From the NCBI GenBank assembly GCA_937128475.1, contig CAKZML010000122.1, positions 1-48,299 on the forward strand: a stretch of DNA of 48,299 nucleotides, written 5' to 3'. Within the stretch, counting starts at the first letter, position 1; every line of letters starts with the position of its first letter. The notes below the pieces were generated by a model. It was not told where the DNA came from and ran no database searches. It saw only the letters and a program-made list of their open reading frames with translations. The translations under genes and the position numbers were made by a program. Shown here one piece after another: positions 1 to 48,299 of this stretch. The DNA comes from an uncultured Chromatiales bacterium. GTDB lineage: Bacteria > Pseudomonadota > Gammaproteobacteria > Steroidobacterales > BM003.

Positions 1-128
1 ATATTGTCACTTATACGTCATAAAAATGATTTCTTTGGCGTGAGTGACGCAGGTCAAAAAATGTCAAAACCGCTGGCTAAAAGCCGGTTCCTGCGCTGCA
101 AACACCATGTATCACAAGGGGAAGACCG

Positions 129-2243
129 ATGAAAAATAGCTACAAGATACTCGGCAAGGCCATCGCCCTGCTAACCCTGTCAATCGCAGGAATGCCAAGC
201 GCCTGGGCATTTGGCAGCTACCTATCTGAATTTTCAGGCTTGTACTCCTCATCGACTACCGATGCAGCCAACTGCGCGGTATGTCACAACAGCGTCAACA
301 GCGGCAGCGGATTTAACGCCTATGGCAACGCACTGCGAAATTCTTCCGCCGCAAACGCCAATAGTGCGTTCGCGAACTGGCTGGCCGAGGTCGAAGGTGA
401 CGACTCAGACGGTGAGGGTAATTCCAATCTGGTGGAGATCATGGCGAGCAGCCAACCGGGATGGTGCTCAGGCAGCTCATGCGCCAACGCTCCATCAGGC
501 ATGTCCGGCATGATGCTGGACCCCGCTCCCCAGCAAACCAATAACCCGCCGGTCGCCAATGCAGCCGGCCCATACACCGGCGAGGCCGGTACCCCGATAC
601 AGTTCGACGGATCAGGATCCTCTGACCCTGACGGAGACACCCTGGTGAGCTACGCCTGGACCTTTGGCGATGGCAGCACCGGAAGTGGCGCGAACCCCAG
701 CCATACCTATGCAACCGGCGGCGAGTTTACCGTGACCCTTGTGGTTAACGACGGCACCGTGGACAGCGCCGAGGCAACCGCCACCGCATCCATAAGCACC
801 CCGCCGACCAACGCTGCCCCCACCGCCAATGCCGGCGGACCCTATGAGGGACAGCCCGACGTGGCCGTGGACTTTGACGGCTCTGGGTCCAGCGATCCCA
901 ATGGCGACGCATTGACCTACGCCTGGGACTTCGGAGATGGCACCATCGGTACCGGCGTAACCACCAGCCATACCTATACCGCCGAGAACACTTACACCGC
1001 GACCCTGACAGTCACCGACCCCGATGGCTTGTCAGATTTCGTAGATGTGACCGTGACCATCGCCATTCCCCCGGCCAACCGGGCCCCTGTTGCCAATGTG
1101 GGCGGTCCTTACAACAACATTTATTCCGGCGCGGCGTACACCTTTAACGGTGCAGGCTCCAGCGATCCTGATGGGGACACACTGACCTACGCCTGGGATT
1201 TCGGTGACTCCAACACAGGTACCGGCCAAAGCCCGGCCCACAGCTACAGCACGGCCGGCGATTACACGCTTAGCCTGACTGTCAGCGATGCTGAATTCTC
1301 CAGTGACCCATCCGTGACCACTATCACGGTCGCCGATCCAGCCGAACTCACTGGTGGCGAAGCCCTGTATTCCAACAGTTGCGCAGGTTGCCATGGTGAT
1401 CCCTGGGCAGGTCCCGCTGTCGATGAGATGTTGATGGGTATGCGTCGCCTGGCCGGTGCAAGAGAGTGCACCATCACGGCATCAATATTCGGCTCAAGCG
1501 CCGTACCCATGATGAGCTACCTGGATTATCTCAGCGCTGCCGAGATTACCGAACTCGCCGTGTACCTGAACTCCAGGGACGCCACCGGTGAGCAACGTTA
1601 CGTGACCGGTTGTGCCGGTTGCCACGGCGCCGATGGTTCCGGTGGTTCCAGCGACGAGGACGTGATGGGCGAAAGCGCCGGCGAGACGGCCATGGCGATC
1701 ATGGAAGAAAGCGAAATGCTGTTCCTCGCCTGCCTGCCCGAGTCGGATCTCAAGGCTATCGGAAGCTTCCTGACCAATGCTGACGGCGATAACGATCATG
1801 ACGGCATCGACGACGAGATGGACTCCGATGACGATAACGATGGCATTAGCGATGACATGGACTCGGATGACGACAATGACGGTTTGAGTGACGACGAGGA
1901 ACATGAGTACGGCACCAATTCCAGTGACCATGACAGCGACAATGACGGCATCGACGACGGTGAGGAAATCCACGAGCACCACACCAATCCGCTCGATGAC
2001 GACAGCGACGACGACGGCCTGACGGACGGTGAAGAAATCAACGAATACGGCACCGATCCTAACGACGAAGATACGGATGACGACGGTTACAGCGATGGCA
2101 CCGAAACCAAGATCATGGGAACCAATCCACTGGTTGCCAACACTGCTGCCAAGACCACTGGTGGTGGAGGCGGAGCCTTCGGCTTGTTCCTGCTGATCGG
2201 TCTTCTGGTCAGTCGGGTTATCCGCAGCGATTCGAAGCGGTAG
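129..2243 (+). CDS. Exported triheme cytochrome with three PKD domains, TSP3-type calcium repeats and GlyGly-CTERM anchor
   Basis: 704 aa. Seen: a signal peptide (hydrophobic residues 11-27, cleavage near AWA-FG). Three CxxCH haem motifs lie near residues 49 (CAVCH), 418 (CAGCH) and 495 (CAGCH). Three PKD domains sit at about 138-222, 229-314 and 318-401, each with the GDG/GDS-T-G and SHTY-type motif. An aspartate-rich run at about 552-670 has D-x-D-x-D-G-x-x-D repeats typical of thrombospondin type 3 calcium sites. The tail has five glycines near 678, a hydrophobic helix and a basic end, which is the GlyGly-CTERM signal. Known: such tails are processed by rhombosortase and go with type II secretion to the cell surface. 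Inferred: a surface or secreted redox protein held by calcium-stabilised modules. The start has a strong AAGGGGAAG Shine-Dalgarno sequence. The partner and substrate are unknown. Confidence 0.85.
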   Translation: MKNSYKILGKAIALLTLSIAGMPSAWAFGSYLSEFSGLYSSSTTDAANCAVCHNSVNSGSGFNAYGNALRNSSAANANSAFANWLAEVEGDDSDGEGNSNLVEIMASSQPGWCSGSSCANAPSGMSGMMLDPAPQQTNNPPVANAAGPYTGEAGTPIQFDGSGSSDPDGDTLVSYAWTFGDGSTGSGANPSHTYATGGEFTVTLVVNDGTVDSAEATATASISTPPTNAAPTANAGGPYEGQPDVAVDFDGSGSSDPNGDALTYAWDFGDGTIGTGVTTSHTYTAENTYTATLTVTDPDGLSDFVDVTVTIAIPPANRAPVANVGGPYNNIYSGAAYTFNGAGSSDPDGDTLTYAWDFGDSNTGTGQSPAHSYSTAGDYTLSLTVSDAEFSSDPSVTTITVADPAELTGGEALYSNSCAGCHGDPWAGPAVDEMLMGMRRLAGARECTITASIFGSSAVPMMSYLDYLSAAEITELAVYLNSRDATGEQRYVTGCAGCHGADGSGGSSDEDVMGESAGETAMAIMEESEMLFLACLPESDLKAIGSFLTNADGDNDHDGIDDEMDSDDDNDGISDDMDSDDDNDGLSDDEEHEYGTNSSDHDSDNDGIDDGEEIHEHHTNPLDDDSDDDGLTDGEEINEYGTDPNDEDTDDDGYSDGTETKIMGTNPLVANTAAKTTGGGGGAFGLFLLIGLLVSRVIRSDSKR

Positions 2244-2277
2244 TCCGGTAAACCAAGTCCCCTAAGAAGGACGCAGT

Positions 2278-2317
2278 AAAAGGCCAGACCGGTTTTCCGG
2301 CCTGGCCTTTTTTTATC
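2278..2317. terminator. Bidirectional rho-independent terminator
   Basis: AGGCCAGACCGG and CCGGCCTGGCCT form a 12-bp stem with one mismatch and a TTTT loop. The stem has A residues on the left and seven T residues on the right, so it can stop transcription from both converging genes (the PKD cytochrome and the patatin gene). Confidence 0.85.
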
Positions 2318-2336
2318 GTCCTGAGTGTTGCATGGC

Positions 2337-3188
2337 CTATCCAGCCCAGAGATCAAATATTCGCTGGGCGGTATCACGACCAACCTGGTAGCCCTGCTCC
2401 AGCAAGCGCCGATCGGAGGTCATCCTGGATACCGGGAAGTCATCGGGAAGGCAGATTTCGATGATTTCGGTGTCGGCAGGCGGGTTGCGAATGAAGTCCA
2501 GGGATTCCTGGTACCTCTGTGGCCGGGTCTTCATGGCGGGCACCAGCCCCGGTGACTTTCTCAGGAACCAGGGCAGCATGGCATCCGCTTTCGATGGATT
2601 CTTTTTATAGCCAAACGGCCGCGACCGAATCACCAGGATTCGCCTGGCGCCTCGACGGTGAGCCTCACGAACGGGTATCGCGTCCGCCACCCCACCATCA
2701 CTCCACTGTCGCCCGCGCAGACTCACGGTGTCCCGGTAAAAGATCGGCAAGGCGCTGGATGCTTTCAACACGTCGAACAACTCATCTGCGGTGGGCGTGA
2801 GATAGTCCGCGGCGCCACTTTCCGCGCAAGTCACCGTGGCAAGAAACTGGCTGTGCTGGGCCAGCATCGTATCGGTATCAATGGGCAGATCGTCCCGGGT
2901 GATATTCCACATCCAGTCCAGGTCCATCAGGTGCCCGCCGGCGAGAAACCGTCTGTAGCGAATAAACTCCGGCCTCAGCGAATAGTCGAGATAGATTTTC
3001 AGATTTCTGCCATGCATCTTCGCGAGATACACCGCAATGTTGGACGCGCCTGCAGATACACCCATGCACAGATCAAATGGATAAAAGTCGTGGGCTATAA
3101 ATTCGTCCAGGATGCCGCAGGAAAATATCCCGCGCATTGCACCACCCTCGACCACCATTGCTGTCTTGACGCTGTCATTTTCCGCCAT
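2337..3188 (-). CDS. Patatin-like phospholipase family protein
   Basis: 283 aa. Seen: an N-terminal glycine-rich oxyanion motif (VEGGAMRG, residues 13-20), the nucleophile elbow GVSAGA with Ser45, and the catalytic Asp in SDGG at about residue 164. These form the Ser-Asp dyad of patatin lipases. There is no signal peptide, so the enzyme is probably cytoplasmic. Length and motif spacing resemble the YjjU-like bacterial subfamily. Known: patatin enzymes hydrolyse acyl chains from phospholipids or other lipids; the substrate here cannot be read from sequence. The start has AAAGGA about 8 nt upstream. It converges on the PKD cytochrome gene and seems to be a single transcription unit. Confidence 0.85.
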   Translation of the reverse strand: MAENDSVKTAMVVEGGAMRGIFSCGILDEFIAHDFYPFDLCMGVSAGASNIAVYLAKMHGRNLKIYLDYSLRPEFIRYRRFLAGGHLMDLDWMWNITRDDLPIDTDTMLAQHSQFLATVTCAESGAADYLTPTADELFDVLKASSALPIFYRDTVSLRGRQWSDGGVADAIPVREAHRRGARRILVIRSRPFGYKKNPSKADAMLPWFLRKSPGLVPAMKTRPQRYQESLDFIRNPPADTEIIEICLPDDFPVSRMTSDRRLLEQGYQVGRDTAQRIFDLWAG

Positions 3189-3348
3189 TGAACATCCTTT
3201 TTCTGCTTCCTGCAGCCTACATTAGTCCCGCGACAACCCAAAGCTTCGCGGCACAGGATAAGAATATCAACTGCCAGGGCAGGAATGGCACGGAGTTGAC
3301 GGAAAAGGCTCTACGCGGGCAGCGAGAGATTGCTCAACGAGATAGCAG

Positions 3349-5472
3349 TCACGATCTCTGGGAAAGACCGCCAGCTAGGAACCGGGCAGCTTTTCCAAAG
3401 CGACTTTCGGGATGTAAACCAGACTTGGCAAGGAAGAGTGTTTCGAATTCATCTGCCGGGACGGGTTTGCTGAAAAGATAACCCTGGATTTCGTCACAGC
3501 CATGCCCACTTAAGAATTCGAGTTGTTCTTCCAACTCCACGCCCTCGGCAACAACGTTAAGCCCAAGCTGCTGCGCCATAGCAAGAATTGCAGCACATAT
3601 CGCTGCATCGTCCGGGTCCCGGTGCAGGTTCTCGACAAAAGAACGATCAATCTTGAGTGTGTCGATTGGGAAACGCTTCAGATAGCTAAGCGAAGAGTAC
3701 CCTGTTCCAAAATCATCCACCGACAATCGAACCCCGGCCTCGCGCAAGGTCTTCAGCGCAACAATGGTTTCCTCAACATTTCGCAGCAACATGCTCTCAG
3801 TGATCTCAAGCTCGAGATACCGCTCCTCAATGCCTGCTGCAGAAATAGCATTAAATACATCCTGAATCAGGCAATCGGCATAGAAATGATAACTGGAGAT
3901 ATTTACCGCTACAGGAATTCCGTGGGACGGTCCTTCCCACCACTTACGGACCTGCTGGCAGGCCTCCTTAAGCACCCACTGACTCAGGGGCAAAATCAAC
4001 CCGGTCTCTTCGGCTACCGGAATGAATTCCGCCGGACTTACCATCCCTCTTTCCGGATGGTTCCACCGAAGTAGCGCCTCGGCGCTCACAACTGCGCCGG
4101 TGGTTACGTTAACTTTTGGCTGGTAGTAAAGCTCGAATTGCTCTTCCTCTACTGCCGCGCGTATCTCTCCTTCCAGGTTCAACCTGCTAAGAGACCTGAC
4201 CCGCATGGTTTCGGAATGGAATTTGTAATTATTTCGGCCAGCTTTCTTGGCACGATACATCGCCGAGTCGGCGTTCATCAGAAGGGCTTCGCGTGTGTCG
4301 CCGTCTTGCGGATAAATCGCAACGCCGATACTTGGCGTCACTACAAATTGATGCCCGTCGCAGGTAAAAGGTGTGTTCATTGCTGAAACCACATCCGAGG
4401 CAAACCCCTCAACCGCACTTGCCGAATCAACACCATAGAGTTTGATACCAAACTCGTCGCCTCCCAGGCGGGCCAGCCTGATCTTTCCCTCGGGACCAAG
4501 ACTTGGAGATTCGGGACAGACTATCGATTTCGCACAATGACCGAGCCTTTCGGCCACACCCTCTAACAGGCGGTCACCCACAGAGTGGCCCAGGGTGTCG
4601 TTAATCCGTTTAAACTGGTCAAGATCAATAAAGAAGATTGAAAATCCCTGCTTTTCTCTCTCGGCCACCCTGATGGTGTGATCCAGGCTATCGCTGAATA
4701 GCTGCCGATTTGGCAGACGCGTCAAGCCATCGAAGTAAGCCAGGTCGAGAATCTTTGCCTCGGACTCCTTCTTCTGGGTAATGTCACGAACCAGTGCAAG
4801 GACCGAATTCTTGTCCCGAGCGATAAAGCGTGTTTCCAAAAACACGCTTTGTCCCGGCACTCCATGTTCGTAAACCTGTGGCAGGCCAGTTTCTAACGCC
4901 TTGCGAACGCACTCCGTGGCTAACGGATCATCTTTACAGGGGTAAGCGGTAATCTCACCGTTGCTGTTGAAGGTTTTTTGCTGACCTATCTGGTCCGCTT
5001 GAGCCTCACCATCCGCATTGACAATGAAAATAAGATCGGGAACAGCGCTAATCAAACCCCGCAGGTCATTCAGTGACGTACTGGCTTTCAAGACGTACCT
5101 GATGCGATGGGGAAGCACAGACCAGGCTATGGGCTTGTTAACAAAATCGGTTGCTCCAAGATCGTAGGCACGATTGACGGAGCGGTCATCTTCCAGGCCG
5201 GTGATTAGAATAATCGGCGTTTCTCTACCGACCTCTTTGAAACGAATTGCCTTGCATATATCAAAGCCATTCAGCCCCGGCATTTCTACATCCAGAAGGA
5301 CTATATCGGGTTTAACCTTGTCAAAAAGCTCCAGCGCCTGCCTTCCATCGGTGGCTGTCACCACTCGAAAACCCGCCTGCTGGAGTACCTCTTCCGCCAC
5401 CAGCAAATGAGTAAGGTCGTCGTCAGCAACCAGCACCACTGGATTTTCAAGCTGCCCGATTTCCGAATTCAT
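3349..5472 (-). CDS. Response regulator with GGDEF and EAL domains (c-di-GMP turnover)
   Basis: 707 aa. Domains in order: REC (about 12-130, phospho-acceptor Asp61 in LLDVEMPG, Lys in NKP), a PAS-like linker (about 138-235), GGDEF (about 245-420, intact GGDEF at 337-341) and EAL (about 435-690, Glu465 of EAL intact, DDFGTGYSSL and EGVE motifs present). Both catalytic signatures look complete, so it may make and degrade cyclic di-GMP, though many such hybrids use only one activity. The start codon overlaps the stop of the upstream hybrid kinase as ATGA, so the two are translationally coupled. Inferred: this is the output of that kinase's phosphorelay, turning a periplasmic signal into a c-di-GMP change affecting motility or biofilm state. 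Confidence 0.9.
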   Translation of the reverse strand: MNSEIGQLENPVVLVADDDLTHLLVAEEVLQQAGFRVVTATDGRQALELFDKVKPDIVLLDVEMPGLNGFDICKAIRFKEVGRETPIILITGLEDDRSVNRAYDLGATDFVNKPIAWSVLPHRIRYVLKASTSLNDLRGLISAVPDLIFIVNADGEAQADQIGQQKTFNSNGEITAYPCKDDPLATECVRKALETGLPQVYEHGVPGQSVFLETRFIARDKNSVLALVRDITQKKESEAKILDLAYFDGLTRLPNRQLFSDSLDHTIRVAEREKQGFSIFFIDLDQFKRINDTLGHSVGDRLLEGVAERLGHCAKSIVCPESPSLGPEGKIRLARLGGDEFGIKLYGVDSASAVEGFASDVVSAMNTPFTCDGHQFVVTPSIGVAIYPQDGDTREALLMNADSAMYRAKKAGRNNYKFHSETMRVRSLSRLNLEGEIRAAVEEEQFELYYQPKVNVTTGAVVSAEALLRWNHPERGMVSPAEFIPVAEETGLILPLSQWVLKEACQQVRKWWEGPSHGIPVAVNISSYHFYADCLIQDVFNAISAAGIEERYLELEITESMLLRNVEETIVALKTLREAGVRLSVDDFGTGYSSLSYLKRFPIDTLKIDRSFVENLHRDPDDAAICAAILAMAQQLGLNVVAEGVELEEQLEFLSGHGCDEIQGYLFSKPVPADEFETLFLAKSGLHPESRFGKAARFLAGGLSQRS

Positions 5473-8144
5473 GCGGGCGCCCCCATTCTCAGGTCAAGCT
5501 CGGCAATCACCTTTTGATAAACCTCAACAATACGGGGAAGCATTTGCTCTGCTGTCTCCAGGTCTTGCTGACCTGCCGCCTTTTCAACACTCAGCATTAA
5601 ACCGGACATCACCATGGCGCCGACATTGGCGCTACTGGATTTCAAGGCATGGGCTGTCTTTCTGACTTCTTCGATATCCTTCGCGTCTATAGAAGATGCC
5701 AGCATATCCATGAGTTCTTTCGAACTCGTCCGATAGGCGTCTACTACCCGGGCCAGCAAATCATTGCTGCCGCTTTGTTGTAGCGCGGCCAGTCTGTCCA
5801 ATACCTCTGGATCAAGTGCAACTGAAGTATCCTCTGAACTATCCGCCAGGAGATTACCCATACTTTTCGGCGCTGAGGCAGCGCTGGCAAGCGGCACTCC
5901 CGGCTCAAGGTATTTCGACAGCATGTTGAACAGCTGATCAACCGTGTATGGCTTGCTCAAATAGTCGTTCATGCCCACGTCAATACATATGTCGCGATCG
6001 GCTGAAGAGGCGTTGGCGGTAACCGCAATGATCGGGGTGCGTGAATCACCACGACTCAATTCGATTTCCCTGATTTCCTGTGTTGCAGTAAAACCATCCA
6101 TCTCCGGCATCTGGCAATCCATCAGGACAACATCAAACGCGCTGCTTAAAAACTGGTCCAGTGCCTCGCGACCGTTGTTCGCAACGACGACACTAACGCC
6201 CATGGCAGAAAGCATGCCCAGGGCGACCGCCTGGTTCACGGCGTTATCTTCGGCGAGCAATATTCTGCCGGTCAGTGACCCGACTTGTGGACGCTCGACC
6301 TTGAGCTTGAACACACCGCTCTGCAAAGTCCTGGCCGAGTCGGTCAGCTCTTCTTCGTAAATTTCTCTCATGCAAAGGCTAAACGAGAAAACTGATCCCT
6401 TGCCGGGTTCGCTCTGGACACGCAACTGTCCGCCCATCATTTCGACCAACTGCATGCTTATCGCCAGGCCAAGACCGGTACCGCCAAATCGGCGAGTCGT
6501 GGTCCCGTCTTCCTGGGCAAAGGAATCAAATATTTTCTCCTGCATTTCTGGCGCAATGCCAACTCCGGTATCGGCCACTTCAAAGCGCAAGTTGACGTAT
6601 CCCTGCTCAGCCTTGGAAGAGACCACCCGAACCAGGATACTGCCTTCATGGGTGAACTTGATCGCATTACCAATCAGGTTGGTCAGAATTTGACGCAGTC
6701 GGAATGGATCACCAACCACCGAGATAGAAGCGAACTGGGGCAACATGCAATGAAGGGTAAGTCCCTTCTCCTGAGCAAGTGGAGAAAGCCCGTCTATGGA
6801 GTCATTGAGAAAACTCTGCAGGTCGAACGTTATATTCTCAAGCGTCAGCTTGCCGGCTTCGATTTTGGAGAAGTCCAGCAGGTCATTGATCACCCCAAGC
6901 AGAGATTTGCCGGATTCCTGGATGATCTGTGCATAGCGCTGTTGCTTGCCATCAAGCTCGGTTCGCTCCAGGAGCTCAACCATACCCAGAACACCGTTCA
7001 TGGGAGTTCTGATTTCATGGCTCATTCTGGCCAGAAATTCACTCTTGGCTTTTGCAAGGGCCAGGGCTTCGTCCCGGGCGTGCTCTAATTCCCGCTGGAC
7101 GCTGCCCAGCTCTCCGGTAAGTTGGTCAAACTCCCGGGTAAGCTGACCAATTTCATCAGAACGAGTGGTTTCAAGCCTCCGACCAAGATCGCCAGTTCTT
7201 CGAATTCTCAACATGTGATGTGACAAGCGAGATAGCGGCACGACAATCCAGTTACGCATTACCAGCCAGGCAACAAACAGGAAAATCAACGTTACGCCGG
7301 TCAGGTATATCATCGCGGCCTTGGCGGCGCTCCGACCCATACCACTGACAACTCTCGGAGAGCTGACATGAATGGCCACTGCCGGTGAGCCATACAAGTC
7401 ATATAGAATTTCGTGCCCGGTTACTCTTTCGTCATCGTATTCCATGTGGCTCGTTACGCCATCCCCGGGTGACAACTGCAATTCCTGTCGAACGTGGTCG
7501 CTGAGGGTTGGGTCATCTTTGGCGGACACGGAAAGCTCAACGCCAGCCCGTTGCTGCAACTCCAGAACCGTGGTTCTGTCCAGATAGCGACCTATCACCA
7601 GAGTGCCAGCGGCGGGCCCTTCGCCCTGGTCATTAAGTATCTGGTGAGAACTAACCAGGATAGGACTCTTTTTGGCAAGAAGGATGCCCTGCACCACATC
7701 CTCTGGCCCTCGAAGGTCCAACAACGGATGGCCAGGAGTCAACGGCTGTAACAACTCTTCTTCCGGGGTCTCTAAAAAACCTCCAATGGAATCCTGAAAA
7801 CCGCCCCAGCGAAGCATGCCCTGCTCATCAAAGATGAGCATCATGTTCATGTGGGTGAGGTCCCAGCTGCTGCTGTCCAGGTTCTCCTCTGCATACTGCT
7901 CGCGTTTTCCAAGAACAAAATCCCTGGTGTGGTTCCACTCGGAATATTGACGATTGATGATATCCAGGGCGTCCAGCTCGGCGTCTATGGCCAGCAGCGC
8001 ACGGTTGAGGCTCTGATTTGCTTCCTTTTGCTCGAAATCGTAGAACGCGGGTAAGACGCCCGCCTGCAGGGAATAGTAGCTGGCGATACCGAAAATCGTT
8101 CCCAGGACAAGGATTAGATAAACTATTTTTGTTTGTAGAGACAT
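5469..8144 (-). CDS. Hybrid sensor histidine kinase (CHASE4-HAMP-HisKA-HATPase-REC-Hpt)
   Basis: 891 aa. Seen: TM1 at about 7-28, a periplasmic domain of CHASE4 type (about 35-270), TM2 at about 277-297 and HAMP (about 298-350). HisKA has His376 in SHEIRTP. The HATPase has the N box (NAIKF, about 493), G1 (DTGVGI, about 525) and G2 (GTGLGL, about 555). A receiver carries Asp676 in LMDCQMP, and a C-terminal Hpt has His832 in TAHALKSSS. This is a full His-Asp-His relay in one chain, like BarA or ArcB in order. The last Asp is expected to be the REC of the overlapping downstream gene (4-nt ATGA overlap). The ligand is unknown. The start codon has no strong Shine-Dalgarno sequence. Confidence 0.92.
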   Translation of the reverse strand: MSLQTKIVYLILVLGTIFGIASYYSLQAGVLPAFYDFEQKEANQSLNRALLAIDAELDALDIINRQYSEWNHTRDFVLGKREQYAEENLDSSSWDLTHMNMMLIFDEQGMLRWGGFQDSIGGFLETPEEELLQPLTPGHPLLDLRGPEDVVQGILLAKKSPILVSSHQILNDQGEGPAAGTLVIGRYLDRTTVLELQQRAGVELSVSAKDDPTLSDHVRQELQLSPGDGVTSHMEYDDERVTGHEILYDLYGSPAVAIHVSSPRVVSGMGRSAAKAAMIYLTGVTLIFLFVAWLVMRNWIVVPLSRLSHHMLRIRRTGDLGRRLETTRSDEIGQLTREFDQLTGELGSVQRELEHARDEALALAKAKSEFLARMSHEIRTPMNGVLGMVELLERTELDGKQQRYAQIIQESGKSLLGVINDLLDFSKIEAGKLTLENITFDLQSFLNDSIDGLSPLAQEKGLTLHCMLPQFASISVVGDPFRLRQILTNLIGNAIKFTHEGSILVRVVSSKAEQGYVNLRFEVADTGVGIAPEMQEKIFDSFAQEDGTTTRRFGGTGLGLAISMQLVEMMGGQLRVQSEPGKGSVFSFSLCMREIYEEELTDSARTLQSGVFKLKVERPQVGSLTGRILLAEDNAVNQAVALGMLSAMGVSVVVANNGREALDQFLSSAFDVVLMDCQMPEMDGFTATQEIREIELSRGDSRTPIIAVTANASSADRDICIDVGMNDYLSKPYTVDQLFNMLSKYLEPGVPLASAASAPKSMGNLLADSSEDTSVALDPEVLDRLAALQQSGSNDLLARVVDAYRTSSKELMDMLASSIDAKDIEEVRKTAHALKSSSANVGAMVMSGLMLSVEKAAGQQDLETAEQMLPRIVEVYQKVIAELDLRMGAPA

Positions 8145-8443
8145 ATTAGGCGTAAATTTTGGCGCTTATAAAGAAGCTCAACAACACGTCCATATGCCTG
8201 CGGGGGAATTTGGTAAATGTAAGCTTCGTCTTACAGATACCGACTGGATAAGGATACCTCCACCAGCTACTCAATTATGAGAGATTGATTCCAGTTTTAA
8301 TAGTATGAAAATACTACGCCACGTAAGGGTAAAACGAAGCTGGGAGCACCAAATCCAGGCCATAAAAGCCGTTTGGATTTAGCCCGAGCCCTGTGTTTTG
8401 AGGTATGTTGGGCCCGGCTGACACGATTAATGCGGGCATTCTT
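8145..8443. other. Divergent intergenic region between kinase and FAD oxidoreductase
   Basis: About 300 bp between two divergent genes, so it must hold both promoters. I could not place clear -35/-10 pairs. An imperfect hairpin is visible at 8351-8380 (AAATCCA pairs with TGGATTT, and inner GGC with GCC, with a 3-nt bulge). It does not match the consensus of a c-di-GMP or other riboswitch that I know. No protein-coding ORF is credible here. Confidence 0.4.
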
Positions 8444-10273
8444 ATGACTAGAAAAATCTCCCGGCGAGACTTTCTTAACGGCACCCAGGTAGCAATCGGA
8501 GCCGCGATGCTCTCACCCTGGACAGAGCTGCTGGGCGGAATACCTTCCTCGGAGCCCGGTCAACACTACTATCCACCAGGCTTGACAGGCCTGCGTGGCG
8601 CCCACGCCGGTTCATGGGAAACCATGCATGCCAGGGTGGCGGGTAAGTCCTGGCCAACCGGTAAACCCGAAGAGCAATACGACCTGGTCGTAGTGGGTGG
8701 CGGTATCAGCGGTCTGTCCACCGCTCACTTTTATCGCCAGCAGCACCCTGGAGCAAAAATTCTGATCCTCGACAACCACGACGACTTCGGGGGTCATGCA
8801 AAGCGCAATGAATTCAGCATCAATGGTGACACCCGAATAGGCTACGGCGGCACAGAATCCATCGACACCCCATCCGCATACAGCCGTGTGGCCAGGCAAT
8901 TGCTGGTGGATGTCGGCATTGATACCAACAAATTCTACCAGGCTTTTGACCAGCAGTTGTACTCCTCCCTGGACCTGAGCAAGGGCATTGTTTTTGACAA
9001 GGAGACCTTCGGGCAGCAGAAGCTGGCAGTAGGTTACGGAAAGGTATCCTGGGAGGAATTTGTCTCCCGCACGCCGCTGAATGAACAGGCTCGCAAAGAC
9101 CTTATTCGAATACAGACGGAGAAAACGGATTACCTTCCCGGCTTAACTCAGGAGGAAAAACAACGGAAGCTGCACAAGGTCAGCTACGAAGCATTCTTGC
9201 GTGATTACGCCAAGGTAGATCCCCAACTTCTCGAGATGTACCGAAAATGGGGGACCAGTTTCTGGTGCGTCGGTATCGACGAAATACCGGCCACTTCGGT
9301 GCAGTCTTACGATGGAGGCATGCCTGGCCTGGATCACACCCTGGTGCGTGAAGGCAGCCGCGGGGACGAGCCCTACATATTCCATTTCCCGGATGGCAAC
9401 GCCTCGGTGGCACGGCTGCTGGTTCGCTCCATGATTCCCGACGCACTGCCGGGATCAACCATGGAAGACTGTGTCACAAGCCAACTCGACTACTCCCTGC
9501 TGGACAGGGACGGACAGGCCGTAAGAATCCGGCTCAACAGCTCGGCGGTCAATGTTATCCACAGCGCTGATCAAAAGACCGTGGATGTGACCTACGTTAG
9601 AGGTCAGGATGCCCATACCGTGCGGGCCGGGCATTGCGTCATGGCCTGTTATAACGCAGCGATCCCCTATTTGTGTCCCGAGCTTGGGGAGACCCAAAGA
9701 GCTGGCCTCGCCTACAACGTGAAGACGCCCATGAGCTACGTAAAAGTGCTGGTACCCAACTGGCGAGCGTTTGCCGAACTGGGACTGGAATTCGTGTACT
9801 ACACGAAAGACTTCTACAAGCAGGTTGAGCTGGATTACCCAGTGTCATTGGGCAAGTACCGTGGATCCATGACGCCGGACGATCCCATGGTCCTGCATAT
9901 GTGCCACATGCCGTTCCTGGCCGACATCAAGGGGCCGGAGCAATGGCGCCAGGGTCGCAGGCAGATGCTGTCCACCCCGTTTTCGGTATTTGAACACCAT
10001 GTGCGTGACCAGTTGGACCAGGCCCTGTCCGGGGCCGGCTTCGATTCGGACCGGGACATCCACGCCATCACGGTCAATCGCTGGCCACACGGCTATGCCT
10101 ACAGCCCGGATCTAACCTGGGAACCGGAATGGAACAGCGATGCGGAGAAACCCTGGGTAATCGGGCGCCAGCCTTTCGGTCGTATTAGCATCGCCAACTC
10201 GGACGCCGGCGCCAAGGCGGATACCAATGCGGCCATCAGCCAGGCTTACAGGGCGGTCAGCGAACTGACATAG
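8444..10273 (+). CDS. Tat-exported FAD-dependent oxidoreductase, spermidine dehydrogenase-like
   Basis: 609 aa from the ATG at 8444. An upstream in-frame ATG at 8405 would add 13 residues, but it has its GAGG only one base away and would push the signal inside. Seen: a twin-arginine signal (SRRDFL, then a hydrophobic run), so export is as a folded flavoprotein. A Rossmann FAD site follows at about 80 (VVVGGGISGLSTA), then a glycine-rich GGHAKR motif that fits the flavin amine oxidase fold. The C-terminal part has the NRWPHGYAY stretch seen in this family. Known: the closest characterised type is the periplasmic spermidine dehydrogenase of Pseudomonas. The actual substrate here is unproven; polyamine oxidation is one possibility. 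No partner cytochrome is adjacent. Confidence 0.8.
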   Translation: MTRKISRRDFLNGTQVAIGAAMLSPWTELLGGIPSSEPGQHYYPPGLTGLRGAHAGSWETMHARVAGKSWPTGKPEEQYDLVVVGGGISGLSTAHFYRQQHPGAKILILDNHDDFGGHAKRNEFSINGDTRIGYGGTESIDTPSAYSRVARQLLVDVGIDTNKFYQAFDQQLYSSLDLSKGIVFDKETFGQQKLAVGYGKVSWEEFVSRTPLNEQARKDLIRIQTEKTDYLPGLTQEEKQRKLHKVSYEAFLRDYAKVDPQLLEMYRKWGTSFWCVGIDEIPATSVQSYDGGMPGLDHTLVREGSRGDEPYIFHFPDGNASVARLLVRSMIPDALPGSTMEDCVTSQLDYSLLDRDGQAVRIRLNSSAVNVIHSADQKTVDVTYVRGQDAHTVRAGHCVMACYNAAIPYLCPELGETQRAGLAYNVKTPMSYVKVLVPNWRAFAELGLEFVYYTKDFYKQVELDYPVSLGKYRGSMTPDDPMVLHMCHMPFLADIKGPEQWRQGRRQMLSTPFSVFEHHVRDQLDQALSGAGFDSDRDIHAITVNRWPHGYAYSPDLTWEPEWNSDAEKPWVIGRQPFGRISIANSDAGAKADTNAAISQAYRAVSELT

Positions 10274-10379
10274 TCTCAGGCAAGTGCTGGTGAGCCGATT
10301 GGGGGCCAGATAGGGTAAAATTCCGCCATTCACAGCCAGCAACCGATTCCCGCAGCCCTTATGCGGGCCAGGAACCCCA

Positions 10380-11084
10380 ATGTCCGACGATGAAAAGAAC
10401 CCAGAAAACCTGAGGCACAGAGCCATTCGCAGCTTTGTGATCAGGGCTGGCCGCATGACCGGCGGACAGCAGCGGGCCCTGGAGCAGATGTGGCCGCGCT
10501 GCGGAATAGACTTCGAACCGGTGATCACCCAGCCCTCCGCATGGTTTGGCAATCAACAGCCGGTCACCCTGGAAATTGGTTTTGGCATGGGTGATTCCCT
10601 GGTGGAGCTGGCCAGGCTGGCTCCGGAGAGAAACTTCCTGGGAATCGAGGTGCATGAGCCTGGGGTCGGCCGACTTCTGATGAAGGCCCAGGAGGAAGGG
10701 CTGGAGAACCTGCGGGTCAGCAAACATGACGCCGTGGAAGTGCTCAAGCAGCAGATTCCAGACCACAGCATCGACCGTATCCTGATTTTCTTTCCCGACC
10801 CCTGGCACAAGAAGCGCCATCACAAGCGCCGGCTGATTCAGCCCCCCTTTGTCGAACTGCTGGCCAGCAAGCTGCGCCACGGGGGCCGACTGCACCTGGC
10901 CACGGATTGGGAGAACTACGCAGAGCAGATGCTCGAAGTATTGAGTGCCTCGTCGGAATTTGAAAACCTCTCACCGGATGGCGGCTACTGCCCCCGCCCC
11001 GAGGATCGCCCGGTGACGAAGTTTGAACGCCGGGGTCATCGCCTGGGTCACGGCACCTGGGATCTGCTGTTCACAAGGCGCTAG
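10380..11084 (+). CDS. trmB: tRNA (guanine-N7-)-methyltransferase TrmB
   Basis: 234 aa, normal for the family. TrmB uses S-adenosylmethionine to methylate N7 of G46 in the tRNA variable loop. Seen: the SAM-binding motif [15 protein letters not shown] (about 62-76), then the family signature [12 protein letters not shown] (about 140-151), which is characteristic of TrmB, and the C-terminal TKFERRG segment. The start is supported by AGGA about 6 nt upstream. It stands alone on the + strand, with 106 bp to the preceding oxidoreductase gene. Confidence 0.95.
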
Positions 11085-11263
11085 CAGCGCTACACCGTCC
11101 ACCAGAACCTGTCAGGCCTAATAGGAATCGTAGGAATCGAGTAATAGTCGTGGAGCTCGAGTTACGCCTTCGGGGGCTAGTCTCCCGGGCATCACGAGTA
11201 CCTCTATCTTTCGCATACAGTACTGATCAGCCTGTCCTGAGCTCCGATTAGTACCCGCCAAGT

Positions 11264-11329
11264 AAAAAGGCGGACCCGAAGGCCCGCCTTTATTCTTCTC
11301 TTGAGATGAGGTGGACCCGAAGGTCCACC
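11264..11329 (-). terminator. Tandem UUCG-capped hairpins ending the first decaheme cytochrome gene
   Basis: Read on the minus strand, the first hairpin is GGTGGACC-TTCG-GGTCCACC (11310-11329), a perfect 8-bp stem. The second is GGCGGGCC-TTCG-GGTCCGCC with one G-U pair, followed by TTTTT (11264-11289). Both loops are the extra-stable C(UUCG)G type. The second hairpin with its U run is a standard intrinsic terminator; the first may protect the mRNA 3' end. The same arrangement follows the neighbouring paralogue. Confidence 0.88.
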
Positions 11330-11342
11330 CCGTACTCTTTTC

Positions 11343-13730
11343 TTACTGGAACATCGCCATGATCTTGTCGATGATGCCGTAGAGAACTACGTCGTCAGCG
11401 TCATTTTCGACCAGGGTTCCGCCCATCTGGGTGTGCGCATTAAACGCAGCCAGTGCACCAAACTCATTTTCGTTAATGAGGTCGGCTCTATGGCAAGCAC
11501 CGCAAGCGCGTGAAGCAGGACCGGTTACATACTCAGGCACTGTCAGGGCACGACCATCTACGTCGTCGCTTGAAGACAGCAGTCCAGGCAGGGATTCAGC
11601 CTGATCCGGCACGTTGTACACACCAGCGGTATGGCAAGCTTCACAGTTGGTGATAGTGAAGTTCGGGAAGGTAGCGTGAGCGTGATGCTCATAGCGCATG
11701 GCTTCCACAGGATCAGTAAAGTCAACATCACCTATGTCAAACGGCTGGAATGAATGGATTGCATGCGCATAGGAGTCGATTGAACGAGACGCCAATTCCA
11801 GGTGGCTACCAGGACTGGTGGTCACATGGCAATTTCTGCAGGCTTCAACCGTACTACGACCGCTGCCACCGTGGAAGGTGACTGCCAGCTTGTCATGGCA
11901 GGCTTCGCACTTGGCATTGTCGACCGTCGCATTGCCATCGGTGAAGTAATCAGCAACTTCGGTGCCATCAGCAACATCAAAGTTCATGATCACTGCATCA
12001 AGGCCTACGCCAACGCCAGCAGCGGTGGTGTAGCGAGGTGCGATGGTGATTGCACCGGTCTTGATGACGCCATCGGCGATCAAGGTCGGGATGTCGTTGG
12101 TGCTTTCAGCCATATAGGTCGTCAAGTCCATGACGGCGGTATAGCTGGTTGCGCCAAGAGCATTCGGCGTGAACACAAACAAGGCATTGTCATCACCAGG
12201 AGCAGCTTCGTAACGCAGGCTGTTGGCATCCCGTGTATGAGAAGCAACGATCATTTGCTTGCTATCCCAACCGTAGAATGACAGGTAGATGTACGGAACC
12301 ATGTCGGCGTCGTCGACACTGAACTCTACCGTGACAATATTTCCCGTCACATCGATAGAATCGATGCTGGCGGTCAACTTGTCAGCGTACTTCACCTCGT
12401 CGGTAGCATCAGTGATGCGTGCGTCATAACCGGTATGCAGGTCAGAGAACACAGAATCAGCAACCTGGCCCATATGGCAGCTTTCGCAGGTCTGTCCTTC
12501 ATTATGGAAGGTCACGCCGCGTGTGAACCAGATGTAGGACAGTGCAGGTGCACGGTTACGTGCATAGTAAATTCCAGGAACGCTGCGTCCGCGGCTATCC
12601 AGGATCTCGTCACCAGCCGCATCAAAGGTCTTCGGCCAGGCATCAACACCAGTTACAGGATGGCAGCTCTTGCAAGTTTCCAACGTGAAATTGGCATCAG
12701 CCAACACTGTCTCCAGCTTGCCTTCATGGCAAGTGGCGCAATTGGCCATTGACTGCGGATACGGGAATTCCATGGCGTGCGACATATGCACGTCATTCAT
12801 GAAGCTTCTCGTGTAGGTGTAGTCAGCCGTCGGCGCTGCATCGGTTGCATAGCCATAGGGATCATCAACCAGATACTGCCAGTCTTCATGACCACCGTTT
12901 TTATCGTCGACATGGCATGCATGGCACTGCAAGAAATCGGGAGAGCCAGGTACCACGGCTGCGATATTGCCGTGCTTGTTATAAGGCTTACCGTGACAGC
13001 TTTCGCAAGCCTCTACATTGGCAGCAGATTCCCATGTGCCAATATTACCGATGTCGAAAATATCGTGAGCCAGGTTGTCGTACAGATGAACGCGCGCGCC
13101 AGTGTTGACGTCAGCGATGTTGAGCTCATCAGTAGCAATCTTGCCGATGATAGCGCCACCGACAAATGCTGAAGCATCGTAGGTCAGGTTCTGTTCCAGC
13201 GTGTAGGTGCCGTCACCGTTACTTTCGGAGTTTCCAGCAGCCAGTGCCGGGTAAAAACCACCGCCTGAAGTCAGCCAATCGCCGTTGTCATCGCGCTGTG
13301 CAACATAGAAGCCGATCGAGTCAACTGACGGGCTGGTGCCCGCGGCGTCGATAAGGGGCTGGCCATCAACGTCAATGCTGAACGTCAAGGTCAAATCCCA
13401 GGTGTCGGCAGCTGCACCTTCAACACTCGTCATGTCAGTGATAGCCAACTCAAGGTTGGAATCAAGGTACTTGTTGTATTCGGCTTGGTGCATGTCGCCC
13501 GAACCGCCGTGACAGACATTACAAGATTCTGCTTTTGCCTGAAGGACCGGATCAATCGTCGCATCAATACCGTCTGTACCGTCAGCACCGGGAGCGCCAG
13601 CAATACCGTCAACGCCATCAGCGCCGTCAGCGCCAGCGGCTCCGTCAGAGCCATCGCTTCCGCAACCACTCAATGATAAAACACTGGCCAGCGCCGTCGC
13701 TGCCAGTAACATAGTCCATCTACCTTTCAT
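11343..13730 (-). CDS. OmcA/MtrC-family decaheme c-type cytochrome, lipoprotein (copy A)
   Basis: 795 aa from the ATG at 13730, chosen because GGAG lies 6 nt upstream; an ATG 12 nt earlier overlaps that site. Seen: a lipoprotein signal with lipobox LSGC (Cys23), a collagen-like G-x-y run rich in GADG/GTDG (about 24-57), then ten CxxCH haem motifs: CNVCH, CESCH, CHACH, CATCH, CKSCH, CESCH, CEACH, CRNCH, CEACH, CGACH. Known: ten haems plus a lipid anchor are the mark of OmcA/MtrC proteins, which pass electrons at the outer surface to metals, minerals or other acceptors. Residues about 311-700 are encoded by DNA identical to copy B, whereas the N-terminal domain before that is divergent. No MtrA/MtrB partner is nearby. 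Confidence 0.9.
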   Translation of the reverse strand: MKGRWTMLLAATALASVLSLSGCGSDGSDGAAGADGADGVDGIAGAPGADGTDGIDATIDPVLQAKAESCNVCHGGSGDMHQAEYNKYLDSNLELAITDMTSVEGAAADTWDLTLTFSIDVDGQPLIDAAGTSPSVDSIGFYVAQRDDNGDWLTSGGGFYPALAAGNSESNGDGTYTLEQNLTYDASAFVGGAIIGKIATDELNIADVNTGARVHLYDNLAHDIFDIGNIGTWESAANVEACESCHGKPYNKHGNIAAVVPGSPDFLQCHACHVDDKNGGHEDWQYLVDDPYGYATDAAPTADYTYTRSFMNDVHMSHAMEFPYPQSMANCATCHEGKLETVLADANFTLETCKSCHPVTGVDAWPKTFDAAGDEILDSRGRSVPGIYYARNRAPALSYIWFTRGVTFHNEGQTCESCHMGQVADSVFSDLHTGYDARITDATDEVKYADKLTASIDSIDVTGNIVTVEFSVDDADMVPYIYLSFYGWDSKQMIVASHTRDANSLRYEAAPGDDNALFVFTPNALGATSYTAVMDLTTYMAESTNDIPTLIADGVIKTGAITIAPRYTTAAGVGVGLDAVIMNFDVADGTEVADYFTDGNATVDNAKCEACHDKLAVTFHGGSGRSTVEACRNCHVTTSPGSHLELASRSIDSYAHAIHSFQPFDIGDVDFTDPVEAMRYEHHAHATFPNFTITNCEACHTAGVYNVPDQAESLPGLLSSSDDVDGRALTVPEYVTGPASRACGACHRADLINENEFGALAAFNAHTQMGGTLVENDADDVVLYGIIDKIMAMFQ
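11629..12800. repeat. 1,172-bp direct repeat, copy 1 (inside cytochrome A)
   Basis: By eye this stretch is base-for-base identical to 14351-15522 (constant offset 2,722). The last mismatch on the left is at 11628 (g against a), and the sequences diverge sharply right of 12800. Both open reading frames are kept through the tract. Confidence 0.9.
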
Positions 13731-13985
13731 GATCATCTCCAAGGGGGGCGTGCTAAGCGTTTCCCCATGATTAAAAAATCAATACCCAACCTAAGTAATG
13801 CGCCTACTAGCTCTCTAAATTTAGAGAGAGGCTAGAAGTTTTCTTATACTTTGGTCTAACTCATACGTTAGTCTAATTAGGACATTTTTTATGGCAGATA
13901 AACATACGTACTTATTGCTCGAAAACCGCAGTTTTGCGTATCATATTTGTCCGTATGCCCTACGGAATACCGATACCAGCCAAAT
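13731..13985 (-). promoter_or_regulatory. Upstream region and leader of cytochrome A with an 18-bp perfect palindrome
   Basis: With the terminator of copy B this fills the 334 bp between the two cytochrome genes; no gene is present. Seen: the Shine-Dalgarno GGAG at 13737-13740; a block just upstream of it (GCGTGCTAAGCG core) shared with copy B; a perfect palindrome CTCTCTAAATTTAGAGAG at 13811-13828 inside outer CTAGC/GCTAG arms (13807-13835); and an AT-rich stretch with TATAAG on the minus strand near 13846-13851 that could be a -10. Further up, TTAGAC occurs twice. If the -10 guess is right, the palindrome lies in the 5' UTR as an RNA hairpin. Otherwise it may be an operator. Confidence 0.5.
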
Positions 13986-14051
13986 AAAAAGGCGGGCCCG
14001 AAGGCCCGCCTCTTTTCTTCTCTTGAGATGAGGCGGACCCGAAGGTCCACC
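13986..14051 (-). terminator. Tandem UUCG-capped hairpins ending the second decaheme cytochrome gene
   Basis: Minus-strand hairpins are GGTGGACC-TTCG-GGTCCGCC (14032-14051, one U-G pair) and AGGCGGGCC-TTCG-GGCCCGCCT (about 13990-14011, a perfect 9-bp stem) followed by TTTTATTTG. The arrangement and much of the sequence match the terminator of copy A, so the duplication unit included the 3' end. Confidence 0.88.
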
Positions 14052-14064
14052 TCGTACTCGTTTC

Positions 14065-16440
14065 TTACTCGAACATCGCCATGATCTTGTCAATGATGCC
14101 GTAGAGAACTACGTCGTCTTCATCATTTACGACCAGGGTTCCGCCCATTTCGGTGTGCGCATTAAACGCAGCCAGTGCACCAAACTCATTTTCGTTAAGG
14201 AGGTCGGCTCTATGGCAACCACCGCAAGCACGTGAAGCAGGACCGGTTACATATTCAGGAACCGTCAGGCCACGTCCATCTACGCTGTCGCTCTTGGCCA
14301 GCAGGCCAGGCAGGGATTTAGCCTGGTCAGGCACGTTGTACACACCAGCAGTATGGCAAGCTTCACAGTTGGTGATAGTGAAGTTCGGGAAGGTAGCGTG
14401 AGCGTGATGCTCATAGCGCATGGCTTCCACAGGATCAGTAAAGTCAACATCACCTATGTCAAACGGCTGGAATGAATGGATTGCATGCGCATAGGAGTCG
14501 ATTGAACGAGACGCCAATTCCAGGTGGCTACCAGGACTGGTGGTCACATGGCAATTTCTGCAGGCTTCAACCGTACTACGACCGCTGCCACCGTGGAAGG
14601 TGACTGCCAGCTTGTCATGGCAGGCTTCGCACTTGGCATTGTCGACCGTCGCATTGCCATCGGTGAAGTAATCAGCAACTTCGGTGCCATCAGCAACATC
14701 AAAGTTCATGATCACTGCATCAAGGCCTACGCCAACGCCAGCAGCGGTGGTGTAGCGAGGTGCGATGGTGATTGCACCGGTCTTGATGACGCCATCGGCG
14801 ATCAAGGTCGGGATGTCGTTGGTGCTTTCAGCCATATAGGTCGTCAAGTCCATGACGGCGGTATAGCTGGTTGCGCCAAGAGCATTCGGCGTGAACACAA
14901 ACAAGGCATTGTCATCACCAGGAGCAGCTTCGTAACGCAGGCTGTTGGCATCCCGTGTATGAGAAGCAACGATCATTTGCTTGCTATCCCAACCGTAGAA
15001 TGACAGGTAGATGTACGGAACCATGTCGGCGTCGTCGACACTGAACTCTACCGTGACAATATTTCCCGTCACATCGATAGAATCGATGCTGGCGGTCAAC
15101 TTGTCAGCGTACTTCACCTCGTCGGTAGCATCAGTGATGCGTGCGTCATAACCGGTATGCAGGTCAGAGAACACAGAATCAGCAACCTGGCCCATATGGC
15201 AGCTTTCGCAGGTCTGTCCTTCATTATGGAAGGTCACGCCGCGTGTGAACCAGATGTAGGACAGTGCAGGTGCACGGTTACGTGCATAGTAAATTCCAGG
15301 AACGCTGCGTCCGCGGCTATCCAGGATCTCGTCACCAGCCGCATCAAAGGTCTTCGGCCAGGCATCAACACCAGTTACAGGATGGCAGCTCTTGCAAGTT
15401 TCCAACGTGAAATTGGCATCAGCCAACACTGTCTCCAGCTTGCCTTCATGGCAAGTGGCGCAATTGGCCATTGACTGCGGATACGGGAATTCCATGGCGT
15501 GCGACATATGCACGTCATTCATCACGTTGGCCGTGTACGCATACTTGGTTTCGAAGTCAGGCGGGTAGTCTTCGGTTGCATAGGCATAGGGATCGTCAAC
15601 CAACAACTGCCAATCCTCGTGGCCACCTGAGCGATCGTCGTAATGGCAAGTGCGGCAAGCAACAAAACTCTCAAGGCCAGCAACCATAGCCGGACGTTCG
15701 CCGTGCTTCAGGTAGGGGCTGCCATGGCAGGCTTCGCAACCTTCCACGTTAGCGGCTGAGCTATAGGCTTCTGCGCCAGGAGTCGTGTAACCGGCACTGC
15801 CGATATTCGCATGCAAGCGCATGTGAGCAGCATAGTTCACGTCACCGATAACCACTTCTTCGTCTCCGAACCAAAGAGCAAAAGCGGCGTCGCTGGACGG
15901 ATCATAGGCCACGTCGATAGCGGCGGCATTGAATGCACCGTCGGCACCGGTCAGGGTCAAGCTAACAACATCAAAGAAACCATTTGCTGTGGCGTCATAG
16001 CGCATCACATAGGCTCTGCGAGTTCTCATGGTGTCGAGGCTGGCCAAGTCTGCGCCGTTCTCGGTGACCGTGAAGTCGATATCGAAATTGTAAAGACCTT
16101 CAGCAGATCCCGGACCGACAGCCAGTGACGCCTCATCAATGAGAACTACCAGAGAGCTGTCGTGACCGCTGCCCTGGTACTTGTTGTATTCGGCCTGGTG
16201 CATATCACCGACACCACCGTGACAGACATCACAAGATTCTGCCTTGGCCTGAAGGATCGGATCAATCGTCGCATCAATACCGTCTGTACCGTCAGAACCG
16301 GGAGGGCCAGCAATACCGTCAACGCCATCAGCGCCGTCAGCGCCAGCTGCTCCGTCAGAGCCATCGCTTCCGCAACCACTCAATGTCAAAACACTGGCCA
16401 GCGCCGTCGCTGCCAGTAACAAAGTCCATTTGCCTTTCAT
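14065..16440 (-). CDS. OmcA/MtrC-family decaheme c-type cytochrome, lipoprotein (copy B)
   Basis: 791 aa. Seen: a signal peptide nearly identical to copy A with lipobox LSGC (Cys23 region), the same collagen-like G-x-y run, and ten CxxCH motifs (CDVCH, CEACH, CRTCH, CATCH, CKSCH, CESCH, CEACH, CRNCH, CEACH, CGGCH). The start has GGGGGA a few bases upstream. Residues about 60-300 differ strongly from copy A (different sequence around haems 2-3), while about 307-696 are identical at DNA level and the last 95 residues are close but not identical. Known family role: outer-surface terminal electron transfer. Inferred: A and B share one core but have different N-terminal faces, perhaps for different partners or acceptors. 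It has its own terminator, so it is likely expressed separately from A. Confidence 0.9.
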   Translation of the reverse strand: MKGKWTLLLAATALASVLTLSGCGSDGSDGAAGADGADGVDGIAGPPGSDGTDGIDATIDPILQAKAESCDVCHGGVGDMHQAEYNKYQGSGHDSSLVVLIDEASLAVGPGSAEGLYNFDIDFTVTENGADLASLDTMRTRRAYVMRYDATANGFFDVVSLTLTGADGAFNAAAIDVAYDPSSDAAFALWFGDEEVVIGDVNYAAHMRLHANIGSAGYTTPGAEAYSSAANVEGCEACHGSPYLKHGERPAMVAGLESFVACRTCHYDDRSGGHEDWQLLVDDPYAYATEDYPPDFETKYAYTANVMNDVHMSHAMEFPYPQSMANCATCHEGKLETVLADANFTLETCKSCHPVTGVDAWPKTFDAAGDEILDSRGRSVPGIYYARNRAPALSYIWFTRGVTFHNEGQTCESCHMGQVADSVFSDLHTGYDARITDATDEVKYADKLTASIDSIDVTGNIVTVEFSVDDADMVPYIYLSFYGWDSKQMIVASHTRDANSLRYEAAPGDDNALFVFTPNALGATSYTAVMDLTTYMAESTNDIPTLIADGVIKTGAITIAPRYTTAAGVGVGLDAVIMNFDVADGTEVADYFTDGNATVDNAKCEACHDKLAVTFHGGSGRSTVEACRNCHVTTSPGSHLELASRSIDSYAHAIHSFQPFDIGDVDFTDPVEAMRYEHHAHATFPNFTITNCEACHTAGVYNVPDQAKSLPGLLAKSDSVDGRGLTVPEYVTGPASRACGGCHRADLLNENEFGALAAFNAHTEMGGTLVVNDEDDVVLYGIIDKIMAMFE
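14351..15522. repeat. 1,172-bp direct repeat, copy 2 (inside cytochrome B)
   Basis: Identical by eye to 11629-12800, same orientation and same reading frame. It is bounded by partly similar sequence on the left and by strongly divergent sequence on the right. Confidence 0.9.
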
Positions 16441-17024
16441 GATTATCCCCCGGGGGGCGTGCTAAGCGTTTCCCCAGATTATTAAGAGCCAATCTAGTTT
16501 CTTAGACGATCCATCGTCTAGGCAGCCATCTACGACGGCCTTGGAGAACCTTCTAAGACCACTCATCAATTAAGACAGAAAAGTAACCCTAAAAAAATAG
16601 GTATTAAAACGTAATAAATAACATTTTATACACGTTTTTAAGGGGTTTTTCGAGATTGAGTCGTAGTTTATTAACAGTCGAAAACGAGACTCTTCATAGA
16701 ATTAATTAAAAATGATCAATCTAAATATTCCAATGCAAATAAAACCCGTTATAGAACCCACCGGCAAAAGCCTGTCGATGACCCGAATTATGTGCATGAA
16801 ATACCCGCGCACGCCTCCTCGTCCCGTGCGCGACCTAGCCTGGGAAAGAGACCATGGAATTATGATCCGAGTATGAAATTTCAGTAGCTTGGTTAACAAA
16901 AAACATGCCTCGCGGCGAAAAACTTGCGACAAGCAGAATTTGGGTTCTAAATGGATCAGGACTGCCGCCGGAAAGATTCGCGGCTTTTAAACGATTGAGA
17001 GCACAAGCAAAAGGACAAGTAACC
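16441..17024. promoter_or_regulatory. AT-rich intergenic region upstream of cytochrome B
   Basis: A 584-bp stretch with no credible gene, flanked by divergent transcription units, so it should hold the promoters of cytochrome B (minus) and of the small gene at 17025 (plus). Seen: near 16450-16475 the same leader block as upstream of copy A; a perfect inverted repeat TAGACGAT-CC-ATCGTCTA at 16503-16520, in the same relative place as the palindrome of copy A but with different sequence; and a very AT-rich tract at 16560-16720. I could not assign a regulator site with confidence. Confidence 0.45.
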
Positions 17025-17315
17025 ATGAAGGTCAATTACCCGGTAATTGGTCAGTGGTACAGCATGCCGGACGGCGCCCTTTTCGAGGTCGTGGCACTGG
17101 ACCCAGTGGACGGGGCCATCGAGATACAACATTTCGACGGCACCCTTGAAGAACTGGATCCCGACGACTGGACGGAAATGTGGATCAAAAAAGCGTCAGC
17201 CCCGGAAGACTGGTCCGGATCAGTAGACGTAGGCAGAGAAGATTTTAATAATGACGATGACGGACCTCTCCCTATAGATTGGTCGGACCCGCTGGAGTTC
17301 ATTGACCGAACTTAA
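17025..17315 (+). CDS. Small acidic DUF6763-like protein
   Basis: 96 aa from the ATG at 17025 (MKVNYPVIG), which has AAGGA about 9 nt upstream. An in-frame ATG at 16905 would add 40 residues unlike the rest and is rejected. Seen: a compact N-terminal half with YPVIGQWY, FEVVALD, IEIQHFDG and ELD-DDW motifs, then an acidic tail rich in Asp. I recall this pattern from a conserved gammaproteobacterial family of unknown function (DUF6763), but could not confirm it. There is no signal peptide or membrane segment. It converges on the Rieske gene. The function is unknown. Confidence 0.7.
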   Translation: MKVNYPVIGQWYSMPDGALFEVVALDPVDGAIEIQHFDGTLEELDPDDWTEMWIKKASAPEDWSGSVDVGREDFNNDDDGPLPIDWSDPLEFIDRT

Positions 17316-17370
17316 ATAGCGATGCCCAGCTTCGCAGCGCTCGCCTGGCGCCCTTGAAACGCGGCGATCA

Positions 17371-17715
17371 TTAGCCTACGTCCACGTAAATCAAACCTTC
17401 GACTACCCTCACTGGCAGCGCTGCCAGCGACTGTCCCGGGCATGGCCCCCGCAGACATTCACCTGTAGCAATTTCAAACTCCGCGCCATGACCAGTACAC
17501 AGGATCACACGCTTGCCACGATCAAGAAATTTGTCCTGCTGCCAGTTCAGGGGACGGCCACCGTGAGGGCAAAGATTCCGGTACGCCACGAGATCGCTTC
17601 CGCGACGCACCAGGAAGCCGCGATGGGGCACCGGAGTGTCTCCCCAGGAAAATTCACGGCAACCCAGATCCGGCAAATCCGCGAGATTCCCCACACAAAT
17701 GGTTACACTACTCAT
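17371..17715 (-). CDS. Rieske [2Fe-2S] ferredoxin-like protein
   Basis: 114 aa. Seen: the two Rieske cluster-binding motifs, CPHGG (C-x-H, about residues 48-52) and CTGHG (C-x2-H, about residues 73-77), with the expected spacing and an ending typical of soluble Rieske ferredoxins. There is no signal peptide or membrane anchor, so it is a cytoplasmic one-electron carrier or an assembly protein for a larger oxygenase. Its upstream end faces the NTF2-like gene with only about 54 bp between starts, so the two probably share a divergent promoter region. The electron partner is unknown. Confidence 0.85.
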   Translation of the reverse strand: MSSVTICVGNLADLPDLGCREFSWGDTPVPHRGFLVRRGSDLVAYRNLCPHGGRPLNWQQDKFLDRGKRVILCTGHGAEFEIATGECLRGPCPGQSLAALPVRVVEGLIYVDVG

Positions 17716-17769
17716 CGTTGCTCACACACGCGCTGGAAACCGGTAGCCCCGGCAAGGCAGGAGAACGCC

Positions 17770-18177
17770 ATGGCATTTGCCACAGCACAAGAAGCCGAAC
17801 AGGCATTCTACCGCGCCTTCGCTGCCGCCGACTTCAACGCCATGAAAGCCGTTTGGGCGCCACAGGACATTACCTGCATCCATCCCGGCGGCGCCTTGCT
17901 TCAAGAGCCCGAGACCATTTTCAAAAGCTGGCAACACATTCTGACCACCCAGGGAGCGGCAGAACTGCGGGTTGAAGTGCTGTACCGCCAGGCACGGAAG
18001 GAGCATGTGATTCACGTGGTCCGCGAGCATTTCCGGAATCTTTCCGACAGACCCGCAATTCCGGTGCTGGCCACAAACGTTTATCTTCGGCACTCAGGCG
18101 GCTGGCGCATGTGCGTGCACCACGCCTCAACCGAAGCTCCTTCAAACAAACCCGCCAAGAGAGTATCGATTCACTAA
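17770..18177 (+). CDS. NTF2-like / SnoaL-like domain protein
   Basis: 135 aa from the ATG at 17770, with AGGAGA about 5 nt upstream; the same frame is open further upstream, but that part lies antisense to the Rieske gene. Seen: EAEQAFYRAFAAADFNAM, WAPQDITCIHPGG and a C-terminal NVYLRHSGGWRMCVHHAS strand. This is the helix-plus-curved-sheet pattern of the SnoaL/NTF2 fold (DUF4440-like). Known members act as small hydrolases, isomerases or binding modules; no specific reaction can be read here. Its TAA stop overlaps the ATG of ampG by one base (TAATG), so the two are translationally coupled. Confidence 0.8.
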   Translation: MAFATAQEAEQAFYRAFAAADFNAMKAVWAPQDITCIHPGGALLQEPETIFKSWQHILTTQGAAELRVEVLYRQARKEHVIHVVREHFRNLSDRPAIPVLATNVYLRHSGGWRMCVHHASTEAPSNKPAKRVSIH

Positions 18178-19472
18178 TGCAGGACGACACCCCAGCAACT
18201 TCCGGGCAACGGCCCTGGCAGGAAATCCTGCTGAACCGTCGGATGATCACATGCATCTTCCAGGGCCTGTCCTCCGGCATGCCCCTTTATGTGCTCATCC
18301 AGCTGGTACCGGCATGGCTACGCAGCGAAGGCATAGACCTGGCAACCATCGGCCTGTTCAACCTGGTCATGCTGCCTTACACATGGAAGTTTCTCTGGGC
18401 GCCCTTGCTGGATCGCTACCAGCTGCCGTTCCTGGGCCGCCGTCGGGGCTGGACACTGTTAAGCCAGGTCCTGTTGCTGGGCAGCATCGGGATGCTCGGG
18501 ACCGTGAACCCGGGCAGCAATCTGCAGGCCGCCATGTACCTGGTGTTCGCCGTGGCCCTGTTCAGCGCCACCCAGGACATCGTGCTGGATGCCTACCGCA
18601 GGGAACTGCTGGCGGATGACGAACTGGGTACGGGCAACTCGCTGTTCATCAACGCCTACCGGCTTTCCTCCCTGGTTCCAGGATCGCTGGCGCTAATACT
18701 GTCAGACTTCATGCCCTGGTCGGCCGTGTACTGGATCGTCGCCGGTTTCATGCTGGTAGGCATCGCCACCACTGCCATGGTTGCAGAGACAGGCTCCAGG
18801 GCCCTGGCGCCGACCAGCCTCAGGGACGCCGTCATCGAGCCTTTCCATGAGTTCTTTCAACGCGACGGCGTCCGCAGCGCACTGGCGGTGCTGGGCTTCA
18901 TGCTGCTGTACAAACTGGGTGACAACATGGCCACGGCCTTGTCCACCCCGTTTTACCTGGACCTGGGATTCAGCCGCACTGAGATCGGAACGGTGGCAAA
19001 ATTCGCCGGATTGGGTGGATCCATCGCGGGGGCGGCGCTGGGCGGACTGGCCATGCTACGGCTGTCCATCAACAAGGCCCTATGGATTTTTGGCCTGGTG
19101 CAGGTGGTGTCTATCCTGGGGTTTGCCGCCCTGGCCCGGGTTGGCCAGAACATCTACCTGTTATTTGGCGTGGTGGGTTTTGAGTACATCGGCGTGGGCC
19201 TGGGCACCGTGGCGCTGACCGCTTACATGGCCAAGCAGACCAACATACAGTTTACCGCCACCCAATTTGCCCTGCTGACCAGCCTGACCGCGGTCCCCCG
19301 GACCCTGGCCAATGCCAGCACCGGCTTTATCGTGGAATCCGTGGGTTATTACCAGTTCTTCCTGATTTGCACCGTGGTGGCCATACCGGGCCTTCTACTC
19401 CTGTTCTGGGTCGCGCCCTGGAACGGCAAACAAGAGGCGAATCAAGGACCTCAGCCCAGCTCCCCCTCGTAA
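18177..19472 (+). CDS. ampG: AmpG family muropeptide MFS permease
   Basis: 431 aa from the ATG at 18177. AmpG imports anhydro-muropeptides from the periplasm for cell-wall recycling and thereby also feeds AmpC-type beta-lactamase induction. Seen: about 12 hydrophobic segments; the family pattern near the N terminus (FQGLSSGMPLYVL, WLRSEGIDLATIG) and the loop KFLWAPLLDRY-FLGRRRGW after TM2, which closely matches AmpG. The start overlaps the stop of the NTF2-like gene. The last 22 nt overlap the end of the convergent xthA. Confidence 0.88.
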   Translation: MQDDTPATSGQRPWQEILLNRRMITCIFQGLSSGMPLYVLIQLVPAWLRSEGIDLATIGLFNLVMLPYTWKFLWAPLLDRYQLPFLGRRRGWTLLSQVLLLGSIGMLGTVNPGSNLQAAMYLVFAVALFSATQDIVLDAYRRELLADDELGTGNSLFINAYRLSSLVPGSLALILSDFMPWSAVYWIVAGFMLVGIATTAMVAETGSRALAPTSLRDAVIEPFHEFFQRDGVRSALAVLGFMLLYKLGDNMATALSTPFYLDLGFSRTEIGTVAKFAGLGGSIAGAALGGLAMLRLSINKALWIFGLVQVVSILGFAALARVGQNIYLLFGVVGFEYIGVGLGTVALTAYMAKQTNIQFTATQFALLTSLTAVPRTLANASTGFIVESVGYYQFFLICTVVAIPGLLLLFWVAPWNGKQEANQGPQPSSPS

Positions 19473-20227
19473 TCCATGATCAACGGGGCGTGGTCAGAAA
19501 ACCACTCGTCCTTGAAGACGCTGGCCGAGAGCACCCTGTCCGCCAGGCCAGGGGTAACAATCTGGTAATCGATGCGCCACCCCACGTTCTTGGCCCGGGC
19601 CTGGCCCCGGTTGGACCACCAGGTGTATTGATCCGGGTCCGGATTCACCTGCCGGAAGGCATCCACATAACCCACCTCGTCAAACAGGGTGTCCAGCCAG
19701 GCCCGTTCCTCGGGCAGGAAGCCTGAGTTCTTCTTGTTACCTTTCCAGTTCTTCAGGTCAATTTCCTTGTGGGCGATGTTCCAGTCTCCACAAATGATGT
19801 ACTCCCGCCGCTTGCGGCGAAGCCCCTTCAGATGGGGCAGGAATTGATCAAGAAAACGATACTTGGCCTCCTGGCGCAATTCACTGGAGGATCCCGAGGG
19901 CAGGTACAGGGATACAACGCTCAACCCCGAAAACTGGGCTTCAATGTAGCGGGCTTCACGGTCGAACTCATCCCAGCCCAGACCCCGCAGCACCTTGCTG
20001 GGCTTCACGCGACTGAAGATCGCCACACCGCTGTAGCCTTTCTTTTCAGCATCCAGGTAATAGCAGTGATAGCCGTCGGGCCTGAAGGCATCCGCCTCCA
20101 GTTGAAACTCCTGGGCCTTGGTTTCCTGGATGCAGACCACGTCCGCATCTTGCGCTGCAAGCCAGTCAAAAAAACCCTTACGCTCTGCAGCGCGAATGCC
20201 ATTAACGTTGGCGGTAATTATTCGCAT
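19451..20227 (-). CDS. xthA: Exodeoxyribonuclease III
   Basis: 258 aa, usual length. Exonuclease III/AP endonuclease of base excision repair: it cleaves 5' to abasic sites and trims 3' blocking groups. Seen: the EEP-fold motifs ITANVNGIRAA (residues 4-14), the metal-binding Glu in QETKAQ (about 35), GDWNIAHKEID (about 147), WWSNRGQARAKNVGWRIDY (about 208-226) and the catalytic SDHAPLI near the C terminus. It is divergent from pyrE with 125 bp between, and overlaps ampG by 22 nt at the 3' end. Confidence 0.95.
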   Translation of the reverse strand: MRIITANVNGIRAAERKGFFDWLAAQDADVVCIQETKAQEFQLEADAFRPDGYHCYYLDAEKKGYSGVAIFSRVKPSKVLRGLGWDEFDREARYIEAQFSGLSVVSLYLPSGSSSELRQEAKYRFLDQFLPHLKGLRRKRREYIICGDWNIAHKEIDLKNWKGNKKNSGFLPEERAWLDTLFDEVGYVDAFRQVNPDPDQYTWWSNRGQARAKNVGWRIDYQIVTPGLADRVLSASVFKDEWFSDHAPLIMDYEGELG

Positions 20228-20352
20228 GGAAGGCCCACTCTCAAAAGCCCGGTATCCTACCGCGTTTTCCGACCGGCTCCGAGAGCGGGCGAAAAAATAG
20301 CGGTTCTGCCCGGCCCGGGATTAATGGATAATGCCCGCCTGGAGGACGAATC

Positions 20353-20994
20353 ATGCACGCATACAAGAAAGAATTTCTCGACCTGGCACTGGAATTGGGC
20401 GTACTGCGCTTCGGCGAGTTCACGCTGAAATCAGGCAGAAAGAGCCCGTATTTCTTCAACGCCGGCCTGTTTTGCAACGGACAGGCGCTGGATGGACTTG
20501 GCCGGTACTACGCACAAGCCATCGTCGACTCCGGACAGGAATTCGATATGCTTTTCGGTCCGGCCTACAAGGGTATTTCACTGGCCGCACTGACCGCGGC
20601 AGCGCTGTACCGGGACCATGGCGTCAATGTTGGCTATGCGTATAACCGCAAGGAAGCCAAGGCCCACGGCGAAGGCGGAAACCTGGTGGGCGCCCCCCTG
20701 AAAGGCCGGGTACTGATTGTGGATGACGTGATCACCGCAGGTACGGCGATTCGTGAATCGGTGGAAATTATTCGCGATAATGGCGCGATCGCCGCCGGCG
20801 TGGCCATCGCACTGGACCGCCAGGAACGCGGCCAGGGCGAACTCTCGGCTGTACAGGAAGCCGAGGCCGACCTGGGCCTCTCGGTAACCCGGATAGTGGG
20901 TCTGAGCGACCTGGTGGGCTACCTGGAGCAAGACCCCGCCCGGGCGCAGGATCTGGAAGCGGTCAGCGCATATCGGGCAAGTTACGGGATCTAG
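20353..20994 (+). CDS. pyrE: Orotate phosphoribosyltransferase
   Basis: 213 aa. Converts orotate and PRPP to orotidine 5'-monophosphate in de novo pyrimidine synthesis. Seen: [13 protein letters not shown] near residues 24-36, [10 protein letters not shown] at about 70, and the PRPP-binding loop [13 protein letters not shown] (about 119-131). GGAGG sits 7 nt before the ATG. Many gammaproteobacteria have pyrE near dut and coaBC, as here, though the DUF4124 gene intervenes. Confidence 0.96.
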
Positions 20995-21081
20995 TCAACC
21001 AAACTTGAGTATCGACTGGTCTTCCATTAATTTGAACTGGGCCACAGTTTGGAAATTTTCCAAGGGAATCTCCTCAGATTC

Positions 21082-21711
21082 ATGTGCTATAAAAGACAAG
21101 TGAAAAACATTCTCGTAAACGCCAGCATTGTGGCCACCCTGCTCTTGAGCGCTCCGGCATACGCGGAACTGTACAAGTGGGTGGACGAGAACGGCGTGAT
21201 TCATTACGGCGACCATATTCCGCCCGAGTACGCCAAGGATCGTCACGAACGCTTTAACGAAGGTGGCGTACGCATCGGTGTGGAAGAGGGTGAACTGACC
21301 AAGGAACAACGCGCGGCCCGTGCCGAGCAAGAGCGCATTCGTCAGGAACTCGACCAATATGATCAACAACTGCTCATGTCCTATGAGCGAATCTCTGACA
21401 TTGAGCAATTGCGCGAGGCCCGCCTGGCTGATCTCAAGCAGCAGGACCTTATCGCTGCGAACTACCTGAAGAGCCTTGAAGAACGCATGGCTGCACTGGA
21501 AATTGAAGCCCAGCGCTATAACTATCCCTACGATCCCCTGTCAGACAAGCGCTCGGTCCCCGACAATCTCACCACTGAGCTGATGGAAACCGCAGCCAAC
21601 GTGGAAAAATACCGGGACATGCTGAATCGACGCACCCAGCAGCGTGAAGAACTGGTCTCCAGTTTCCAGCGCGATATCAAGCGCTTCCAGGAACTGAAGT
21701 CCAAATACTAG
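21082..21711 (+). CDS. DUF4124 domain periplasmic protein with coiled coil
   Basis: About 209 aa from the ATG at 21082. A GTG at 21100 would give a cleaner signal peptide (KNILVNASIVATLLLSAPAYA), and an ATG at 21049 is also possible; none has a good Shine-Dalgarno site. Seen: a Sec signal peptide cleaved at AYA-EL, then the DUF4124 motif LYKWVDENGVIHYGD-PP just after cleavage. A long charged helical region (about 75-205) is rich in E, Q, R and L, suggesting coiled coil. DUF4124 proteins are common envelope proteins of unknown function in gammaproteobacteria. It converges on dut with a 10-bp gap. Confidence 0.82.
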   Translation: MCYKRQVKNILVNASIVATLLLSAPAYAELYKWVDENGVIHYGDHIPPEYAKDRHERFNEGGVRIGVEEGELTKEQRAARAEQERIRQELDQYDQQLLMSYERISDIEQLREARLADLKQQDLIAANYLKSLEERMAALEIEAQRYNYPYDPLSDKRSVPDNLTTELMETAANVEKYRDMLNRRTQQREELVSSFQRDIKRFQELKSKY

Positions 21712-21721
21712 ACAGCCCCTG

Positions 21722-22177
21722 CTACTGCTGACCGGTGGAGCCGAAGCCGCCGGTACCGCGCTTGCTGTCCGAAAATTCCTCGACGACCTCGAAACGGGCC
21801 TGCACTACCGGCAGGATCACCATCTGGGCAATCCTGTCGCCCGGCTCGATGGTGAAAGGATGGCTGCTGCGATTCCAGCATGAAACGAACACCTGGCCCT
21901 GGTAATCCGAATCGATAAGGCCGGTGAGATTTCCCAGCACGATGCCATGTTTGTGTCCCAGGCCGGAACGGGGCAACAACACGGCAGCCAGACCCGGATC
22001 ATCAATGTGAATCGCCATACCTGTGGGTATCAGTTCAGTCTGACCCGGCTCCAGGACCAGCGTCTTGTCCAGGCAGGCACGCAAATCCATTCCCGCAGAA
22101 CCGGTGGTGGCGTAATTGGGTACCGGAAACTCCGCACCCAGGCGGGGGTCAAGAATCTTTAGCTGAATACTTTGCAT
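21722..22177 (-). CDS. dut: Deoxyuridine 5'-triphosphate nucleotidohydrolase
   Basis: 151 aa. Hydrolyses dUTP to dUMP and pyrophosphate, keeping uracil out of DNA and feeding dTMP synthesis. All five trimeric dUTPase motifs are visible: AGMDLRA (about 28), [11 protein letters not shown] (about 70), [11 protein letters not shown] (about 86), [10 protein letters not shown] (about 112) and the C-terminal [10 protein letters not shown]. It lies just downstream of coaBC on the same strand (35-bp gap), a common gammaproteobacterial pairing, and is likely cotranscribed with it. Confidence 0.96.
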
Positions 22178-22212
22178 CGAAAATCAGTTCCTGGTTTGGT
22201 CACAACGTCAGT

Positions 22213-23424
22213 TCAGGCATCCTCATTTCGAAAATGCCGGGCGATCAAATTCAATAACAACCGGGCAAGTTCAACTTTTGAACCGCTACCCAGGTCTTCG
22301 GCACCTTCGGGCCAGTAGGCCACCAGTGCATTGGTGTCCTTGTCGAAAGCCCTGCCCTCACCCACCAGGTTGGCGGCGATCAGGTCCAGGGACTTGGCGG
22401 AAAGCTTGCCCCGTGCATAGTCTTCCAGATTCTCGGTCTCAGCCGCGAACCCCACCGTGAATGGTCGCTTTCCGGGCTCAAGGCTCGACACCCAGGCCAG
22501 GATATCCGGGTTGCGCACCAGTTCCAGGGACAGGTGCTCGCTGGTCTTCTTGATCTTGTGGTCAGCCTGTTCAGCCACCCGGTAGTCCGAGACCGCCGCG
22601 GCACCGACAAAAATATCCACCCCGGCAATATTGTCGTGAACTGCCTGGTGCATCTGCTCGGCGGTCTCCACGTCCACCCGCTGCACCCCGGGTGGAGTCA
22701 CCAGGCTGACCGGACCACTAACCAGCATGACCCGGGCGCCCATTTGGGCGGCCTGCTCAGCCAGGGCGAACCCCATTTTCCCCGAACTGCGGTTGCTGAT
22801 GAAGCGCACCGGATCCACCGGCTCCCGGGTGGGTCCGGCGGTAATCATCAATGACACGCCACTTAGCGGCCCATCGGTGCCTGCCAGGGCGGTGACTGCC
22901 TCGGCAATCTCCAGGGGCTCGAGCATCCGTCCGGCCCCGGTTTCGCCACAAGCCTGGTCACCCTCACCGGGACCCAGGATCTGCACGCCGCGAGCACGCA
23001 GAATTTCCAGGTTGGATTGAGTCGCCGGATTGGCCCACATTTGCTTGTTCATGGCCGGGGCAAGCACCAGGGGCGCCTCGGTAGCCAGGCAGACCGTACT
23101 TAACAAGTCTCCGGCCAGGCCCGCGGCCAGTTTGGACAGGGTATCTGCTGTGGTGGGCGCAATCAGCACCAGGTCGGCCCAGCGCGCCAATTCGATATGC
23201 CCCATCGATGCCTCTGCGGCCTCATCCCACAGGTCAGTGCGTACCGGTCTTCCGGATACCGCCTGGAACGTCATGGGGGTAATAAATTGCTGCGCCCCCC
23301 GGGACATCACCACCTGTACTTCCGCGCCTCGCTCACGCAGCCTCCGAACAAGGTCCGGGGCCTTGTAGGCAGCGATACCACCGGTAACGCCAAGCAAAAT
23401 ATTTTTACGTATTAATGCGCTCAT
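22213..23424 (-). CDS. coaBC: Bifunctional phosphopantothenoylcysteine decarboxylase / phosphopantothenate-cysteine ligase
   Basis: 403 aa from the ATG at 23424 (MSALIRKN), with AGAGAGG 4-5 nt upstream; a longer open frame lacks support. It catalyses two coenzyme A steps: ligation of cysteine to phosphopantothenate (CoaB) and decarboxylation to phosphopantetheine (CoaC). Seen: the FMN-binding CoaC domain with GVTGGIAAYK, the active-site His in SMGHIELARWAD, PAMN and the lid CGETGAGRM, followed by the CoaB domain with PVRFISNRSSGKMG and the C-terminal GFAAETEN motif. The coaD gene of the same pathway lies 4 kb downstream. Confidence 0.96.
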   Translation of the reverse strand: MSALIRKNILLGVTGGIAAYKAPDLVRRLRERGAEVQVVMSRGAQQFITPMTFQAVSGRPVRTDLWDEAAEASMGHIELARWADLVLIAPTTADTLSKLAAGLAGDLLSTVCLATEAPLVLAPAMNKQMWANPATQSNLEILRARGVQILGPGEGDQACGETGAGRMLEPLEIAEAVTALAGTDGPLSGVSLMITAGPTREPVDPVRFISNRSSGKMGFALAEQAAQMGARVMLVSGPVSLVTPPGVQRVDVETAEQMHQAVHDNIAGVDIFVGAAAVSDYRVAEQADHKIKKTSEHLSLELVRNPDILAWVSSLEPGKRPFTVGFAAETENLEDYARGKLSAKSLDLIAANLVGEGRAFDKDTNALVAYWPEGAEDLGSGSKVELARLLLNLIARHFRNEDA

Positions 23425-23558
23425 TGGGCCTCTCTCTGAGGTCCCGGAGCATACCATGAACGATTACCCAGAAAGAGCCGTTGCGGCCCCCGGGGTTCTG
23501 TTTTTACCCTGCCTGTATCTGTCACGCATGTGTCGCAAAAACCCGGGAACAGGCAACT

Positions 23559-24233
23559 ATGGCCATAAGGAATTGGCCCGAACACGAACGGCCTCGAGAA
23601 AAACTGCTGCGACAGGGCTGCCATAGCCTGTCCGATGCCGAACTGCTGGCGGTACTGCTGGGCAGCGGCTGCCACGGTACCAGCGCGGTCGGACTCGGCC
23701 GCAGCCTGCTGGGTCATTTTGGCGGTTTGCGCCCGCTGATGTCCGCCAACCGCCAGGAAGTCTGCCTGGTCACCGGCATGGGCCCTGCGCGCTACGCCAA
23801 TCTGCAAGCTGCCCTGGAACTGAGCCGGCGGCATCACCTGGAGCGCCTCCAGCGCGGCCCGGGACTCAGCGACCCCACCGAGGCGGGCGGATTCCTGCAA
23901 GCCAGCCTGCGGGATCTCGGTCATGAGCTATTCGTATGCCTGTTCCTGGACAACCGTCACAGGGTCATATGCTATGAGCCACTGTTCAGAGGGACGATAG
24001 ATGGCGCAACCGTTCACCCCCGGGAGGTGGTTCGGCAAGCGCTGGCCTGTGATGCGGCGGCCGTGATTCTCGCGCATAATCACCCTTCCGGGGTGGCCGA
24101 ACCCAGCGATGCAGACTGCAGAATCACCCGCAGATTGGCGGATGCGCTGGCCCTGGTGGACATCCGGGTGCTGGATCATTTGATCGTTGGGGACGGGGAT
24201 TGCGTCTCCCTGGCACAAAGAGGGCTTATTTGA
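23559..24233 (+). CDS. radC: RadC family JAB-domain protein
   Basis: 224 aa from the ATG at 23559 ([17 protein letters not shown]), which matches the usual RadC N terminus and has an AGG site upstream; a longer frame adds a cysteine-rich stretch with no support. Seen: an N-terminal helix-hairpin-helix-like part ([26 protein letters not shown]) and the C-terminal MPN/JAB domain with AHNHPSG and SDAD metal-ligand motifs. Known: the domain has a metalloprotease-type fold; the old role in DNA repair is doubtful. It is divergent from coaBC and lies directly upstream of rpmB, as in many proteobacteria. Confidence 0.92.
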
Positions 24234-24234
24234 C

Positions 24235-24263
24235 TTGCGCAAATTCTCGTCCGCTGGTATAAA
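24235..24263 (+). promoter_or_regulatory. Sigma-70-type promoter of rpmB-rpmG
   Basis: TTGCGC at 24235-24240, a 17-bp spacer ending in TGG, and TATAAA at 24258-24263. The position between radC and rpmB fits. Confidence 0.7.
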
Positions 24264-24275
24264 GTTCGGCTTCCT

Positions 24276-24294
24276 GCGTCCGTGAGTCGGACGC
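24276..24294 (+). promoter_or_regulatory. Leader hairpin upstream of rpmB
   Basis: GCGTCCG and CGGACGC form a perfect 7-bp stem with a TGAGT loop, starting about 12 nt after the -10 element and ending 30 nt before the rpmB start. It lies in the 5' UTR. It could serve in mRNA stability or in autogenous ribosomal-protein control; the latter is only a guess. Confidence 0.5.
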
Positions 24295-24324
24295 TGCACT
24301 ATGGATTTAACGGGAAATAGGGTC

Positions 24325-24561
24325 ATGTCCAAGGTCTGTCAGATTACCGGCAAGCGTCCGGTCACTGGAAACAACGTTTCGCACGCGAAAAACAGAACGC
24401 GTAGGCGTTTTCTGCCCAATCTGCACACTCACCGCCTCTGGGTGGAGAGTGAGAAGCGCTTCGTCAAGCTGAAAATCTCCAGCGCTGGCCTGCGTAATAT
24501 TGATAAGCACGGGATTGACAAGATCCTGGCTGATCTTCGTGCCGCTGGCGAAAAGATCTAA
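24325..24561 (+). CDS. rpmB: 50S ribosomal protein L28
   Basis: 78 aa from the ATG at 24325 ([12 protein letters not shown]), which is the conserved L28 start; an in-frame ATG 24 nt upstream is not. Seen: [21 protein letters not shown] and NLHTHR, the rRNA-contact motifs of L28. It is a large-subunit component and is followed 25 nt later by rpmG, the standard proteobacterial rpmBG operon. Confidence 0.97.
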
Positions 24562-24586
24562 CCCCACCCTCTGAAGGAGCAACAAC

Positions 24587-24742
24587 ATGCGTGACAAGAT
24601 TCGCCTGGTGTCCTCGGAAGGAACAGGACACTTTTACACCACCACCAAGAACAAGCGCCTCCACCCCGAAAAGGTGGAAGTGAAGAAATTCGATCCCAAG
24701 GCTCGCAAGCACACGATCTACAAGGAAGCCAAGATCAAGTAA
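24587..24742 (+). CDS. rpmG: 50S ribosomal protein L33
   Basis: 51 aa, starting [19 protein letters not shown] and ending KEAKIK; AAGGAG lies 7 nt upstream. The sequence matches L33 of the type without zinc-binding cysteines (no CxxC pairs), the C-minus form. It is the second gene of the rpmBG operon. Confidence 0.97.
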
Positions 24743-24772
24743 GCGACCCGATAGGTATCGAGTTTTAAAAAG

Positions 24773-24796
24773 AACCCGCCTGATGGCGGGTTTTTT
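24773..24796 (+). terminator. Rho-independent terminator of rpmBG
   Basis: AACCCGCC-TGAT-GGCGGGTT, a perfect 8-bp stem, followed by a T run. Confidence 0.92.
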
Positions 24797-24826
24797 GTGC
24801 CCACTGCAAAGGGTTATGATTCCCGA

Positions 24827-25642
24827 ATGCCTGAATTACCCGAAGTCGAAACCACCTGCCGGGGCCTGAGCCCTCACCTGCTGGGAAAACAGGTGAAATC
24901 GGTAACCGTGCGTCAGCGCCAGCTCCGCTGGCCAATACCAACGCGACTGGATAAGACACTTCCCGGGGAAACAATTCTCTCCGTCGGCCGCAGGGCCAAG
25001 TACCTGCTGATCGGCACCGGGGCCGGCACCCTGATCTCCCACCTGGGCATGTCGGGCTCTTTCCGGATGGTCAGGCCCGATAACCCCCCAGGCAGTCACG
25101 ACCACGTGGATATCGCCTTGAGTTCGGGATGGGTACTTCGCTACAACGACCCTCGTCGCTTCGGTTGCATGCTCTGGACCCAGGCCGATCCTCTCCAGCA
25201 CAAGCTGTTAACCGCACTGGGCCCCGAACCCCTGGAAGCTCAGTTCACCGCGCTATACCTGTATCGCAAGTCTCGCAGGCGGAAGCTCAGCATCAAGCCG
25301 TTCCTCATGAGCAACCAGGTGGTGGTGGGAGTGGGAAATATTTACGCCAGCGAGTCCCTGCACCGGGCCGGCATTCACCCCCGCCGCCCGGCAGGCCGGG
25401 TCAGCCTGGCGCGAATGGGAATACTGGTAAATGAGGTCAGGCAGGTACTGGCCGAGGCAATCCAGGCCGGCGGCACCACCTTGAAGGATTTCGTAAGGGA
25501 AAACGGACAACCTGGCTATTTTGCACAGTCGCTACTGGTGTACGGCAGGGCGGGAAAACCCTGCGGGCGGTGCGGCGAACTGGTGCGCCAGGAAATCATG
25601 GGGCAACGGGCGAGCTACTTCTGCCCCGGCTGCCAGCGCTAG
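24827..25642 (+). CDS. mutM: Formamidopyrimidine-DNA glycosylase
   Basis: 271 aa from the ATG at 24827, needed because the catalytic residue is the Pro after the initiator Met ([14 protein letters not shown]). It removes 8-oxoguanine and FapyG and nicks the abasic site. Seen: the N-terminal PELPE motif, a Lys in the beta-hairpin (GRRAKYLL), [14 protein letters not shown] in the helix-two-turn-helix region, and a C-terminal zinc finger with CGRCGE and CPGCQR. The TAG stop overlaps the stop of the convergent ggt in a shared CTAG. Confidence 0.96.
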
Positions 25643-27336
25643 TAAACCCGTCCTTCTCCGTCCCCCCTGGGATCCGAGGCCGCCTGAACCTCTCCGCTGA
25701 GGTAGTCCCAGGTAATCACTTCCATGTTTCCGTAGCGACGCCCCACGGGCTTGAGGGTATGGCCCAGGGCCTCCAGCGCCTTGATTTGCGCTTCGCTGAA
25801 GGCGTCTTCCTCGTAGCTGATAAAGTCTGGCAAATACTGGTGATGGAAACGCGGCAATGAGGCCACCTGCATGGCATCCGCGCCCTCCGCCCATGCCAGC
25901 ACTCCCTGTAGCACCATGCTGATAATCCGACTGCCGCCGGGGGTTCCCAGGATCACCAGGCCCTTGTCCGACTCGGCCCAGGTCGGCGACATGCTCGAGA
26001 GCATACGCTTGCCCGGTGCGATGGCGTTGGCATCGTAACCCACCAGCTGAAAGCCGTCCGGCACACCCGGCTTGACTGAAAAATCATCCATCTCGTTGTT
26101 CAGGACAACGCCGGTATCGGGAATCATGATCCCGTTGCCGAACCAGAAATTCAGCGACATGGTCGCCGATACCCGGTTGCCCTCGGCATCCAGGATAGAA
26201 AAGTGAGTGGTGTCATTGCCCATGGCCCGCCAGGGGCTCAGGCCGGGCAGGCTGGCGCTTGGAGTGGCCTTGTCCAGCCTGATGCCGGCCCGTTGGCCAT
26301 CGGCGTAATACGGATGAATCAGGCGCTGCACCGGGGCGGTGACAAAATCCGGATCCCCCAGGTACTGACCCCTGTCCCGAAACGCCCGTCTCATGGCCTC
26401 GACCGTCACGTGGGCCCTGGTCACGCTGTCCAATCCAGGCAGCTTGTAGGGTTCGAGAATATTCAGCGCATTGGCCACCGCCACACCACCGGCCGAAGGC
26501 GGCGGCGCACCGGTAATGGTCACATCACCGTAGCGTGATTTTAACGGCGCCCTTTCCACCACCTGGTATTCCGCCAGGTCCTGCAGGGTCCAGATACCGC
26601 CCAGCTTGCGAACCCCCTCGACCAGCTTGTTCGCCTGCTCGCCGGCATAAAACCCGTCCCGCCCGTGCCGGGCCAGAAGCTCCAGGGCCTCGGCAAGTTC
26701 AGGATTGCGAATCACCTGGCCCAATTCGGGAACCTGGCCATCGATCAAAAAAACAGACCCGGCATGATTGCTGGCCAACTGCTGCTGCTTGAACTTCAAA
26801 CCGCCCTGCAGTCGCGGGTACATAGGAAAGCCCTGGCGGGCCAGGCGTATGGCCGGAGCCAGGCTGCGAGCCAGGGGAAGCCGCCCGTATGTCCGGGCAA
26901 TGTGCACAAATGCAGCCGGCTCACCGGGAATTCCCGAGGCCAGGGCAGTGGCCCTGGACAGACCCGGAACCGGTTCCCCGGCGCTATCCAGGAACATAGT
27001 GGCCGAGGCGGCCAGGGGCGCCCGCTCGCGACCATCTACCATGACCTCAAAACCGTCTTCAGCCCGGTGCAGCAACCAGAATCCCCCGCCCCCCAGGCCC
27101 GAGGCATTGGGCTCCACCACCGCCAGGGCGGCGCTTACCGCCACGGCAGCATCGAAAGCGTTACCGCCAGCTTCCAGGATCTCGTAACCAGCAGCATTGA
27201 CCAGGGGATGAGCCGACGCGATGGCAGCATGTTTCGGGACTGCAGCCAGCGCAGCGCTGGTCAACAGCAGCCACAGCGCAAAAGCCCGGATCAGCAAAGA
27301 CCGGAAGCCGGGATGCCGGGTAATTGTCTCAGCCAT
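25639..27336 (-). CDS. ggt: Gamma-glutamyltransferase
   Basis: 565 aa from the ATG at 27336. Periplasmic Ntn-hydrolase that splits gamma-glutamyl bonds (glutathione, gamma-glutamyl peptides) and can transfer the gamma-glutamyl group. Seen: a Sec signal peptide (hydrophobic run to ALAA, about 19-31), [10 protein letters not shown], the substrate site VDGRERAP, the autoprocessing and nucleophile Thr376 in NDTTHFS, NEMDDFS, and SMSPT plus GTPGGSRI near the C terminus. The start is 5 nt after the coaD stop, so it appears to be the last gene of the rsmD-coaD-ggt run. Confidence 0.94.
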
Positions 27337-27340
27337 GAAA

Positions 27341-28476
<1,136 letters not shown>

Positions 28477-28515
28477 GAATACGCTTACCCGGAGAACTTT
28501 GTAGCTGGCAATACC

Positions 28516-28683
28516 CTAGGGAGTCTCTGATTTATTCATGAACTTGTATCTTGGGGCCAAAAAAGCCAGCTTCTGTGTTGCCAATCTTCACGATAGCACC
28601 ACTATCGCGTGGGATTGGCGCCTTGAATCTGACTTTTTTCGCTCCCAATCTGCTAAGCCCAGAATAAATCAGAGGCTCCCTAG
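28516..28683. mobile_element. MITE, about 160 bp, with 18-bp terminal inverted repeats and CTAG target duplication
   Basis: Seen: left end GGAGTCTCTGATTTATTC (28520-28537) and right end GAATAAATCAGAGGCTCC (28662-28679), inverted repeats with one mismatch, flanked by CTAG on both sides (28516-28519, 28680-28683). Almost the whole interior is imperfectly palindromic: AAAAAA/TTTTTT arms, then CCAATC/GATTGG, then CGATAG-CACCA-CTATCG at the centre. The transcript or single strand would thus fold into one long hairpin. No transposase is encoded. A 4-bp CTAG target fits IS5-family elements (YTAR target), so I infer a non-autonomous IS5-type derivative. Confidence 0.85.
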
Positions 28684-28754
28684 TGTACCCGGGTCCGGGC
28701 ACGCAGCAATCGCTGTTACAAAATACCTGGGTAATTCAGGCAGGGGCTTGCCGG

Positions 28755-29210
28755 CTAGCTTGCGGCGACCCTGTCCAGCCCAAGGGCATCTTCAAGCCGC
28801 TCCAGCACGACCGACTCTGCGGGATGCAGAACCTTGTCAGCAAGGGCCACCGCCCGGGACGCGTTGAATATCTCGCGACAAACTTCTCCGGGCAGCATAT
28901 GTCCCTTGATCTTCAGGTCATGCCAGAACAGATCGCTCTCGAGACTCACCGTTGAAACAGTCATCCGGATCTGGTCCCGGCTCAATTTATACCCGGTTTG
29001 AGACTGATAAACGTCCACACTGGTTTCGATTTCATCATCATCAAGGTGCCCATCTGCAGAGCACATAACCGCCATGGAGCGTATAACCAGGTCCAAACCG
29101 ACTTGCCGCAGGTCCTCAGCGTTTTGGCTGCCTCCCGGCCCTCCGGGGAGCTTGGCCAGAAAATTGTCGCAGGCATCGAGAACTCGATGAATATGCCGTG
29201 TCAGGTTCAT
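28755..29210 (-). CDS. TerB-like domain protein
   Basis: 151 aa. Seen: an all-helical sequence with SMAVMCSADGHLDDDEIE (about 44-61), the acidic metal-binding-like motif typical of TerB folds, and a second part with LADKVLHPAESVVLERLEDALGL near the C terminus. There is no signal peptide. Known: TerB-like proteins are linked to tellurite resistance and stress responses and may bind metal; their biochemical role is poorly defined. It is a single gene, divergent from ftsY, with an AT-rich region between. Confidence 0.75.
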   Translation of the reverse strand: MNLTRHIHRVLDACDNFLAKLPGGPGGSQNAEDLRQVGLDLVIRSMAVMCSADGHLDDDEIETSVDVYQSQTGYKLSRDQIRMTVSTVSLESDLFWHDLKIKGHMLPGEVCREIFNASRAVALADKVLHPAESVVLERLEDALGLDRVAAS

Positions 29211-29430
29211 TTTCCAATCCCTTGTATAGTTATTTTGGCTCTTGAAAAAAATACAAATAAGATCCGCATTTATACTCTCTTAATAATAAGAATTAGTACA
29301 AATTAAGAAAATTACAAGCTTTGACGGAAATATATTCTGTCGGATGCCCTGCACAGCCCGCCGACTAAATATCCACCAAAGGGAAATCAAGCAAGACAAG
29401 AGGCCACAGAATCACGATAATTGCCAGCCA

Positions 29431-30405
29431 ATGCTTAAACCTAAAAACAAATCCTCCAATCGAGATAAACCTGCGCCCGGATTCATTAAACGCCTGAGGG
29501 CGAGAATCAATCGCGGCGACTCGTGGCTCACCTATGACCTGGCCAACCTGGTCCCCGGCGGCAAAATCGATGACGAGCTGCTCGAGGAACTGGAAACCCG
29601 TCTGCTAACCGCCGACGTGGGAGTCGAGGCCACCGAAGAAATCATGGCGGGCCTGCGCAAAAGTTTGAATCGCAATGAATTAAAGGACGCCAGCGCGGTG
29701 GTCGATGCCTTGCGCACAGCCATGCTGGAAATCCTGGCCCCCTGCGAGGCGCCGTTACAGGTCGGGACCGAACATCGCCCCTGGACCATCCTGTTTGTCG
29801 GGGTGAACGGCGCAGGGAAAACCACGACCCTGGGGAAACTCGCCTCGCGACTCAAGAGCGACGGGCTCTCCACCATGTTGGCAGCCGGCGATACCTTCCG
29901 GGCGGCGGCGGTAGAACAATTGCGGGTCTGGGGTGAACGAAACCAGGTACCGGTGGTTTCCCAGGGTACCGGGGCGGACCCGGCGGCGGTCATCTTCGAT
30001 GCCATGGATTCTGCCAAAGCGCGCAATATCGACGTACTGCTGGCCGATACCGCGGGCCGACTGCAAAGCCAGACCGGCCTGATGGATGAACTGAAGAAAA
30101 TCGTGCGAGTCATTCGCAAGTCCGATGCCAGCGCCCCCCACGAGGTACTGCTGGTGCTGGACGCCGGAATCGGCCAGAACGCGCTAAGCCAGGCTCGCCA
30201 GTTCCACGAGGCAGTGGGGGTCACCGGCCTGGTACTAACCAAACTTGATGGCACGGCCAAGGGCGGAGTGGTACTGAACATCGCCCGCGCCATGAAGCTG
30301 CCCATTCGATTCATCGGTATCGGCGAAAAAGCCGAAGACCTGGATATCTTCAGGGCTGCAGATTTCGTTGACGCCCTGCTGGGCGCCGGGAGCGACCCAA
30401 GTTGA
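29431..30405 (+). CDS. ftsY: Signal recognition particle receptor FtsY
   Basis: About 324 aa from the ATG at 29431; an in-frame ATG at 29344 would add 29 residues, and neither has a clear Shine-Dalgarno site. GTPase that docks the SRP-ribosome complex to the inner membrane. Seen: a short basic N terminus, the N domain (DDELLEELETRLLTADVGVE), then the G domain with GVNGAGKTTTLGKLA, DTFRAAAVEQL, DTAGRLQ, TKLDGTAKGG and GIGEKAEDL. The long acidic A domain of the E. coli protein is missing. The stop overlaps the ftsE start. Confidence 0.95.
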   Translation: MLKPKNKSSNRDKPAPGFIKRLRARINRGDSWLTYDLANLVPGGKIDDELLEELETRLLTADVGVEATEEIMAGLRKSLNRNELKDASAVVDALRTAMLEILAPCEAPLQVGTEHRPWTILFVGVNGAGKTTTLGKLASRLKSDGLSTMLAAGDTFRAAAVEQLRVWGERNQVPVVSQGTGADPAAVIFDAMDSAKARNIDVLLADTAGRLQSQTGLMDELKKIVRVIRKSDASAPHEVLLVLDAGIGQNALSQARQFHEAVGVTGLVLTKLDGTAKGGVVLNIARAMKLPIRFIGIGEKAEDLDIFRAADFVDALLGAGSDPS

Positions 30406-31082
30406 TTCGCTTTGAACAGGTTGCCAAGCGCTACCCCGGTGGGCGAGAAGCTCTTTCGGAGTTAAACATGAGCATGGAGAAGGGCGAGATGGCCTTTCTC
30501 ACTGGCCATTCCGGCGCCGGGAAAAGCACCCTGCTGAAATTAATCGCCCTGATCGAACGACCCACCCGCGGGCAGGTCATTATCAATGGCCAGAATACCA
30601 ACGGCGTCAGCAGGCGAAAAATCCCCGCCTACCGTCGCCAGATCGGCATGGTTTTCCAGGACCACAAACTACTCTACGACAGAACTGTCATGGACAATGT
30701 CGGCCTGCCGCTGGTCGTGCAGGGCATTGGCCACCGGGAGGTCGGCCGCAGAGTCAGGGCGGCCCTGGACCAGGTTGGATTGCTGGGTAAGGAAAAACTG
30801 TTTCCTGTGGCGTTATCCACCGGAGAGCAGCAACGGGTGGGTATCGCGCGGGCCGTGGTGTCAAAGCCCGACCTGCTTATCGCGGACGAACCCACTGGCA
30901 ACCTGGATCCGGAACTGTCCCTGGAAATCATGAATCTTTTTCAGCGCTTCAACGATGTAGGGGTCACCTTGTTGATCGCAAGCCATGACCTGGCACTCGT
31001 GGAACGACTGGGGAAACGCAGAATCATCCTGGAGTCGGGGCGACTGAAGCAGGGCAGCCAGCCCGGAGGCTTTCATAGATGA
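30402..31082 (+). CDS. ftsE: Cell division ATP-binding protein FtsE
   Basis: 226 aa. ATPase of the FtsEX complex, which activates septal murein hydrolases. Seen: Walker A GHSGAGKST (about 35), the Q-loop GMVFQDH, the signature LSTGEQQRVGIARA (a variant with T for the first G of LSGGE), Walker B LLIADEPTGNLD and the switch His ASHD. The start is TTG at 30402 (LIRFEQV read as MIRFEQV), overlapping the ftsY TGA; there is no better ATG that keeps the conserved beginning. It overlaps ftsX by ATGA. Confidence 0.95.
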   Translation: MIRFEQVAKRYPGGREALSELNMSMEKGEMAFLTGHSGAGKSTLLKLIALIERPTRGQVIINGQNTNGVSRRKIPAYRRQIGMVFQDHKLLYDRTVMDNVGLPLVVQGIGHREVGRRVRAALDQVGLLGKEKLFPVALSTGEQQRVGIARAVVSKPDLLIADEPTGNLDPELSLEIMNLFQRFNDVGVTLLIASHDLALVERLGKRRIILESGRLKQGSQPGGFHR

Positions 31083-32095
31083 ACCGCCGTCGACCTGTCC
31101 GCAAGGATAAGCAGCCCCGAGCCGCCAGGAGAAAGCCCACCGCCGGATCCGGCGTCGGACTCCCGGGCCTGATCAAGGCGTATTTCACCCGCCACGCACA
31201 GAACCTGTTCTCCGCCCTGGGCCGGATGGTCAGGCAACCGGTAGGCAGCCTGCTCACCGTGACGGTGATTGGCATCGCGCTGTGCCTGCCTGTCGCGCTG
31301 CACCTGCTGGTGGTCAATGGCAAGGCCATCACCAGCAGCTGGGACAGTGCTGTGGATTTGACCGCCTATCTGAAAACCGGCCAATCCAGCGATGTGGTGC
31401 AAAAGCTGGCCACCAAGCTGCGTCAGCGACCAGACATCAGCAATGTGGACGTGATTCCTGCGGACAAGGCACTGGAAGAATTCCGCGAACTATCCGGCTT
31501 CGGGGAAGCCCTGGACGCACTGACATCCAATCCCATCCCTGACGTGCTGGTCATCCGCCCTGCGGAAGAAAACCTCAGTGCGACCAGCGTTAAATTGCTG
31601 GCCGACGAACTTAGCAACTGGAAAGAGATCGATCTTGTCCAGGTGGACACCGCTTGGGTGGAACGTTTCCACGGCCTGCTTAGTATCCTGCGCCGGGCAG
31701 TGACCCTGGCCGCAGGCGTACTGGCGGTGGGAGTCGTGGTGATTGTGGGCAACACCATCCGGCTGGACATCCAGAACCGCAAAAATGAAATCGAGGTCTG
31801 CAAACTGATTGGCGCCAGCGATGCATTCATCAGACGGCCTTTCCTGTATAGCGGCTTCTGGTACGGCCTGGGCGGGGCATTCATCGCCTTGCTGGTGGTA
31901 AACGCAACCCTGCTACTGCTGCAGCAACCCATCCGCCAGGTAGCCGGGCTGTATGGCAGCAATTTCGAGCTAATGGGGCTGGATCCAGCCTTTACCCTGC
32001 TCATCCTGGCGGGGGGCTCGGGCCTGGGCTGGCTCGGATCCTGGCTGGCAGCAACCCGCCATATGCGCCTGATCGAACCAGGCAAAGAATCCTAA
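31079..32095 (+). CDS. ftsX: Cell division protein FtsX
   Basis: 338 aa. Membrane partner of FtsE. Seen: a long basic, Pro-rich cytoplasmic N terminus (about 1-50), TM1 near 60-80 (SLLTVTVIGIALCLPVAL), a periplasmic domain (about 85-200) that would engage a hydrolase activator, and three C-terminal hydrophobic segments (about 205-228, 255-280, 300-322) with the FtsX motif RLDIQNRKNEIEVCKLIGAS between. It overlaps ftsE by 4 nt. Confidence 0.93.
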   Translation: MNRRRPVRKDKQPRAARRKPTAGSGVGLPGLIKAYFTRHAQNLFSALGRMVRQPVGSLLTVTVIGIALCLPVALHLLVVNGKAITSSWDSAVDLTAYLKTGQSSDVVQKLATKLRQRPDISNVDVIPADKALEEFRELSGFGEALDALTSNPIPDVLVIRPAEENLSATSVKLLADELSNWKEIDLVQVDTAWVERFHGLLSILRRAVTLAAGVLAVGVVVIVGNTIRLDIQNRKNEIEVCKLIGASDAFIRRPFLYSGFWYGLGGAFIALLVVNATLLLLQQPIRQVAGLYGSNFELMGLDPAFTLLILAGGSGLGWLGSWLAATRHMRLIEPGKES

Positions 32096-32149
32096 CCCAC
32101 TGTTTTATAAGATAATAAAATAGTCCCTCAATCGGAACTTAACAGGGGT

Positions 32150-32176
32150 TTAGCACTCTAACTCCCTGAGTGCTAG
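32150..32176 (+). promoter_or_regulatory. CIRCE operator (HrcA site) overlapping the rpoH promoter region
   Basis: TTAGCACTC, nine bases, GAGTGCTAG: 17 of 18 bases match the CIRCE consensus TTAGCACTC-N9-GAGTGCTAA. The right arm runs into TAGAAT (32174-32179), a plausible -10, with TTAGCA (32150-32155) 18 bp before it as a weak -35. HrcA bound here would block the polymerase. CIRCE is known for HrcA repression of groESL and dnaK operons. Confidence 0.88.
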
Positions 32177-32212
32177 AATTCGTTATCCCGATGTGGAGGT
32201 ACGCCCGAAAAT

Positions 32213-33079
32213 ATGAGCAACGCTTTGGCAATTCGCCCTACAGACCTGGTTGTTACCGGTCCGATTGGAAGTCTGGACGCCTATATACAGGCAGTGTCCG
32301 TTATTCCTGTACTCAGTCCGGAGGAAGAGCATGACCTGGCGGTACGATTCCGGGATGAAGAAGACCTGGAAGCTGCCCGCACCCTGGTGCTTTCCCACCT
32401 GCGCTTCGTCGCGCACATCGCCCGTGGCTACTCGGGTTACGGCCTGAACCTTGGCGACCTGGTACAAGAAGGCAACGTGGGCCTGATGAAGGCCGTGAAA
32501 CGCTTCGACCCCGATATGGGTGTCCGCCTTGTGTCCTTTGCGGTGCACTGGATACGCGCTGAAATTCATGAATACGTGTTGCGCAACTGGCGACTGGTCA
32601 AGGTGGCTACCACCAAGGCACAGCGCAAACTGTTTTTTAACCTGCGCAAGGCAAAGAAGAACCTGAGCTGGCTCAACCAGGAAGAAACCGAGGCAGTTGC
32701 CCGGGACCTGGGGGTATCCGCCACCGAAGTTACCGAGATGGAAAAACGCATGTCCGCAAGGGACATGATGTTTGACGCCCCCTCGGATAGTGACGATGAG
32801 CGCGGTGGTTACGGCGCTTCCAACTTCCTGCCGGCGGCAAATTCGGACCCGGCGGAAATCGTCGAGGCCTATGACTGGGAACAAAGCACCCAGCGGCGCC
32901 TGATGGACGGAATCAAGACGCTGGACGAACGCAGCCAGGACATCATTCGTCGCAGGTGGATTACCGAGAGCAAGGAAACCTTGCAGGAACTGGCCGATGA
33001 ATATGGCGTGTCAGCCGAGCGCATTCGCCAGATCGAGAACAACGCGATCAAGAAACTCAAGATGCAAATCGCCACCTGA
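32213..33079 (+). CDS. rpoH: RNA polymerase sigma factor RpoH (sigma-32)
   Basis: 288 aa. Heat-shock sigma factor directing RNA polymerase to chaperone and protease promoters. Seen: region 1.2/2.1 ([32 protein letters not shown]), region 2.3-2.4 ([32 protein letters not shown]), the RpoH box QRKLFFNLR (about 140), and region 4.2 ([20 protein letters not shown]). GGAGG precedes the ATG by about 14 nt. There is a 117-bp gap from ftsX with its own promoter signals and a CIRCE element, so it is probably transcribed separately from the fts genes at least in part. Confidence 0.96.
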
Positions 33080-33102
33080 GCTTGATAGCTAACGCAAACA
33101 AA

Positions 33103-33129
33103 AATCCCGGCTTTCGCCGGGATTTTTTT
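33103..33129. terminator. Rho-independent terminator between rpoH and the OmpA lipoprotein gene
   Basis: AATCCCGGC-TTTC-GCCGGGATT, a perfect 9-bp stem with a T run on the right and an A run on the left. It can serve both converging genes. Confidence 0.92.
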
Positions 33130-33154
33130 GCCTGTAAAAAATAATCCGAAACGG

Positions 33155-33829
33155 TTACTGGGTCACCGGCACCAGGGTCAACTCAACCCGACGATTCAGC
33201 GCCCGACCTTCCGGCGTACCGTTATCGGCCACCGGGCGGGTTTCACCCATGCCTACGCGAATCATGCGCATTTCCAACACGCCCCGATTTACCAGGTAAC
33301 CGGCCACGGTGGCTGCACGACGTTCCGACAAGGCCTGGTTGTACTGGTCGCTACCGGTAGAATCGGTATGCCCTGCCACTTCCACCACGGTCTTGTCGTA
33401 TTCCTTCAACACCAGGGTTACCGAATCCAGCACGGCGAAGAAGTCAGCCTTGAGATCAGAACTGTCGCTGCCAAATGTCACGTTGCCCGGCATATTCAGG
33501 GTGATTTGATCACCGTTGCGGCTCACGCTGACGCCGGTGCCTTCGAGCTGCTTGCGCAAAACCATTTCCTGCTTGTCCATATAGCCGCCAACGCTACCGC
33601 CGGCGATCGCGCCTACTCCGGCACCGATCATGGCATGCTGCCGCCGCTCCACCGCATCATCCCCGCTGATCAGACCGATGACTGCACCAGAGACCGCACC
33701 GATAATCGCGCCCTTGGTCGCCGACGAGGTTTTTTCCTCGTGGGTATAGGGATCCAGCGTAGTGCAGGCCGACAGTAAAACAGCCGCAGTCAGCAGGGAT
33801 ACAGCAGTTTTTTTCGTATATTTATTCAT
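33155..33829 (-). CDS. OmpA-family lipoprotein with glycine zipper (YiaD-like)
   Basis: 224 aa from the ATG at 33829; GGAG lies 6 nt upstream, and an ATG two codons earlier overlaps that site. Seen: a lipobox LLSAC (Cys about 22), a glycine-zipper region with GAIIGAVSGAVIG and GAGVGAIAGGSVGG (about 40-80) that may insert in a membrane, and a C-terminal OmpA domain (about 110-224) with TFGSDSSDL, EVAGHTDSTGS and NRRVEL, which bind peptidoglycan. Inferred: an outer-membrane lipoprotein tethering the envelope to murein. It is the second gene after another OmpA-type lipoprotein. Confidence 0.9.
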   Translation of the reverse strand: MNKYTKKTAVSLLTAAVLLSACTTLDPYTHEEKTSSATKGAIIGAVSGAVIGLISGDDAVERRQHAMIGAGVGAIAGGSVGGYMDKQEMVLRKQLEGTGVSVSRNGDQITLNMPGNVTFGSDSSDLKADFFAVLDSVTLVLKEYDKTVVEVAGHTDSTGSDQYNQALSERRAATVAGYLVNRGVLEMRMIRVGMGETRPVADNGTPEGRALNRRVELTLVPVTQ

Positions 33830-33900
33830 TGTCATCTCCGTTGTTTGTTCATTCCGGTAAGCCTCTTGCCACCGGATTAACGGCCCACCACGGGGCCTGA

Positions 33901-34596
33901 TTATTCTTTACCGCCCTCGCTCCGCGATCCTGGTTCCACGGCCAGCAAGGGCACGATTCGAATTTCTACGCGGCGGTTCTTCCGCCTGCCCTCGTCACTG
34001 GCATTATCCGCCAACGGCTGGGTATCTGAACGCCCCTCAACCACCATCCTCGCCGGCGCCACTCCCTGGGCCTGGAGCACATCCGCCACCGACCGGGCCC
34101 GTTCTCCGGAAAGTCGCTGGTTAATGGCGGCACTGCCGGTACTGTCCGTGTGACCGCTTATCTCCAGCAAACTCAAGGAATAACTGGCCAATACCCTTGC
34201 CCCTGTCTCCAGGTGCATAGCTGAATCCGTGGATAGCTCTGCGCTACCCACCTCGAAAGCAAGTTCCGAAGACAGGCGCAGCAAGACCATTTCCTGAGCC
34301 TCTTGCACCTGGGCCGTATCACCAACGGCAGCCTTGAGTTCCCTCGCGACGGCAGACATATACAGCCCGACATTGCCCGGTGCAACCGACACCTGCCCGG
34401 CTGCCAGCAATTGCTCCTGGCGCCCTCGCAAAGCCTCGGTCTGGTAGGTTGCCCTTACCATCTGCGTTGCCTCTGGCTCCAGGTCCACCGGCCCGCTTGC
34501 GCAAGCCGACACCAATCCTAGACCCACTACTATGAACCCTGCCTTAACGGCGGGCCAAGCCCGGTTGCAATGCTCCGGCCGCCCGCGTAGCGTCAA
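33901..34596 (-). CDS. OmpA-family lipoprotein
   Basis: About 231 aa if started at the TTG at 34596. The frame is open far upstream, with ATG codons at 34668 and 34695, but those starts would overlap the divergent Mpo1-like gene. Seen: a signal with lipobox LVSAC (KAGFIVVGLGLVSAC), a helical middle (about 45-110), and an OmpA C-terminal domain with FEVGSAELS, LEISGHTDSTGS, LSGERARSVAD and KNRRVEIRI. It is likely cotranscribed with the OmpA lipoprotein 71 bp downstream. Both should bind peptidoglycan; a division of labour is not evident. The start is uncertain. Confidence 0.8.
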   Translation of the reverse strand: MTLRGRPEHCNRAWPAVKAGFIVVGLGLVSACASGPVDLEPEATQMVRATYQTEALRGRQEQLLAAGQVSVAPGNVGLYMSAVARELKAAVGDTAQVQEAQEMVLLRLSSELAFEVGSAELSTDSAMHLETGARVLASYSLSLLEISGHTDSTGSAAINQRLSGERARSVADVLQAQGVAPARMVVEGRSDTQPLADNASDEGRRKNRRVEIRIVPLLAVEPGSRSEGGKE

Positions 34597-34623
34597 TCTC
34601 CAACGGGCAGGAGATACAGCGCC

Positions 34624-35091
34624 ATGCGCACCGCCGACCAGTGGTTCAATGTCTATACAGCGACTCATGAGCATCCAGTTAATAAGCTGATTCATCGATT
34701 TTGCGCCCCGCTGGCTGCGATCAGCATCATAGGCTTGCTGTGGTCGCTGCCGAGTCCCGAGGCTTTCACACGCATCTCGCCCGCCCTGAACTGGGGGTCG
34801 GCATTCGTTATGGCAGCCATTGTCTACTATTTCATCATCTCTATCACACTGGGCTTCGGCATGATCCTGGTGATGCTGGGCCTGATGGTCGGAATTCACT
34901 GGCTGGGCCACCAATGGCCTCCCCTGTGGGCATCCAGCCTGGGCCTACTGCTGTCCTGCCTGCTGGCGATGCTCGCCGGCCACGCGCTGGAAGGTCAAAA
35001 GGTCCGCCTGCTGTATGACCTGCAACTGGTCATGCTGGCCCCGATCTTCCTGCTGGCGGTAGTTTACCGTCGCCTCGGAATTTCTTACTAA
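34624..35091 (+). CDS. Mpo1-like (DUF962) membrane protein
   Basis: 155 aa. Seen: an N-terminal signature with W-F-x-x-Y-x-x-x-H-x-x-P-x-N-x-x-I-H and FCAP, which provides the conserved His residues of the family, a central HWLGHQW motif, and four hydrophobic segments. Known: yeast Mpo1 is an iron-dependent dioxygenase in fatty acid alpha-oxidation at the ER; the bacterial members are uncharacterised. AGGAG lies about 10 nt before the ATG. It is divergent from the OmpA lipoprotein gene. Confidence 0.82.
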   Translation: MRTADQWFNVYTATHEHPVNKLIHRFCAPLAAISIIGLLWSLPSPEAFTRISPALNWGSAFVMAAIVYYFIISITLGFGMILVMLGLMVGIHWLGHQWPPLWASSLGLLLSCLLAMLAGHALEGQKVRLLYDLQLVMLAPIFLLAVVYRRLGISY

Positions 35092-35172
35092 CCCGACCAC
35101 CCGGACACTGATTTACGCGCCTGATTGGGTTATTATTCCGCGCACTTATTCACCTGAATCAGGAGTGCCGAA

Positions 35173-36345
35173 ATGGCTCCCTCAAGCACAATTAATCCCA
35201 TGGACTTTTTTAACCTCCGTTCTGAGTTAAGCGATGAAGAACAGATGGTCCAGGACACCGTGGCGCGCATGGTGGACGAGAAGGTCTTACCGGTAATTCG
35301 CGAGTGCTTCGAGGAACATCGCTTTCCTGCCGAACTGGTCAAGGAACTGGCTGACCTGGGACTGCTGGGCAGCTCCATTGAAGGCTATGACTGCGCAGGT
35401 CTGAACGGCGTGTCCTACGGCCTGATCTGCCAGGAACTGGAGCGTGGCGACAGCGGCCTGCGCTCGTTTGTCTCCGTGCAGTCCAGCCTGTGCATGTACC
35501 CGATTCACGCCTTCGGCTCTGAAGAGCAGAAGCAGCGCTGGTTGCCCCCCATGGCCCGCGGCGAAGCCATTGGCTGCTTCGGCCTGACCGAGCCCCACGG
35601 TGGTTCCGACCCGTCAAACATGAAGACCCATGCGAAACGCGATGGCGATGACTGGATCATCAACGGCGCCAAGATGTGGATCACCAATGCCACGGTGGCA
35701 GACATCGCCGTGGTCTGGGCCCAGACCGACGAAGGCGTTCGTGGCTTCCTGGTCGAAAAAGGAACCCCCGGCTACGAGGCGCCTGAAATCAAACGCAAGT
35801 TCTCGCTGCGCGCCTCGGTGACCTCCAGCCAGTTCTTCGATAACGTGCGTGTGCCCAAGGAAAACATGCTGCCCGGCGTGGTTGGCCTTAAGGGCCCCCT
35901 GAGCTGCCTTACCCAGGCTCGCTACGGCATTGCCTGGGGCGCTATCGGTGCAGCACAGGCCTGCCTGGACGAAGTACTCAAGTACACCCAGGACCGGGTC
36001 CTGTTTGGCCGTCCGCTGGACCACACCCAGACCATCCAGATCCGCATGGCAGAAATGAGCCGCAAGATCACCCTGGCACAGATGATGGCGCTGCGCCTGG
36101 GTCGTATGAAGGATGCAGGAACCATGCAGCCCTCCCACGTTTCCATGGCCAAGTGGAACAACGTACGCATGGCCCTGGATATCGCACGCGATGCCCGTGA
36201 CATCCTGGGTGGAGCCGGTATCAGCGCCGAGTACTGCCCGATTCGTCATGCCCTGAACCTGGAAAGCGTGATTACCTACGAAGGTACCGAGACGGTACAC
36301 AAACTGGTGATCGGCAAAGAACTGACGGGTCACAACGCATTCTGA
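35173..36345 (+). CDS. gcdH: Glutaryl-CoA dehydrogenase
   Basis: 390 aa. FAD enzyme converting glutaryl-CoA to crotonyl-CoA with decarboxylation, in lysine, hydroxylysine and tryptophan breakdown. Seen: an acyl-CoA dehydrogenase fold with YGLICQELERGDSGLRS, CFGLTEPHGGSDPS, WITNATVAD, KFSLRASVT, ARYGIAWGAIGA and the catalytic base Glu370 in ITYEGTE. The match to the human enzyme, as I recall it, runs along the whole chain and is far closer than to other acyl-CoA dehydrogenases; Arg in SLRAS and the YGIAWG run are typical. AGGAG precedes the ATG. The MATE gene follows 31 bp later. Confidence 0.93.
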   Translation: MAPSSTINPMDFFNLRSELSDEEQMVQDTVARMVDEKVLPVIRECFEEHRFPAELVKELADLGLLGSSIEGYDCAGLNGVSYGLICQELERGDSGLRSFVSVQSSLCMYPIHAFGSEEQKQRWLPPMARGEAIGCFGLTEPHGGSDPSNMKTHAKRDGDDWIINGAKMWITNATVADIAVVWAQTDEGVRGFLVEKGTPGYEAPEIKRKFSLRASVTSSQFFDNVRVPKENMLPGVVGLKGPLSCLTQARYGIAWGAIGAAQACLDEVLKYTQDRVLFGRPLDHTQTIQIRMAEMSRKITLAQMMALRLGRMKDAGTMQPSHVSMAKWNNVRMALDIARDARDILGGAGISAEYCPIRHALNLESVITYEGTETVHKLVIGKELTGHNAF

Positions 36346-36358
36346 TAAACGGCCGACT

Positions 36359-36376
36359 GTCCGGCACACGCCGGAC
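36359..36376 (+). promoter_or_regulatory. Perfect hairpin abutting the GTG start of the MATE gene
   Basis: GTCCGGC-ACAC-GCCGGAC, a perfect 7-bp stem whose last base is next to the GTG at 36377. It occupies the place where a Shine-Dalgarno site would be, and no AGGAG-like sequence is visible. There is no T run, so it is not a standard terminator. Confidence 0.6.
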
Positions 36377-37702
36377 GTGAACCCGTACTCCCACAGACAA
36401 GTGGCGCGGATTGCCGCGCCACTGATTATCAGCAACGCCACGGTGCCCCTGCTGGGCGCCGTGGACACTGCGGTCATGGGGCATCTCGATGCCCCCGACT
36501 ACCTGGCCGCGGTGGCCGTGGGCTCCACCTTGTTCAGCATCCTCTACCTGGGCTTCAATTTCCTGCGCATGGGCACCACCGGACTGGCCGCCCAGGCATT
36601 CGGCCGCGCCCAGAATTCCGAATTGCGAACCGTACTCGGCCAGGGTTTTCTTAGCGCCCTGGTTCTTAGCCTTGCCCTCATCCTGCTCCAGGGTTTGCTC
36701 GGCTCTGCGGGCCTGACGCTGATCGGGGCCGATGGTTTCGTGGAGAAACTCGCCCAGACCTATTTCGACATCCGCATCTGGAGTGCTCCGGCCACCCTGT
36801 GCAACTTCGTCCTGCTGGGCTGGTTCATCGGCATGCAGAACGGGCGGGCGCCGCTGATCCTGCTGGTGGTCATAACCAGCGTGAACATCCTGTTGGACCT
36901 GGTGTTTGTAGTAGGCATGGGCATGGAAACCGACGGGGTGGCCCTGGCCTCCGCCCTGGCTGAATACATCGGACTGGTGTGCGGACTCGCCCTGCTTCGA
37001 CCTATCCTGCGCGACAACCCCGGCACCTGGCAGCGCGAGCAGATACTCGATCTTGGGCGTTTCCGGAAACTGCTGTCGGTGAACACCAATCTAATGATCA
37101 GGACCATGTCCCTGCTATTCACGTTTTTCTTTATCACCGCCCAGGGCATGCGCATGGGTCCGGCGATCCTGGCAGCCAACGCGGTGCTGTTGAACTTCCA
37201 ACACATCACCGCCTACCTGCTCGATGGCCTGGCCAACGCAGCGGAGGCCCTGGTAGGCAGAGCCGTGGGGGAGGGCAGTGAGGCCGGCCTGGATCAAGCT
37301 GTGCGCGTCTCCCTGCAGTGGTCGCTGGCGGTTGCACTGTGCTTCAGCGTGATTTACCTGTTGCTGGGCGATGCGCTGGTTAATTTGCTGACGGGTCTGC
37401 CGGAGATTCGCCAGGTGGCTGGCGAATACCTGCCATGGATGATCCTGTCGCCGCTGATCTCGGTGTGGAGCTTCCTGTTTGACGGCGTCTACGTGGGCGC
37501 AACACGCGCAAAGGAAATGCGTAACACCATGCTCGTCTCCACTTTCCTGGTGTTCTTACCTGCCTGGTATTTCACCCAGGGCATGCAAAACCATGGACTG
37601 TGGCTGGCCTTCACCCTGTTCATGGCTGCCAGGGGTTTGACCATGGGCTGGATGTACCGACGCATGCGTGCCAGCGGAGAGTTGCTGAACAGCAACGGAT
37701 AA
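36377..37702 (+). CDS. MATE family efflux transporter, DinF type
   Basis: 441 aa from the GTG at 36377. A cation-coupled multidrug or metabolite exporter with 12 predicted TM segments. Seen: IAAPLIISNATVPLLGAVDTAVMGHL near the N terminus and FLRMGTTGLAAQAFG, the signature of the DinF branch, repeated in part in the second half (LLDGLANAAEALVGRAVG). No ATG keeps the conserved N terminus, so the GTG is chosen although no Shine-Dalgarno site is visible. The hairpin directly before it suggests coupling to gcdH translation or structured control. Confidence 0.9.
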   Translation: MNPYSHRQVARIAAPLIISNATVPLLGAVDTAVMGHLDAPDYLAAVAVGSTLFSILYLGFNFLRMGTTGLAAQAFGRAQNSELRTVLGQGFLSALVLSLALILLQGLLGSAGLTLIGADGFVEKLAQTYFDIRIWSAPATLCNFVLLGWFIGMQNGRAPLILLVVITSVNILLDLVFVVGMGMETDGVALASALAEYIGLVCGLALLRPILRDNPGTWQREQILDLGRFRKLLSVNTNLMIRTMSLLFTFFFITAQGMRMGPAILAANAVLLNFQHITAYLLDGLANAAEALVGRAVGEGSEAGLDQAVRVSLQWSLAVALCFSVIYLLLGDALVNLLTGLPEIRQVAGEYLPWMILSPLISVWSFLFDGVYVGATRAKEMRNTMLVSTFLVFLPAWYFTQGMQNHGLWLAFTLFMAARGLTMGWMYRRMRASGELLNSNG

Positions 37703-37738
37703 ATCCAACGCCGCTTCCGGGCCAGACTTTTAGCGGAC

Positions 37739-37775
37739 AAAAAAAACCGGGCGGACCTTTCGATCCGCCCGGCTT
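37739..37775. terminator. Terminator between the MATE and multiheme cytochrome genes
   Basis: CCGGGCGGA (37747-37755) pairs with TCCGCCCGG (37764-37772). Read on the minus strand it is followed by eight T residues, so it ends the cytochrome transcript efficiently. On the + strand the T run is weak. Confidence 0.88.
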
Positions 37776-37787
37776 CTACACTCTTTA

Positions 37788-39197
37788 TCAGGGGTTCAGA
37801 ATTTCCAGAATCTCTGAATCCACTTCTTCGTCAGCCAGCAAGGTATGGCAGGTATCGCACTTACGCGTGATGCGATCTCCGTCTTCAGTCTTGTGCTTAC
37901 GATCATGGCAACGGAAGCAACCGGGTGTTTCCTGGTGACCAATGTGGTTCGGGTAGGTACCCCAATCCACCTTCATCGCCGGGAACACGTTGGAGGTATA
38001 AATCTCCACCAGTTCATTTCCTGCCGCGCTCAAGGCATCGGCCCTGGATGCAGCCAGTTCGGGATACTCGGCAGTATAGAAAGCCATCAGGCCAGCTGGA
38101 ATTTCTTCCGTAGCCTGCACATGACTCTCGTAACCGACCTGCAGCAAACGCATGGATTCGCGCTTGATAAACGGCAGGTCCTTGGCAATGTCGCCACTGG
38201 CCATGGCCAGATCAACTTCCTCACCAGGCATTTTGTACTGGTGAGACGGACGGTTATGGCAATCCACGCAATCCATGGTGCGCCATTCCTGAGCCTCTTC
38301 CGGTACTTCGCCAGCCAGGTAGGTCTTGACGGTGCCATCCGCAGCGGTGAGTTCGATGTCGTAGATGTTTTCCCTGGCGTCATCTGAACGATAGCGAATC
38401 TGCACATCAGGATTTACGTGCCAATGGATACCCGAGTTTTCACGCCCGGCAAGGCCACCAACTCGCAACAACACTGCAGTCTGGGCTGCGGTATTGACTT
38501 CATCTTCCGCATAAACAGTCTTGACCTTCAGCAGGTCGCCAACATGGTTCGTCGGCCAATGGCACTGTTCGCAGGTTTCACGTGCAGGACGAAGGTTATG
38601 GATAGGCGTGGGAATCGGCTTGGGATAGATATCCAGCGATACCGCAATCAACTGCCATGAACCGGAAATCTTTGACTTCACAAACCAGTCAGCGCCCGGA
38701 CCAATGTGGCAATCCGCACAAGGAACCCGTGCATGGGGAGATCTTTGGTGTGCAACGTACTCGGGCTGCATCACGGTATGGCAGACAGTTCCACAGAACT
38801 CTACCGAATCCATGATATGTACGCCCTTGTAGGTGGCTGATCCCAGGATCACGATACTGATGGTCGTAAATACCAGGAACATGATTACGTTTTTGCGCGT
38901 GCTTTCGGTATTCAGATCGAGAACCGGAAAACGTGCAACGACCTCTTCACCCTCGGCAGCAGCAGCGGCGAGGCGCTTGCGCTCGCGTGAGATGCCCAGA
39001 GGAATCAGAACCAGACCCATCATCAGGACCATGGGCAAAGCCACGAACGTGATGAGACCCAGGTAAGCTCCACCCTCAAAACCAATCTGTTGAATAACAA
39101 ACAGCGTGATGATGAGCGTGGCGCTCGCGACAACCATGGCCGTACCGGCCAGGCTGATAGTGTTACGCGTTAGCGCAGCGAAAAAGTCTTTTGCCAT
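37788..39197 (-). CDS. NapC/NirT-type inner-membrane multiheme cytochrome c (ImcH-like)
   Basis: 469 aa. Seen: three hydrophobic segments (about 15-38, 45-70, 103-122), then a periplasmic part with six haem motifs: CGTVCH (a CX3CH form), CADCH, CEQCH, CVDCH, CFRCH, CDTCH. The stretch EFCGTVCH-x-x-MQPEY, HARVPCADCHIGPGA and RPARETCEQCHWP is the NapC/NirT core. Known: related proteins (CymA, NrfH, and ImcH of Geobacter) take electrons from menaquinol and hand them to periplasmic carriers. Inferred: quinol oxidase of a respiratory chain to an external or periplasmic acceptor. AGGGG lies before the ATG. It follows the haem b/c fusion gene on the same strand with a 218-bp gap. Confidence 0.88.
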   Translation of the reverse strand: MAKDFFAALTRNTISLAGTAMVVASATLIITLFVIQQIGFEGGAYLGLITFVALPMVLMMGLVLIPLGISRERKRLAAAAAEGEEVVARFPVLDLNTESTRKNVIMFLVFTTISIVILGSATYKGVHIMDSVEFCGTVCHTVMQPEYVAHQRSPHARVPCADCHIGPGADWFVKSKISGSWQLIAVSLDIYPKPIPTPIHNLRPARETCEQCHWPTNHVGDLLKVKTVYAEDEVNTAAQTAVLLRVGGLAGRENSGIHWHVNPDVQIRYRSDDARENIYDIELTAADGTVKTYLAGEVPEEAQEWRTMDCVDCHNRPSHQYKMPGEEVDLAMASGDIAKDLPFIKRESMRLLQVGYESHVQATEEIPAGLMAFYTAEYPELAASRADALSAAGNELVEIYTSNVFPAMKVDWGTYPNHIGHQETPGCFRCHDRKHKTEDGDRITRKCDTCHTLLADEEVDSEILEILNP

Positions 39198-39315
39198 GAC
39201 TGGCCCCTATTACTCTACAGTTGAATTGCAAATATTATGAGTTAACTCTTTGTTTTTAATGCAATCCATTGCTTAACAAAGCAACCCCGCCATCTTCTAG
39301 CGGAGCCAAATAAGT

Positions 39316-39342
39316 CCCCTCCCCCCGATGAGGAGGGAGGGG
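39316..39342 (-). promoter_or_regulatory. GC-rich hairpin between the two respiratory cytochrome genes
   Basis: CCCCTCCCCCC and GGAGGGAGGGG pair over about 11 bp with one mismatch and a GATGA loop. It lies about 74 nt after the end of the upstream gene and about 119 nt before the start of the NapC/NirT-type gene. No T run follows on the minus strand, so it may be an mRNA processing or stability element rather than a full terminator. Confidence 0.5.
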
Positions 39343-39415
39343 AGCAGGGCGCTATTATCGCAGTGCATTAAGCACTTGTGACCTTCGTCTTATACATATT
39401 CCAATGCTATCAGCC

Positions 39416-41386
39416 TCAATGGCTCAGTAACGCCCAGAAAATAGCTACAGCAAGTGCCACACCTATGGAAAGTGCTGTGAACCCAAAGAAGTACACCCAG
39501 ACCATCTCTTCTTTGGTGGGCGGCTCGCAGAGAGCTTTCTCAAGCGTGCCGTTCTCCACCATCCGCTTGTATTCACGCGGACGCTCTTCCTTGAACTTCT
39601 CCAGCGGCATTCTGCCAGTAAACACCACGGGATCCATGGGGAAACTTTCAGGCCGAAGATGGGTATGGAAGAAATGGAAGACGAATATGAATCCGGTAGC
39701 CAACAAGGCTTCATCGCTATGCACGATGTAGGCCACGTTAATCACCCATCCGGGTACGAACTGGGTAAAGAAGGCCGGGATCCACAACATCAGGCCGGAC
39801 AAGCCGATGATTATAATCCCCCAGAACACCGCAAGGTAGTCAAACTTCTCCCAATACGTCCAGCGATCGCCTTCCGGACGCGGTCCCAGGTACAGGAAGT
39901 AACGCATGTTACTGCCAATATCCTTGAGATCCTGCAACTGGGGAACCATTGAATTGGGGCCCCAGAACAGATATTTCCGCTCACCGGTAACGATGCGCTT
40001 GATCAGGTGCGCGAAATGGAAGAAGGCATAACCAAAGGTACCGATGGCCGCAGCCCTATGCAGGAACCTGGCCGAGTCGATGCCCCCGAGGAAGTCCATC
40101 AGAGACTGTGCCCACGGAGCGGTATCAAACTTCAATGGCAAGCCGGTCAGCGCCAGGGTCAGGAATGTGAGCACAATCACGATATGCATCGCGATATACA
40201 GGCCGCGGAAGCGACGCACATACTGACCTTCCTGGAGACTGTTGCCGTTATTACCGTACTCACCTCGCACGGCGCCCACAGCCGCTCTTTGCAACCACAA
40301 CAAGTCGTGGATACCAAAGAACGCGAACACACTGATCAACAAGCCCATCATGAAGATATAGATGTAATAGACATAGGCATTGTCGGTGGGATCCGTCGGA
40401 TCGTTATGCATGTCTATCTGCAGGAACGCAGCAGAGACTTCTCCATGGCACTTGCCACAGGTCGCTGCACGGTTGTCGATATGCACCGTGGAATTAGGAT
40501 CGTCGACACCCAGGTTCTTGTGAGGAGAGTGGCAATCAGCACAGGTTGCTGAGGCCACCAGGCCCAGCTTGGTGAACTTGCCGTGGAAGCCTCCCCGATA
40601 AGAGCTGTACAACTCGCCATGGCAGTCCCCGCACTGGTCAGGGAAATGCAGTCTCGGTGCGTTATGGACAGGATCGTCAATGGCGTGTGAGGCATGGCAG
40701 GTAATGCATACAGGACCTTCGCCTGTTCCGGCCTTCCAGGTTTCACCGTGAGCACTCTGGTCTTTCCAGACTGTCAGAATGCCTTCATGGCACTGACCGC
40801 ACATTTCTGGCGACTTCTCATGAGAGGTAGGCGCATTGGGATCATGAATCGGAAGAATCTTGTGGGTTCCATGACAGGCGCTGCATGCGGGAGCGACATT
40901 CAGTCCCCCGATAAGCAGGCCATGACCATGAACGCTGTCCACATATCCCTGCACCAGTTCCGGCGGGTCGTCGTGGCACTTGCCACAGGTCCGCGGCTGG
41001 TGAATAGGACTAACACTCGATGTCGAGGTCGAGTTGTGGCCATTCATCCCGACAACGTGACCCTTGTCGTGGCAGTCCTGGCAACCGGGTCCATCCTTGT
41101 GGACACTCTTACTCAGCGCCCTGACAGCCATTCGGTGGCATTGGGCACAAATGTCGTCACCCATCAATTCGGCTACATCAGCCGCTTTGTGGCGCTTGGA
41201 AATTACGTTGGTATGGCAGTCCTGGCAGCCCAGTGACAAATGCGCCGTCGAGGTGACAGCAACTTCGTCATGGCACATCGCACAGTTTATGGTGGCTTCA
41301 GCAAAGGCTGTAGTAGCTGTAGCCGCCAGAACCAGCGCGGTAGCTACCCACGCAATTTGTCTGGCAATTGTCCTTGGTGTCGTCAT
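39416..41386 (-). CDS. Fused undecaheme cytochrome c / cytochrome b membrane protein (CbcL-like)
   Basis: 656 aa from the ATG at 41386, with ACGGA upstream and a Sec signal peptide (about 7-30, cleavage at AFA-EA). Seen: eleven CxxCH motifs in the first 360 residues (CAMCH, CQDCH, CAQCH, CQDCH, CGKCH, CSACH, CGQCH, CITCH, CGDCH, CADCH, CGKCH), then a C-terminal half with five or so TM helices and paired His residues (AMHIVIVLTF, FLHRAAAIG, FFHFAHLI, VFHFFHTH) fitting a di-haem b module of formate-dehydrogenase gamma type. Known: Geobacter CbcL has the same order (multihaem c, then haem b) and oxidises menaquinol for low-potential metal reduction. Inferred: the same type of role here. Confidence 0.87.
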   Translation of the reverse strand: MTTPRTIARQIAWVATALVLAATATTAFAEATINCAMCHDEVAVTSTAHLSLGCQDCHTNVISKRHKAADVAELMGDDICAQCHRMAVRALSKSVHKDGPGCQDCHDKGHVVGMNGHNSTSTSSVSPIHQPRTCGKCHDDPPELVQGYVDSVHGHGLLIGGLNVAPACSACHGTHKILPIHDPNAPTSHEKSPEMCGQCHEGILTVWKDQSAHGETWKAGTGEGPVCITCHASHAIDDPVHNAPRLHFPDQCGDCHGELYSSYRGGFHGKFTKLGLVASATCADCHSPHKNLGVDDPNSTVHIDNRAATCGKCHGEVSAAFLQIDMHNDPTDPTDNAYVYYIYIFMMGLLISVFAFFGIHDLLWLQRAAVGAVRGEYGNNGNSLQEGQYVRRFRGLYIAMHIVIVLTFLTLALTGLPLKFDTAPWAQSLMDFLGGIDSARFLHRAAAIGTFGYAFFHFAHLIKRIVTGERKYLFWGPNSMVPQLQDLKDIGSNMRYFLYLGPRPEGDRWTYWEKFDYLAVFWGIIIIGLSGLMLWIPAFFTQFVPGWVINVAYIVHSDEALLATGFIFVFHFFHTHLRPESFPMDPVVFTGRMPLEKFKEERPREYKRMVENGTLEKALCEPPTKEEMVWVYFFGFTALSIGVALAVAIFWALLSH

Positions 41387-42232
41387 AATTTTTTCCGTCC
41401 ATTGGTCCCGGCAAATGCAATTCCTTACGGAACTACTCGTCACCTCCTATGACGTAGGGTCTTCTTGTGCGGAGCAGGTCGCTAACCAATTAATTAGTCG
41501 TTTTTTTAGAATTTAAAAATTGGTCACTTAAATATGTGTGTAAATCGCGGTTTCCGCATGGAACATGCATACGGTAAACGCAACCCTGCCTCGTTCACAA
41601 AGGTCGTTTTAGGACAGACAACTTCCTGTAACAACTAGGGTTTTCCGAAGTAAAAGCGGGGCCTGTCGCAGCGCAACATAGATCCGCGGGGGCTTGTTAA
41701 GCGGTTTCTTGGGCCGATAGGGGCCCAAGGCCTTGATAATTCACGTTACGTGCACCTTAGAGGGGCTGCCAGCCCGACCCAAACTCCCCGGTCACCCGAG
41801 ATAATTTCCAGGCGAAAACCCCGCCAAATAAAGGACTGAACGGTTTTTAACCACGCTTTTTCTGTCATTTCCGGTTTGTCTGCGCAATCCAAAAGCCGGC
41901 TCGTCGCCCTGAATCCTGGTCGCCCGCCCCCCAGACCAGCAATGCCTGTGAACCCAGGCTTGCCAGGCCGGACTTCCGGCCGGGTCGTCGCAGTCACTTT
42001 TCCGGTGCCAGGGAAGGCCCCGCTCCACCTGCCTCCGATGATCCGTTGTACCTCGCCTGTTCATTGCCAGTTCCCCCATTGCGGTTGTTGAAAACACCCG
42101 CCCATTTCATCGAAAGGCTATGTCCTGGGTCGGTCGGACTCGTGACAGGCTGGAGGCAAATCATGGCGAATTATGGCAATGCCATTTTGTTCGAAACCAG
42201 GTTGCCCATTGCGTGGTATGTTTTGATCCACT
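41387..42232. other. 846-bp region without a supported gene, upstream of CbcL-like gene and pdsR
   Basis: This divergent region must hold the promoter of the haem b/c fusion gene (AT-rich at 41485-41545) and of pdsR. Seen: a perfect inverted repeat CTTGGGCC-N6-GGCCCAAG at 41708-41729. Two overlapping minus-strand open frames (41746-41997, 83 codons; 41792-42097, 101 codons) have no Shine-Dalgarno site and no recognisable motif, though the C-terminal half of the 83-codon one (AWLKTVQSFIWRGFRLEI) has a protein-like composition. It may be a decayed or very small gene. GC content is high and even in 41640-42200. Confidence 0.4.
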
Positions 42233-42937
42233 ATGAAACGCACCATCGCCATCGTTGAAGATGAACCCGCCCTGCGGGAGAACTACGCCGACGCATTCAG
42301 GCGCCAGGGCTATCGCGTCAATACCTTCCGCGACCGGCCCGAAGCCCTGGAGGCCTTCGGTTCAAGACTGCCCGACCTGGTTGTGATCGACGTGGGCCTG
42401 GGGGACGAACCGGAAGGGGGCTTCGACCTGTGCCGTGAATTACGAAGCCGCTCACCAGAACTGCCGATCATTTTCCTTACTGCCCTGGACAGTGAACTGG
42501 ATGCGATTTCCGGCCTGCGCCTTGGGGCGGACGACTACCTGACCAAGGACATCAGCCTGGCCCACCTGATTGCCAGGGTGGTTGCCCTGTTCCGCCGACT
42601 CGATGCACGACGCTCGGTCTCGGAGCAACCCCAGTTGTTACGCCAGGGCGAACTGGAAATGGACCTTGAGCGGATGAGCGCCCGCTGGCGCGAACAGCCA
42701 CTGGGACTGACCCTGACTGAATTCTGGCTGGTGCATGCATTGGCCCGGCGGCCAGGTCACGTGAAAAATCGCCAGCAATTGATGGACGCCGCCAATACCG
42801 TGCTGGACGACAGTACGGTGACCTCCCACATCAAGCGCATCAGGCGTAAATTTCAGGAACTGGATTCCGGGTTCAACGCCATCGAAACCATGTATGGCAT
42901 GGGCTACCGATGGAGCGAGGACAACATTTCCCCGTGA
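42233..42937 (+). CDS. pdsR: OmpR-family response regulator of the proteobacterial dedicated sortase type
   Basis: 234 aa. Seen: a receiver with IVEDEPALRENYADAFRRQGY, phospho-acceptor Asp53 in LVVIDVGLGD and the switch Thr/Lys in FLTALD and LTKD (about 82 and 104), then an OmpR-type winged helix (about 140-232) with LTEFWLVHALARRPGHVKNRQQLM and DDSTVTSHIKRIRRKF. The whole sequence reads like the family named proteobacterial dedicated sortase system response regulator. It overlaps the kinase gene by GTGA. Known: such pairs usually sit beside a variant sortase and an LPXTG protein in marine proteobacteria; neither is seen here. Target genes are unknown. Confidence 0.85.
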   Translation: MKRTIAIVEDEPALRENYADAFRRQGYRVNTFRDRPEALEAFGSRLPDLVVIDVGLGDEPEGGFDLCRELRSRSPELPIIFLTALDSELDAISGLRLGADDYLTKDISLAHLIARVVALFRRLDARRSVSEQPQLLRQGELEMDLERMSARWREQPLGLTLTEFWLVHALARRPGHVKNRQQLMDAANTVLDDSTVTSHIKRIRRKFQELDSGFNAIETMYGMGYRWSEDNISP

Positions 42938-44937
42938 AGCTGCGCTGGCAACTCATCCTGGTGAGCCTGTTGACCCTGGTCCTGCCCTGGGCGGGATTCC
43001 AGTACGTGGCGGAACTGGAATCGGTGTTGCGCCAGGCAGAAGAAAACTCCCTGCATGACAGGGCAGAACTCATTGCCAGCCGCCTGGAGGAGCGAGACCG
43101 ATCACTCTACGGATCGGATGCGGTGGACGCCCAGCCCTCCTACCCGGCTCATGACCTGTACATCCGCCGCCTTACCCAGGCACCCACCCTGGACGGGTTT
43201 TCCGACGACTGGCAGCAGGCAACGTTGCCCACCCCATGGCACGCAAATGCCGATTCGAACCAGACACGCTACCTGGCCGGGCAAGAGGGAGAATATTTTT
43301 ACCTGTACCTGGATACTCCCGGCCTGGGCGAGAACATGGATGTCATCCTGGCCCTTGAAGACAAACAGGGCCGGCTCAAGCGATTTCGCTTCGAGCCCAC
43401 ACCACCCGGCGCGACCAGTCCGTCAAGGCTTGAATCCCCCGAATCGGTAGAGTGGCGGATACAGGCCAGCAGGCAGGAGTCCACCCTGCGCGCTCATATC
43501 GAAATCCGGATTCCGGCCATCATGGTTGAAGGCCGCATGGGTTTCCTGCTGCGTGATGCCAGCCAGCAAGCCCTCGCAGGGTCCATCAGTAATGAACAGA
43601 TGCGTCCCGGCCTGATGATCTATGGCAGCGAGGACCTGCCCGGCCTGCTGGCACGCTACAACAGCGAAAACCAGAGAGTGTCTTTAAGCGGCCCACGGGG
43701 CTGGGTGCTGGCGCGAGAAGGCGAATTGGCTCCGGCCGAACCGGGTCCAGGGAACGGGCAAAAGCCCATGAGCATCAACGCCCGGCTGTATCGCCTGGCC
43801 CTTGATCGCCAGTACCCGGATTACCCACAGGATCTTTCTGATGTGGCCAGGTTGGCAGACGAGGTCACTGAATCGGGTTCACCGGATAAACCGATAACCC
43901 ATCTGTACGCCATGCCGGACAATGACCGCCTTATCCTCAGCCATGCGATTGCCCTGTATCACCGAGGCGAACCCGCGGGCATCCTGGTCGTGGAGCAGGT
44001 CACCTCCCGGGTACTGACCCTGGCTGACCAGGCCCTGAGCAGACTGGTGGGTCTATCGCTGATAGCGACCCTGCTGGCCGCAGCGGGCCTGCTGGGCTAC
44101 TCCACTTACCTTTCCATGCGTATTCGTCGCCTGCGTGATGCGGCGAGCCAGGCCCTGCAACCCGGCGGACGCCTGGACACCGCGCTGCCCGGTACCCGTC
44201 GAAAAGATGAACTGGGGGACCTGGCCCGCAGCTTCCAGTCCCTGCTGGGGGAACTGGATGAATACACGCTCTACCTGAAAAACCTGGGAGATACCCTGGC
44301 CCACGAATTACGCACTCCCATGACGGTAGTGAAATCCTCCCTGGATAACCTGGAACACGAAGACCTGCCTGATTCCGCGCGACCCTATTTGCGCCGGGCA
44401 GAGGAGGGGGTCAACCGCTTGCACCGGATTCTCTCGGCCCTGCGCGAAGCGGCCCGTATCGAACAAGGCGTGCGGCACTCCGAGCACGAAACCCTGGACC
44501 TGGGGCAACTGGTCGAGATGCTGTGCAATGGCTACCGTGACGCCTTTCCCGAGAGACGCTTTGAGTCCCTGACCCCTGACGAGCCATGCCCCATGAATGG
44601 CGCCCCGGACTTGCTGGCACAGATGATGGACAAGCTGGTGGAAAACGCGGTGGAGTTCAGTCCCAATAAGGGCCTGATCCAGATTCATCTTGAGCAGGAA
44701 AATGATCGCTGGCTGCTCAGTGTGGCCAACCAAGGCCCACGGTTACCCGTGGAGGCACGAGAGAAGTTATTCGACTCACTGGTATCCCAGCGGGGCAAGC
44801 GCGATGGCAGCCCGCACCTGGGACTGGGCCTGCACGTGGTGAAGCTGATTGCCGAACACCACGGTGGACGTGTCAGCGCCGGGGACTCACAGGTCCTCAG
44901 CGGCGCTGAATTCAAGATAGAACTTCCGTCCGGCTAG
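42934..44937 (+). CDS. pdsS: Sensor histidine kinase of the proteobacterial dedicated sortase type
   Basis: 667 aa from the GTG at 42934, overlapping the pdsR TGA; an in-frame ATG 24 nt upstream also exists but lies inside pdsR. Seen: TM1 (LILVSLLTLVLPWAGF), a long periplasmic part (about 30-370) with a carbohydrate-binding-like module around LDGFSDDWQQA, TM2 (about 378-400), a HAMP-like region, HisKA with LAHELRTP (about 460), and HATPase with ENAVEFS and LGLGLHVVKLI. Length and the big periplasmic domain fit the pdsS family. It should phosphorylate PdsR. The signal is probably a cell-envelope state or ligand, unproven. Confidence 0.83.
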   Translation: MKLRWQLILVSLLTLVLPWAGFQYVAELESVLRQAEENSLHDRAELIASRLEERDRSLYGSDAVDAQPSYPAHDLYIRRLTQAPTLDGFSDDWQQATLPTPWHANADSNQTRYLAGQEGEYFYLYLDTPGLGENMDVILALEDKQGRLKRFRFEPTPPGATSPSRLESPESVEWRIQASRQESTLRAHIEIRIPAIMVEGRMGFLLRDASQQALAGSISNEQMRPGLMIYGSEDLPGLLARYNSENQRVSLSGPRGWVLAREGELAPAEPGPGNGQKPMSINARLYRLALDRQYPDYPQDLSDVARLADEVTESGSPDKPITHLYAMPDNDRLILSHAIALYHRGEPAGILVVEQVTSRVLTLADQALSRLVGLSLIATLLAAAGLLGYSTYLSMRIRRLRDAASQALQPGGRLDTALPGTRRKDELGDLARSFQSLLGELDEYTLYLKNLGDTLAHELRTPMTVVKSSLDNLEHEDLPDSARPYLRRAEEGVNRLHRILSALREAARIEQGVRHSEHETLDLGQLVEMLCNGYRDAFPERRFESLTPDEPCPMNGAPDLLAQMMDKLVENAVEFSPNKGLIQIHLEQENDRWLLSVANQGPRLPVEAREKLFDSLVSQRGKRDGSPHLGLGLHVVKLIAEHHGGRVSAGDSQVLSGAEFKIELPSG

Positions 44938-44942
44938 ACCCC

Positions 44943-46244
44943 TTACGGATTCTCAAGCCTTTCGGCTACCAGGCCAGCCAGCGCTTTCAAGCCTACCGGC
45001 AGGGTGCTCTCATCCACAAAAAACATAGGCGAATGATTGCTGGGCGCCATGCTTGCATCCTGGCCCACGGGAGTTGCTCCCAGGAAAAAGTAAAAGCCCG
45101 GAACTTGCTGCTGGAAGAAGGAAAAATCCTCGGCGCCGGTGATTAAATCCGACTGGCTGACATGCTCAGCCCCCACCACCTTATTCAGCACTTTCACGCT
45201 ACGCTCGGTCAGGGCCGGCTCGTTGATGGTCACCGGATAGCCGAACTCCCACTTGATCTCGGCGCGGGCGCCCTGGCTCTCGGCAATGGTCTTGGCGGTG
45301 TGCTCAACACGGCGCTTTATGTCTTCGCGCATTGCCGGATCAAACGCACGCACGGTACCGAGCATTTCCACGTGGTCGGGAATGATATTGCCCCGAATAC
45401 CACCGTTTATGCGGCCCACAGAGACCACTGAGGGCGCCTTGGTCACGTTAACCTGGCGACTGGCGATGGTTTGCAGACCCATGACCACCTGGGCCGCGGT
45501 CACGATGGGGTCGATACCGCCCCAGGGTCGCGAAGCGTGGGTCTGGCGTCCGTAGATATCGATCTGGAAACCGTCGGCGCTGGCCATCAGGGGCCCGGAG
45601 CGGTATGTGATTTCACCTGCGTTGCCCGCGGACCAGACATGCAGGCCGTAAATCGCATCAGGCTTCATGCGTTCAAACAATCCTTCCTTGAGCATCAGGA
45701 ATGCGCCGCCTTCTTCACCCTCGGGTGCGCCTTCCTCGGCCGGCTGGAATATGAACATGATGGTGCCAGGCACCTGTTCGCGCAGCTCGGCAAAGATCGC
45801 GGCTGCTCCCAGTCCCAGGGCAATGTGGGTGTCGTGACCGCAGGCATGCATGACGCCGGTATCAGCGCCTCGGTACTCGCCCCGGGCCACCGACCTGAAC
45901 GGCAGGTCATTAACTTCTTCCACCGGAAGCGCATCGATATCCGCGCGAATAGCCACTATCGGGCCCGGTTTGCCACCCTTGAGTATGCCCACCACACCGG
46001 TGTGGGCAACGTCTTTCCAGACTTCCATGCCCATGTCTTCCAGCGCCTTGGTGATCACCTTGGCGGTGTTGAACTCGCGATTGCTCAGCTCCGGGTGTTC
46101 ATGGAAATACCGCCTCCATTCCAGTACCCGGGCATCGATCTGGGGGGCCAGCGCATCCACGCTGTCAGCCAGCGTCGTCTCGGCCATTACGACCCCGGGG
46201 CTCAGGAAAAAAAACAGGCTGAACAGGGCGATCAATCGTTGCAT
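44943..46244 (-). CDS. Secreted M20-family amidohydrolase / metallopeptidase
   Basis: 433 aa from the ATG at 46244, where AAGGAG lies 9 nt upstream; an upstream in-frame ATG would hide the signal peptide. Seen: a Sec signal (MQRLIALFSLFFFL, cleaved after VMA), the M20D pattern WRRYFHEHPELSNREF, the metal-binding HACGHDTH (about 138-145), EEGAPEGEEGG with the catalytic and metal Glu pair, and NHSPMFFVDE near the end. Known relatives cleave N-acyl, hippurate or indole-amino-acid amides. Export to the periplasm sets it apart from the usual cytoplasmic forms. It converges with pdsS (5-bp gap). Confidence 0.88.
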   Translation of the reverse strand: MQRLIALFSLFFFLSPGVVMAETTLADSVDALAPQIDARVLEWRRYFHEHPELSNREFNTAKVITKALEDMGMEVWKDVAHTGVVGILKGGKPGPIVAIRADIDALPVEEVNDLPFRSVARGEYRGADTGVMHACGHDTHIALGLGAAAIFAELREQVPGTIMFIFQPAEEGAPEGEEGGAFLMLKEGLFERMKPDAIYGLHVWSAGNAGEITYRSGPLMASADGFQIDIYGRQTHASRPWGGIDPIVTAAQVVMGLQTIASRQVNVTKAPSVVSVGRINGGIRGNIIPDHVEMLGTVRAFDPAMREDIKRRVEHTAKTIAESQGARAEIKWEFGYPVTINEPALTERSVKVLNKVVGAEHVSQSDLITGAEDFSFFQQQVPGFYFFLGATPVGQDASMAPSNHSPMFFVDESTLPVGLKALAGLVAERLENP

Positions 46245-46408
46245 GGCGAAACACTCCTTGGGCATGAATCCAGACAAAAGGTTTCGGGCAGTCTGCGCGA
46301 TGGGCCGACCGAAATGCAATCCCGGGATGAACATTGATGCCGATTCGTGTTGTCATGGTCCGACTTACGGGGCTATAAAAGTAGCTCGAGCGACAAAGGA
46401 CAGGTCAC

Positions 46409-48241
46409 GTGCCAACCTCACCCGACATCCAGGCAGTAGCAGCCATGCTACTGGTGGCCTGTGCACTGTTTTTATTTACCCGGGAAAAAATACCACTGGC
46501 CAGTTCGGCGCTATTGCTGCTGACAGTCATCGCCATGGCCGTTCAATGGCTTCCCCCGGTGCCCGGAAGCGTACAACTGACTCCCGCCGATCTGTTTGCC
46601 GGCTTTGGCAACCAGGCACTGGTGGCGATCGTGGCCCTGATGGTGTGCGCCAAGGGTCTGGAGCAATCGGGCGCACTGAATTCCCTGGCCACCATCCTGG
46701 GCAAGGCCTGGAGCCGATCACCCACTATTGCCTTTGCGCTGACACTGGTGACCGCAGCAGTGTGTTCCATGTTCATGAACAACACGCCCATCGTTGCGAT
46801 GTTGCTGCCCCTGCTGGTCTCGGTGTGCATACGCCACAAGCTTTCCAGTTCAAGCATCCTGATGCCCGTGGGCTACGCCACGATTCTCGGCGGCATGACC
46901 ACCACTATCGGCACCTCGACAAACCTGCTGGTGGTCGGTATCGCCCAGGACATGGGACTGGCAGATTTTGGCATGTTCGATTTCTTCGCCCCCGCCAGCG
47001 TGGGAATGGTTATCGCCCTGGTGTTTCTCTGGTTGGTGGCGCCAAAACTGATCCCAACTCGTCACCCGCCCATGCCCCATACCTCGCCGCGAGTATTCGA
47101 CGCGGTAATGCACCTGACTGAATCCAGCGAATTCGTAGGCAAGGCGTTTTCCGAAGCGCTGGCCGCAGGCGAGGGCGATATGAAGGTGCTGAGCATAGAA
47201 CGCGGGGACGGCCTGCACCTGGCGAAACTACCCACCCTGAAGCTCCTGGCCGGCGACCGGCTTCATCTCAGGGATACTCCGGAACGGTTGAAAGATTTTG
47301 AACAGGCCCTGGGTGCACGGCTTCAGCAGCGTGAGCCGGATCCCCAGACCGATGACGATGAAACCCCCGAACCAGACGAGCAGTTGGCCGAGGTCGTGGT
47401 GACCAGCAGTTCCTATCTCAATGGTCACAGCCTTGATGAACTGAATCTGCAGCACAAGCATGGACTGCTGCTGATCGCCCTGCACAGACCCGGGGAACAT
47501 GGCGATCTGAACCCCGGGGAAACCCTCCTGCATGCCGGCGACGTGTTGTTGGTCCAGGGAACCCTGGAGAAAATCCAGAAATGGAAGCACAGTGGGGAAA
47601 TCCTGGTGCTGGACGGAACCCTGGATGTGCCGGTGTCCCGCCAGGCGCCCCTTGCAGCAGGCATCATGGGTGGTGTCGTTCTGCTTGCAGGCACCGGCTT
47701 TTTGCCTATCTCCGCGGCAGCCCTGGCGGGGGTGGTCGCCATGCTGCTTACCGGTTGCCTGAACCGTAGCAGCATGAAAAGTGCGGTGGATTTTTCGATC
47801 ATCATGGTGATCGTGGCCAGCCTGGCGCTTGGCAAATACCTGGTGGTAACCGGGGCGGCGCAGTACCTGGCCGAACTGTTTGTTTATGCAGCGGGGCCCA
47901 TGCCGGTCGCCATGAAAGTGAGCATGCTCATGTTGGCCATGGCGCTACTCACCGAGGCGGTCACCAATAATGCAGCCGCAGCCATCGGCACGCCGATCGC
48001 CTTTTCCATCGCAACCACCCTGGGCGCACCGGTGGAACCATTCGTACTGGCGGTGCTGCTGGGCGGGAACATGAGCTACATGACCCCCATGGGATACCAG
48101 ACGAACCTGTTGGTTATGAGCGCCGGCGGCTACAAGTTCAGTGATTTTTTAAGGGTGGGAATACCCTTACAGGTCATTGTCTGGGTCAGCCTTAGCCTGT
48201 CACTGGCGTGGTTCTACGATTTGCCCTGGTCGCTGAACTAG
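46409..48241 (+). CDS. SLC13/DASS-type permease with two TrkA-C domains
   Basis: 610 aa from the GTG at 46409, with AAAGGA about 10 nt upstream. Seen: about ten to eleven TM segments in two halves (about 10-215 and 415-610) with the conserved SNT-like loops MFMNNTPIVAMLLP and TEAVTNNAAAAIGTPIA, split by a cytoplasmic part (about 220-405) containing two TrkA-C-like (RCK_C) domains. This architecture is common in bacterial SLC13 proteins of the sodium-coupled dicarboxylate or sulfate group; the ligand cannot be told. It is divergent from the M20 gene. It shares 4 nt with the end of the next gene, which is convergent. Confidence 0.88.
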   Translation: MPTSPDIQAVAAMLLVACALFLFTREKIPLASSALLLLTVIAMAVQWLPPVPGSVQLTPADLFAGFGNQALVAIVALMVCAKGLEQSGALNSLATILGKAWSRSPTIAFALTLVTAAVCSMFMNNTPIVAMLLPLLVSVCIRHKLSSSSILMPVGYATILGGMTTTIGTSTNLLVVGIAQDMGLADFGMFDFFAPASVGMVIALVFLWLVAPKLIPTRHPPMPHTSPRVFDAVMHLTESSEFVGKAFSEALAAGEGDMKVLSIERGDGLHLAKLPTLKLLAGDRLHLRDTPERLKDFEQALGARLQQREPDPQTDDDETPEPDEQLAEVVVTSSSYLNGHSLDELNLQHKHGLLLIALHRPGEHGDLNPGETLLHAGDVLLVQGTLEKIQKWKHSGEILVLDGTLDVPVSRQAPLAAGIMGGVVLLAGTGFLPISAAALAGVVAMLLTGCLNRSSMKSAVDFSIIMVIVASLALGKYLVVTGAAQYLAELFVYAAGPMPVAMKVSMLMLAMALLTEAVTNNAAAAIGTPIAFSIATTLGAPVEPFVLAVLLGGNMSYMTPMGYQTNLLVMSAGGYKFSDFLRVGIPLQVIVWVSLSLSLAWFYDLPWSLN

Positions 48242-48299
48242 ATATCCAGGTAGGCAAGAATTCCCCGGGCCGCTTCACGACCCTCGAATACCGCGGTGA
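48238..48299 (-). CDS. gltD: Partial gene: probable glutamate synthase small subunit GltD (C-terminal end)
   Basis: Only the last 20 codons lie in the window; the gene runs off the right edge. The readable end is TAVFEGREAARGILAYLDI followed by TAG. GltD proteins end with a very similar VTAVxEGRxAAxGIxxYL motif, the last helix of the FAD/NADPH module that feeds electrons to the GOGAT large subunit. Other NADPH-dependent oxidoreductases of this superfamily end alike, so the call rests on a short stretch. Confidence 0.65.
   Translation of the reverse strand, partial: TAVFEGREAARGILAYLDI

Follow-up and report, generated by a model that had tools for sequence, protein, structure and literature searches.

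Two adjacent genes for decaheme cytochromes, A and B, carry an identical core of 1,172 bp joined to two strongly different N-terminal barrels. They lie in the window, i.e., the whole stretch of 48,299 nucleotides that was analysed, which is the complete contig C122 of a draft genome of 307 contigs (G000). A and B are probably old tandem paralogues, the cores of which have repeatedly been homogenised by gene conversion while two types of domain I have persisted. The evidence base is one fully assembled pair (A/B) and one truncated pair from another family (G219), both from draft assemblies. The parts of the A/B pair are as follows.

11343..13730, minus strand: gene A, decaheme lipoprotein cytochrome (795 aa from ATG; 10 CxxCH; lipobox LSGC; PF22113, 88.1 bits)
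14065..16440, minus strand: gene B, decaheme lipoprotein cytochrome, upstream of A (791 aa; 10 CxxCH; lipobox LSGC; PF22113, 83.7 bits)
11629..12800, minus strand: identical core, copy A (haems 4–9 with domain III)
14351..15522, minus strand: identical core, copy B (haems 4–9 with domain III)
12801..13465, minus strand: diverged block A, domain-I-like barrel (type I, by tree) and haems 2–3; barrel amino acid identity 21% to B and 72% to G001
15523..16175, minus strand: diverged block B, barrel of the type shared with G153 (by tree) and haems 2–3; barrel amino acid identity 48% to G153
13466..13747, minus strand: 5′ shared block A, with start region, signal peptide, collagen-like linker and haem 1; 92% to B
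16176..16457, minus strand: 5′ shared block B; 92% to A
11252..11628, minus strand: 3′ shared block A, with haem 10, gene end and terminator hairpins; 36 mismatches in 377 bp against B
13974..14350, minus strand: 3′ shared block B, with haem 10, gene end and terminator hairpins (hairpin 13990–14011 found by scan)
13748..13973, minus strand: region upstream of A, unlike that upstream of B (by alignment)

Gene layout and protein family

Gene A has an alternative TTG start at 13742, which would give 799 aa, but the ATG at 13730 is more likely because it matches the start of B. Each gene has two hairpins in its 3′ block, and a T run follows the second of them. Ahead of the start codons, A and B align over a few tens of bases only, so the two genes probably have separate promoters; a promoter scan gave nothing above chance. 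In both genes the lipobox, an outer-membrane lipoprotein signal read from the sequence, is followed by a collagen-like linker. A linker of the same kind follows the lipobox in a separate lipoprotein-like protein of the same genome (locus L022, G000:C9:15240-18362; ORF 4-1770 on the minus strand, 588 aa, eight CxxCH), and a related frame occurs in G001:C25. The left end of the window (129–2243) encodes a protein that combines PKD repeats with a cytochrome c domain and bacterial TSP3 repeats.

Both proteins exceed the cut-off of 30 bits for PF22113 (MtrC/MtrF domains II/IV), while their scores for TIGR03507 (OmcA/MtrC family decaheme cytochrome), 163.2 and 141.8 bits, fall below the curated cut-off of 209.3; A and B are therefore divergent relatives that are not filed as members of TIGR03507. 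Despite their ten CxxCH motifs they do not show the 5+5 arrangement over domains II and IV seen in MtrC/OmcA; the layout is 1+5+4, with a single haem motif ahead of the first barrel, five behind it and four behind the second barrel, and most intact family members elsewhere share it. Compared with the 5+5 layout of MtrC (PMC12304082), one haem thus stands before domain I, five in domain II and four in domain IV; the haem ahead of the first barrel, and a last domain with one haem fewer than in MtrC, are seen in A, B and relatives. Structure models of the two proteins built from alignments of five sequences are of low confidence (pLDDT 39 and 41). The top Foldseek matches of the low-confidence model of protein A were MtrC, UndA, OmcA and MtrF, and the barrel of A (low-confidence model, pLDDT 41) matched domains I–II of MtrC (9eov) with Z 8.6 over 112 residues at an rmsd of 3.5. 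A Pfam search with the barrels returned no relative and one chance-level match, and a sequence search of solved structures gave nothing useful. On the two profile scores, the lipobox, the haem layout and the matches of the low-confidence model of A, A and B are called MtrC/OmcA-like, a divergent subfamily of the MtrC/OmcA superfamily. Among the barrels themselves, profile comparison gave probabilities of 99.5% for types I and II, 97.9% for type II and B, and 84% for type I and B, which indicates that the barrel types are mutually related and not unrelated inserts. As regards a possible MtrAB conduit for these cytochromes, no MtrB-like porin was found in G000, while one is present in the congeners G001 and G002; it has either been lost, or its contig was not binned. 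In several relatives, the cytochrome gene adjoins MtrC- and MtrA-like genes.

Identical core and diverged barrels

Positions 11629–12800 and 14351–15522 of the draft sequence are the same base for base, at an offset of 2,722; the sequence-only reading had reported exactly this, and the tract proves to be maximal at 1,172 bp and to include every silent site of about 390 core codons, whereas silent differences occur in both flanks. The abrupt right edge that it described is confirmed by dense mismatches from 12801 on, and the left edge is abrupt as well, with 36 mismatches in the 377 bp of 11252–11628 (about 90% identity). Its scattered mismatches at the 3′ ends are those 36; it had missed that the similarity continues beyond the stop codon and spans both terminator hairpins. 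The 5′ blocks, whose likeness it had also missed, differ at 19 of 264 coding bases and agree at 92% over about 280 bp, so the signal peptide, the collagen-like linker and haem 1 are common to A and B. Permuting the mismatches over 11252–12800 gave p ≤5e-4, the lowest value that 2,000 shuffles can yield; with flanks diverged by 7–10%, chance cannot account for a tract of 1,172 bp free of differences. One mark of gene conversion is identity that extends to silent sites and breaks off abruptly at diverged flanks, as is seen in A/B.

The N-terminal domains are strongly diverged, as the earlier reading held, but the diverged stretch covers about 215 residues (98–314) rather than about 240, and consists of a haem-free barrel together with haems 2–3. 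By part, the amino acid identity of A and B is 90% in the signal region, 21% in the barrel, 58% around haems 2–3, 100% in the core and 88% at the C end. Fast evolution of the barrel is ruled out as the cause, since the orthologous barrels of A and G001 (72%) are as conserved as the corresponding cores (62–71%); as the orthologous barrel evolves no faster than the core, an identity of 21% points to an old separation. The barrel of B is closest to that of G153, a genome of another family.

The trees, built from about 20 sequences, conflict between the two parts with good support at the relevant nodes, a second mark of gene conversion. In the barrel tree, A groups with G001 (100/100) and B with G153 (100/100), while copy 1 of G219 falls with type I and copy 2 with type II; in the core tree, A equals B and the two G219 copies group together (99/95). 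AU tests reject a single clade for the A and B barrels (p 5e-4), for the G219 barrels (p 5e-65) and for the type I cores (p 1e-5), so the groupings of a simple duplication are rejected. By a plain count, barrel type changes six times along the core tree. Judged by these trees, the two barrel types predate the split between A and B in the core.

The G219 pair, two tandem copies found in an order-wide search, has the anatomy of A/B and supports gene conversion beyond the window. Its copies are 81% identical in the signal region, 32% in the barrel, 65% around haems 2–3 and 79–87% in the core; the 70% at the C end covers only 27 residues since copy 2 runs off the contig. Silent-site patches of 96–100% identity alternate with stretches of about 45%, and the longest exact run is 155 bp (p 2e-4 by permutation, the minimum for 5,000 shuffles). 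This run is unexpected by chance, and the pair is a conversion patchwork. Like A/B, it joins two diverged barrels to close cores; its core is not fully identical, whereas that of A/B is 100%.

Relatives and competing explanations

The gene is present in the two congeners G001 and G002. On one side of the G002 locus lie DUF6763, SnoaL-like and AmpG genes and on the other TrmB, an FAD oxidoreductase and a patatin gene, which are also the neighbours in the window; both G002 contigs break within the cytochrome core, at about residues 344 and 396. This is what an unresolved exact repeat would cause and fits a tandem state, which is deduced from the breaks alone and not proved by them. In G001, the type I gene has another neighbour, and its contig stops at residue 687. 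G003 belongs to a different genus in the family; its site holds TrmB, DUF6763 and a small membrane protein but no cytochrome. Among the relatives, contig breaks fall in this gene in 9 of 22 cases (expected 3.4, p 0.002), against 3 of 20 for the MtrB control (Fisher p 0.064); as proof of repeats, the breaks are suggestive at most, being not clearly above that control. Most relatives show a single copy only, with either barrel type, and a class-wide search added just one further homologue, distant and truncated.

Purifying selection alone, which the sequence-only reading had offered beside conversion, is hardly conceivable as the reason for the alike cores. The core residues are indeed conserved across the family, but the cores are only 62–78% identical between species, even within the genus, and the complete identity at silent sites beside flanks with silent differences refutes selection unless that identity is an assembly effect. 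Such an effect, in which slightly different cores were collapsed by the assembler into one consensus placed twice, is itself very unlikely. The window is a complete contig in a draft of 307, contigs of relatives often break in this gene, and an exact repeat of 1,172 bp is longer than the usual k-mers of short-read assembly; however, copies 7–10% apart would hardly be collapsed where their flanks were kept apart, and it is left unexplained why the barrel and core trees disagree and why differences survive in the G219 patchwork. It would moreover weaken the words "exactly identical" but not the homogenisation. A third explanation, a recent duplication of the whole gene within this lineage, followed by replacement of the barrel and haem 2–3 block of one copy through homologous recombination with a foreign or distant allele and then by conversion of the core, is rather unlikely, although several observations agree with it: in amino acids, A and B agree at about 90% in the 5′ and 3′ blocks, far more than they do with G001 or G002 (66–71%), the site is occupied in G002 and without a cytochrome in G003, and the barrel at the DUF6763-side position of G002 is of another kind (29% identical to A, 21% to B) and set between ordinary flanks, so that barrels seem to get replaced. 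It still requires a later conversion for zero against 7–10% divergence, and to account for G219, where two barrel types also sit on similar cores, the same series of events would have to have happened twice.

Conversion of old paralogues, the part of the earlier explanation that stands, is favoured by the conflicting trees and the G219 patchwork. In this reading, tandem paralogues of this subfamily of outer-surface decaheme cytochromes have N-terminal barrels of two types that parted long ago, while all else in the gene is repeatedly copied from one paralogue into the other by homologous recombination between the direct repeats. The most recent event would have spanned 1,172 bp, ending where the barrel and haem 2–3 block is too different to pair. 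Recombination between A and B may well be ongoing. From the geometry of the repeats, recombination between them is predicted, as the earlier reading also had it, to delete 2,722 bp and leave a chimera with the front of B and the back of A; single-copy relatives with either barrel type would fit such losses.

Known systems and implications

A and B resemble MtrC, OmcA, MtrF and UndA, the outer-membrane multiheme cytochromes of Shewanella, in being lipoproteins with ten CxxCH motifs and PF22113 domains. In Geobacter sulfurreducens, the adjacent conduits ombB-omaB-omcB and ombC-omaC-omcC have porin and periplasmic subunits that are 100% identical while OmcB and OmcC share 71%, which has been read as duplication (PMC4589669, PMC4245776). 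These are likewise tandem genes for extracellular electron transfer with identical parts and a diverged cytochrome; however, their cytochromes have 12 haems, and identity and divergence are split between genes there but within one gene in A/B. Of the mtrCAB clusters, 44% are reported to have further mtrC copies beside them, and there are signs of gene flow; the passages on these duplications deal with whole genes and describe no sub-genic conversion or barrel exchange (PMC8805035). Neither the duplication of mtrC nor the occurrence of identical parts in tandem Geobacter conduits is thus new. A search of titles and abstracts in the open-access literature for gene conversion or concerted evolution together with multiheme or decaheme cytochromes found nothing relevant, which is weak evidence. 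The pairs A/B and G219 add to this, in two families, conversion inside a single gene while two barrel types are maintained.

The earlier picture of one electron-transfer core offered with two N-terminal faces is right in its anatomy. Substrate reduction by Shewanella MtrC depends on active sites on the C-terminal domains (PMC12304082), so the shared part of A and B would include the likely output side. The two barrels may serve different docking or anchoring partners, with the shared haem core giving the same electron output. It is a tentative possibility that domain I is an exchangeable cassette, two barrel types on one homogenised haem core, and that populations can exchange or lose a face through recombination between the repeats, as a diversification system for extracellular electron transfer. 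The A/B pair is a natural domain-swap experiment on the role of domain I. If the conversion reading is true, the evolution of extracellular-electron-transfer cytochromes would be modular, recombination keeping the haem wire uniform while the N-terminal barrel varies, and whole-protein trees of MtrC-like proteins would mix two histories.

Follow-up and report, generated by a model that had tools for sequence, protein, structure and literature searches.

A predicted HrcA operator sharing bases with putative sigma-E and sigma-70 promoters of rpoH in Gammaproteobacteria that carry hrcA

The sigma-32 gene rpoH in the window (the whole stretch of 48,299 nucleotides that was analysed) is preceded by a CIRCE element whose bases are shared with predicted sigma-E and sigma-70 promoters. 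We consider it very probable that this element is an HrcA operator built into the rpoH promoter region, which would repress both promoters until heat titrates GroEL. The layout recurs in many gammaproteobacteria with hrcA and is almost always missing without HrcA, so that in the members of the class where it occurs a serial connection of the two textbook heat-shock systems is probable. The features of the locus are as follows.

31079–32095, + strand: ftsX, the upstream neighbour (TIGR00439, above the curated cut-off)
32134–32140, + strand: −35 element of the predicted sigma-E promoter, GGAACTT (pattern match; kept at offset −16 from CIRCE)
32150–32176, + strand: CIRCE operator, predicted HrcA site, a 9-9-9 inverted repeat with 17/18 agreement to the consensus (pattern match; kept before rpoH in relatives)
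32150–32155, + strand: weak −35 element of the predicted sigma-70 promoter, TTAGCA (identical with bases of the CIRCE left arm)
32157–32161, + strand: TCTAA, −10 element of the predicted sigma-E promoter, separated from the −35 by 16 nt (within the CIRCE left arm and spacer)
32171–32179, + strand: extended −10 element of the predicted sigma-70 promoter, TGCTAGAAT (made up of CIRCE right-arm bases and the next 3 nt)
32213–33079, + strand: rpoH, sigma-32, 288 aa (TIGR02392, 405.7 bits against a cut-off of 323.1)
33100–33127, no strand assigned (listed on the − strand): terminator-like hairpin directly after rpoH, a palindrome between convergent genes

The positions 32150–32176 read TTAGCACTC TAACTCCCT GAGTGCTAG, in agreement with the consensus used here (TTAGCACTC-N9-GAGTGCTAA, 9-nt spacer) at all but one of the 18 arm positions and with a spacer of exactly 9 nt; the rpoH start lies 36 bp downstream of the end of the element. 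This is the sole match with three or fewer mismatches in the 48-kb window, 100 shuffles of the window gave 0.00 matches at that threshold, and the whole 3.06-Mb genome contains two such sites, one before rpoH and the other before groESL, with the reversed control pattern yielding 0 matches in the same genome. The shuffles and the two sites in 3.06 Mb led us to reject a chance match. The preliminary description of this DNA had reported a 17-of-18 CIRCE with the exact spacer, placed between ftsX and rpoH; the former is confirmed by the window sequence, the shuffles and the genome scan, and the latter by FtsX and RpoH assignments that both exceed curated cut-offs. It had drawn the element over 32150–32179, of which the start stands, but the operator ends at 32176 and the last 3 bases belong to the sigma-70 −10 hexamer TAGAAT. 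Downstream, two reading frames on the − strand are convergent with rpoH, a YiaD-family OmpA-like lipoprotein gene (33155–33835) and an ORF (33901–34914) whose C-terminal sequence is similar to that of the adjoining lipoprotein.

The sigma-E promoter form (GGAACTT, a 16-nt spacer and TCTRA or TCAAA) is matched by GGAACTT-N16-TCTAA at 32134–32161, and in the whole genome this rpoH site is the only exact match to GGAACTT-N16-TCTNA. This promoter, with its −10 inside CIRCE, had been absent from the preliminary description and is probably the key promoter of rpoH. The second candidate, TTAGCA-N18-TAGAAT, carries the upstream TG of an extended −10, and its boxes coincide with the two CIRCE arms; it is the sole sigma-70-like promoter in 32000–33300, a region whose shuffles average 0.6. 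The proposed overlap of CIRCE with plausible −35 and −10 elements is thereby borne out, as the predicted promoters overlie the element rather than lying far off. From the positions of the boxes, rpoH transcription is predicted to start at ~32167 (sigma-E) and ~32186 (sigma-70). Autoregulation of rpoH by sigma-32 was also considered and rejected, since the best sigma-32-like match in 32096–32212 has 4/13 mismatches and is unconvincing.

The search for hrcA elsewhere in the genome, proposed in the preliminary description as a check, returned one copy, which heads an hrcA-grpE-dnaK cluster on a different contig (PF01628, E 1.2e-66, 225 bits against a cut-off of 22.2). A second proposed check, the scan for further CIRCE sites before groESL or dnaK, located a perfect site ~60 bp before groES, adjoined by a sigma-32-like CTTGAAA-N13-CGCTAT (2 mismatches); no intact site was found at the hrcA-grpE-dnaK operon of this genome, where the best candidate has 7 mismatches. 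The predicted HrcA regulon is therefore groESL and rpoH only. Upstream of hrcA, at L003:1029–1057 (contig C27 of the same genome), the sequence AGCACTC-TCGGATATCT-CCGGTGCGCTAA is a probable decayed CIRCE, similar to the intact CTAGCACTCGGATATCTCGAGTGCTAA found in other genomes (L118, L125); the operator has apparently been lost at hrcA but kept at rpoH and groESL. This remnant indicates that such sites do decay, and the palindrome before rpoH might by the same token be a relic or a chance likeness without a functional repressor; we regard that as extremely unlikely, given that the shuffles, the genome scan, the presence of hrcA, and the co-conservation and composite pattern counts described below all oppose it. 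Many hrcA-operon CIRCE elements of other genomes (L117–L146) read CTGGCACTC-N9-GAGTGCCAG or similar, with up to 4 mismatches from the consensus, and at these loci the hrcA operator appears weaker than that of rpoH or groESL. The genome also encodes an RpoE ortholog (TIGR02939, 301 bits against a cut-off of 236), with the sigma-E-type promoter AGAACTT-N16-TCTAT upstream of rpoE.

The wider comparison covered 370 gammaproteobacterial genomes of at least 90% completeness, 277 of them with hrcA; the rpoH upstream region was read in the 130 genomes whose RpoH is most like that of the window, so the resulting frequencies are not class-wide. With CIRCE called at three or fewer mismatches, the element precedes rpoH in 104 of 115 genomes with hrcA and in 1 of 15 without it (Fisher p 3e-11, related genomes not being independent). 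Counted as distinct family/state combinations, presence to absence is 63:6 with hrcA and 1:9 without (p 2e-7), and the rpoH CIRCE with its fused promoters is kept across 64 family-level groups. The absence of hrcA from a draft genome may reflect an assembly gap; for the one exception, G083, in which no hrcA was found, this is suggested by the fact that CIRCE occurs at groES as well as at rpoH. Since 11 of the 115 genomes with hrcA (G297, G290, G099, G133, G341, G312, G329, G235, G136, G214 and G182) have no CIRCE before rpoH, the wiring is evidently dispensable. All 11 carry at least one CIRCE elsewhere; where the loci were read, it mostly precedes groES.

In named genomes, 80 loci that encode the closest RpoH proteins were compared; at most of them CIRCE lies 50–150 bp before rpoH, usually with the sigma-E −35 16 or 17 bases upstream of the element. 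Examples include Woeseiaceae, Steroidobacteraceae, Thioalkalivibrio, Alcanivorax, Ketobacter, Haliea and Silanimonas; the Halomonas, Marinobacter and Pseudidiomarina relatives have no rpoH CIRCE and keep a sigma-E-like promoter. Conservation in relatives, likewise suggested at the outset as a check, was thus observed, and the site tracks hrcA. The arrangement had been taken as unusual, but it is instead the common state among the sampled Gammaproteobacteria with hrcA; that the site is special to the source organism is ruled out by this spread and by the composite matches reported below. Two variations were seen among the relatives. In family f67 hrcA and rpoH lie ~3 kb apart on one contig (C39 of G066, C3 of G342), unlike in the window's genome. 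In L032 (Pseudoxanthomonas), G012 and G245, a variant operator, TTAGCAGTC-N9-GA(C/T)TGCTAA, takes the place of the canonical CIRCE at rpoH, which suggests co-evolved HrcA specificity in this group.

The fusion of operator and promoter was analysed by comparing the 105 rpoH sites with 39 control CIRCE sites, 25 at hrcA and 14 at groES. A sigma-E −35 in register (−15 to −17) accompanies 89/105 rpoH sites and 0/39 control sites (p 1e-22). The first three positions of the CIRCE spacer (9–11) are biased to TAA in the rpoH sites (T 0.67, A 0.54, A 0.82), a bias that completes the sigma-E −10 and is not seen in the hrcA and groES controls. T29, the last base of the sigma-70 −10, is present in 95/105 rpoH sites, against 8/25 hrcA and 0/14 groES sites (the hrcA and groES counts being taken from the control listing), and TGCTANNNT is found in 93 of the 105 rpoH CIRCE sites. 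A 45-bp composite pattern, searched with at most one mismatch, occurs in 129 of the 370 genomes, a lower bound because one mismatch and one register only were allowed; 128 of these 129 genomes have hrcA, the composite sites lie directly before rpoH wherever both coordinates were compared, and the reversed composite control was found in 0/370 genomes.

One genus offers a pair that differs in hrcA. G245, which has the gene, carries an intact palindrome with GGAACTT...TTAGCAGTCCAAATCCCGGACTGCTAA, whereas G149, which lacks it, has a mutated left arm and a spacer of 10 nt, with GGAACTT-N16-TCCAA and TGCTAAGAT still in place. This contrast fits the expectation for a palindrome retained on account of HrcA and promoters retained in their own right, although it concerns a single pair in which the absence of hrcA from G149 rests on a draft assembly. 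The dependence on hrcA also bears on whether the palindrome acts mainly as an RNA hairpin in the rpoH leader, affecting mRNA stability or translation, rather than as a DNA operator. CIRCE has been reported to exert such effects in some Bacillus leaders, and as RNA the repeat forms a clean hairpin of 10 bp. However, a transcript beginning at either predicted start would not hold both CIRCE arms, the hairpin z-score is merely −1.6, and both the 9-nt spacer and the sequence identity are kept, neither of which pairing alone needs. Considering that the predicted starts omit the left arm and that the dependence on hrcA would go unexplained, we judge a main role as an RNA hairpin to be quite improbable.

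For the operator reading, the order of events that we infer begins with GroEL keeping HrcA active, so that HrcA on the operator would be a steric obstacle to RNA polymerase at the sigma-E and the sigma-70 promoter alike. Heat or misfolded protein would occupy GroEL, HrcA activity would be lost and rpoH derepressed, whereupon sigma-E and sigma-70 polymerases would make rpoH mRNA. Sigma-32 would then raise groESL, and probably the hrcA-grpE-dnaK operon too, until GroEL is free again and the reactivated HrcA closes the loop. The GroE-titration model of HrcA comes from Bacillus, where it is established; GroEL dependence is assumed here. Within such a circuit sigma-E would raise rpoH only as far as HrcA releases it. 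The earlier proposal of two heat-shock systems in series thus finds support at the sequence level, in the predicted operator, the presence of hrcA and their co-conservation, but its count falls short: with the predicted sigma-E −10 inside CIRCE, sigma-E would enter the circuit as a third system beside HrcA and sigma-32.

The weight of this repression relative to later control steps has to be considered. The textbook view of sigma-32, in which mRNA structure, chaperone binding and proteolysis control it, comes from E. coli, a species that lacks HrcA and in which its control after transcription is established knowledge. HrcA could accordingly be a weak modulator beside translational and proteolytic control, binding the site as a minor brake while the level of rpoH is set almost wholly after transcription, and the 11 genomes that have hrcA and manage without an rpoH CIRCE are in line with this. 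Against it, the operator with its fused promoters has been retained across the family-level groups counted above, and the predicted rpoH mRNA is no more structured than shuffles over its opening 294 nt (32167–32460; z 0.28, a weak test on a single fold), which gives no hint of a strong RNA thermometer. We regard the minor-brake explanation as rather unlikely. For the class as a whole, we see the chances as evenly balanced that the rpoH promoter of Gammaproteobacteria with hrcA is an ancient coincidence switch, in which sigma-E and sigma-70 would drive rpoH only upon release of HrcA by GroEL shortage, and that the HrcA-less control of the E. coli type is derived, the operator having been lost with hrcA and the sigma-E promoter kept. 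Such a switch would combine envelope stress (sigma-E) with cytoplasmic folding stress (GroEL shortage). If HrcA does act at rpoH in the many gammaproteobacteria that have retained the repressor, E. coli would be a poor model of their heat-shock onset, and a single 45-bp promoter would be the meeting point of envelope stress, chaperone shortage and the sigma-32 regulon, a fused layout that is open to clear and cheap testing in culturable relatives.

The closest known systems each share part of this arrangement. With the HrcA/CIRCE control of groESL and dnaK operons in Bacillus and many other bacteria it has in common the operator sequence, the 9-nt spacer and the repressor family; it differs in that the target is a sigma factor gene, the operator shares bases with sigma-E and sigma-70 promoters, and the window's genome has CIRCE at groESL but no intact one at hrcA. 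In E. coli, P3 is the sigma-E promoter of rpoH; with its 16-nt spacer it drives rpoH next to ftsX, as here. The HrcA search was negative in the E. coli control genome, and the 52-bp rpoH upstream region gave no match against E. coli genomes. In Neisseria gonorrhoeae, MtrR represses rpoH (PMC10850145), likewise as a DNA-binding repressor directly on the gene, but MtrR is unrelated to HrcA, and the signals it answers to are small molecules, steroids among them, rather than chaperone capacity. The only direct precedent for CIRCE before rpoH found in the open-access literature is a prediction for Geobacter sulfurreducens, at position −51 directly upstream of rpoH (Table 8 in Rodionov et al. 2004, PMC545781), which amounts to the same proposed wiring. 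No description of the sigma-E/CIRCE fusion or of its dependence on hrcA was found in that literature, within which CIRCE before rpoH is already known as a prediction, and the promoter fusion and the hrcA dependence are new. The Geobacter case concerns one delta-proteobacterium with no sigma-E promoter described, whereas the element presented here spans many gammaproteobacterial families, depends on hrcA in its distribution and is fused to the promoters of the gene that it is predicted to control.
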